39,232 bases of DNA from Patescibacteria group bacterium (GTDB lineage: Bacteria > Patescibacteriota > Minisyncoccia > JAHIHE01 > JAGLIN01). The stretch spans positions 119,200 through 158,431 of the forward strand of contig JARGGI010000001.1 of assembly GCA_029210775.1 (NCBI GenBank), read 5' to 3'. Made by a program: the position numbers and the translations under genes. Shown one piece after another: positions 1 through 39,232 of this stretch (positions within the stretch are counted from its first letter, which is position 1; each line of letters opens with the position of its first letter). The notes beneath the pieces were generated by a model that worked only from the letters and a program-made list of their open reading frames with translations, had not been told where the DNA came from and ran no database searches.

Positions 1-1491
1 ATTAAAGATGGCTTCAGTCGGTATCCATCTCTTTTTTCCATTTTTGACTATATATACTCTTGAACTACTCAATGATCTTAAAAGTGAATTTTCTTTATAT
101 ATAATTGATTTAATGATGTCTATTGAAAATGAGAAATCATATTTATCAATGTCGCTACCAAAATTTGAGGTCTTTTTGTGACTCGTTGGAATTATCGTTA
201 TCGAAAGGATATCTTTGTTATAATTTGGAATGTAAATAATTGAATCCTGCGAGGTATTCAAATTTAATTCATTAATTTCATATATATTATCTTTTCTCAA
301 AATTATATAAGGAACGGTAAAATTTCCCGAATTTTGCCCCTTAAAACTAATTCTTATTTTACTGTTATTAGCATTGTTTATAAAATTAAATTTATAATAT
401 TCACTGCTCCAATCTTTGATTGAGTTTTTTATGAATATAGGTTCTTTAATATTTAATTCAAAATTATTGTTTGGAATTATGTGAAAGTTTTCAAAACTTA
501 TATTTTTATAGTTATATTTATTTTTCAATAAAGGAGAAACGCCATTTAGATAGTTTGTTATTGTCCAGTTCACAAATGTAGTTTTGAAAGTTTGGTCTTT
601 ATATCCCAAATCTGATATTGATTTATCTATGCTTTCAATTCCAGATGCATCATTTTCAATCATTCTTTTAAATATTTCATTTCCAAATTGGTCAGATAGA
701 TATTGAGAAAAAAGGTTTACTGAAGAATAATCATAAATTTTATTTTGCCATTCCGTAAGAGAATCAGTAGGATTTGTTTTGAAATTACTAATCCTTGCTT
801 TCAAATTACTGCCAGAATAATTATCGTCATATCCTATAGCGGTTGAAGCGTATTCTGATCGTGCTTCGTTTAGCCAAATTTCTTCTGTAATATTTTTTAA
901 TTTTGTTTTGTGATACCAAGTTATCATATGTTGAAATTCATGAGCGAGGAAACTTTTTATTCTATCGTTACCTATAAAAGTAATATTTAGATAAATCATT
1001 TCTTTTTCATTACTTTTTTCGTTAGTAATCCTTTCTTTTTTATATTCATCATTTGGATTGAAATAACCTCCGACATTCTCTTTTGTTTCGGTAAGAAGAA
1101 TTGTAATTTTACTGTCGTTATCAATTCCAGGAGTCCACTCGGTTCCATAAGTTTTTTTTATGTTTGGATATATAGTATCATCAAAACTTTTTGCTAAAAT
1201 ATATATATCTGATTCAAGTTTAGCTCTAAGATTGGATGGCAAATTATTATAATAGTCATCTTCAACATAAAAATATGCATATGAACTAATTTTTTTCAAA
1301 GTTGCATGTATTTGTTGGCGTTCAGTTTTATCATAAGAAAGATCAACTACAAAGATATCATTTTCATTAAATCCGACAGCCTTTGAGGTTTGAATGTTAA
1401 TAGACAGAGAAAATAGGAAAAAAATACAAAAAAACAGCATCATCTTGGAAGCAGTTATTTTTTTTATTTTGATATGTTTTTCATTTTTCAT
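1..1491 (-). CDS. Secreted HEXXH zinc metalloprotease, 3' end cut by window
   Basis: The reading frame is open from the ATG at 1491 to the window edge, giving 497 residues with no stop, so the C-terminus is missing. Residues 1-39 look like a signal peptide: a lysine-rich start, a hydrophobic stretch near residues 17-36, and a likely cut near SKAVG. HEFQHM at residues 184-189 is a zinc-binding HEXXH motif, and WLNEARSEYA at 206-215 supplies the likely third glutamate ligand, as in gluzincins such as the M30 and M1 groups. The visible C-terminus contains VYIVKNGKKRWIPTEAIFN, a type of segment I recall from many secreted CPR proteins. An exported peptidase is well supported; the M30-like label is inference. 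The ATG at 1484 is rejected because its frame stops after six codons. Confidence 0.75.
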   Translation of the reverse strand, partial: MKNEKHIKIKKITASKMMLFFCIFFLFSLSINIQTSKAVGFNENDIFVVDLSYDKTERQQIHATLKKISSYAYFYVEDDYYNNLPSNLRAKLESDIYILAKSFDDTIYPNIKKTYGTEWTPGIDNDSKITILLTETKENVGGYFNPNDEYKKERITNEKSNEKEMIYLNITFIGNDRIKSFLAHEFQHMITWYHKTKLKNITEEIWLNEARSEYASTAIGYDDNYSGSNLKARISNFKTNPTDSLTEWQNKIYDYSSVNLFSQYLSDQFGNEIFKRMIENDASGIESIDKSISDLGYKDQTFKTTFVNWTITNYLNGVSPLLKNKYNYKNISFENFHIIPNNNFELNIKEPIFIKNSIKDWSSEYYKFNFINNANNSKIRISFKGQNSGNFTVPYIILRKDNIYEINELNLNTSQDSIIYIPNYNKDILSITIIPTSHKKTSNFGSDIDKYDFSFSIDIIKSIIYKENSLLRSLSSSRVYIVKNGKKRWIPTEAIFN

Positions 1492-1547
1492 TTTTTTGTT
1501 TTTGTGGTATATAATTCAAAACATATTAATTTTTGAAATAAAAAATG

Positions 1548-1620
1548 AGCGGGTAACGGGAATCGAACCCGTGTCCTCAGCTTGGAAGGCTGATATAATA
1601 AGCCACTATACGATACCCGC
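1548..1620 (-). tRNA. tRNA-Gly (anticodon TCC)
   Basis: The complement folds as a full cloverleaf. The acceptor arms GCGGGTA and TACCCGC pair perfectly, the anticodon stem is TCAGC/GCTGA around the loop CTTCCAA, and the T arm is ACGGG-TTCGAAT-CCCGT. The discriminator is T and CCA is not encoded. The anticodon TCC reads GGA and other GGN codons. It is not the UGA-reading glycine tRNA known from code-25 lineages. Confidence 0.95.
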
Positions 1621-1632
1621 AGACATGTAAAT

Positions 1633-1660
1633 ATTATAACAGAAGAAAAAAAAGTGACAA
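1633..1660 (-). promoter_or_regulatory. Promoter of tRNA-Gly
   Basis: On the minus strand a TTGTCA -35 (1655-1660) and a perfect TATAAT -10 (1633-1638) are separated by 16 bp. The predicted start lies about 6 bases before the tRNA 5' end at 1620. Confidence 0.7.
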
Positions 1661-1692
1661 GGGTTGTGCGTTTATTTTTCAATTTCACTGTT

Positions 1693-4161
1693 TTAAGCTT
1701 TAGATCTTTCCATAATTTCTTTTTCAACAATTGCTCGATCTTTCCCATATTTTAGCATTGAAAGCTGTTTTATAGCTTTAGAAATTTCTAAATTTGTTTT
1801 TTGGGGTGGGTATGTTTCCATATTAAATCCTTGACTTATAGTGCCTCTAATCATCAATCTTACATAAGCATTAAAATTATTAATGTTTATTAGGTCTTGT
1901 TCGCTGAAAACAGGAGAAAATTGTTTTGCCATAAATTCAGCATCTTCGGGTCCAATACGAAATGAAATCATTGTTCCAACATTTCCAAATACTGATTTTT
2001 GGATTTCTTCTGGAAGTTGACCAAGAAATTGATGAGCAATATTCAATGAAAGCCTATATTTTCTTGCTTCTGAAAGAATAGTTGAGATACTATCAGTAGT
2101 GAAATTTTGAAATTCATCTATATAGAAATAGAAATCTTTTCTTTCTTCTTGTGGAATATCAGTTCGGCTTAGTGATGAAACAAGAATTTTTCCAACGATT
2201 ACAAGTCCAAGCAGATAAGCATTCATTTCTCCAATCTTTCCCTTTGAAAGGTTAACAAGCAGAATTTTTTTATTGTCCATAATTTCTCTAAAGTTTATAG
2301 AACTTTTCTGCTGACCAATGATTGGACGCATTGTGTCATTAGAAATAAATTGTGTTAATTTGCTTGTAATATATGGGACCATATTTGCAAGAGCGGCTTC
2401 CCCTCCAGCTTTTTCTGCTTCTTTTTCCCAAAAGTTAACTACAGTATAATTTTTACATTTCGATAACTTATATTTTCTAAACTCTGGATCGGCCAAAACT
2501 TTAGAAATTTCAATTAAAGTTGAACCAGATTCTGGGTCATCCATAATTAAAAGCATTGCATTTCTCATATATTGTTCAAACATTGGTCCACCAGTTGATT
2601 TCAAGTCATAGAGCTTATCAAATATTTTTATCATTTCGTTTATAACGAATGTTTTTTGTTCAGGATAATTTTCATCATATTCAAGAAGATTTAAACCCAT
2701 CGGTTTTTGAGTATTTGACGGATCAAATAAAATAACATCTTCAGATCTTTCTTTTGGAACACATCCTAAAGCCTCTTCCACAAGGTCGCCATGAGGATCA
2801 ATGACACAAATTCCTTCACCATTTTGAATATCTTGCCTAATTAGTTCTCCTAAAAATGATGATTTACCAGTACCAGTTTGTCCGATAATATACATATGTC
2901 TTCTGCGGTCTTCCTTTTCAATTTTAATTACTTTGTCTTCTCCTCTATATACATTATGTCCTAAAATTAATCCCTCATTTGAAATATCAGAAGGAGCCGG
3001 AGCTTGTTTTGCTTTGAGCCATTTAATTTGGGGAGTTGCAGTTGTTGAAATTGGAAAATGAAATAGACTTGATAATTCTTCTGTGTTTAAAATAATCATT
3101 CTTTTTTTATCAAGGTTTCTAAATATAAAGTTATATATTGTTTTATTTAAAAAACCGCTTTTATTTATAAATGTTTCAGTAATTTTAAATGAATTAGAGT
3201 TTGGCGAATTAAATTGGGTGAATGAATTTTCTAATTGTTTTAGTAGGCTTTCGGCTTCTTCTTTTGTTGGAGCAGATGCCATTAGTCGAATGTTTGTTTC
3301 AAAGCCAATTTTTGTTGATTTGGCTTCAACTTCTTTTATCGTTTCATCTTGTGCTGGAGTTAGATTTACTCTTGACTCTTCTTTTTGTTGGTCTCCCACT
3401 GTTTTTCCACTTGCCCCTAAAATTTCTGTAAATTCTTTCAAAATTTTAATAACCAATGATGGCCTTTTTTGTTTTCCAAAACCTTTCCCTTTTTGCATAA
3501 GTTTTAGTCTTTCTTTGCTTTCTTGTTGCCATAAATTGCTTGAAGGTTTCATTACGAGCTGAAATGCTGCTCCCTTTCCTATGGGGATTTTACTAAGAGC
3601 ATTTGTTATATTTGAGAGAGGGTCTGCTTCAAGATTCCGATATGTTTTAATCGGAAAAATATCATTTCTATTTAACGTCATATAAGAAGCTGCCGAACTG
3701 CCATTAGGTACAAAAATATTATAATCTTCAATTTGATTTATTTCCGCATCAGAATAGAAACTATAAATTTGTTTCTCAATAATTGATTTAAATTTTCTCG
3801 GAATTGATATATAAAAAAATATTTCATTACTGTCAATTGGCGTTGCAATTTCAAATGATAAATAAAATGGTCCATATATTATTTTTTTAAACATTGATTC
3901 TCTTATATTACTCAAGCTTGCAAAAAGTTGTTCCATTATGGAAATATTTTCTTTTTCTTTTTCGCTTTTGTTTTGCTGTTCATCTTCTTGGATTCGGGGA
4001 ACAGAAATTTGTAATACTGTCATATTAAGTGATCTTGTGATTTTTCCCGAATTGGAAAGTTTTATTTTTACAAAAACAAAAATAACTGCAACAGTAAATA
4101 GTGCAATAAAATAATCAATAAGACCGATTTCAATTATATAATTACTTATGGGTATTTCCAT
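1693..4161 (-). CDS. Membrane-anchored TraD/VirD4-like (HerA-FtsK superfamily) ATPase
   Basis: The 822-residue protein has one N-terminal membrane segment (about residues 14-33), a charged linker, a membrane-proximal domain (about 75-370) and a C-terminal motor domain. Walker A is GQTGTGKSS at 427-435, followed by CVIDPHGDL at 452-460. Walker B is FYFYIDEFQNF at 677-687, and LNIAHQFLGQL at 706-716 is the sensor-like segment of type IV coupling proteins. The family couples ATP hydrolysis to moving DNA or protein across a membrane. It is the last of five co-directional genes. No relaxase, VirB4 or other conjugation gene is present, so a conjugative role is not supported here. The substrate is unknown. 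Confidence 0.85.
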   Translation of the reverse strand: MEIPISNYIIEIGLIDYFIALFTVAVIFVFVKIKLSNSGKITRSLNMTVLQISVPRIQEDEQQNKSEKEKENISIMEQLFASLSNIRESMFKKIIYGPFYLSFEIATPIDSNEIFFYISIPRKFKSIIEKQIYSFYSDAEINQIEDYNIFVPNGSSAASYMTLNRNDIFPIKTYRNLEADPLSNITNALSKIPIGKGAAFQLVMKPSSNLWQQESKERLKLMQKGKGFGKQKRPSLVIKILKEFTEILGASGKTVGDQQKEESRVNLTPAQDETIKEVEAKSTKIGFETNIRLMASAPTKEEAESLLKQLENSFTQFNSPNSNSFKITETFINKSGFLNKTIYNFIFRNLDKKRMIILNTEELSSLFHFPISTTATPQIKWLKAKQAPAPSDISNEGLILGHNVYRGEDKVIKIEKEDRRRHMYIIGQTGTGKSSFLGELIRQDIQNGEGICVIDPHGDLVEEALGCVPKERSEDVILFDPSNTQKPMGLNLLEYDENYPEQKTFVINEMIKIFDKLYDLKSTGGPMFEQYMRNAMLLIMDDPESGSTLIEISKVLADPEFRKYKLSKCKNYTVVNFWEKEAEKAGGEAALANMVPYITSKLTQFISNDTMRPIIGQQKSSINFREIMDNKKILLVNLSKGKIGEMNAYLLGLVIVGKILVSSLSRTDIPQEERKDFYFYIDEFQNFTTDSISTILSEARKYRLSLNIAHQFLGQLPEEIQKSVFGNVGTMISFRIGPEDAEFMAKQFSPVFSEQDLININNFNAYVRLMIRGTISQGFNMETYPPQKTNLEISKAIKQLSMLKYGKDRAIVEKEIMERSKA

Positions 4162-4182
4162 GTGAAATAATATGTTATTGTT

Positions 4183-4611
4183 TTATATGTCTTTTAGTCT
4201 TCCCTTGTTGATAAGTTCTTCGTGAAGTTCACCGATAAGCTTGTCGTGAAGTTCATCGAGAAGATAAGCATCGTTTAAGCTTCTTGCAATTTTAATACTG
4301 TGACTTATGCCTTTTTCAAAAGCCAAGAATGAAAGTTTTTTCACCTGTCCTACTGTGTCTAAGTTTTTTAAATCATCCAAGTCTTTTTTTGTTTTTTTCT
4401 TGTCAGATTTATCGTTAGTCGTTTGTTGTGTTGGACTTAAAGCTGATTTAGACATTTTTTCATGAATATTTTCACGAGTGATTTCTGTTTCCTTGGTTTC
4501 AATTGTAGAACTCAGAGGACCATTTTCAAGAGCAGCCCTTTTTTTAGCAAGTTCTTCTTCCATCATTTCAATCTCTTTAAGATTTGGATTTTCATTATTA
4601 CTTTCTGCCAT
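4183..4611 (-). CDS. Small conserved protein upstream of the TraD-like ATPase
   Basis: 142 residues, acidic and charged. The first 80 residues are low-complexity and probably disordered. The C-terminal part (about 90-142), with VKKLSFLAFEKGISHSIKIA and DELHDKLIGELHEEL, looks like a compact helical domain. I recall short proteins of this kind next to TraD-like ATPases in CPR genomes, but I know no function or family name. The stop is 21 bp before the ATPase start, which implies co-transcription and possibly a partner or adaptor role. No signal peptide or membrane segment is seen, and no Shine-Dalgarno precedes the ATG. Confidence 0.7.
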   Translation of the reverse strand: MAESNNENPNLKEIEMMEEELAKKRAALENGPLSSTIETKETEITRENIHEKMSKSALSPTQQTTNDKSDKKKTKKDLDDLKNLDTVGQVKKLSFLAFEKGISHSIKIARSLNDAYLLDELHDKLIGELHEELINKGRLKDI

Positions 4612-4632
4612 GATTATAAATGAATAATTTAA

Positions 4633-5814
4633 TTATTTTATTTCACGATCATATTTGTGAGATGATCCCCACCAAGCATAATCATATACCTTTCCGGTTC
4701 CACAAAGAAATGTTACAAATTTATCTCTTTTTTCTTCATCAAATAAGGTGCATATAGCACCTAAAAGACCAACACCTCCAACAAATGCTCCTGCTCCAGC
4801 AAGTACAACCTTTTTTTCTGCTTCCTTTCCTGATTCTTCTATAACTTTTTCTGCTATTGTCTTTGCAATCTCTTCTCCTCCTTTTTCAGCTAAAATTGTT
4901 GACATTGCTGCCAATAATCCAGGTCCATACATTACAAGTCCCAAGCCAGCAAGAATAGCTAATAGAGCAATAATCGTCATTTTTGGGTTGTCCTTAATTT
5001 TTTTGAACAGCTCTGTTAAAATGCCCTTTTCTTCGGGGCTTAGCGCTTCTTCTTCTTTTTCAAGGAGTTGAAGCACTTTATCGTATGCTTTTAATGCTTC
5101 TTCTAACATTCTAATGGTATAATCTTTTTCTATATGGTGCTCTTCAATTAAAAACTTTAGATTATCATTATCACATGCAAGCCTATAATATTCTAACCTT
5201 TCTAAATTTAATGCTATCTGATTAGACTTTTTTAAAGATTCAATTGCTTTTTGCATTCTCTCTTTACCATTTTCATTAAAAAGACTTTCTGTTTCTTGGA
5301 GTGAAGTAAGATTTACATAAGCCTCAGTTTCTTGCACAATTTGGTCCTTTAGTTTTTTTTCAAGCTCTTTATAATTTTTAGCTATATTTTCTGCTGTTAT
5401 TTCTTGATTATGTATTTCTTGCTCGTTTAATTTTTCTCTAAAGTATTCTTGTCGCTCTTCTATCTTTGCTTTTTTACCATTCTCACTGAGTCTGTTAAAC
5501 TTAACATTTTCCAAATCAAAATCAATTTCCATTCTCATTAAATTTCCATCCTTGAATTGTCCTTGTTCAACTCCCTTTAAATATGAAACTAACATCTCGC
5601 TTTCTTTAGATGTCCATTTTTCTTCAAGTTCTTTTTTCACAATTACATCTTCAATTTTTTCTCTTAATACCATCTCCTCTTTTTCACTCACTTCTTCTTC
5701 GTTTATAATTTTTTCAACTATTTTAGAAATATCTAAATTATCCAAATTCTCTTTGTCATTATTTTCATTTTCCGCATTTCTTTGTTCCGATTTAATTGGA
5801 GGTGTTTCATTCAT
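4633..5814 (-). CDS. Coiled-coil protein with C-terminal membrane hairpin, unknown function
   Basis: 393 residues. The first 270 or so are Glu/Lys-rich with long stretches of predicted coiled coil. Two hydrophobic segments follow: residues about 275-306, which include ALLAILAGLGLVMYGPGLL, and about 336-362, which include VVLAGAGAFVGGVGLLGAI. They are separated by a short charged loop, and a soluble tail of about 30 residues follows. The arrangement suggests a cytoplasmic coiled-coil domain anchored by a membrane hairpin. I do not recognise a family. It sits 21 bp upstream of the 142-residue gene in the ATPase operon, so a scaffold or membrane-partner role for the ATPase is a reasonable inference. 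Confidence 0.7.
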   Translation of the reverse strand: MNETPPIKSEQRNAENENNDKENLDNLDISKIVEKIINEEEVSEKEEMVLREKIEDVIVKKELEEKWTSKESEMLVSYLKGVEQGQFKDGNLMRMEIDFDLENVKFNRLSENGKKAKIEERQEYFREKLNEQEIHNQEITAENIAKNYKELEKKLKDQIVQETEAYVNLTSLQETESLFNENGKERMQKAIESLKKSNQIALNLERLEYYRLACDNDNLKFLIEEHHIEKDYTIRMLEEALKAYDKVLQLLEKEEEALSPEEKGILTELFKKIKDNPKMTIIALLAILAGLGLVMYGPGLLAAMSTILAEKGGEEIAKTIAEKVIEESGKEAEKKVVLAGAGAFVGGVGLLGAICTLFDEEKRDKFVTFLCGTGKVYDYAWWGSSHKYDREIK

Positions 5815-5870
5815 AATAAAATTTGTTAGAAATTATAAAAAAGCGATAAACAAGTGAGTTTAAAAACTTC

Positions 5871-6176
5871 TTACTTTTCTTTTTTAAAGCTCAGCATTTC
5901 TTTTTTCACTTTATCAACTTCTTCGTCAAAAATATTTTTTGTTTTTGGATTTTTTGACATTAAAAATTTTTCCATTTCTTCGAAATCATCTTTAGGGATT
6001 TTCTCAAATTCATCTAATTCTTGTTCATTCAAATCTTCAACAATTCTCATCCCAGCTCTCTTGCTGATTAAACTCAGAACATCAGTTAGAATTTTATGGC
6101 TGTCTTCTTTTGGTAAAAAGTTTAATCCTAAAGACTCTTTCAAGTCTTCAATAATTATATCATTTATTAGTTTCAT
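5871..6176 (-). CDS. DUF5663-like small helical protein
   Basis: 101 residues, all-helical and acidic, with IIEDLKESLGLNFLPKEDS near the N-terminus and GMRIVEDLNEQELDEFEKI in the middle. This pattern (a short leucine-rich helix, a PxED turn, then a helix with hydrophobic-acidic heptads) matches what I remember of DUF5663, a domain common in CPR bacteria; that assignment is from memory. It has no membrane segment or catalytic motif. It lies in the same transcription unit as the ATPase, 35 bp after the stop of the 715-residue gene. Confidence 0.65.
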   Translation of the reverse strand: MKLINDIIIEDLKESLGLNFLPKEDSHKILTDVLSLISKRAGMRIVEDLNEQELDEFEKIPKDDFEEMEKFLMSKNPKTKNIFDEEVDKVKKEMLSFKKEK

Positions 6177-6211
6177 AAGTTTTATTTTAATAAATTTTAA
6201 TCATCTTATTT

Positions 6212-8359
6212 TTATTCATTTTTTTCAATTATTCTTTTTATCTCTCCGAAAAATTTTATTGCATTAAGTTTTTTAACATCATCAAATCTAAATCCCAATG
6301 AATTATTTGCGCCTTCAAAATGTCTTGCTTCAACAATTTCTCCGATTGTTTTTCCTTTATATTTAGGCATTGTATAATGATTAATAATATATTTTAAATT
6401 ATTAAGCTTTGGGACTTTTCCATCAGATAAAATTATTTCTTTTACTTTTTCTTCGATACTTTCTTTTATTTTCTCGGATATTTCTATTTCTAGAATTTCT
6501 TCTGGCATCTCTGGCAAAGGACTTCCTTCTGAACCAACTGGGCTTCCTGTTTCTGCATTTCCCCTTTCTTTTTCATCAGCAATATCAATAATCTTTTTTT
6601 CAGGCCGTATTTTTCGCCATAGCTTTTTGAGTCCGCTTTCTTCCCCAGAAATCTCTCCTGGAGCTTCTTCTGTTTGAGCTTCTTGAGTTGGAGTTTCTTC
6701 AGCTGATTCCATTTCTGATATTAATGTCTTTAGCGGTGGCCATGACGGCGTTCCCGCCGATTCCCCTTCCGCTATCTTTTTACCAAGAATTCTGTTTTTA
6801 AACCCCTCAATAAATCCCATTTTTTTCTTCCATAAACCTTCATTCATTTCTCTTTTCATTTTTTCATTAATTAACGCTTGATTTTCGATTACTAATGTCT
6901 CATATGATGCATTAAGAGTATCAAGAAGATTTCTAATAAGCATATTTCTTTCATTTTGCCTATCTTTCAATTCAATCGGACTCATTTTTATTGGACTTTT
7001 TCCAACATAGGCATTTACAACTTCCCCCCAACCCACTCCTACTGCCTCGACTCCAATTTCTGCATTTTTGTTTGCTCTTTCTAAAATTCCACCCTCAACC
7101 TCAGATGCTTTTTTTATTTTTTTTACTAACCCTTCTTTTAATTTTTCCGTTGCCTCGTACACTCTTTTTAGTCTATCTATAATCGCTTTGGTAGTTTCTG
7201 AATCTATTTCTCTTTCCGTCTCAATGTTTTCTGGCTTGAGTTCTGTTTCCCCTTGCTTTTGAATAAACTCTGGTTGTGATTCTGCATCTTTATTAAGTTT
7301 TTCTTGCGCAATCATCAATAATAAATCTAAATATTCTTTAATTTTTTGATACTCATCATTCTTAGAAAGATCTATTTCTCTATATCCAGCCTCTATGTTA
7401 ATCTTATTTAAAAAATTATTCATATTTTTTACTTCCTCATCCAATTCTTCAAGGCTCATTTGCGCAACATCTTTTTCGTTTTTTATATCTGGAGTTTCTT
7501 CAAATGTTTCCGATTTCTTTTCTTCTTCAACTTCTTCATAATTAAGCTTATATAAATCAACACAATTCATCTTTGTTTTTTTTCCTGATTCATTTTCTAA
7601 TATAACATAGTCTTCATGATGTTTTGGATTATAAATGAATTCTTTTATGCGATAATTTGCATTTCCATTTTCAATAATTTTAAGTGTATATTTTTTACTT
7701 CTCCCCCACTTTTCAAACATTTCATTAAGTTCCGTTTCGTTAATTTCGCTCCTAACTTCCTCAATATTATTATCAAGATCAGAAAAAATCCGAGATATAA
7801 CATTTTTATATAATTTTAAAATTTTCGCGCTATTTGTTTTATTTCTTTTGTCATAACCAAAATTTTCAAGAAAAATTTCATCTTCTTTGTCAATTTTTCC
7901 AATATCAAATTTCTCAAGATCTTCTTTGAGTTTCTTAGCATACAGGTTTTCATCTTTAGCATCATCATATTCTTTTTGTAATTTATCGCGAAGTTTATCG
8001 TACATATCAATTTCTATACTTTTCCAATCTATCTTTTGTTCTTGTTTTTGACCAACCTTTTTCTTCTTTTTTTTCTCATCTTTTGCTTTTTCGGCACTTG
8101 GTTCTAGATTATCAAATTCACTTTGCTTTGGTTCTTTTGTCTTTTTATCAATTTCATCACTTACATTTTCACTTTCACTTTCAATTTTTTCTATTTCTTT
8201 TTTTAGTTGATATATTTTTTCTCTCCATCCATTTGTTCGTTGTTTTTCTAAATAAGCAATCTGTTGTTCTATTTTAGTTATTTTTATTATTTTTTCAATT
8301 TTTGGGTCGGCGCCTTCTATTCTCATACCTCCAAAATCAAAATTTTTACCTTCACTCAT
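6212..8359 (-). CDS. Large charged coiled-coil protein, first gene of the ATPase operon
   Basis: 715 residues, strongly charged (Lys/Glu) and without a signal peptide or clear membrane segment. Residues about 20-140 and 290-440 are predicted coiled coil. A segment near 450-475 (GVEAVGVGWGEVVNAYVGKS) is less charged and may be folded. A Glu/Pro/Ser-rich linker covers about 540-640, followed by a small C-terminal domain containing LKYIINHYTMPKYKGKTIGE. I do not recognise a family. It is the promoter-proximal gene of the unit ending in the TraD-like ATPase, with the promoter about 100 bp upstream. The domain layout fits a structural or adaptor subunit, but this is inference only. Confidence 0.7.
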   Translation of the reverse strand: MSEGKNFDFGGMRIEGADPKIEKIIKITKIEQQIAYLEKQRTNGWREKIYQLKKEIEKIESESENVSDEIDKKTKEPKQSEFDNLEPSAEKAKDEKKKKKKVGQKQEQKIDWKSIEIDMYDKLRDKLQKEYDDAKDENLYAKKLKEDLEKFDIGKIDKEDEIFLENFGYDKRNKTNSAKILKLYKNVISRIFSDLDNNIEEVRSEINETELNEMFEKWGRSKKYTLKIIENGNANYRIKEFIYNPKHHEDYVILENESGKKTKMNCVDLYKLNYEEVEEEKKSETFEETPDIKNEKDVAQMSLEELDEEVKNMNNFLNKINIEAGYREIDLSKNDEYQKIKEYLDLLLMIAQEKLNKDAESQPEFIQKQGETELKPENIETEREIDSETTKAIIDRLKRVYEATEKLKEGLVKKIKKASEVEGGILERANKNAEIGVEAVGVGWGEVVNAYVGKSPIKMSPIELKDRQNERNMLIRNLLDTLNASYETLVIENQALINEKMKREMNEGLWKKKMGFIEGFKNRILGKKIAEGESAGTPSWPPLKTLISEMESAEETPTQEAQTEEAPGEISGEESGLKKLWRKIRPEKKIIDIADEKERGNAETGSPVGSEGSPLPEMPEEILEIEISEKIKESIEEKVKEIILSDGKVPKLNNLKYIINHYTMPKYKGKTIGEIVEARHFEGANNSLGFRFDDVKKLNAIKFFGEIKRIIEKNE

Positions 8360-8397
8360 ATTTTTATCTTTAAACTAATAAAATTTATTTATAATTC

Positions 8398-8431
8398 GGA
8401 ATTCACTCTTTAGAGTGTAAATTCAAATTCC
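8398..8431. repeat. Nested inverted repeat in the leader of the ATPase operon
   Basis: CACTCT (8404-8409) and AGAGTG (8412-8417) form a perfect 6-bp inverted repeat, inside outer arms GGAATT and AATTCC. It lies between the predicted transcription start (about 8454) and the first start codon (8359), so it could be an operator or an RNA hairpin in the 5' leader. Confidence 0.45.
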
Positions 8432-8460
8432 AATATAATAAAGTAATCATTAAACTTTAT

Positions 8461-8489
8461 ATACTATCATAGTTTTACAAAAATGTCAA
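8461..8489 (-). promoter_or_regulatory. Promoter of the five-gene ATPase operon
   Basis: On the minus strand a consensus TTGACA -35 (8484-8489) is followed after 17 bp by TAGTAT (8461-8466). The predicted start near 8454 leaves a leader of about 95 bases before the 715-residue gene. The five downstream genes are 21-56 bp apart and co-directional. Confidence 0.7.
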
Positions 8490-8579
8490 TTGCTTATTGT
8501 TTAAAATGCTGACGGGTTGCGAAATCGCAATTACGAGACTCTCGAGATAGTTTAATAATATAACAACGAGCTGTACAAT

Positions 8580-9596
8580 TTAAACTACTCCAAAAATCTT
8601 TGTTAAAAATAAAACATAGAGCAATAAAAACATAATTCCTTCCCAATTATAAATTTTTCTTGAAATTCCTGAAAAAACATATAAAATTGTTGAAGCTATT
8701 AAAAATGGAATTCCTATAAAGAAAGTTATATTGTCAATTTTTAGGTCAGTTAAAAGAGCTGGTAATCCAATAACTGCAAGTATGTTAAAAATATTTGAGC
8801 CAAAAACATTTCCAAGCGCAATTTCATATTTCTTTTTTCTGACCGCTCCAACAGAGACTACAAGTTCAGGCAAAGATGTTCCAATTGCAACAGCGCTCAT
8901 GGTGATGATTGCTGTTCCAATGTTTAACTCGTAGGCGATGTTAATAAGAGCTTCTATTGTATAGTTTGCTCCGAGATATATAAAAAAGGCGCTTATTATT
9001 AATGTTAAAATGAGACCTATTTCAACTTTTGGTTTATAATTCCATATTTTTTTTAATATATTTCCTACATTTTTTTTCTTTTTTTGCTCTTGATTATTCT
9101 TCTTGTTTTTTTCTATATTTGCATGGTTGAGAATTTTTCTTTCTTGCTTTGATGAAATTATATAAAAAGTATAGACCGAGTAAGTTAAAATTAGTAATGC
9201 TCCCTCTAAAAATGTTACTTTTTGGTCAATTAAGATAAAAATCGCGATAGTCGTAGCTATTGCAAGTAATGGAAGATCAAGATTTATTAGACTTCTTTTG
9301 ATGCTAATTTTTTTTGCGATTATGGAAGAAATACCAATAATTAAAAGAATATTAGCAATATTTGATCCTATGGCATTTGCAACGACAATTTCTGTCTCTC
9401 CTTTGCTTACAGCTATTAATGAAGTTGCAAGTTCAGGCAGTGATGTTCCAATACTTACAATGGCAATTCCAACAATAAATGATGGAATTTTAAGTTCTAT
9501 TCCTATTTTTTCGCTACTTTCTGTAAAATAGTCGGCTGACTTTATAAGTACAGTTAAACTTAATATAAATAATAATATCCAAAACAATAAGGTCAT
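8580..9596 (-). CDS. CaCA-family Na+/Ca2+ (or K+-dependent) antiporter, YrbG-like
   Basis: This 338-residue integral membrane protein shows the internal duplication of the CaCA superfamily. The alpha-1 repeat has GTSLPELATS at about 50-59 followed by NAIGSNIANILL; the alpha-2 repeat has GTSLPELVVS at about 239-248 followed by NVFGSNIFNIL. The two halves are joined by a Lys/Asn/Gln-rich cytoplasmic loop (about 150-190). The conserved acidic residues in GTSLPE bind the cation in this family, and the length matches bacterial YrbG-type exchangers. It probably extrudes Ca2+ or another cation in exchange for Na+ or H+; the ion cannot be read from sequence. It lies 26 bp after the basic protein gene. 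Confidence 0.9.
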   Translation of the reverse strand: MTLLFWILLFILSLTVLIKSADYFTESSEKIGIELKIPSFIVGIAIVSIGTSLPELATSLIAVSKGETEIVVANAIGSNIANILLIIGISSIIAKKISIKRSLINLDLPLLAIATTIAIFILIDQKVTFLEGALLILTYSVYTFYIISSKQERKILNHANIEKNKKNNQEQKKKKNVGNILKKIWNYKPKVEIGLILTLIISAFFIYLGANYTIEALINIAYELNIGTAIITMSAVAIGTSLPELVVSVGAVRKKKYEIALGNVFGSNIFNILAVIGLPALLTDLKIDNITFFIGIPFLIASTILYVFSGISRKIYNWEGIMFLLLYVLFLTKIFGVV

Positions 9597-9622
9597 ATGC
9601 TGTTCATTTAATTTTTATAAGT

Positions 9623-10309
9623 TTAGTGAGTTTTGTTAGCTCTGGCAGATGGATTAGCTGATTTGCTTAGGTCGGAACTTCTACTTTTATATGCATTAGG
9701 GTCTGCTTGTCCCGTTATTCCTCTTCGAAGTTTATCAATATCTCTTTTTCCAAATTTTTTTCTTAAGCCTTTTATGTCAATTCCATCATTTTCTACTTTT
9801 TTAAATTGATTTCCAGTAAATCTTTTGCTCTTAAACCTTCTTGTAAAATCTTCAAAATCTTTTTTCTTCAAAACTGATTTTGACGGATTATAAGCCTTAA
9901 CAGCTTTTAGAAAATCAAGCTTTTTTTTAAGAGAAACGCCGTGAACTTTTTTCATTGCTTTTTCAAGTTTTTTTGTTCCTCTCATACCAAGATCATTTAA
10001 TCTATTATGTCTGAAAACCTTCATTTCATGATCATAAGTCTTTTTTGGAACTAAAACTTTTTGTCCGCCTATAATTTTTTCTTCTTGTTTAATATCATCT
10101 TTAGGCTTTCTGTTTTTTTCCCTGTCTTTGCGTATTCTTTCAAATTCTTTTTTTCGTTTTTCTTCAATTTCTTTTCTTGCTTTTTCTAGTTCTTCTAATT
10201 CTTCTTGAAATTTTTGATTCTTTTCATTCATTATGTCTGTATTGCTTTTTGTTTCATCATTTTCAGGAACAGGAGTTGTTTGTTGCTTTGTTATGTCTTC
10301 GTCGCTCAT
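9623..10309 (-). CDS. Basic charged protein, unknown function
   Basis: 228 residues. The first 90 form a Glu/Lys-rich coiled-coil segment, with EELEELEKARKEIEEKRKKE near residues 35-55. The rest is strongly basic, with many Lys/Arg pairs, and ends in a Ser/Asn/Ala-rich tail. There is no membrane segment or known catalytic motif. The basic C-terminal half could bind nucleic acid, but no family was recognised. It lies 26 bp upstream of the cation exchanger and may share its transcript. A palindromic repeat begins about 60 bp upstream of the start. Confidence 0.6.
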   Translation of the reverse strand: MSDEDITKQQTTPVPENDETKSNTDIMNEKNQKFQEELEELEKARKEIEEKRKKEFERIRKDREKNRKPKDDIKQEEKIIGGQKVLVPKKTYDHEMKVFRHNRLNDLGMRGTKKLEKAMKKVHGVSLKKKLDFLKAVKAYNPSKSVLKKKDFEDFTRRFKSKRFTGNQFKKVENDGIDIKGLRKKFGKRDIDKLRRGITGQADPNAYKSRSSDLSKSANPSARANKTH

Positions 10310-10370
10310 TTTGTTTACCTATTTTAATTAACAAGCGTATTAAATATTTTGAATTACGAAATAGCTAAAT

Positions 10371-10443
10371 TTGTCATAGTGAGCTTGTCGAACTATGATA
10401 AATTTGACGCAATTTCCATCCTTCGACAAGCTCAGGTTGACAA
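10371..10443. repeat. Palindromic repeat of the CTTCGACAAGCTCAGG type
   Basis: TTGTCATAGTGAGCTTGTCG (10371-10390) is mirrored by TTCGACAAGCTCAGGTTGAC (10422-10441), giving a hairpin of about 73 bp. An outer perfect 14-bp inverted repeat, TTGAATTACGAAAT at 10349-10362 and its complement at 10453-10466, encloses it. Repeats with this GAGCTTGTCGA core are widespread in CPR and other bacterial genomes. It lies between the basic protein gene and a transposase relic. Confidence 0.75.
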
Positions 10444-10499
10444 GTATATTGAATTTCGTAATTCAATGTAAATAGCAATTTCTGTGTAAATTATACCAT

Positions 10500-10783
10500 T
10501 TAAACAGAAAAACTACAAGAGAGTGTATTAGTCCATCTCATATTGGAAATCATGTTGTTTTTGATTAAATAATTCATAAACGATTGCAAACTAAACTTCA
10601 GTGGTATCTCGTTGTATTATACCATATTAGCCAATCCATTAGTTTATTATTAAATTCACCAGAATTTTCCATCAACACCTTATTTCAATTAACAAATTTT
10701 TCTTGAGTGGTTTGGCTGTATTCTTCAATATGTCCGTTTCCGTATGGCTGTCTATCGTAATTTCAATAATGGATAATTTTTTA
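10500..10783 (-). pseudogene. Relic of an integrase-core (DDE, IS481-like) transposase, C-terminal part
   Basis: Reading the minus strand in shifting frames recovers consecutive pieces of a DDE transposase C-terminus: RQPYGNGHIEEYSQTTQEKF, then FNNKLMDWLIWYNTTRYH, then MNYLIKNNMISNMRWTNTL. The first carries the catalytic glutamate context (normally NGHIERFNRT), and the second matches the WLxWYNTxRPH block. The frame is broken by an in-frame TGA where this family usually has Trp (HY-stop-NYDR), by a TGA after FVN, and by shifts near SLVCN. The N-terminal two thirds are missing. The family label IS481-like is inference. Confidence 0.75.
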
Positions 10784-10891
10784 ACACATAAATTATACAA
10801 CCTTGAGAAACCTCTGCAATGAACATATTAGAATTCTAATTGCATATATTTAGTTTTTTAGATTCCAATATATAAGTGAACTTATTCACAT

Positions 10892-11908
10892 TTATTTATA
10901 AAAAATTTTGTTGCCAGATTTAAGATAAATGTATTCCAGGGTATTAATTTCATTTTTATCAAGACCCTTTGAAAGAAATTCCCTTAAATATATCGATTGT
11001 TCCTCAACATCGTCTATTGCATTAAAATATATTCGTGTATTTTTATTTGTATATGCAATTATTTCTCTTGTTTTTACTCCTTTTGTCTTATAGTATTTAA
11101 TTTTTAAATCGGTTTGTTTTTCTATATTATTATTCAAATTGAGAATAAAAAGTATAAAATCACTATCTGCAACTTTATCATTGATTTTTATCGGTAATAA
11201 AGATTTTTCTTTCTCTCCATCTCCTGTTTGTTTTTCTGTCTTGTCAATTTTTTCCTCGTTTTTTATCAAATTTTCAAAATTATTATTTTTAATATTTTTG
11301 ATTTCTTCTTCTATTTCTATTTCTTCTATAATTTTTATTAATTTTTGGTCATTATTTATCTTCATATTATTCTCAGGCATAAAAGCAATAGCTTCGGAGT
11401 CAATGTAAAAACAATTTTCAAGCCTACACCAAATTATAAGAGGATTTTTTTCTATGATTTCTATTTCTATTTTATTAGGAAACTTTTTCTTAATTGTCAC
11501 ATTTTTAATTTCTGAAAATTCATTGGTTATGTTTTCTTCTATTGCTTTTTCATTGCTAAGAAAAAAATTATTTCGTGGAAATATTACTAAAATTGGTTTA
11601 ATATTATTTTTTTTTATAATTTCTTCTATTTTTTCATTTGAAATAATCATATTCCCTTTTATATATATTTGATTTATTAGAAAAAAATTTGAGAAAAAAA
11701 TAAAGTATACAAATAAAAAAATAGTTAAAAATAAAATTATTTTGTTGATATTATAATTTTTTCGACCAAAAAAAGACTTATGCTTCGTAAATAATTTGGG
11801 GGGTTGCCATGTTACTGTCTTTTTTTTTCTAAATTTGAAAATTGATCTGAGTTTTTGTTTGATTATTAATATCCCCTTTTTATTTTTCTTGATTCTTCTA
11901 TAAGCCAT
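10892..11908 (-). CDS. ftsQ: Cell division protein FtsQ/DivIB-like
   Basis: 338 residues: a basic cytoplasmic N-terminus (1-54), one membrane helix (about 55-75), and an extracytoplasmic FtsQ-type POTRA domain (about 77-150) with INQIYIKGNMIISNEKIEEI and NVTIKKKFPNKIEIEIIEKN. The beta domain follows (IIWCRLENCFYIDSEAIAF). Residues about 195-240 form an acidic low-complexity insertion not typical of FtsQ. FtsQ links the early divisome to FtsL, FtsB and FtsW/FtsI. The ATG at 11908 overlaps the 3' end of the FemX gene by 43 bp; no later ATG precedes the membrane helix, so it is kept. A purine-rich AAAGGGGA lies inside the ORF near 11875, but no ATG, GTG or TTG follows it. Confidence 0.8.
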   Translation of the reverse strand: MAYRRIKKNKKGILIIKQKLRSIFKFRKKKTVTWQPPKLFTKHKSFFGRKNYNINKIILFLTIFLFVYFIFFSNFFLINQIYIKGNMIISNEKIEEIIKKNNIKPILVIFPRNNFFLSNEKAIEENITNEFSEIKNVTIKKKFPNKIEIEIIEKNPLIIWCRLENCFYIDSEAIAFMPENNMKINNDQKLIKIIEEIEIEEEIKNIKNNNFENLIKNEEKIDKTEKQTGDGEKEKSLLPIKINDKVADSDFILFILNLNNNIEKQTDLKIKYYKTKGVKTREIIAYTNKNTRIYFNAIDDVEEQSIYLREFLSKGLDKNEINTLEYIYLKSGNKIFYK

Positions 11909-12891
11909 GTGATTATATATTTATTATTAAGAGGTAAATCCTGACAGTGTAAAAATTCCTTTTGATAACCACCAAATCCTTTTTTGAATTTTGATAATCC
12001 AGACCACGGATGTTTTGGTTTATTCTCGACAATTCCATAGAAATTAAAAACCTTTTTTCCTCTTATCTTTGCTTCTTTTATCGCTTCAAACAATGCAAGA
12101 TACGATGACGGAATTTTACTATATTCAGACGAAGACGCTCCATGGTGATAAAAAGCTTGATTTCCATAAAAAACAATAATTGCAGATGAAATTATTTTTT
12201 TATTATAAACAGCAGAAAATATTTGAATTTGATTATCTTTTTTTAGGGTGTCAATCTCAGCCTTAATAAACTTAAAGGAAAATGGTATAAACTTATGTCG
12301 TTTGACGGTTTCCATGTGAATATCATAAAATGCTTTTAAATATTTCTCATCCGTGCTTTTTATAATTTCTACTCCTTCTTTTTTAGCTCGTCTGATTAAG
12401 TTTCGGTGCGTTTTTTTCATATTTTGGAAAATTTCTTCCTCAGATTTTTCAATATCTAAGACCCAAGTTATTTCTGGGTGCATCATATGAATTGGAGCAT
12501 TTCGAAATCCCGCTTGACTAAATATTTCTAAATTTTCTTTAGTATTTTCAAGAATTGGACTGATTCGAACAAAATAAACCTTTTCTTTTTTGCCTAAATT
12601 TTTTAAATAGTCAAAAAATATTTTTAGTATAATTGAACTTTTATTTTTTATCTCAGGGTCTATAATTGGTCCTTGCGGAATGAATAAAAAGGAACCTCTT
12701 CTAGCATTTACTTTTATAACAAGAGCAACAGCAACAAGTTCGTTCTGATGTAAAATCCCTAATCTCCAAATTTTTTCTCCTGTGTTTTTGTTAAATTCTC
12801 CCCAATTCCAAGATTGCAAAAAGGTGCTTTTTTTGTTTTTTTGTACAAAATTTTCCCATTGATCTTTGTTGGTTATTTCTTTGACTTGCAT
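11866..12891 (-). CDS. FemABX-family peptidoglycan bridge aminoacyltransferase
   Basis: 341 residues, typical length for single FemX-type enzymes. The N-terminus reads FLQSWNWGEFNKNTGEKIWR, and the core includes FLFIPQGPIIDPE and a basic RNLIRRAKKEGVEI segment. The C-terminal half has SSYLALFEAIKEAKIRGKKV and FNFYGIVENKPKHPWSGLSK followed by FKKGFGG, a signature of the family, which consists of two GNAT-like folds. FemABX enzymes transfer amino acids from aminoacyl-tRNA to the side chain of lipid II to build the peptidoglycan cross-bridge. The residue added cannot be predicted. It lies in a wall cluster with ftsQ, degT and murF; the start ATGCAAGTC has no Shine-Dalgarno. Confidence 0.88.
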   Translation of the reverse strand: MQVKEITNKDQWENFVQKNKKSTFLQSWNWGEFNKNTGEKIWRLGILHQNELVAVALVIKVNARRGSFLFIPQGPIIDPEIKNKSSIILKIFFDYLKNLGKKEKVYFVRISPILENTKENLEIFSQAGFRNAPIHMMHPEITWVLDIEKSEEEIFQNMKKTHRNLIRRAKKEGVEIIKSTDEKYLKAFYDIHMETVKRHKFIPFSFKFIKAEIDTLKKDNQIQIFSAVYNKKIISSAIIVFYGNQAFYHHGASSSEYSKIPSSYLALFEAIKEAKIRGKKVFNFYGIVENKPKHPWSGLSKFKKGFGGYQKEFLHCQDLPLNNKYIITWLIEESRKIKRGY

Positions 12892-12915
12892 TAACTTGTA
12901 ATTATTTTAATTATC

Positions 12916-12944
12916 TTGAGTTTTAGATGAAAATCTCTTATATT
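12916..12944 (+). promoter_or_regulatory. Possible plus-strand promoter upstream of the small ORF
   Basis: TTGAGT (12916-12921) and TATATT (12939-12944) are spaced by 17 bp. The predicted start near 12951 leaves a leader of about 137 bases before the small ORF at 13088. It points away from the FemX gene. Confidence 0.4.
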
Positions 12945-13087
12945 ATAAGGATCAAATAACAATACTGAAAAGATTTTTCGTCTTATTTTGTTTAAATAAT
13001 TTCTTTATATATTTTCCCTTGACCATTTTCATAATCGTAACAAAATAAATTCAAAGGATAACAAAAATTTGAAGGGAGGTGAAAATT

Positions 13088-13195
13088 TTGAAGAAAAGAA
13101 ACAAAAACCTTCTTAAACAAAAATCTCAAGATTTAGCAACAAAAGTTTGTAGTCAATTGATGATTCGTCCTTTGTTTAGGATTTCAACCGCATAA
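13088..13195 (+). CDS. Candidate 35-residue basic peptide with a strong Shine-Dalgarno
   Basis: In a 362-bp gap between two minus-strand genes, GGGAGGTG (13074-13081) lies 6 bases before a TTG that opens a 35-codon frame ending at TAA 13193-13195. The peptide begins LKKRNKNLLKQKSQDLA and is basic. A second mini-frame starts at the ATG at 13198, directly after the stop, and runs 13 codons. The match to the anti-Shine-Dalgarno is far better than at most genes in this window, so translation is plausible. I recognise no homologue, and the TTG start and short length keep confidence low. The rest of the gap holds only a weak inverted repeat at 13222-13238. Confidence 0.3.
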   Translation: MKKRNKNLLKQKSQDLATKVCSQLMIRPLFRISTA

Positions 13196-13253
13196 GGATG
13201 AAATGTATAGGTGCATCGAATTACTTTAATATAAAGTAGCCTAATAACTGCTT

Positions 13254-14513
13254 TTATTTAAAAAGCTTTACTATTTTTTCAACATCTTTTTTGTTAATCC
13301 TATGATGTGTTGGTAGATTAATACACATAGAACTAACTTTTTCGGCAACTGGACAACTTCCTGTTTTATACCCTGCCTTTTCAAGATTAACTTCAATTGG
13401 TCCAACTGCTTTAGGAAACCAATCACCAAGAATTATATGATTTTTTCGTGCTTTTTTGATAAATTCTTTTTTATTCTCAATTAATATAGTATACCATAAA
13501 AAAATATTGTTTGAATTGGGAGTTGATGCTGGTAATTTTATATTTTGGTTTTCAACTATTTTTTTTATGAATAAATTTGCAATTTTCTTTCTATTGTTGT
13601 TGAATTTATCTAACAGTTTGAACTGATGTAAGGCAATTTCTGCAAGTGCATTTGGCATTTTTGCTGGAAAATTTTCTGGCTTTTGGCTTTTCTTTTCTTC
13701 TTTCGTATATGCTTTTGTTATGATGCCAAATTTTGTCGATAAAAACATTATAATTTTTCCAATGGAAAAAAAATAATATAATCTAAGTGCATCGTATGTA
13801 ATTAGGGGGTGAAGAAGTTGTTTAATTATAAATTTCTTTTTTTGCTGTGGTAATTGGTCTTTGAATTTTTTGATTTTTTCGCCAAGTTTTTGGTTTGCAG
13901 TTATCACCATTCCTCCAGAAACCGATGAAATGACCTTGTCGCGTCCAAAACTGAAAAACGCAACATCGCCAAATGTTCCAGTTTTTTGTCTTTGATATTC
14001 TGCTCCAAGTGAATGCGCACAATCTTCAATTACATACAAATTATGTTTTTTTGCAATTTTCATAATCTTGTTCATATCAGCAGGATTTCCAAAAGTATGT
14101 TGAACAATGATTGCTTTTGTTTTTTCTGTAATTTTTTCTTCAATTTTATCAGGATCTATATTATAAGTTTTTTCGTTGATATCAATAAAAATTGGTACAG
14201 CTCCGCACCATTTTATCGCATTGGGAAGAGCGACTGTTGTAAAGGCTTGTAAAATTATTTCATCATAATCTTTAATTTCAAGACACTTTAAAATTGCATA
14301 TAAACCACTCCTTCCGCTGTCAAAACTTATTGCCCAGCGAAAGTTCATATATTCACAAAATTTTCTTTCTAATTTTCTTGTATTTTTACCTGTTTGTAAT
14401 TTTCCCCAATACCAAGGTAAAAATAAATATTTATCACAAATCAAACAATCCCAAAAAGTATAATTTGGTGCAAATGCTGATGCAATTGGTTGGAATTTTT
14501 TTAGTATTGACAT
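13254..14513 (-). CDS. DegT/DnrJ/EryC1/StrS-family PLP-dependent aminotransferase
   Basis: 419 residues from the ATG at 14513. A TTG further upstream (14549) is in frame, but the ATG places the usual N-terminus first. Family features include SFDSGRSGLYAILKCLEI, then EIILQAFTTVALPNAI near the cofactor pocket, VIEDCAHSLGAEYQ (Asp contacts the PLP ring nitrogen), and FFSFGRDKVISSVSGGM, in which the Lys forms the Schiff base. These enzymes aminate nucleotide-linked keto-sugars for surface glycans or antibiotics. The substrate cannot be read from the sequence, but the location between a FemX-like gene and murF suggests envelope glycan work. The stop lies about 60 bp from the TAA of the plus-strand small ORF. 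Confidence 0.88.
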   Translation of the reverse strand: MSILKKFQPIASAFAPNYTFWDCLICDKYLFLPWYWGKLQTGKNTRKLERKFCEYMNFRWAISFDSGRSGLYAILKCLEIKDYDEIILQAFTTVALPNAIKWCGAVPIFIDINEKTYNIDPDKIEEKITEKTKAIIVQHTFGNPADMNKIMKIAKKHNLYVIEDCAHSLGAEYQRQKTGTFGDVAFFSFGRDKVISSVSGGMVITANQKLGEKIKKFKDQLPQQKKKFIIKQLLHPLITYDALRLYYFFSIGKIIMFLSTKFGIITKAYTKEEKKSQKPENFPAKMPNALAEIALHQFKLLDKFNNNRKKIANLFIKKIVENQNIKLPASTPNSNNIFLWYTILIENKKEFIKKARKNHIILGDWFPKAVGPIEVNLEKAGYKTGSCPVAEKVSSMCINLPTHHRINKKDVEKIVKLFK

Positions 14514-14562
14514 AAATAGATTATTATTTTTATGTTGCGATATTAACAAAGAAAGCTTATTG

Positions 14563-14677
14563 TCATTTTGAATTTAATTTACTAAATTTTTTAACAAATT
14601 TATAACTAATATTTTTTGGCACAATTAAAAAACCTCCAAGAGAAAGAATATATATTTTCTGTTTCGTATTTTTGCAT
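14563..14677 (-). pseudogene. Truncated relic of a UMP-kinase-like (amino acid kinase fold) gene
   Basis: Minus-strand translation gives KIYILSLGGFLIVPKNI followed by SYKFVKKFSKLNSK and a TGA. This matches the N-terminus of the intact UMP kinase at 30007-30696 (MYIISLGGSLIVPDEIDFKF). The ATG at 14677 is in frame only if one A is removed from the A-run just after it, so the start is frameshifted. The remaining 200 or so residues are absent, and the degT gene begins 49 bp after the stop. It is a diverged paralogue rather than a recent copy. The internal GGAGG is part of the SLGG codons and only by chance resembles a Shine-Dalgarno. Confidence 0.65.
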
Positions 14678-14707
14678 TGTTGTTTTTAATTAAAATATGT
14701 TAAGGAT

Positions 14708-14805
14708 TGTAATTGCGATAAATTCTGTAGGGTGACGAAGCAATTCCGAAACTATGAGCATTAATTATAGTTACGGGATTGCTTCGTCGTTCCTCCTCGC
14801 AATGA
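14708..14805. repeat. Palindromic repeat (type 1) directly after murF
   Basis: The right arm GATTGCTTCGTCGTTCCTCC with CTCGCAATGA (14778-14805) mirrors a more decayed left arm TGTAATTGCGA...GACGAAGCAATTCC (14708-14746). The sequence matches the elements at 15347-15446 and 26440-26565. It ends about 9 bp from the murF stop, so it could also act as a 3' hairpin on the murF mRNA. Confidence 0.75.
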
Positions 14806-14813
14806 AAAATTTA

Positions 14814-16592
14814 TTAAATCGTCTTTCCCATCACAACTCCCGCTCCTCTGCTTTCAAAAAGAACAACAGTATTTTTGTTTAGATTATTTTTAACCATTTC
14901 CGCCACTTTTCCAAAATCCTTTTCTAAAACAAACTTACAATCATTTTTGTTTCTCGATTTTTGTTTTTTGTTTCCCATTATATAAGCTACATCACAAACC
15001 TCTCCAATTCTTTCAAATAATTTCTCGTGTACTTTATCACTTTCTTTTCCTAACTCAATAATTCCTGGAAAAACAATCATTTTTTTATAATCTTGATATG
15101 CCTCTTCTAAATAATCCAACGCGGCCAACACGCCATCGGAATTGGCGCTGTAGCTGTCGTTAATAAAAACAGAATTATTTAGGCCGTCCAATTTTTGCAT
15201 CATAAATTTGGTCGGTTTTATTTCTTCCACAGCGCTTTTAATTTCATTCAAATTCATTCCCAAATATTCTGCTGTCATTATAACAGATAAAACATTTTCT
15301 ATATAATGCTTGCCAAGAAGATTAATTTTGAATTTTATAATATCACTGTCATTGTGAGTAGCACCGTAGGACGACGAAGCAATCTCTGAATTTAGTTTTT
15401 CACGCATAGTTTCGAAATTGCTTTGTCGTTCCTCCTCGCAATGACAATTGGAAACGGTCAAATAATCAAATTCTATATAGTCTTGATAAACTTTGATGTT
15501 CTCTATATTATTTAAAGAAAAATATTTTTTATTTATTATTTTTATTTCCTGATTCTTAATTTTTGAATTTATTATCGCCAGCCCATTTTCTGGCAATGCC
15601 TCAATTAATTCAAACTTTGCTTTTGTCGTATTTTTAATTGATCCAAATAAATCAATATGCTGTTCGTTGATGCCTGTTAAAATCCCAATTTCAGGTTTTA
15701 CAATTTCACATATTTGTTTAATTTCCCCTATTTTATACGCTCCCATTTCGCAAATAAAATAATCATATTCATCGCTTACTTTATTTAAAACCGTATACGC
15801 CACGCCAATATTCGTGTTATTATTCCCTTCTGTTTTTACTACTTTATATTTTTGAGATAAGATTGCGTATAAAAATTCTTTTGTGCTCGTCTTACCATAA
15901 CTGCCAGCAATACCAATCACTTTTATCTTTTTTAATCCTTGCATTTTAATAGTTGATTTTTTTATTAATCTTTTTTTTTGAAAATTAAAAAAGGGATTTA
16001 TTGTTAAAATAATTGAAGAAATCACTATAGGATTAACAAGATAAATAAAGAGCATCAATTCAATTCCAGAAACTATACTTTCAACAGGAATTCTTGTTTT
16101 ATTTATTAAAGAAAAAAAACTAATCCAACAAAAAGCAATTAATAAATAAACGGCAATTAATAATAAAAAAATTAATATAACTTTCAAAGTCGGCCTCGGT
16201 CTTAAAAAACTTCTTTTTTTTATTTCTTTAAAAATTTGTAAAAAAGTAATTAGAAAAAATGCTAAAACTATATATAAAATAAATTGAATTTTTGTCATTT
16301 CGAATGAAGCTAAGTGAAGGGAAAAATCTAAGAAATCAACTATATTATCAGATTTCTCGCCTACGGCTCTAAATGACAGTTTTTGAGCAATTTGATTAAT
16401 ATACAGGAAAACAAATATAATAATCGCTGAAATATAAAACAAATTATTTTGCAATATATTTTTATCCTCCTTTAAAGATGATATCATTCTATCAATTCTA
16501 TATTCCTTTACCTGCCACAGCCAAATAAAAGACAAACTATCACGGAGAAGTTTGATGAAAAATAATATTAGGATTATTAGAATTATTGACAT
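14814..16592 (-). CDS. murF: MurF-like Mur ligase with N-terminal membrane domain and two repeat-derived inserts
   Basis: 592 residues. Residues 1-205 carry about five hydrophobic segments. The Mur ligase part begins near 222, with P-loop GIAGSYGKTSTK (227-238), the carbamoyl-Lys region ending NTTKAKFELIEA, and NDSYSANSDGVLAALDYL (478-495), the counterpart of DDSYNANP in MurF. MurF adds D-Ala-D-Ala to UDP-MurNAc-tripeptide; membrane-fused versions are, to my memory, common in CPR. Residues about 71-100 and 382-415 are encoded by two palindromic repeats (16293-16378 and 15347-15446) and have no counterpart in other Mur ligases. The frame is preserved through both, and the P-loop and other motifs remain intact, so the enzyme is probably functional. 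Confidence 0.85.
   Translation of the reverse strand: MSIILIILILFFIKLLRDSLSFIWLWQVKEYRIDRMISSLKEDKNILQNNLFYISAIIIFVFLYINQIAQKLSFRAVGEKSDNIVDFLDFSLHLASFEMTKIQFILYIVLAFFLITFLQIFKEIKKRSFLRPRPTLKVILIFLLLIAVYLLIAFCWISFFSLINKTRIPVESIVSGIELMLFIYLVNPIVISSIILTINPFFNFQKKRLIKKSTIKMQGLKKIKVIGIAGSYGKTSTKEFLYAILSQKYKVVKTEGNNNTNIGVAYTVLNKVSDEYDYFICEMGAYKIGEIKQICEIVKPEIGILTGINEQHIDLFGSIKNTTKAKFELIEALPENGLAIINSKIKNQEIKIINKKYFSLNNIENIKVYQDYIEFDYLTVSNCHCEEERQSNFETMREKLNSEIASSSYGATHNDSDIIKFKINLLGKHYIENVLSVIMTAEYLGMNLNEIKSAVEEIKPTKFMMQKLDGLNNSVFINDSYSANSDGVLAALDYLEEAYQDYKKMIVFPGIIELGKESDKVHEKLFERIGEVCDVAYIMGNKKQKSRNKNDCKFVLEKDFGKVAEMVKNNLNKNTVVLFESRGAGVVMGKTI
15347..15446. repeat. Palindromic repeat (type 1) inserted in frame in murF
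   Basis: The 100-bp element has ends TGTCATTG and CAATGACA and inner arms GGACGACGAAGCAATCTC and GAAATTGCTTTGTCGTTCC. On the murF strand it encodes CHCEEERQSNFETM followed by about 20 more residues (382-415 of MurF). It is closely similar to the intergenic copies at 14708-14805 and 26440-26565 and to the uppP copy at 27810-27914. Confidence 0.9.
16293..16378. repeat. Palindromic repeat (type 2) inserted in frame in murF
   Basis: The 86-bp element has ends TGTCATTT and AAATGACA, with inner segments AAATCTAAGAAATC and AGATTTCTCGCC. It differs from the type 1 core (GAAGCAATCTC/GATTGCTTCG) and resembles the other common bacterial repeat of the form TGTCATTTCGAA...AAATGACA. It encodes residues about 71-100 of MurF, including LSFRAVGEKSDN, in a loop between two membrane helices. 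Confidence 0.8.
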
Positions 16593-16606
16593 TTTGATTT
16601 TGTTTG

Positions 16607-16744
16607 CTAAATAAGTTTTGGAAGTCTTGAAACGACAGAAAGTAAAAAATTGTTGATTATCGGTATTATAATATTCATACTATTTGTTATTAAAAATTTT
16701 ATAACGTCTGTGTGAATATAATTTTTATGGTGATCTAGTTTCAA
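16607..16744 (-). CDS. Possible 45-residue membrane peptide between hydrolase gene and murF
   Basis: A TTG-initiated frame starts 4 bases after the hydrolase stop (16749) and runs 45 codons to TAG, ending 14 bp before the murF ATG. The peptide contains one hydrophobic stretch, MNIIIPIINNFLLSVV (residues 23-38). It fills an otherwise empty 156-bp gap on the same strand as its neighbours. There is no Shine-Dalgarno and no homologue known to me, and open frames of this size can occur by chance in AT-rich DNA. Confidence 0.2.
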   Translation of the reverse strand: MKLDHHKNYIHTDVIKFLITNSMNIIIPIINNFLLSVVSRLPKLI

Positions 16745-16748
16745 AATA

Positions 16749-17657
16749 TCAAGCGTCATTTTTTATAAACTCTTTAATAAAGTTCACAAACTCCTCTGGT
16801 TTTTGATACGGCAAACTATGATTAGCGTCATTAATAACAATCAATTTAGAATTTTCAATTTTTTCATTCATAATCTTTCCATCAGATAGTGGCGTTGAAT
16901 TATCAAATCTTCCCCAAATAAGAAGCGTTGGGGTTTTTATTTTTTCTAAAATAAGCGTCAAGTCTTCCGCTAAAACATTTTTCATAATCTCTTTCATTCT
17001 CGGACTAGCCTGATTATAGTCTTTTTCTCTTGCTAGTTTATATATAATTTTCCGAGCGTATTTTTGAAATTTTTTTATAATAGGCAAAGAAAAAATATTC
17101 TTACCCCTTTTTGCCAAAAAATAAAAAACTTTTTGTTTAAAAGTCAATCTATGTTTTATTCCTGCCGCACCTGTTAAAATTAGTTTATCAATTTTTTCTG
17201 GATATTTCATCGCGTATTTAATCGCAATTCTTCCGCCAAATGAATGACCAATTAAATTGATTTGCTTTTTATGATCCGAATTAGAATTTGAAACTGAACT
17301 AAATCCTCCATTCATTATTTTTTTTATATTTGTTTTTTTTAGAATATTTTTTAATAACTCAAAACCTCTATCTTGTGTTGAACTTCTTATAAACTTATCA
17401 ACAAATTCAACATAATTATCTAAATTCCAATTTTCATTTGGCTCATCGCTTTTTCCAAACCCTGGAAGATCTGGAACAATGATTTTCAAGTCAGTATTTT
17501 CCTTTGACATTATTTCTATAAGTTTTAGATATTTATCAGAATTAATCCCCCATCCATGCAACAAAACAATCTGGATGCTCCCACTCCCAATTTGTTTATA
17601 ACTCACATTCAAGTCGTCTATTTTTATTTGTTTTTTTTGGGTATTGACAGATTGCAT
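16749..17657 (-). CDS. Alpha/beta-fold hydrolase
   Basis: 302 residues with the full catalytic set. The oxyanion motif is LLHGWGINSDKY (32-43), the nucleophile Ser139 is in LIGHSFGGRIA, Asp252 is in LIWGRFDNSTPL, and His280 is in NDANHSLPYQKPEEF. VPDLPGFGKS (61-70) is the usual strand-loop. Residues about 91-130 form a Ser/Asn/Lys-rich insertion before the nucleophile elbow that is longer than in typical family members. A cap domain lies at about 168-235. The substrate is unknown: these proteins may be esterases, lipases, peptidases or C-C hydrolases. It lies upstream of murF on the same strand, 156 bp apart. Confidence 0.88.
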   Translation of the reverse strand: MQSVNTQKKQIKIDDLNVSYKQIGSGSIQIVLLHGWGINSDKYLKLIEIMSKENTDLKIIVPDLPGFGKSDEPNENWNLDNYVEFVDKFIRSSTQDRGFELLKNILKKTNIKKIMNGGFSSVSNSNSDHKKQINLIGHSFGGRIAIKYAMKYPEKIDKLILTGAAGIKHRLTFKQKVFYFLAKRGKNIFSLPIIKKFQKYARKIIYKLAREKDYNQASPRMKEIMKNVLAEDLTLILEKIKTPTLLIWGRFDNSTPLSDGKIMNEKIENSKLIVINDANHSLPYQKPEEFVNFIKEFIKNDA

Positions 17658-17695
17658 TTTTTTGTTTTCTATTTAAAAAAATTAAAGGAATAATC

Positions 17696-17992
17696 TTGAG
17701 TTATAATATCACGAAACTGATTGTTATTAACGCCAATATTGATGACATCATAAATAGTTTGAAAAAAAAAGAAGGAGCTTTTTCAACAACTAGAATTAAA
17801 AATGAATCTGGGAAATTCGTTTCTAATTTTTAGTAGAAATAACATTGATAGAGAGAATAGAAGGTGAAGATAAAAAAATACAATGGTATATAGAAGGCTT
17901 TATTCCGGATCTACAAAAGAATTATATCAATGTTGTTCTATATCGCCTCAAATCTTGGCGATACGAACGGAATAATTGAGATAGAAGTGTAA
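17696..17992 (+). pseudogene. Frameshifted relic of a small gene of unknown function
   Basis: The 355-bp gap between the hydrolase and serS genes holds a decayed plus-strand gene. A TTG at 17696, preceded by AAAGGAA, opens a frame reading ITKLIVINANIDDIINSLKK that stops at 17831 just after VSNF. Adding one T in the T-run at 17827-17831 restores VEITLIERIEGEDKKIQWYI and IEGFIPDLQKNYINVVLYRL. Dropping one base near 17947 then gives SNLGDTNGIIEIEV and a TAA at 17990. The two shifts compensate, so the parent was about 98 residues. Sequencing error is an alternative to true decay. No family is recognised. Confidence 0.55.
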
Positions 17993-18012
17993 TATTTACT
18001 ATAACTTCTTTT

Positions 18013-19317
18013 TTATCCAATCTTCTCTTTTCCAACCCATTTTCTTAAAACTTTTGGCACCACAATCGTGCCATCTTTTTGTTGGTAGTTCTCTAAAATA
18101 GAAATTAAAGGACGAACACTTGGAAGCGCGGTATTATTAAGCATATAAACAAATTTTTTATTTCCATCTTTGTCGTTATATTTCACATTTAACCTTCTTG
18201 ATTGCCAATCTAAAAAATTTGAAGCTGAGCCAGTTTCGCCATAGCTGTTTCGGCTTGGCATCCATGCTTCTAAATCAAACATTTTATATTTCCCCGCACT
18301 CATATCACCAGTACAAATTTGCAAGACGCGATAGGGTAACCCTAAATCTTGGTGAAGCTCTTTTGATATCTCCACCATCTCTTCTTGTAGCTTGTCTGAT
18401 TCTTGAACATCAGCTTTAGAGATACAAACTTGCTCCACTTTCATAAATTCATGAACTCGATAAATTCCCTTTGTATCTTTTCCGTAGCTTCCGATTTCAC
18501 TTCGGTAACATTGTGAAAATCCGCATAATTTCATTGGCAAATCTTTTTCATCAAGAATTTCATTGGCATAATATGCCAATAGAGATGGCTCTGAGGTTCC
18601 AGCTAAAAACTTATTTTCTTTTTTCACGCTTCCGTCAGCAAGAATTTCGTAATTAGCAATTTTATAAATCTCATCAACCTCTGGATTATATTCTTTGCCT
18701 GAAAAATAGCCACTACCAAAAAGGGCAAATTCTCTGATTAATGTAGGCGGAATCATTGGCTTAAATCCTTTAGCAATAAGTTTTTCCAAAGCATACATCA
18801 TAAGACCCATTTGGAGCATCACCGCTTCATTTTTCACATAATAACCTCTGTAACCCGCAACTTTTGTTCCTCTTTCTATATCCAAAAGATCTAAATTTTC
18901 CGCCAGTTCAATATAATTTTTTGGCTCAAAATCAAATTTAGTCGGTTCTCCCCATTTATAAACTTCCACATTGTCTTTTTCGTTTTTTCCAATTGGAGTG
19001 TCAGATGATGGAATTGTTGGAACTTTTACCATCAAATCAAAATACTCTTTATCTATTTTTTTAAATTCTTCTTCTGCTTCTAAAGATTTTATTTTGAGTT
19101 TTTTCCCTTCTTTAATTTGTTTCGCTGTCGGTTTTTTTCCTTTAGCGTTTTTAGCTAATTTATTTCTCTCTGCTTGTAATTCATCAAATTTTAAAGTAAG
19201 TTCTCTTCTTTTTTCATCAATTTTAAGAAGTTTATCAATATTAATTTTGACATTCTTGTTTTTAACCGCTTCTTTCACAACCTCCGGATTTTCTCTAATA
19301 AATTTTATATTTAACAT
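18013..19317 (-). CDS. serS: Seryl-tRNA synthetase
   Basis: 434 residues, usual size. Residues 1-110 form the long antiparallel coiled-coil arm that grips the tRNA-Ser variable arm (LNIKFIRENPEVVKEAVKNK at the start). The class II core follows, with motif 2 around CYRSEIGSYGKDTKGIYRVH and motif 3 around NNTALPSVRPLISILENYQQ, where the Arg contacts ATP. The more usual motif 3 sequence is GTALAVGRTL, so GT and VGRT are replaced here by NT and SVRP. ETGSASNFLDWQSRRL is the SerS-specific segment. The enzyme charges tRNA-Ser (and tRNA-Sec where present). It lies 9 bp after lysS and is probably co-transcribed with it. Confidence 0.95.
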   Translation of the reverse strand: MLNIKFIRENPEVVKEAVKNKNVKINIDKLLKIDEKRRELTLKFDELQAERNKLAKNAKGKKPTAKQIKEGKKLKIKSLEAEEEFKKIDKEYFDLMVKVPTIPSSDTPIGKNEKDNVEVYKWGEPTKFDFEPKNYIELAENLDLLDIERGTKVAGYRGYYVKNEAVMLQMGLMMYALEKLIAKGFKPMIPPTLIREFALFGSGYFSGKEYNPEVDEIYKIANYEILADGSVKKENKFLAGTSEPSLLAYYANEILDEKDLPMKLCGFSQCYRSEIGSYGKDTKGIYRVHEFMKVEQVCISKADVQESDKLQEEMVEISKELHQDLGLPYRVLQICTGDMSAGKYKMFDLEAWMPSRNSYGETGSASNFLDWQSRRLNVKYNDKDGNKKFVYMLNNTALPSVRPLISILENYQQKDGTIVVPKVLRKWVGKEKIG

Positions 19318-19326
19318 ATATTTAAA

Positions 19327-20802
19327 TTATTTTTTAGATTTTATATCTTTCGGTCGCATTGTTGGGAAAAAAACAACATCTCTGATACTTTCTTGATTTG
19401 ATAAAATCATAAAAAGTCTATCAATTCCAACGCCAAATCCAGCTGTTGGTGGCATTCCATATTCAAGTGCTTCAACAAAGTCTTCATCCATCATTTGTGC
19501 TTCATCGTCACCTTCAGCACGAAGTTTATCTTGCATTTCAAATCTTTCTTTTTGGTCAATTGGATCATTAAGTTCTGAAAAGCCATTTCCAACTTCAGCA
19601 GTGGCGATAAGAACTTGCATTCTTTGAACCTTCGTTTTATCATCGTCTTTTTTCTTAGCCAGAGGTGAAATATCAAGTGGCTGATTAATAAGAAAAGATG
19701 GTTGAATAATTTTTGGCCTGACTAGTTTTTTATAGAGTTGGTCAATTAATCTGCCTCTACCAGCCCTTGGATCAACCTTGATTCCTTTTTCTTTGACAAT
19801 CTTTTGCATATCTTCTTTTGTCGGATATAAATCAATATCCACTCCAGATTTTTGTAAAACAACTTCACGATAATCAATTCTGGGCCAAGGTGCTTTGAAA
19901 TTCAAAATAGTATTTTGATATGGAATTTCCAAAGTGCCGAAAGTTTTTTTAATTATATTTATATAGAAATTTTCAACAAATTTCATTAGGTCTTCATAGT
20001 CTGCATATGCCCAATAAAATTCTAGCATAGTAAATTCTTGAAGATGTTGAGGACTCATTCCTTCATTTCTAAACACCTTTCCTATTTCATAAATTTTTTC
20101 AAAACCACCAACCATTAATCTTTTTAGATGCAATTCAAGAGATATTCGAAGATATAAATCAATATCAAGTTTATTATGATGAGTTATAAACGGCTCAGCA
20201 TCAGCTCCACCTGGAATAGCTTCGAGAACTGGAGTTTCAACCTCAGTATATTCGTTTGAATTTAAATATTCTCTGATGTTGTTTATAAATTCAGTTCTTT
20301 TAAAAAACATTTTTTTGACATCACTGTTCATTATCAAATCAAGGTGTCGTTTTCTGTATCTGACTTCCTCGTCTTTTAGTCCATGCCATTTTTCCGGAAA
20401 GGGCAACAAAGATTTTGTCAGAATTTTATAGTTATTTACTTTTAATGTTTGCTCACCTTTTTTTGTCTTGAATAAAATACCTTCTGCTTGAATAAAATCT
20501 CCAACATCTAAATTTTTAATCATCATATATAAATCATTTCCAACATCATTTTTTCTAAAAAAAAGTTGAATTTGTGAAGACTGATCTTCAATGTTGGAAA
20601 AAGTTAATGCTCCATGAGCTCGTATTGTTTTGATTCTTCCAGCTAAAACTATCTTTTCTTCAGATTTAGAAAGTTTGTCAAAATCATCAATTGCATTTTT
20701 TATATTGTGGGTTCTATTTGATTTTGCCGGGTATGGATTAATTCCAGACTTTTTAATATTATCAAGTTTATCAAGTCTTGCTTGCTTTAATTCGTTAATC
20801 AT
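19327..20802 (-). CDS. lysS: Lysyl-tRNA synthetase, class II
   Basis: 491 residues. The N-terminal OB-fold anticodon domain (about 45-150) contains VLAGRIKTIRAHGALTFSNI. Class II motif 2 is EIGKVFRNEGMSPQHLQEFT, followed by MLEFYWAYADYEDL; motif 3 is FGVGIDRLFMILSNQESIRD. RRHLDLIMN and EVETPVLEAIPGGADAEPF are LysRS-II signatures. It charges tRNA-Lys. It is first in a two-gene unit with serS and has its own well-formed promoter at 20879-20907. A perfect 16-bp palindrome lies in the leader. The start ATGATTAAC has no Shine-Dalgarno; a nearby ATG at 20811 is out of frame. Confidence 0.96.
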   Translation of the reverse strand: MINELKQARLDKLDNIKKSGINPYPAKSNRTHNIKNAIDDFDKLSKSEEKIVLAGRIKTIRAHGALTFSNIEDQSSQIQLFFRKNDVGNDLYMMIKNLDVGDFIQAEGILFKTKKGEQTLKVNNYKILTKSLLPFPEKWHGLKDEEVRYRKRHLDLIMNSDVKKMFFKRTEFINNIREYLNSNEYTEVETPVLEAIPGGADAEPFITHHNKLDIDLYLRISLELHLKRLMVGGFEKIYEIGKVFRNEGMSPQHLQEFTMLEFYWAYADYEDLMKFVENFYINIIKKTFGTLEIPYQNTILNFKAPWPRIDYREVVLQKSGVDIDLYPTKEDMQKIVKEKGIKVDPRAGRGRLIDQLYKKLVRPKIIQPSFLINQPLDISPLAKKKDDDKTKVQRMQVLIATAEVGNGFSELNDPIDQKERFEMQDKLRAEGDDEAQMMDEDFVEALEYGMPPTAGFGVGIDRLFMILSNQESIRDVVFFPTMRPKDIKSKK

Positions 20803-20838
20803 TGTTTCATTTTAGGTTTATTTAAAATACTCAAAATA

Positions 20839-20854
20839 GACATTTATAAATGTC
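20839..20854. repeat. Perfect 16-bp palindrome in the lysS leader
   Basis: GACATTTATAAATGTC reads the same on both strands. It lies between the lysS promoter (predicted start near 20872) and the start codon at 20802, a position suited to an operator or an RNA hairpin. No regulator is identified. Confidence 0.5.
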
Positions 20855-20878
20855 ATTTTTCAACAGAATTCTATATAA

Positions 20879-20907
20879 ATAATACTATTTAAAGCGAAAT
20901 AAGTCAA
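20879..20907 (-). promoter_or_regulatory. Promoter of lysS-serS
   Basis: On the minus strand TTGACT (20902-20907) is followed after exactly 17 bp by TATTAT (20879-20884). The predicted start near 20872 gives a leader of about 70 bases. Confidence 0.65.
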
Positions 20908-20912
20908 AACTT

Positions 20913-20943
20913 AAAAAAAGCAGAAATAAAATCTGCTTTTTTT
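20913..20943 (-). terminator. Intrinsic terminator of greA
   Basis: AAAAAAAGCAGA (20913-20924) pairs with TCTGCTTTTTT (20932-20942) across a loop of about 7 bases. On the minus strand the hairpin ends in a T-run, as expected for termination about 18 bp after the greA stop codon. Confidence 0.75.
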
Positions 20944-20960
20944 GTGAAAAATATATTTTA

Positions 20961-21419
20961 TTACGAAATGTTTAAAATCAAATATTCAACCTTTCCTTTT
21001 GGTGTTTCAACCTCAACCTTGTCTTTTACTTTATGTCCAAGAAATGAAGATGCAAGAGGCGTTTCGTTTGAAATTTTTCCTTCAGAAGGATTTGCTTCGT
21101 TTGAGCCAACTATTGTAAAAGTTCTTTCTCCTTTACCATTTCTAATTTTGATTGTGGATCCAATATTCACAACATCAGATTTGTGATTATTGTTGATTGT
21201 CTGAGCATTCTTTATTGTTTCTTCAATTTCTGCAATTTTTCCTTCATTAAGGGCCTGTTGTTCTTTTGATTCAGAATATTCAGCATTCTCACTTAAATCT
21301 CCAAGTTCTTTTGCATCTTGAATTCTTCGAGAAATTTCCTGTCTCTTAGTCGTTTTTAGAAAAATAAGTTCTTCTTTCAATTTTTTTAAACCCTCTTTTG
21401 TTATAAATTGCTTTGTCAT
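20961..21419 (-). CDS. greA: Transcription elongation factor GreA
   Basis: 152 residues, close to the usual 158. The N-terminal coiled coil (1-75) contains FITKEGLKKLKEELIFLKTT and the tip motif DAKELGDLSENAEYSESKEQ, whose acidic residues (DLSENAEY) stimulate transcript cleavage by RNA polymerase. The C-terminal FKBP-like domain contains SNEANPSEGKISNETPLASS and ending VEVETPKGKVEYLILNI. GreA rescues backtracked polymerase. It has its own promoter (21478-21505) and terminator, so it is probably monocistronic. Confidence 0.97.
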   Translation of the reverse strand: MTKQFITKEGLKKLKEELIFLKTTKRQEISRRIQDAKELGDLSENAEYSESKEQQALNEGKIAEIEETIKNAQTINNNHKSDVVNIGSTIKIRNGKGERTFTIVGSNEANPSEGKISNETPLASSFLGHKVKDKVEVETPKGKVEYLILNIS

Positions 21420-21477
21420 TTTTTTGTTTTATCAATTAAAAAGGCCCCGAAATCATGTGGGCAAAATTATTAGGCTT

Positions 21478-21505
21478 ATAATATCACATCAAAACTTTAT
21501 GTCAA
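21478..21505 (-). promoter_or_regulatory. Promoter and leader of greA
   Basis: On the minus strand a consensus TTGACA (21500-21505) is followed after 16 bp by TATTAT (21478-21483). The leader of about 50 bases contains GCCC and GGGC segments (about 21443-21462) that can form a short hairpin followed by a T-run. That could be a weak attenuator, but the stem is only about 4 bp. Confidence 0.65.
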
Positions 21506-21553
21506 TAGTCAATAAATTGGCTGTAATTAAGTAAAATATAATAAATATTTATA

Positions 21554-22426
21554 TTAAATTTCTGAATTTATATCAATTTTGTTTCTAATTATTTTCATTT
21601 TTTCAAGTGATTCCGAAAAGACAGATGTTTTCTTTTTTAAGTTAATTGGGATTTTTTCAGTATTTTTTAATTTCTCATTTTGATTTTCCAAAGATTCTAT
21701 TAGTATATCAAAAATATTCAATTCAATATCTGAAATAGCATCTATAGAATTTATATCCATGCCTGATAAAACCTTTTCAAAATTTTTTTCGGAAATTTGC
21801 AATAAATATATTGGTATGTTTCTGATGTGCTTATTTATGAGTTTACCATCTATAAGTTCTAAACCATCTTCAATAAAAGCTCCACCGAATTTTTGATTAA
21901 TTGTAGTTAGTTTTTTTAATTTTTCTAAATATCTAGATTCTTCTGTATCGGTTTCAACATCATCAATAGTACAAACAACTTCTCCTGATTTTTTGTCGAT
22001 AATAATTGTATCAATACTATGATGGATATCATCGTTTTGTGAAGAATGAATAACTATGAAATCTTTACCTAATATTTTATTTAAGATGACTAATGAAATT
22101 TTTTCCCATATTATTCCTTTGTTTGTTTCTTTTCTTTTGATAAATTCGTTATAAGACTCATATTCCTTTTTCCATAAATCTAATTTTTGATAATATTCTT
22201 CTTGCTTTTCCTTGCCACCCATTTCTTGACTAAAGCCCTTTATGCTTCCATCTTCATTAATAATATCGGTACCAAATTCATTATTAAATTTTTGATAAAT
22301 TTGCTTTAATAATCCATTAATACCATTAATGGATTCTTGTTCATTTCTATTTTTAGCTGTAAATTTACTTCGGAGATTTTCAAAATAATTATCTGATTGT
22401 GTTTCTGGGGTTTTAAATTCTCGCAT
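21554..22426 (-). CDS. Unknown protein, possibly nuclease-like fold
   Basis: 290 residues, soluble, acidic, with no signal peptide. Residues 1-90 are polar and helical (GLLKQIYQKFNNEFGTDI). The central region contains GIIWEKISLVILNKILGKDF and IHHSIDTIIIDKKSGEVVCT followed by IDDVETDTEESRYLEKLKKL. The pattern of an alpha helix, then Asp in a beta hairpin, then VVCTIDDV recalls the PD-(D/E)XK nuclease core, but the motif Lys is not evident, so this is only a weak resemblance. The 3' part is helical and charged. I do not recognise the family. It diverges from the 55-residue gene at 22499. Confidence 0.55.
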   Translation of the reverse strand: MREFKTPETQSDNYFENLRSKFTAKNRNEQESINGINGLLKQIYQKFNNEFGTDIINEDGSIKGFSQEMGGKEKQEEYYQKLDLWKKEYESYNEFIKRKETNKGIIWEKISLVILNKILGKDFIVIHSSQNDDIHHSIDTIIIDKKSGEVVCTIDDVETDTEESRYLEKLKKLTTINQKFGGAFIEDGLELIDGKLINKHIRNIPIYLLQISEKNFEKVLSGMDINSIDAISDIELNIFDILIESLENQNEKLKNTEKIPINLKKKTSVFSESLEKMKIIRNKIDINSEI

Positions 22427-22444
22427 AATTTTAATTAATTTTTT

Positions 22445-22473
22445 TTGACAATATCTAAATAATTTTATATTCT
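22445..22473 (+). promoter_or_regulatory. Promoter of the 55-residue coiled-coil gene
   Basis: TTGACA (22445-22450) and TATTCT (22468-22473) are spaced by exactly 17 bp. The predicted start near 22480 leaves a short leader containing the GGAGGTGG Shine-Dalgarno. Confidence 0.65.
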
Positions 22474-22498
22474 AAAATTGATTAATGGAGGTGGCATA

Positions 22499-22666
22499 AT
22501 GCCAACGAGATCAGATTTGGATATATTTAAAAGAAATTTATTGGAGAATGGAGATAAAATAAAAAGATTGGAAAATCTAAGAGTAGATGTAATTTTATTA
22601 GAGGAGGAAATTAATTCAAAAAAAGAAGAAATAAAAAAAATTGAGGCCGAATTGAGAGGGTTATAA
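22499..22666 (+). CDS. 55-residue coiled-coil protein with its own promoter, ribosome site and terminator
   Basis: The ATG at 22499 is preceded at normal spacing by GGAGGTGG, one of the few strong Shine-Dalgarno sequences in the window; this fixes the start over an upstream in-frame alternative at 22478. The peptide starts MPTRSDLDIFKRNLLENGDK and continues as one long Leu/Ile/Glu/Lys heptad helix (EEEINSKKEEIKKIEAEL), so a short coiled-coil oligomer is likely. Promoter, start and terminator form a complete single-gene unit divergent from the unknown gene at 21554-22426 and convergent with parB. Function unknown. Confidence 0.7.
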   Translation: MPTRSDLDIFKRNLLENGDKIKRLENLRVDVILLEEEINSKKEEIKKIEAELRGL

Positions 22667-22700
22667 AATAAATAATATTTTAGATTAGACAAATTCAAAC

Positions 22701-22718
22701 GAGCAGTTAAAACTGCTC
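22701..22718. terminator. Bidirectional-type hairpin between the 55-residue gene and parB
   Basis: GAGCAGTT and AACTGCTC form a perfect 8-bp inverted repeat in the gap between two convergent genes. The T-tract after it is weak (CATCTTATTTATC), so termination efficiency is uncertain. Confidence 0.5.
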
Positions 22719-22764
22719 ATCTTATTTATCTTCAGATATTAAGATTTTAGAATAAAATAATGGA

Positions 22765-23640
22765 CTATTCAAATGTTTTAACAATTTTTTCAAATTCTTC
22801 TTCTGAAAAAAAATCAATGATAATTTTTCCAGAACCATTTTTTTTGTTAATTTTCACTTTAGTGCCAAGTTTTTGTTGGATTTTATCTTCAACATCTTGA
22901 ATATGTGGATCAGTTTGTTTTGAAGTTTTTCGTTTATATGTATGAACCGTAACTTCTTTAACTTTGTTTTCAGTCGCTCTAACATTAAGATTATTTTTTA
23001 AAATTAATTCATATAAAGCCCTCTGTTTTTCAGGATTTTCAATTCCAAGGATTGCTCTCGCATGTCCCTCGGTTATTTTTTCTTCAATAAGACCTCTTTG
23101 AATTTCAATAGGCAAATCCAAAAGTCTTATCGTGTTTGCAACAGTAGAGCGATTTTTCCCTGCTTTTTTTGCCACATTTTCTTGTGTTAAGTTAAACTCA
23201 GTCTGAAGTTTCTTATATGCCTTTGCCTCTTCAATCGGATTTAAATCGTGTCGTTGTATGTTTTCAACTAAAGCAAGTTCAAGTTTTTCTTGATTTGTTG
23301 CAAGCCTTACAACTGCTGGTATATCCTTTTTTCCAATAAGCTTTGATGCTTGGAGTCTTCTTTCTCCTGCAATAAGTTCATATCTGTCGGTGTCTATTTT
23401 GGTGACAATTATCGGCTGAATGACTCCATGCAGTTTTATAGATTCAGAAAGGTTTTTTAGATTATCTTTATCAAAATAAAATCTCGGTTGACTTGGATTT
23501 GGGACAATTTTGTCAATTGATATTTTTATTACTTCAGTAATTCTGTGAGATTTTGTTTTTATATCAGAAGCTTTATTTGTCGTGCCATTTTTATTTGGAA
23601 TTAAAGACGAAAGTCCTGTTCCAAGGCTTGTTTTTTTCAT
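22765..23640 (-). CDS. parB: Chromosome partitioning protein ParB/Spo0J
   Basis: 291 residues. The N-terminal CTPase/ParB domain (about 38-130) contains IVPNPSQPRFYFDKDNLKNL and the nucleotide motif YELIAGERRLQASKLIGKKD. ENIQRHDLNPIEEAKAYKKL leads into the helix-turn-helix with LTQENVAKKAGKNRSTVANT. The C-terminal dimerisation region follows (KLGTKVKINKKNGSGKIIID). ParB clamps on parS and spreads to organise the origin region. No convincing parS palindrome is visible here; the nearest core, CACGTG near 33409, has mismatched flanks. parB begins 11 bp after parA, so they form one operon. Confidence 0.96.
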   Translation of the reverse strand: MKKTSLGTGLSSLIPNKNGTTNKASDIKTKSHRITEVIKISIDKIVPNPSQPRFYFDKDNLKNLSESIKLHGVIQPIIVTKIDTDRYELIAGERRLQASKLIGKKDIPAVVRLATNQEKLELALVENIQRHDLNPIEEAKAYKKLQTEFNLTQENVAKKAGKNRSTVANTIRLLDLPIEIQRGLIEEKITEGHARAILGIENPEKQRALYELILKNNLNVRATENKVKEVTVHTYKRKTSKQTDPHIQDVEDKIQQKLGTKVKINKKNGSGKIIIDFFSEEEFEKIVKTFE

Positions 23641-23651
23641 TTTATTCTAAT

Positions 23652-24422
23652 TTAATTATTTTCTTTTTCAAGGTATATTACTTCTCTTGCAAGAAAATTA
23701 TAAGCTCTTGCCCCTGCGCAATTTTTGGAATATTGAAGTATCGTTTTTCCAAAACTTGGAGCTTCTGCAAGAGCAACATTTCTTGGGATTACAGCATCAA
23801 AAACATAGCCCGGAAAATGTCTTCTAACTTCTTTTTCAACTTGATGTGCAAGCTGATTTCTTTTATCGTACATAGTTAGAACTGCACCCATAATTTTCAA
23901 ATCACCTTTTAGATTTTCTTGTATAAGTTCAATTGAATTTAAAAGTTGACTCAATCCTTCTAAGGCAAAATATTCACATTGGATTGGGATTATGATTTTA
24001 TCTGCTGCTGCAAGGCTGTTTACGGTCAACAACCCTAAACTTGGAGGACAATCTATTAATACATAATCATATTCATTTTTAATGTCTCTAATTGCATTGT
24101 AGAATTTGAATTCTCTTTCAGTGGATTCAACAAGCTCAACCGTTGCTCCTGCCAAATCTTGTGTAGCACAAACAAGATCAAGTCCTGGTAGTGATGTATT
24201 TATAACTGCTTCTCTGAAAGTAGCATTTCCAGAAATTACATCATAAACATTTTTTGCAATATTTTCTGGCCTAAATCCAAGCCCTGTGGTTGTGTTTGCT
24301 TGAGGATCCATATCAATTATGAGAACTTTCTTCTCATGCACCATTAAATATGCTCCCAAATTTACGGTAGTTGTTGATTTCCCTACTCCACCTTTTTGAT
24401 TTACTAATGCAATTATACTCAT
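23652..24422 (-). CDS. parA: Chromosome partitioning ATPase ParA/Soj
   Basis: 256 residues from the ATG at 24422. MSIIALVNQKGGVGKSTTTV begins with the deviant Walker A motif (KGGVGKST), and DYVLIDCPPSLGLLTVN is the Walker B-like segment; VIPRNVALAEAPSFGKTILQ is a Soj/ParA signature. ParA binds DNA in its ATP-bound dimer form and moves ParB-parS complexes. A TTG at 24476 would extend the N-terminus, but it overlaps the predicted -35, while the ATG falls where transcription should start. This makes a leaderless parA mRNA likely. Confidence 0.96.
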   Translation of the reverse strand: MSIIALVNQKGGVGKSTTTVNLGAYLMVHEKKVLIIDMDPQANTTTGLGFRPENIAKNVYDVISGNATFREAVINTSLPGLDLVCATQDLAGATVELVESTEREFKFYNAIRDIKNEYDYVLIDCPPSLGLLTVNSLAAADKIIIPIQCEYFALEGLSQLLNSIELIQENLKGDLKIMGAVLTMYDKRNQLAHQVEKEVRRHFPGYVFDAVIPRNVALAEAPSFGKTILQYSKNCAGARAYNFLAREVIYLEKENN

Positions 24423-24428
24423 GTAAAT

Positions 24429-24476
24429 ATTATAATATATAAAAATGAAATTGACAAATAATTTAGTGTTTGTCAA
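24429..24476 (-). promoter_or_regulatory. parA promoter with overlapping inverted repeat; leaderless transcript predicted
   Basis: On the minus strand TTGTCA (24452-24457) is followed after 17 bp by a perfect TATAAT (24429-24434). The expected start coincides with the ATG at 24422. TTGACAAA (24451-24458) and TTTGTCAA (24469-24476) form a perfect 8-bp inverted repeat covering the -35 region, which suits an operator, possibly for autoregulation. Confidence 0.7.
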
Positions 24477-24501
24477 TATTTCTATTATATTATAGTTAAT
24501 A

Positions 24502-24530
24502 TTGACTGAATTACTATATTAATATATTCT
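24502..24530 (+). promoter_or_regulatory. Promoter of tRNA-Leu
   Basis: TTGACT (24502-24507) and TATTCT (24525-24530) are spaced by 17 bp on the plus strand. The predicted start near 24537 is about 26 bp before the tRNA. Confidence 0.45.
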
Positions 24531-24562
24531 TATATTATTGAAATTATGCTTTAAATAAATAA

Positions 24563-24644
24563 GCCGGAGTGGCGGAATTGGCAGACGCGCACGACTCAAA
24601 ATCGTGTGGATTTATCCATGAGGGTTCGATTCCCTCCTCCGGCA
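24563..24644 (+). tRNA. tRNA-Leu (anticodon CAA)
   Basis: GCCGGAG pairs with CTCCGGC in the acceptor stem. The anticodon arm is CACGA-CTCAAAA-TCGTG with anticodon CAA (reads UUG). A long variable arm TGGA-TTTA-TCCA marks a class II tRNA, and the T arm is GAGGG-TTCGATT-CCCTC. CCA is not encoded; the discriminator is A. Confidence 0.95.
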
Positions 24645-24649
24645 CAGAG

Positions 24650-24683
24650 AAAAAACAATTTATTTAACATAGATTGTTTTTTT
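24650..24683 (+). terminator. Terminator after tRNA-Leu
   Basis: AAAAAACAAT (24650-24659) pairs with ATTGTTTTTTT (24673-24683), leaving a T-run on the plus strand. The A/T-rich ends also allow it to serve the minus-strand gene ending at 24721. Confidence 0.6.
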
Positions 24684-24720
24684 GTTGATATAATATAAAT
24701 AAAATTGAGTTCATTTGAAC

Positions 24721-25137
24721 TCAATAATGTTGTGGATTTGATTTTATTTTTTTTGGTTTTATAAACAATTTGCGTAATGTGTCGTTTTTAGATTTTATTA
24801 TATTTAGAGTTATATTATCAAGAGATGGTAAAAATATAGCTCTGAACAGAATAAGCAATATCCACACTCCGACAAGAAATGAATCACTCCACAAATTTTC
24901 AAGCCATACTATCAAAAACGCACTAAGCATAAACATCACAGCTAAGACAAAAGCTGCTAAATATCCCACCCTTTCTCTTGTGTCATGGAAACAATCTGGA
25001 GCATCTATTGTTTCAAGCATACTCCTTGAATTTCCTCTCAGAATTGTTTTTTTCCAGTCTAGTAAGTCACTATTGTTTATATATTTTATTATTTTCTCTA
25101 TTTTTTTTGCCATTTCACTATTTTCATTGTCAGCCAT
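24721..25137 (-). CDS. Small membrane protein with two transmembrane helices
   Basis: 138 residues. A polar N-terminus (1-50) includes MAKKIEKIIKYINNSDLLDW. Two hydrophobic segments follow: VGYLAAFVLAVMFMLSAFLI (about 57-76) and SFLVGVWILLILFRAIFLP (about 85-103), then a basic C-terminal tail. No family is recognised. The start is fixed by GGAGGT just upstream of the ATG, a rare strong Shine-Dalgarno in this window, and a TTGACA-type promoter lies at 25156-25183. It is transcribed divergently from the SDH-type protease gene and convergently with tRNA-Leu. It ends with a TGA codon. Confidence 0.7.
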   Translation of the reverse strand: MADNENSEMAKKIEKIIKYINNSDLLDWKKTILRGNSRSMLETIDAPDCFHDTRERVGYLAAFVLAVMFMLSAFLIVWLENLWSDSFLVGVWILLILFRAIFLPSLDNITLNIIKSKNDTLRKLFIKPKKIKSNPQHY

Positions 25138-25155
25138 TTTATTACCTCCACATTA

Positions 25156-25183
25156 AGTTTATATCTTTATTAGTTTTTGTCAA
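25156..25183 (-). promoter_or_regulatory. Promoter of the two-helix membrane protein
   Basis: On the minus strand TTGACA (25178-25183) is followed after 16 bp by TAAACT (25156-25161), a consensus -35 with a weak -10. The transcript would begin close to the GGAGGT ribosome site, so the leader is short. Confidence 0.5.
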
Positions 25184-25278
25184 TCCCTTGAGCCAAATTC
25201 AGAACGGCGAAAAACCCTTGTTTTTTAAATGGGATGTGTTAAAGTTGTAATATAATTGAGAAAATTATAAATATAAAA

Positions 25279-25410
25279 ATGTATAATATTAATTTTAATA
25301 ATTCTAATTTTGGTGATTCTTCATTGGTCAATGATCTTAATAAATATTCAGATAAAAATAAAACGGCATAATTTTTATCAATAAAAGATCTTAAAGCAAT
25401 TTTAGAATAA
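25279..25410 (+). pseudogene. Possible short ORF with an in-frame stop, upstream of the SDH-type protease
   Basis: In the 311-bp gap, an ATG at 25279 opens a 30-codon frame (MYNINFNNSNFGDSSLVNDL and more) ending at TAA 25369. The same frame continues after the stop as FLSIKDLKAILE to a second TAA at 25408. The continuation looks protein-like, so this may be a 43-residue gene with a nonsense mutation, or only a chance 30-codon frame. No Shine-Dalgarno precedes it. The rest of the gap carries the promoter and ribosome site of the divergent membrane protein and nothing else I recognise. Confidence 0.25.
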
Positions 25411-25448
25411 CAAGATCATATATAAAATTAAATAATTTAACAAAAACC

Positions 25449-26420
25449 ATGACTAAAAACCTAATCCAAAAAATTGAAAAAGAGAGAAATTCAAAAGTGA
25501 TAACTTATGTGACTGGTGACAGGCAACCATTTGTGACGAAGGTAGCAGATGATATCATCCCGATTTTTGCAAAACATCTGGAAAAAATTGGTAAGCAGAA
25601 AAAAATAAGTTTGTTTTTATACACTCGAGGCGGAGACATGATTACGCCAATAAGATTAATCAAGCTTATCAGAAGCTATGCTGATGAAATTGAAATGTTA
25701 ATCCCTTATCGAGCTCACAGTGCTGGAACCTTAATTTCTATTGGCGCGGATAAAATTGTGATGGGAAGACTTGGAGAATTGAGTCCAGTTGATCCATCAA
25801 CGGGACATCCATTTAATCCTGAAAATCCGCTTAATACAAAGCAGAAAATGGAAATTAGTGTGGAAGATTTGAATTCCTATTTTTTGCTTGCAAAAGAAAA
25901 AGCAGGAGTTAAAGATGAGCAGATGGTAAATGTTTTTGAAGATCTAACTGCTAAAATTCATCCCCTATCTCTTGGAAATGCATATCGAGCCACGAGAATG
26001 GCAAAGCAAATCACAGAAAAACTTCTTTTGATGCATTTTGACAAAACACAAGACAAGGAAAAAATTGAAAACATTACAAAGGAAATCACGGGTGACATTT
26101 GCATTCATGGCTATCCAATCACAAGAGATGAGGCTGATTCTCTCGGATTGAATATGATTGACCCAGATCAAGATATGGAAAATTTAATGTGGGAATTATA
26201 TGAAAATTACGCGGAAAAAATGGAACTCAAGAAAAAATTTGATCCCGTTTCTATTCTTGGAGGACAGGAGGTTGCAAATTTTAAATTTTATGGTGCGTTT
26301 ATTGAAAGTGCCGACTCAACAGATGGTTTTGTGTTTGACGGAAAAGTACGAAGAACTATTAAAGATAACCATGCTAATATTGATGTTAATGTTGAATCTT
26401 CAATTTGGGAAAGCTTATAA
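25449..26420 (+). CDS. SDH-family Clp-fold serine protease (SppA-like)
   Basis: 323 residues. The N-terminal Clp-fold contains LYTRGGDMITPIRLIKLI (58-75) and the nucleophile region PYRAHSAGTLISIGADKIVM, in which Ser91 is the likely catalytic residue. GRLGELSPVDPSTGHPFNP (107-125) is characteristic of the serine dehydrogenase proteinase (SDH) family, related to signal peptide peptidase SppA. No signal peptide or membrane segment is seen, so it may act in the cytoplasm, or at the membrane through partners. Its neighbour downstream is a membrane protein with a lycopene-cyclase-like fold. The substrate is unknown. No Shine-Dalgarno precedes the ATG. Confidence 0.88.
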   Translation: MTKNLIQKIEKERNSKVITYVTGDRQPFVTKVADDIIPIFAKHLEKIGKQKKISLFLYTRGGDMITPIRLIKLIRSYADEIEMLIPYRAHSAGTLISIGADKIVMGRLGELSPVDPSTGHPFNPENPLNTKQKMEISVEDLNSYFLLAKEKAGVKDEQMVNVFEDLTAKIHPLSLGNAYRATRMAKQITEKLLLMHFDKTQDKEKIENITKEITGDICIHGYPITRDEADSLGLNMIDPDQDMENLMWELYENYAEKMELKKKFDPVSILGGQEVANFKFYGAFIESADSTDGFVFDGKVRRTIKDNHANIDVNVESSIWESL

Positions 26421-26439
26421 TTTATTTTAAACTAAGACA

Positions 26440-26565
26440 TGTCGTTGCGAGGAAGTCGTAACGACCGAAGCAATCTCGAGTTCAATGGTGCATAACATTA
26501 TATTATGTTTTGCGTTTATAGTTTCGGGATTGCCACGTCGCTCTGCGGAGCTCCTCGCAATGACA
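26440..26565. repeat. Palindromic repeat (type 1), intergenic copy
   Basis: TGTCGTTGCGAGGAAGTCGT (26440-26459) and the GCTCCTCGCAATGACA arm (26550-26565) mirror each other, with inner GACCGAAGCAATCTCGAG and TTTCGGGATTGCCACGTC. It is about 126 bp, longer than the copies in genes. It overlaps the frame upstream of the next gene, so a start within it (26505) is artefactual. Confidence 0.85.
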
Positions 26566-26594
26566 GTAAAGGAAATTATATAAATCTTAACACC

Positions 26595-27266
26595 ATGTAT
26601 GAATATCTATTAGGCTCATTAATACTGTTGATATTTTGGGCAATTTTATATTTTAGAAGAAATGATTTAAAAAAGCAAATGCTTTGGACAAGTATTATTG
26701 TGATGTTTTTTGCGTTCACAGGACCACTTTATGTTCCTGAATGGTGGAAACCGCCAACACTATTTGATCTTGCAAACAAAACTGGGCTTGATATTGAGAG
26801 CTTTATTTTTACATTTGCAATTGGCGGTATAGTTCCAACAATCTACTACCATCTTTTTAGATTTAAAAATGAAAAGAGCGATACAAAAAAAAGAGCCAGA
26901 TTTGACGCTTTAATATTTTCAATCATTTTGTTCGTAATACTTTTATTATTTTCAGATATGCATGCCAGTCACTCTTCGGCATTGGCAATGTTTTTGGGAG
27001 GAATTATGATTATAATCAACAGAAAAGATCTTATTGGAAAGGTCGTTTTCAGTTCTGTGTTATTTGCAACTTTATATTTCGTGGGTTTTAAAATTTTTAT
27101 TATCACATTTCCAAGCTTCCTTGAAAGTTTTTACAGTTTATCAAATTTATCTGGAATATTGATCTGGGGAGTTCCCTTTGAAGAACTTTCATTTTCTTTT
27201 TCGGTTTGTTTTCTCTATTCTGGAATGTATGAATATGTCAAAGGGTATAAAATAAAGAAATTATAA
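26595..27266 (+). CDS. Lycopene-cyclase-domain-like membrane protein
   Basis: 223 residues from the ATG at 26595 (MYEYLLGSLILLIFWAILYF). About six or seven hydrophobic segments are spread along it. Recognisable segments are TGPLYVPEWWKPPTLFDLA (42-60), TGLDIESFIFTFAIGGIVPT and the C-terminal WGVPFEELSFSFSVCFLYSG; the PxEE motif recalls the CarR-like heterodimeric lycopene cyclase domain. I recall CPR proteins of this type being annotated as lycopene cyclase domain proteins, yet no carotenoid gene is seen here, so another membrane role is possible. An in-frame start at 26505 would add about 30 residues translated from the repeat and is rejected. Its 3' end overlaps the convergent uppP by 29 bp. 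Confidence 0.7.
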   Translation: MYEYLLGSLILLIFWAILYFRRNDLKKQMLWTSIIVMFFAFTGPLYVPEWWKPPTLFDLANKTGLDIESFIFTFAIGGIVPTIYYHLFRFKNEKSDTKKRARFDALIFSIILFVILLLFSDMHASHSSALAMFLGGIMIIINRKDLIGKVVFSSVLFATLYFVGFKIFIITFPSFLESFYSLSNLSGILIWGVPFEELSFSFSVCFLYSGMYEYVKGYKIKKL

Positions 27267-28137
27267 TCAAAGAAAGTAGTATTCGATAAACCACGAAGAT
27301 ATTATAACTTCTATTTTCGAGATATCTTAGCATATATTTAATTGCCAAATAACCGCTTATTGTTGCGACAATTGTGCCGATAATAATGTTTTCGTTTAAT
27401 CCACTTTCAAGTAGATTGGGAAATTCTTTAATTCCTGCTCCTAAGATTATTGGTGTTGAAAGAAGAAATGAGAATTTTGCTGCATCTTTTCTTTTTATTC
27501 CAAGTAGAAGTGCTGCTGTAATTGTAATTCCGCTTCGAGACACTCCTGGAATAATCGCTAATGCTTGAAATAAACCAATTATAATCCCCATTTTTAGCGA
27601 CAGATTAGTTAGATCTGTTTTTTTTGCACCAATTTTATCAGCATAAAACAACAGGACGGCGCCAAGAAATAAAGTTATAGCGATTATCAAAGGGTCTCTG
27701 AAAATAGTTTCCGCATAAGTATTTAACAATAATCCCACAATAACGCCTGGAATTGTGGCGATGATAATTATAAAAAGTAAATCAGATTTCAAGAACCTAA
27801 ACGACAAAGTGTTATTGTGAAAAACTCTGTAGAGCGAAGAATAAATCTCGTGTTTAAACTCTCTGTGCGTAGTTACGAGATTACTTTGGTCTTTGCGACT
27901 CTCTCGCCATGGCAGTTTTAGTAAGTAAGAGTTTCTTATTATGCCGATCCAGTCATTATAAAAATATACTAATATCGCAAATAAAGTTCCCCAGTGAAGT
28001 GCTACATCAAAAGCAAGACCTTGGTCAGACCAATTAAAAAAGTTTGGAATTAAAATTAAATGTCCGGAACTTGAAATGGGCAGAAATTCAGCTACTCCCT
28101 GAATAACCCCCAAAATAATTGCTTGAATAATTTCCAT
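27238..28137 (-). CDS. uppP: Undecaprenyl-diphosphatase UppP (BacA family) with repeat-derived insert
   Basis: 299 residues, against about 265-275 for most UppP. GVIQGVAEFLPISSSGHLIL (11-30) holds the conserved Glu17 and the SSSGH stretch, and IIPGVSRSGITITAALLLGI (195-214) holds the PGVSRSG motif; both line the active site that removes phosphate from undecaprenyl diphosphate so the lipid carrier can be reused in wall synthesis. Residues about 75-109 come from a palindromic repeat (27810-27914) and sit in a loop between membrane helices. Removing them leaves about 264 residues, normal for the family. The start lies 5 bp after the MFS gene stop, so they are probably co-transcribed. Confidence 0.93.
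   Translation of the reverse strand: MEIIQAIILGVIQGVAEFLPISSSGHLILIPNFFNWSDQGLAFDVALHWGTLFAILVYFYNDWIGIIRNSYLLKLPWRESRKDQSNLVTTHREFKHEIYSSLYRVFHNNTLSFRFLKSDLLFIIIIATIPGVIVGLLLNTYAETIFRDPLIIAITLFLGAVLLFYADKIGAKKTDLTNLSLKMGIIIGLFQALAIIPGVSRSGITITAALLLGIKRKDAAKFSFLLSTPIILGAGIKEFPNLLESGLNENIIIGTIVATISGYLAIKYMLRYLENRSYNIFVVYRILLSLIIISLFYTL
27810..27914. repeat. Palindromic repeat (type 1) inserted in frame in uppP
   Basis: The 105-bp element (exactly 35 codons) has an outline of TGTTATTGTGA...GAAT..AATCTC and TTACGAGATTACTTTGGTC...CGCCATGGCA that aligns base by base with the murF copy at 15347-15446, although the arms have diverged. On the uppP strand it encodes LPWRESRKDQSNLVTT and about 20 more residues, with no stop in that frame; the frame equivalent to the one used in murF would contain a stop. 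Confidence 0.8.
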
Positions 28138-28142
28138 TGCGA

Positions 28143-29333
28143 TTATTTTCTATATGCAGATAAAAATATAAGAGTCCATAGACCCGTATAACCAAAAAGG
28201 ATAAACCAGAATATGGAATATCCTCCTATTAGCAGTGACAATATTAATGCAAAAAACATCGTTGCACATTTTCCAACCGTTAATGACATTTCATAAAAAA
28301 CAGTATATTTCAAAAATCCTCTATTATTTCCTCCTCCCGTATAAACAAACGTTAAAAGAGGATAATAAATTCCGGGTCGCAATCCCTTTGATATAAAATC
28401 AATCAAAAGAATTCCAAGCCAATTTACTACAAAAGGACGCAAAAACCATGTTATGGCATAGAATATTGTACTTGAAAAAAATAATTTTCTTCTTCCCTCC
28501 TTTTCAAGTGTATCTGATAGTTTTCCAACATAAAGGCATGAGATTGAAGCAAATAAAACGACAACAGTCATAAGCAGTCCAATAAGATAAAATTTTTCAA
28601 TCAAGAGAAAAATAAATATTGGCCAAGCAACTGCTGAAATTATTTCTTCTCCATAACCAAAATAAGCGATTGAATTTTTTCTTTTATATTGATTATATGG
28701 TTTAAGAAATCTATTAAAAGCTTGTTTGTATGAAAATATATGTGGTTCAAATTTTTCGCGTGTTATAAAAAGAGGTATGACTGAAATTAAGCTTATAAGA
28801 GAAACAACAATAAACAATGTTTCGAATCCGAATTTTGATAAAATAATTCCACCAATTACGGGTCCTATAATTGTGACTATGGTTGATATAAGAGATAATG
28901 TTCCTAGTTCTCTACCCTTATAACCTTTCGAGCTATAATGAGCAAAATCTGTGTGATATGCAGGCCAAAAAAGTGCTTTATAAATGTTTAAAAAAATGAT
29001 TGCGAAAACTATTAAAAATCCATAATTTGGAAGTTGAGATAAAGCGAGAAAATATAAAATTGCAAACGGAATACTATAGAAAATACAATGTTCAAAACCA
29101 TATTTTGCCGCAGCCTTTGCCCCTAAAGGAATTGCAAAAAAATAGATAATATAAGCGACTAAATAGTACAGAAATACAATAGAAAGAGAATTGTATAATT
29201 TATAAAGATATACTGGCTCAAAAATAGCTATCATTGAGAAGGCGAAATTTTTAATTGCGACAGAAGTGTATAATTCTGATATCTCGTTTCTAAGACTGTG
29301 TTTTAGATAGTGGTCTATAAAAAAATGCGACAT
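28143..29333 (-). CDS. Major facilitator superfamily (MFS) transporter
   Basis: 396 residues with about 12 predicted membrane helices, the usual MFS size. The loop after helix 2 contains IPLGAKAAAKYGFEHCIFYS, a relaxed form of the MFS GxxxDRxGRR loop. A second copy of this loop occurs in the C-terminal half as SCLYVGKLSDTLEKEGRRKL. FWPAYHTDFAHYSSKGYKGR (about 123-142) resembles the helix 4-5 region. The substrate cannot be read; a sugar, drug or nucleotide-precursor carrier are all possible. It lies 5 bp after the tsaC stop and 5 bp before uppP, so these are probably one transcript. Confidence 0.85.
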   Translation of the reverse strand: MSHFFIDHYLKHSLRNEISELYTSVAIKNFAFSMIAIFEPVYLYKLYNSLSIVFLYYLVAYIIYFFAIPLGAKAAAKYGFEHCIFYSIPFAILYFLALSQLPNYGFLIVFAIIFLNIYKALFWPAYHTDFAHYSSKGYKGRELGTLSLISTIVTIIGPVIGGIILSKFGFETLFIVVSLISLISVIPLFITREKFEPHIFSYKQAFNRFLKPYNQYKRKNSIAYFGYGEEIISAVAWPIFIFLLIEKFYLIGLLMTVVVLFASISCLYVGKLSDTLEKEGRRKLFFSSTIFYAITWFLRPFVVNWLGILLIDFISKGLRPGIYYPLLTFVYTGGGNNRGFLKYTVFYEMSLTVGKCATMFFALILSLLIGGYSIFWFILFGYTGLWTLIFLSAYRK

Positions 29334-29338
29334 CTTTT

Positions 29339-29989
29339 TTAAATAAATTTATTAAAAATTTCCTGCATCATGTTTTTTCCAACGACACCCATTCTAACTA
29401 TTTTAGGAATTGTATTTGTTAAGTCAATTATTGTTGATGGTATGGAATTTTTTACATTGCCAGCATTAATAAATAAATCTGGCTTAATTTCATTTTTATT
29501 GAACTTTTCAATTATTTTTTTAACCTCATATAAATTCTCTTCTCCAGAAATATTTGCACTTGTTGTTGTTAGAGGAAAATCAATATTTTTTATAAGAGCT
29601 GACACAAATTTATTATCAGGAATTCTTATTGCGATAGTTTCGTTTCCAGCTGTTAAAATATATGGGAGAACATCTTTTTTTCGTAAAATGATAGTTATCG
29701 GTCCTGGCCAAGCTTTGTTTAATATCCTCTCTACTTTAGAATCAATATAAGCAATTTTTTTAGCAGATTTTATATCTTTTACTATAATTGAAATAGGTTT
29801 ATTTTTATCTCTTTTTTTTATTTTAAATATTTTTTCAATTGCATTTTTATTAAGGGCATTAACCCCAATCCCATATAACGTATCTGTTGGATAAATAATA
29901 ACACCACCGTTTTGCAAAATTCTAGTGGCATTATTTAATATTTCATTTAAATTGTTTCTATTATTTATATATAATTTTATTTGTTGCAT
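29339..29989 (-). CDS. tsaC: L-threonylcarbamoyladenylate synthase (TsaC/YrdC/Sua5 family)
   Basis: 216 residues, matching the single-domain TsaC form without the Sua5 C-terminal domain. NGGVIIYPTDTLYGIGVNAL (27-46) is the YrdC signature, and IFKIKKRDKNKPISIIVKDI (54-73) the conserved KxRxxxKP region that binds the nucleotide. LTTTSANISGEENLYEVKK also matches the family. The enzyme makes threonylcarbamoyl-AMP from threonine, bicarbonate and ATP, which TsaD and TsaB then use to modify A37 of ANN-reading tRNAs. It lies 17 bp after the UMP kinase gene. Confidence 0.93.
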   Translation of the reverse strand: MQQIKLYINNRNNLNEILNNATRILQNGGVIIYPTDTLYGIGVNALNKNAIEKIFKIKKRDKNKPISIIVKDIKSAKKIAYIDSKVERILNKAWPGPITIILRKKDVLPYILTAGNETIAIRIPDNKFVSALIKNIDFPLTTTSANISGEENLYEVKKIIEKFNKNEIKPDLFINAGNVKNSIPSTIIDLTNTIPKIVRMGVVGKNMMQEIFNKFI

Positions 29990-30006
29990 TATTATTTATT
30001 AAACGA

Positions 30007-30696
30007 TCATTTTATTACTGTCCCAACAAACTTTTTTTCGTCTAAATAATTCTCAAAATTTTTTATTTTTTTACCATTTAATATTGAAACTTCTAATCCA
30101 AGTTTTTCTGCTTCACGAGAAGCGATCGGGTCAAAAGGTTTATTCATTCTAGGTTCCCATTTATTTCCTACAATTTTTCTAAACTCTTTCCAATTAGTTT
30201 TTTTAATTGGTTTTGCATTTTTGAATTTTTTGGGATCTTTATCATATGCATAATCAATATTAGAGAGATTTGCAATTTTTTTTGCTCCGTAGGTCTTTGC
30301 AAGATAAACAGCGTCATAATCAGTTGACCATCCTGGTTTATATCCAGCTCCAATAATAATAGGTTTCTTCGTTGAAACTTTTATATGTGGATTTGTAATA
30401 ATCTCACTATGCGCTAAATTTTCAAAGAGAATTCTAATTAATTCTGAGTTATATATAGTCGCATAAATTCCTATCCAGTCTAATTCTTCATTGCTTAATT
30501 TTTTGACTTTTTTTGCTGCTTCATTATATTTTCTGTTTAATCCCCCTCCTCCACAAACAATTATAAATTTATTACCAGTTTTTACCTTTTTTATAATTAA
30601 TTTATTGAATTTTTTTATAAATTTAAAATCAATCTCATCTGGAACTATCAAAGAGCCACCAAGTGATATTATATACATATTTTTCTTTAGCATCAA
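30007..30696 (-). CDS. pyrH: Archaeal-type UMP kinase (amino acid kinase fold)
   Basis: 229 residues, the short form found in Archaea and many CPR. MYIISLGGSLIVPDEIDFKF near the N-terminus is the phosphate-binding loop, GNKFIIVCGGGGLNRKYNEA a further binding segment, and IIGAGYKPGWSTDYDAVYLA with YAYDKDPKKFKNAKPIKKTN closes the UMP and ATP sites. The enzyme converts UMP to UDP. The gene starts MMLKKNMYIISLGG; the internal Met7 (30678) is an equally possible start because family members often begin at the ISLGG strand. The relic at 14563-14677 is a diverged paralogue of its N-terminus. Confidence 0.9.
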   Translation of the reverse strand: MMLKKNMYIISLGGSLIVPDEIDFKFIKKFNKLIIKKVKTGNKFIIVCGGGGLNRKYNEAAKKVKKLSNEELDWIGIYATIYNSELIRILFENLAHSEIITNPHIKVSTKKPIIIGAGYKPGWSTDYDAVYLAKTYGAKKIANLSNIDYAYDKDPKKFKNAKPIKKTNWKEFRKIVGNKWEPRMNKPFDPIASREAEKLGLEVSILNGKKIKNFENYLDEKKFVGTVIK

Positions 30697-30712
30697 TTCA
30701 AAATTAATTTAA

Positions 30713-31675
30713 TTATATTAGTCTTGGATAATTTTTCTTAATTACATCCTTTAATTCTTCTGGTTTTAAAATCCCGAATTCCGAAACAAACCCAGTAATA
30801 AATTCAGAAGGGATGATATCGTATGCAAGATTCATAATATTAACACCAATTGGAGCTTCAGGCCAAATTTCCTTAAATGATCTTTTTTCAATTGGTATTT
30901 CTGTAAAATTGTTTACTCCCTTTTTTGTTTTTAATAAGCTGGTAACTATGTAAACAGGTATTTTTTCGTGAAATGCTGACAAGGACATTCCGTAACCGCC
31001 CGTTTTATTCATCACAGAGCCATCTAATGATATTGAGTCCGCTCCAAGTAACACTAAATCAATATCCAAATCTCTACCACTTTTTTTACTTATAATGAAA
31101 GTAGCTGCACTATCCAAACACATAGTTACACTTATACCAACATCGGCTAATCTTTTTGCTGTTATTCTTCCTTGAAGAACTGGTCTTGTTTCAATATTAA
31201 ATACCTTCAAATCTATATTTTTGTTATCTGATTTTTCTAACACGCTTCTTACTCCTGAAGAATAGCAATGGGTAAAAATATTTAGAGATCTTGTTTTTTT
31301 CTCCATAGATTCAATTAGTTTTGTTCCGTTTTCAATGAACTTTTCTTCGTTTTCTTCAATCGTTACAATTAGATCATTTGTTATTCTTTCCATTATTTTT
31401 TTGCAGTCCCCTACGTTTTTTATGGCAGGGTCTTGAAGTTCAAAAATAATAAAACCAATAATATTCTGTGCCATTGATTCGACACTTTGAGCTATTGCTA
31501 ATTTTTTTGCAATATTTTTGATATTTCTAATGAAGTCTTCTTTATTCAAAGATTGCTCTGCAATTTCGTCGCTATATTTTATCAACGCACCGATTATAGT
31601 TCTTGCTATATTTGTTGCACCTTGAATTCTAAAAGTTTGGATTTCTTCAAAAATATCATTAATTTCTCTGTTCAT
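30713..31675 (-). CDS. Ribose-1,5-bisphosphate isomerase (eIF2B-like fold)
   Basis: 320 residues of the eIF2B alpha/MtnA/R15P isomerase superfamily. HCYSSGVRSVLEKS (136-149) carries Cys137, and VTMCLDSAATFIISKKSG has Asp188. VLLGADSISLDGSVMNKTGG (208-227) is the typical binding loop. ETRPVLQGRITAKRLADVGI lies in the superfamily position for substrate binding. In Archaea and CPR this enzyme acts after AMP phosphorylase and before RuBisCO, turning ribose-1,5-bisphosphate into ribulose-1,5-bisphosphate in the AMP pathway. Neither partner is in the window, so the pathway cannot be confirmed here. Other eIF2B-like isomerases remain possible. Confidence 0.8.
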   Translation of the reverse strand: MNREINDIFEEIQTFRIQGATNIARTIIGALIKYSDEIAEQSLNKEDFIRNIKNIAKKLAIAQSVESMAQNIIGFIIFELQDPAIKNVGDCKKIMERITNDLIVTIEENEEKFIENGTKLIESMEKKTRSLNIFTHCYSSGVRSVLEKSDNKNIDLKVFNIETRPVLQGRITAKRLADVGISVTMCLDSAATFIISKKSGRDLDIDLVLLGADSISLDGSVMNKTGGYGMSLSAFHEKIPVYIVTSLLKTKKGVNNFTEIPIEKRSFKEIWPEAPIGVNIMNLAYDIIPSEFITGFVSEFGILKPEELKDVIKKNYPRLI

Positions 31676-31704
31676 TATTTTAAGTGAAGTTAATAAATAA
31701 TCAA

Positions 31705-32892
31705 TTAAGTTCTGAGTCCTATATAATTAATATTATCAGAAACACTTCTTTTAATCAAATCAATAAATACTTTTTCAATATCATCAATTCCTATATTTCG
31801 CCCTCCTATACCATAGATATAATTATATAAATCTGGTTTTTTCTTTAAGTTATATAAGGCAGATCTCACTTCGGTAAAGATAGGACTAAAATTTCCGAAA
31901 GAAGTTGATCTGTCTAATATTGCAATTTTTTTTGCGCCTTCAAGAGCTGTTGCAATTTGTTTATTTGGAAATGGTCGCACGACTCTTATTTTTATAAGTC
32001 CAACTTTCTTGCCTTCTTTTCTTAATTTATCTATTACCATTTTTGCTGTTCCACAAGTTGAACTGAGAGCAACAATAATATAATCTGCATCGTTGGTCTT
32101 ATATTTTTCTATAAAATCATATTTTCTTCCAGTTAGCTTATAAAATTCATTATCAACTTGTTTTATAACTTTGTAACTATTTTCAAGTCCTTGTGCTTGT
32201 TGGTATTTGTGTTCAAAAAAATAATCAAATAAATCAAGAGGTCCAATTGAAATTGGTTTTTTTATATCAAGTAATGGATATTCAGGATTATATTTTCCCA
32301 CAAATTTCTGAACTATTTTATCGTCTAAAATTTTTACATTTTGAACGCTGTGTGATGTTATAAACCCGTCTTGCATGACCATTGCTGGCGTAAGAACATC
32401 TTTGTTTTCAGCAACTCTAAGTGCTATGAGCATATTGTCATAGGCTTCTTGTGCATTTTCACTGTAAATTTGAATCCAACCAGCATCACGTAAAAACATT
32501 GAATCCGTGTGATCACAATGAATGTTTATTGGTGCTGAAAGTGCTCTGTTGGCAATTGCCATTACAATAGGGAGTCTTGATCCTGAAGCGATATATACGA
32601 TTTCTGCCATCAAAGCAAGTCCTTGAGATGCTGTTGCAGTCATAGCTCTTGCTCCAGCAGCCGAAGCTCCAATAACAGCACTGAGAGCGCTGTGTTCTGA
32701 TTCGACATCAATTAGTTCTGTATCAACTTTACCATCTGCTACAAATTGTGCAAAAGTTTCGATAATTGGTGTTTGTGGGGTGATAGGGTATGCTGCAACA
32801 ACTTCAGGATTAATTTGCTTCATTGCTACGGCCACCGCTTGTCCTCCCGATAGCGCTTTATATTTATGCTTTTTTTTCATCGCCATTGACAT
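31705..32892 (-). CDS. porA: Pyruvate (2-oxoacid):ferredoxin oxidoreductase, alpha subunit
   Basis: 395 residues. KALSGGQAVAVAMKQINPEV and VAAYPITPQTPIIETFAQFV match the N-terminal domain of PorA, followed by VESEHSALSAVIGASAAGAR and AMTATASQGLALMAEIVYIA. SHCDHTDSMFLRDAGWIQIY-type sequence (INIHCDHTDSMFLRDAGWI) is the family's conserved segment. The C-terminal domain III is present (IALSSTCGTAKMVIDKLRKE). PorA works with PorB (TPP) and PorG/PorD to decarboxylate pyruvate to acetyl-CoA, reducing ferredoxin. No beta, gamma or delta subunit gene is adjacent, unlike most por operons. Confidence 0.9.
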   Translation of the reverse strand: MSMAMKKKHKYKALSGGQAVAVAMKQINPEVVAAYPITPQTPIIETFAQFVADGKVDTELIDVESEHSALSAVIGASAAGARAMTATASQGLALMAEIVYIASGSRLPIVMAIANRALSAPINIHCDHTDSMFLRDAGWIQIYSENAQEAYDNMLIALRVAENKDVLTPAMVMQDGFITSHSVQNVKILDDKIVQKFVGKYNPEYPLLDIKKPISIGPLDLFDYFFEHKYQQAQGLENSYKVIKQVDNEFYKLTGRKYDFIEKYKTNDADYIIVALSSTCGTAKMVIDKLRKEGKKVGLIKIRVVRPFPNKQIATALEGAKKIAILDRSTSFGNFSPIFTEVRSALYNLKKKPDLYNYIYGIGGRNIGIDDIEKVFIDLIKRSVSDNINYIGLRT

Positions 32893-32925
32893 ATTCTTTA
32901 TGATTAAAAAATAAAGTATAAAAGA

Positions 32926-34755
32926 TTATTTTAATATTTCATCAAAAACTTCCAAATACATCGCGCTACTCCAAAGTTGTGCTTCGCATCCGGAAGAGGT
33001 TTGTTTTTCCGCGGCACTTACTTCACTGTGATGTCCTGCAATTCCATAAAATAGAATTTCATTTGTATTAGCTTCCATAATTTCATTTATATAAGTAGAA
33101 TATTTATGAGAATTTGTTTTATATAAAACAAGAGCAGTTAAGTTATTAATCCAATACCAGCTATTTCCGTTATGATAACTATCGCTATTTTCTCCTGTGT
33201 CTTTTGGTATAAATTTGTCACTTTTTACATCCACCGAAGATATGCCACCCCAACTAAGATAGAGCTTTGGTAATATCTTATCAAAGCATTTTTCCCATTC
33301 ATTGTTTTTTAAAAGCTCAGGAAATAGATATGCAGTAATAAAAATATTTGGTCTTATCGTGTTGTCTTCGGGACTGTCGGATAATATTTTATTTAAATAA
33401 AACTTCTCACGTGTTTTTTTAAGTAATTCGTTTTTGAGAGCCTCGTATTGATTATTTTGGGTTAGTTTATGTAATAAATTATATATATTATATCTACAGG
33501 CTTGAATTTCAATTCTGTTGCCATTTCTTCCCAAGCTATCCATCCAAGTTTCATTTTCTGAATTTACAGCTAAATCATTTACCGTTTTTTCTTTCAGTAA
33601 ATTCATTACTGCTCGTTCAAAACCTTCTATCAAATCAGTTTTAAAAGCTTCATCTATATTAAATTGTTCTAATATTTTTATAATTCGGTTTGCTAACCAT
33701 CCAAGTGCATCGGCGCTTTGTAATCCTTTCTCTTCAATTTTAAAAAATCTATTTTTTGGGAGTTGTCCATTATTAAGAATTGTTTTAAGTTGTGACAAAA
33801 TAATTTTCTCCGATAGGTCTTTGTTAAATTTGCATATTTGTAACAATGAAATTGCTTCATCTCTGTGCCAAAATTGAAAAAACCAAGGAAGTCCCGCATA
33901 AGCTCCATGTTTACCATCATTTTTGACTGAAAGTGTATATATAGAATTTTGAGCACACAAACAAGCCATTTTTATTTCTTCATCTAATATAGATGGAATT
34001 TTCAATTTATCCACAATATTTTCTTCTGTTTGCTTGTTAAGTTTATCAATATTTGCAAAGCTTATTTCCGCTTCTTCTAAAGCAGCTTTTTTAGTTTTTG
34101 CTACTGAAAATACGGCTTTTTTAAATTCAATTTCAATTGCCTTATAAACAAATCTATCCCATGGGTATGAGTTTCTTTCTTGGTCTTTCTGATAATGTTT
34201 TGAAAAAAACTCTCCTATTTTTTTATAATTATCTTGATCTGTCTTGATAGCAAGGTATAAAGTATATTCTTTTTTATCTCCCATTTGATCTTCACTCCAA
34301 TCTCTTCTTTTTGTATATTTGACTAGAATACAGCCATTGACTATTTGTAAATCATATAGCCTGCCCATATTTCTTGTATCATAGGGATGTCTGATGTCTA
34401 AAATAATTTCAGCTGTCACTGTTTTGTTAATTTCAAGACAAAGCGTACTTTTATTCTTTGGTAAAAAATATTTTTCAATTATTCCACTTTCATATTTTTT
34501 TTCGATTTCAAAAAAATTATTCTTTATCTCATCAAGTTTTCCTTTATCAAAAATGTTTATCTGATCGATAATTTTGTAAACTTCAAGCTCATATTTATCA
34601 TTTTCTCCATTTGCATAAAAAAATCCTTGATAGCGAGATTCTTTTTCATCGGTCATATAAAAATAATTTCCGAGATTGTTACCCAAAATTAACCCCGTTC
34701 CATCTACAGACTTTTTTGCAACTTTTGTATTTTTATACTGATGAGTAATTTGCAT
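32926..34755 (-). CDS. Glycogen debranching-type amylo-alpha-1,6-glucosidase
   Basis: 609 residues. The N-terminal beta-sandwich (1-240) precedes an (alpha/alpha)6 barrel. PWFFQFWHRDEAISLLQICK (about 290-310), NDLAVNSENETWMDSLGRNG (about 397-416) and SYHNGNSWYWINNLTALVLY (about 530-549) match the GDE C-terminal / GH133-like family, whose general acid and base are acidic residues in these segments. SSGCEAQLWSSAMYLEVFDE lies near the C-terminus. It would remove alpha-1,6 branches from glycogen-like polymer. It is next to GH57 and GalT-like genes, which supports an alpha-glucan role. Confidence 0.87.
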   Translation of the reverse strand: MQITHQYKNTKVAKKSVDGTGLILGNNLGNYFYMTDEKESRYQGFFYANGENDKYELEVYKIIDQINIFDKGKLDEIKNNFFEIEKKYESGIIEKYFLPKNKSTLCLEINKTVTAEIILDIRHPYDTRNMGRLYDLQIVNGCILVKYTKRRDWSEDQMGDKKEYTLYLAIKTDQDNYKKIGEFFSKHYQKDQERNSYPWDRFVYKAIEIEFKKAVFSVAKTKKAALEEAEISFANIDKLNKQTEENIVDKLKIPSILDEEIKMACLCAQNSIYTLSVKNDGKHGAYAGLPWFFQFWHRDEAISLLQICKFNKDLSEKIILSQLKTILNNGQLPKNRFFKIEEKGLQSADALGWLANRIIKILEQFNIDEAFKTDLIEGFERAVMNLLKEKTVNDLAVNSENETWMDSLGRNGNRIEIQACRYNIYNLLHKLTQNNQYEALKNELLKKTREKFYLNKILSDSPEDNTIRPNIFITAYLFPELLKNNEWEKCFDKILPKLYLSWGGISSVDVKSDKFIPKDTGENSDSYHNGNSWYWINNLTALVLYKTNSHKYSTYINEIMEANTNEILFYGIAGHHSEVSAAEKQTSSGCEAQLWSSAMYLEVFDEILK

Positions 34756-34816
34756 TTTATTTTTTTATAAATTTGAAGATAGAAAGAGTTTTAATTCATA
34801 TTTAAATTTTTGCGTT

Positions 34817-35758
34817 CTATTCTTTATAAAATTTCGCTGCATCTTCTGGTGATGTGATGATTACATACGATTCGGTTGCCAGTTCAAAACCTGCCCATTT
34901 GTTTGTTCTTGGAGTAATTTCAAAATGGAAATGTAAATCTTTCCCTTTCGGAGAATAGTGAAGATAGAAGTTATATGGAAAATTCATTATGCCTAATTTT
35001 GAAACGACAATTTTGAATGATTTAGCAAGGCTATCAAGTTCTGCATTATTTAACTCTGTTATATTTTTATAGTGTTTCTTAGGGAAAATCCAAGCTTCAT
35101 AATTATACCTTGGTGCATAAGGCGCAAACACTATAAAATTTTCATCTGAAAAAATCAGACGGTTGCTTTTTTCTTCTGACTTAATTATATCACAATATGG
35201 ACATTTTTTATATTTTTTTAGTGCATCTACTTCTTCTTGAACCAATCTTGGAACAATTGTTGTTGCAACAATTTGAGTATGTGTGTGAATTATTGATGTT
35301 CCAGCTTCGGCTCCACTATTTTTAAAAATTTGTACATATTTAATTTTATCTCTTTTGGATAAATCTTTCATTCTTTCAGTGTAAGCTAAAAGAACATCTT
35401 TAATTTCATTTTCGTTTAAATCAGAAAATTGTCTTTCGTGATCGGGAGTTTCGGCAATAACTTCGTGATATCCAAAAGCTCCACCAGAGGTATAATATTT
35501 TTCAGAAGTCATTGTTTCTTGAATTGAATTTTCATCAACAGCAGGAAATTTATTTGGAAACCATCGCACTTTCCAGCTTGATTTATTTCCAATTCTTCCA
35601 ATCTCTGGTGGTGTAAGCTGTTCATTTCCGACACAAAAAAAACAAACAGAATCTTTATGATTTGTTTCAATCTTGTCAAATTGTTTCACTCTTTTTCCTC
35701 GATCTGCAGCAATATAACTCCATCTATTTAGAATATAATCTTTTCTAATTTCAATCAT
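34817..35758 (-). CDS. galT: Galactose-1-phosphate uridylyltransferase-like nucleotidyltransferase (HIT superfamily)
   Basis: 313 residues, near the usual 330-350. CFFC (39-42) and CPYC (186-189) are zinc-type motifs. SSWKVRWFPNKFPAVDENSI and GAFGYHEVIAETPDHERQFS are family segments. SIIHTHTQIVATTIVPR (155-171) is the equivalent of the GalT HPHGQ active site, with His160 as the likely nucleophile; the HTHTQ variant may mean a different sugar or nucleotide, for example an ADP-sugar phosphorylase activity. The C-terminal KDLHFHFEITPRTNKWAGFE contains the second family motif. It is placed between the response regulator and the debranching gene. Confidence 0.85.
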   Translation of the reverse strand: MIEIRKDYILNRWSYIAADRGKRVKQFDKIETNHKDSVCFFCVGNEQLTPPEIGRIGNKSSWKVRWFPNKFPAVDENSIQETMTSEKYYTSGGAFGYHEVIAETPDHERQFSDLNENEIKDVLLAYTERMKDLSKRDKIKYVQIFKNSGAEAGTSIIHTHTQIVATTIVPRLVQEEVDALKKYKKCPYCDIIKSEEKSNRLIFSDENFIVFAPYAPRYNYEAWIFPKKHYKNITELNNAELDSLAKSFKIVVSKLGIMNFPYNFYLHYSPKGKDLHFHFEITPRTNKWAGFELATESYVIITSPEDAAKFYKE

Positions 35759-35844
35759 AACTATGTTTATTATTTATTATATTTAAAAACAAAAAACATT
35801 TCAAATTTATAATGATTGCATCTTTATTGTATGGTTTTTTGATG

Positions 35845-36228
35845 TTAATTTTTAGATTGGAAGAATTTGTCGACTGCATCAACAACATCCTTTGGTTTAT
35901 TTTTTGCTTTGACAATATAGTTTAATGCGCCTAATTTTTTTGCTTCTTCTATGTCTGCTTCATTAGAAAGGTTTGATAACATGAAAACTGGAATAGAGTT
36001 TATTCTCTCTTCTTTTGAATCTTTTATTTCTTTTAAAATTTCAAATCCATCTTTGTTTGGTAGAAGAATATCAAGTAAAACAATATCAGGAAGTTCGTCT
36101 TTTATTTTTTTGATTGCCAATGCGCCATCTTCAATTGTTATTATATTGTAATCATTGAGCGTAAATTTTAATTTGTAAATCTCTCGTATTTCAGTATCAT
36201 CCTCAACTAATAATATTTTTTGTTTCAT
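35845..36228 (-). CDS. Stand-alone response regulator receiver domain
   Basis: 127 residues, one receiver domain only. The acidic pair is Asp10-Asp11 (LLVEDDTEI), the phosphoacceptor is Asp53 (IVLLDILLPNKDGFEIL), the switch residue is Ser85 (VFMLSNLS) and the conserved lysine is Lys107 (YIVKAKN). There is no output domain, as in CheY or Spo0F. The cognate kinase is not in the window. It is embedded in the sugar-metabolism series between a small conserved protein and the GalT-like gene, so it may relay a signal to these functions, but its target is unknown. Confidence 0.92.
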   Translation of the reverse strand: MKQKILLVEDDTEIREIYKLKFTLNDYNIITIEDGALAIKKIKDELPDIVLLDILLPNKDGFEILKEIKDSKEERINSIPVFMLSNLSNEADIEEAKKLGALNYIVKAKNKPKDVVDAVDKFFQSKN

Positions 36229-36291
36229 ATTTTTTAATATTTAAAAAATTAAAAAACCTTATATAATACAAAAAAATAATAAAAATATAAT

Positions 36292-36576
36292 CTATAAATT
36301 ATATTTTTTCAGTGCGTCTTCAACGGCTTTTATTGTTGTTTTTAGCGTTTTGGTTTTAGATAACTTGTTTGCCAAGACGCTATCTTTTAGCGTGTTTTTA
36401 GTCCATTCAACAAAATCGTTTTTTTCTTTGTTTACATGATAAGTAAACGACTTTTTACTCATCTTTAATAATGAATCTTTTAGGTCTTTTATATTTCTTA
36501 AGACAGAACCATCACAAACCCAAAAACATGTTTCATCTTGAGCATTGATTAATTTTTTTTTCTCATTTTTTTTCAT
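36292..36576 (-). CDS. Small conserved protein, DUF5752-like
   Basis: 94 residues. FWVCDGSVLRNIKDLKDSLL followed by SFTYHVNKEKNDFVEWTKNT is a pattern I remember from short proteins annotated DUF5752, which lie beside GH57 and glycosyltransferase genes; the family label is from memory and uncertain. No membrane segment or known catalytic motif is seen. The ATG is preceded by AGGAG, a good Shine-Dalgarno, unlike most neighbours. It lies 37 bp after GH57 and 63 bp before the response regulator, so it is likely part of the same transcript and perhaps regulates or binds the glucan enzymes. Confidence 0.6.
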   Translation of the reverse strand: MKKNEKKKLINAQDETCFWVCDGSVLRNIKDLKDSLLKMSKKSFTYHVNKEKNDFVEWTKNTLKDSVLANKLSKTKTLKTTIKAVEDALKKYNL

Positions 36577-36613
36577 TTTTTTGTCTCCTTTTGTTTTAAT
36601 TTTTAAAAATTAT

Positions 36614-37810
36614 TTAAACTTGATTTAATCTAAATCTAAAATCATTTAAGATATTCATAAAACTTATAAATGCTTCATATGGAGATTCGTATGGGCTAAA
36701 ATATTTATGGACGTCTCCATCTGAAAACCATTTAGTACACATATAATAGAAATGATCGCTCGTTTGCAGTTTCCTCCAGTCTTCTTTAAGTTTTTGATTA
36801 TTTGAATTTAAAACATCATCTTCTAATTCATAAAGATTTTTTAGTGATGATTTTTGCATTGAATTTCCAGTCCAGGCACTCAAATCCCTTTCGGTGTCTG
36901 CCCAGGTCAGAATTTGATGCACATCAAGTTCGTCAACAGTGTTATATGAAGCGATGAGTTCTGAGGGTGTTTTAAAATTATTGTCAGGATGTTTTAATAT
37001 TTCTTCTGGTAGCGCTTTGAGAAAATTGAAAATTCCACTATCTTCCCATTGATGTTCTCCGAATGTTTCATAATCCATAAAAAGATTTATAGTATTTCCA
37101 TTTCCATTTATTGCATTTACCCATTGGCAAAATTTAGGCACATAGAGAGGAAATTCCTCCCATCCTTGATTTGAAAATCTAAACGCAATATCATCAGAAA
37201 GTTTATAGTTTTTTAAAAGTAATTTAATGGTATTTGTTCCTTTTGGTTTATATAAAAAATTTGGAGACCTGTGTCCAAGATAGTGATCCCATCCTTCAGC
37301 GACAATTCCATCATAACCCAATTGTTCAATAAGACAGGCTAACTCATTGTTATATGCAAGTTCGGTGTTTCTAAATACTTTTGGTTCATAATCAAATACA
37401 TTTTTTATTTTTTTTCTATGCTGTTTAACTTGGTCAATAAATTCATCGTCGGAATAGAAAAATGATAATGAGTGATAGTAAGTTTCGTCAAGAATTTCGA
37501 CATTTCCAGTTTTCACAAGCCTTTGAAATGATTCAAGAACCTCTGGAGCATAATCTTCCATTTGCTCAAGTGCCGTTCCAGAAAATGAATAACTTATTTT
37601 GAATTCGGGATAATGACGAATTAAATCTAATAAAATTTCATTTGTAGGAAGATAGCATTTTCTGGCAACTTTTTCCATAACTGCTCTGCTTCCTTTTTCT
37701 TTCAAATTTTCATCATCAAAATAATTATGATCGTTTCCGATATCAAAAACCGAATATTTTTTTATCCTATGTGGTTGATGAACTTGAAAATAAAAACAAA
37801 TTGAAGGCAC
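36614..37810 (-). CDS. Glycoside hydrolase family 57 enzyme (alpha-amylase / 4-alpha-glucanotransferase type)
   Basis: 398 residues starting with GTG at 37810 (MPSICFYFQVHQPHR). The family motifs are in order: FYFQVHQPHR (6-15), then DETYYHSLSFFYSDD, then VFRNTELAYNNELA (145-158) with the nucleophile Glu150, and LFMDYETFGEHQWED (243-257) with Asp246 as the acid/base. It is shorter than the long GH57 4-alpha-glucanotransferases, and the region after the barrel is a helical tail ending DFRFRLNQV. It probably hydrolyses or rearranges alpha-1,4-glucan. It follows a GT4 gene by 48 bp, a pairing seen in glycogen loci. Confidence 0.92.
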   Translation of the reverse strand: MPSICFYFQVHQPHRIKKYSVFDIGNDHNYFDDENLKEKGSRAVMEKVARKCYLPTNEILLDLIRHYPEFKISYSFSGTALEQMEDYAPEVLESFQRLVKTGNVEILDETYYHSLSFFYSDDEFIDQVKQHRKKIKNVFDYEPKVFRNTELAYNNELACLIEQLGYDGIVAEGWDHYLGHRSPNFLYKPKGTNTIKLLLKNYKLSDDIAFRFSNQGWEEFPLYVPKFCQWVNAINGNGNTINLFMDYETFGEHQWEDSGIFNFLKALPEEILKHPDNNFKTPSELIASYNTVDELDVHQILTWADTERDLSAWTGNSMQKSSLKNLYELEDDVLNSNNQKLKEDWRKLQTSDHFYYMCTKWFSDGDVHKYFSPYESPYEAFISFMNILNDFRFRLNQV

Positions 37811-37858
37811 ATTTTTTATTTAATAATTAAAATTATATATGATTGTCTTTTAATTTCT

Positions 37859-39073
37859 TTACGAATTTATAAGTTTATTGTAAATGTTGATTATTTTATC
37901 GGCAGTTCTTACCCATGTAAAATTGCTAACCTCTGAAAGTCCATTAAATGAAAGGCATTCTCCAAGTTCATCGTGACTAATAACAGATAATATTTGATTT
38001 GCCATTTCATTAACATCCCAAAAATCAGTTTTTAGACAATGATTTACTATTTCGCTTGCTCCTGATTGTTTTGAAATCAAAACTGGCGTTCCACTTGCAA
38101 TTGCCTCAAGTGCTGTAATTCCAAATGGTTCAGAAACGGATGGCATAATATATAAATCAGCCATTTTGTATATTTTTTTGAGTTTTTTCCCTCGTAAAAA
38201 TCCAGTAAACAAAACCCTATCGGCAATGCCCAAACTCGCTGCTTGTTCAATAATTTGTTGATCCATGTCTCCAGATCCAGAAATTACGAAAATGACATCT
38301 TTGTTTTTTTCCAGCACTTTCTTTGCTGCACAGAGAAAATAATCTGGTCCTTTGTGAAGAGTTAATCTTCCAAGAAACAACACAACTTTGTTTTTGTTAA
38401 TATCAAAGGAACTTCTAAATTCAGTTTGATCATCAAATTCATCTTTGTTAATCGCATTATGTACTACTTCAATTTTATTCTCGCTAACATTATAACACTT
38501 TAGAATTCTGTTTTTTGTAAAATTGCTTACTGCTATAATTTTATCAGCCTTTTCAAGCCCTTCTTTTTCAATTTCGAAAACTTGTGGATTTACGCTGTGC
38601 CCGCCACTTCTGTCGAGTTCCGTTGAATGAACATGAGCAACCAATGGTTTTCCGGAAACTTTTTTTGCTTTAATTCCGGATGGAAATGTCATCCAATCAT
38701 GAATATGAATTACATCATGATTAACCTCAGAGGCAATTTCTCCTGCAATTTGTGAATATCTAAACACTTCTTGAATTAAATCTTTGCAATAATCGTTTGT
38801 TAATCCTCTTTCCTCAAACATTAAAAGCCTTCTTTTATAATTTTGAGAAGTCATGTATGAAACTAATAGAGAGTCTATATTTTTTATTTTTATTTTTGGT
38901 AGCTTAGTAGAAATTACATTTAAAAAATTTTCATTTATTTTGTAATTTCGCGGGAGAACAAAATTAATCTCAATATTTTTTTCAGACAATGATTTTGTTA
39001 TTCCATAGCAAGCAGTTCCCAGCCCACCACTATTGAACGGAGGGAATTCCCAACCGAACATAAGAACTTTCAT
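37859..39073 (-). CDS. GT4-family glycosyltransferase (starch/glycogen-synthase-like)
   Basis: 404 residues, two Rossmann domains. The N-terminus reads MKVLMFGWEFPPFNSGGLGT (1-20), with the GGLGT loop typical of glycogen synthase-like and sucrose-synthase-like GT4 enzymes. HIHDWMTFPSGIKAKKVSGK and HVHSTELDRSGGHSVNP follow. The donor-binding half contains VVLFLGRLTLHKGPDYFLCA and EPFGITALEAIASGTPVLIS (315-334). The enzyme transfers a sugar from a nucleotide sugar with retention. Either glycogen/maltooligosaccharide synthesis or cell-surface glycan is possible; the GH57 and debranching neighbours favour the first. It is first of the long minus-strand series and has an extended -10 promoter. Confidence 0.88.
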   Translation of the reverse strand: MKVLMFGWEFPPFNSGGLGTACYGITKSLSEKNIEINFVLPRNYKINENFLNVISTKLPKIKIKNIDSLLVSYMTSQNYKRRLLMFEERGLTNDYCKDLIQEVFRYSQIAGEIASEVNHDVIHIHDWMTFPSGIKAKKVSGKPLVAHVHSTELDRSGGHSVNPQVFEIEKEGLEKADKIIAVSNFTKNRILKCYNVSENKIEVVHNAINKDEFDDQTEFRSSFDINKNKVVLFLGRLTLHKGPDYFLCAAKKVLEKNKDVIFVISGSGDMDQQIIEQAASLGIADRVLFTGFLRGKKLKKIYKMADLYIMPSVSEPFGITALEAIASGTPVLISKQSGASEIVNHCLKTDFWDVNEMANQILSVISHDELGECLSFNGLSEVSNFTWVRTADKIINIYNKLINS

Positions 39074-39116
39074 TTTGTTTTTTTATTTTATAAGTTTATA
39101 TTATGTCTTAATTTAT

Positions 39117-39125
39117 ATTATACCA
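39117..39125 (-). promoter_or_regulatory. Extended -10 promoter of the sugar-metabolism series
   Basis: On the minus strand TGGTATAAT (39117-39125) combines a perfect -10 with the TGN extension; the -35 (around CTGTTT) is poor. The predicted start near 39110 leaves a leader of about 37 bases before the GT4 ATG at 39073. The region from 39126 to the window end holds no gene I can see, only loosely repeated ATGTC and AGCAAT tracts. Confidence 0.6.
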
Positions 39126-39232
39126 TAAAACAATAAAAAACAGAAACAATGTATATGTCGCAGCAATATGATAATGTCATAGTATAGCAATTTAGAAATG
39201 TCATACCTGATTGCTAATTATTTCATAACTGT

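Follow-up and report, generated by a model that had tools for sequence, protein, structure and literature searches.

The closest described relatives of the element treated here come from two literatures. REPs of the CGTC/TGTC type occur as in-frame copies inside genes, including those of tRNA synthetases, and have no dedicated transposase, according to the accessible part of their description (Di Nocera et al., 2013; PMC3733652). The Rickettsia elements RPE-4, RPE-6, and RPE-7 are palindromic, measure about 70-190 bp, carry an ATGAC/GTCAT end motif, and sit in frame in housekeeping genes (PMC3767692). The element found here in uppP is apparently of the kind known from Rickettsia, and apparently unreported in Patescibacteria: our literature searches for REPs in this group found nothing, and returned no relevant paper containing the string GTCATTGCGAG.

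The window, a stretch of 39,232 nucleotides to which coordinates refer unless prefixed, is a portion of contig C11 of a metagenome-assembled genome (1.17 Mb, 65 contigs; G000 in the following), whose gene calls are ORFs and which, among named relatives, comes closest to MAGs of Ca. Paceibacterota/Parcubacteria and Moraniibacteriota. The features of the window that matter here are these:

14708-14808, minus strand: intergenic copy of the repeat, directly downstream of murF
15345-15447, minus strand: copy in murF, residues 411-445, where most relatives have no residues
16293-16378, minus strand: a second, different TGTC-tagged palindrome in murF (TGTCATTTAGAG...GAAATGACA), residues 66-102
26440-26565, plus strand: copy overlapping the 5' end of ORF 26505-27266 (lycopene cyclase-like domain)
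27238-28137, minus strand: uppP (bacA), undecaprenyl-diphosphatase of cell-wall lipid recycling, 299 aa (Pfam BacA, 2.8e-80)
27810-27914, minus strand: full REP dimer of 105 nt inside uppP, encoding residues 75-109 (LPWRESRKDQSNLVTTHREFKHEIYSSLYRVFHNN)
27879-27914, minus strand: 5' arm of this dimer on the gene strand (TGCCATGGCGAGAGAGTCGCAAAGACCAAAGTAATC), a decayed TGTC-tagged hairpin of the GAGTCGCAACGACC subtype
27848-27878, minus strand: spacer between the arms (TCGTAACTACGCACAGAGAGTTTAAACACGA), partly self-complementary as read from the sequence
27810-27847, minus strand: inverted 3' arm, ending in ..CACAATAACA by its sequence (decayed tag GACA)

The listed N-terminus of ORF 26505-27266 is repeat-derived; its true start probably lies downstream, near MYEYLLGS.

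Iterative nhmmer searches find 85 copies of the repeat in 60 of the 65 contigs (1.169 Mb, 30% GC), 55 of them full and 30 partial; the family is far beyond chance. A full copy consists of an arm, a spacer, and an inverted arm, with TGTC at both outer ends; the arms run from TGTCATTGCGAG to GAAGCAATC and have modular middles, which mostly pair. Arms of the form TGTCATTGC..GCAATC come in 112 distinct versions, with a mean folding z of -1.2 against shuffled middles. In the arms ATTGC pairs with GCAAT, complementary AT taking the first and second stem positions; the outer stem has about 5 bp, and an internal loop separates it from an inner stem that varies. The arm pattern is present in 17 of the 18 genomes of the order and in 61 of 287 sampled from the phylum (reversed control: zero), and G003, a genome of a different genus, has 44 dimers with intact ends.

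With CGTC/TGTC REP dimers, as far as the accessible part of their description goes (PMC3733652), the element shares the TGTC tag, a stem starting with AT, a spacer, often unlike inverted arms, in-frame copies in genes, and the lack of a dedicated transposase (for which RAYT genes only were checked here), a likeness of described features. Its arms, however, measure about 33-56 nt and are thus longer, and their stem is divided into an outer part of 5 bp and a variable inner part, where the four published families, which vary among themselves, have 8-9 bp with a loop of 4-5 nt; its tail is CCC and not CCA, and its host is a Patescibacteria-type genome, a group not named for these REPs in that part of the source. 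With RPE-4, RPE-6, and RPE-7 it shares size, palindrome, end motif, and in-frame housekeeping hosts, although they belong to another lineage and the likeness is one of description (PMC3767692). In both, one site can carry different repeat groups, and Rickettsia and this genome have PheT and an O-antigen ligase gene as common targets; RPE inserts lie in exposed regions, the UppP insert in a predicted disordered loop.

The copy in uppP reads TGCCATGG...AATAACA on the gene strand. The earlier note had called it a repeat-derived loop of exactly 35 codons, without which UppP has about 264 residues (264 by count), and had aligned it over its whole length with the copy in murF; all of this is borne out. 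Its tags have decayed to TGCC and AACA; copies in G003, G009, and G011 served to assign the subtype of its 5' arm. No stable DNA hairpin was found in the present copy, the whole region folding no more stably than shuffled sequences (z 0.14); it is thus a decayed copy. In an alignment of UppP from 21 genomes, the insert falls between SYLLK and LKSDLLFI, where the loop varies. The earlier expectation that related UppPs would lack the insert holds for G010, G012, G002, and G005, where this loop is short at the site, but not for G003, whose homologue shares it; since the G003 loop is the same kind of repeat (LSLRGSRNDRSNPVTMHDEFNSGIASSLCGAPRND), this exception in fact supports an insertion. The solved structures 5oon and 6cb2 have zero residues aligned between query positions 69 and 121, and in an AlphaFold2 model based on 18 sequences the pLDDT falls below 50 at residues 77-109, against an overall mean of 85. 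The 105 nt are probably translated as a floppy loop of 35 residues; we infer that they are not removed and that UppP still works.

We hold it to be likely that a CGTC/TGTC-type REP dimer was inserted into a tolerant loop of UppP and is translated in frame, with host tolerance and chance openness acting as the filter. The element has two REP-like hairpin arms, inverted and TGTC-tagged, with a spacer between them, and forms a short, non-autonomous palindromic repeat dispersed over the genome. One copy has landed in a loop that the UppP fold tolerates, and its in-frame translation would add about 35 disordered residues. It would have survived because its net length keeps the frame, one sense frame is free of stops, and the loop absorbs the residues; the filter would lie in the tolerance of the host gene and in chance openness, not in a coding design of the element, and the same tolerant loops are struck repeatedly, by the uppP-type family and by others.

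How often the UppP loop was struck by this family is a closely balanced matter. The inserts in G000 and G003 start at the identical nucleotide, between ..TTAAAAC and TGTCATTGCGAG, and agree in orientation, subtype, and length, as one inherited insertion would have it. Two independent landings in a hot loop are nevertheless a serious possibility, to which we give somewhat less than an even chance: some other copies match the G000 copy at least as well (up to 77%) as the uppP copy of G003 does (74.5%), so that the comparison found no special closeness of the two; the arm types at the MnmA site differ between the two genomes; and the pristine state of the uppP copy in G003 is hard to square with one ancient insertion, barring correction of copies against each other.

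Sixteen of the 85 copies lie within long ORFs of conserved genes, a set obtained by demanding a readable ORF, which disrupted genes would escape. The hosts, named from sequence and in some cases checked by PDB or Pfam, are PheT, PrmC, two glycosyltransferases, MnmA, AlaS, RecO, LeuS, MurF, UppP, a HypE-like protein, CysS, an Elp3-like protein, a nucleotidyltransferase, MiaB, and an O-antigen ligase-like protein. For UppP, MnmA, AlaS, MurF, and PheT, comparison with insert-free homologues shows in-frame insertion into preexisting ORFs; thus, the MnmA insert occupies query residues 142-178, where the chain of the PDB homologue is continuous (134 to 134), and the AlaS insert, at query residues 282-314, is absent from PDB homologues. 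In G003, three of the 44 copies with intact ends are in genes, and two of these, in UppP and MnmA, are at sites also occupied in G000.

Several of these sites carry different repeats in different genomes. At MurF residues 411-445, G000 has a copy and G009 half a copy, whereas in G012 the place is taken by a different TGTC dimer (GTCATTCTGAA..CTCAGGATGAC); at the MnmA site, G000, G003, and G011 carry the uppP-type family with different arms, and G016 another TGTC dimer. The UppP loop of G008, G007, and G013 holds a second dispersed repeat (GGCTCCATAGTCCC-AATA-GGGCTGTGGAGCC; for example at L116:1720-1845), which has 21 matches in G008 and 14 in G007. This second repeat, unlike the uppP-type one, is also seen about 100-450 bp from RAYT genes in G009 and G004. 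The second palindrome of murF occupies residues that are likewise absent from most relatives, and blastn found no other copies of it in 60 of the 65 contigs. Because the loops of UppP, MurF, and MnmA are occupied repeatedly, and sometimes by other families, tolerant loops explain the survival of the copies best, rather than an element adapted to coding. More speculatively, these loops might be standing landing pads, on which occupants from different repeat families replace one another while gene conversion exchanges arms between copies; we offer this as a tentative extension only.

As to mobility, we infer that the candidate mover is an enzyme acting in trans. Like MITEs, the element is short, has terminal inverted repeats, and lacks a gene of its own; unlike them, it has no autonomous parent that we could identify, and a search for target-site duplications in 84 copies (offsets 0-1, lengths 2-9) gave no clear signal. 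Like REPINs and BIMEs, which go with RAYT (REP-associated tyrosine) transposases, it is a dispersed, non-autonomous, inverted pair of short hairpins. That the RAYT enzymes of these genomes mobilize it is suggested by the REP-like hairpins of the arms and by the Y1 transposases that nearly all genomes of the family encode. We nevertheless consider it unlikely, since all 27 RAYT genes from seven genomes lack a copy within 400 bp and the five with a copy within about 2.5 kb are no more than copy density predicts, while a different repeat does flank RAYT genes; the published CGTC REPs are also without transposase linkage in the accessible part of their description (PMC3733652).

Turning from the mover to the persistence of the insert, one could suppose that it was kept as useful, for example as an RNA hairpin in the uppP message or as a binding loop, and its occurrence at the same nucleotide in two genera would agree with this. 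We regard this as improbable: the G000 copy has lost its hairpin stability, the loop is predicted to be disordered, and most relatives have either no insert or something unrelated.

A further proposal is that the element is built or selected for openness in several frames; the earlier note had taken it to be open in more than one frame, as an aid to survival in genes, and the uppP and murF copies to be read differently. The frames do differ where the two copies are entered, over the first arm, but a codon-phase comparison including some flank places 79 aligned columns in the same frame, against 21 columns off by one and 9 off by two; the first 30 columns or so are out of phase because the 5' arms differ slightly in length, and the two proteins share the residues QSN..EI.SS..HN (by eye, QSNLVTTHREFKHEIYSSLYRVFHNN and QSNFETMREKLNSEIASSSYGATHND). 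The notion of a different frame therefore fails for most of the element. Nor is the element open in more than one frame as a rule: in the uppP copy a single frame of the gene strand is open, with another on the opposite strand, and the murF copy has one among six. The comparison with shuffled sequences that the earlier note had suggested likewise goes against it, since full intergenic copies average 0.87 open frames out of six, while dinucleotide shuffles (n=300) average 0.73 (sd 0.12) and 38 of them reach the same openness; the 44 pristine copies of G003 average 0.59 open frames, and 22 of them have none. As the family is not more free of stops than its shuffles, openness in several frames is not a reason for survival. 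It could be pointed out that the in-gene copies use all three core frames genome-wide (about 6, 3, and 3 among the 12 full ones, by eye), but this is what a filtering of chance-open copies would give. A closed copy would break its gene, and the search required readable ORFs; the openness of the in-gene copies therefore reflects a filter and not a property of the element. Selection for openness in several frames thus appears very improbable. That the 105 nt are removed, by an intron, an intein, or translational bypass, and that the protein never has the loop, is hardly credible, as nothing positive favors it (35 extra residues in essential enzymes merely invite the question), all 12 full in-gene copies are open in the host frame (though they were selected by readable ORFs), removal would not need such openness, yet most copies are open in few frames or none, and the only Rfam matches to structured RNAs in the window are two tRNAs.

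With the tolerant-loop insertion as the preferred reading, the palindromic repeats that invade proteins in Rickettsia and Wolbachia would extend to a symbiont-like radiation with very small genomes. The sites in MurF and MnmA, which are empty or nearly so in relatives, offer clean cases for testing the neutrality of inserts. If loops do serve as landing pads, conserved enzymes would regularly gain new loops through the turnover of repeats. For annotation, residues of the kind CHCEE..RND or VIAR..PRND in these proteins should be taken as repeat-derived and not as a sign of conserved function, and some predicted gene starts fall within repeats.

Some host proteins show further features. The two glycosyltransferases (G000:C4:8589-9776 and C8:18583-19764) bear the repeat at one and the same position, after YHGVT and before YILF. 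LeuS, with 1354 residues (L010:10868-14947; G000:C11:30868-34947), has embedded NUDIX and Ham1 (ITPase) domains according to Pfam, and its repeat insert is located in the editing domain.
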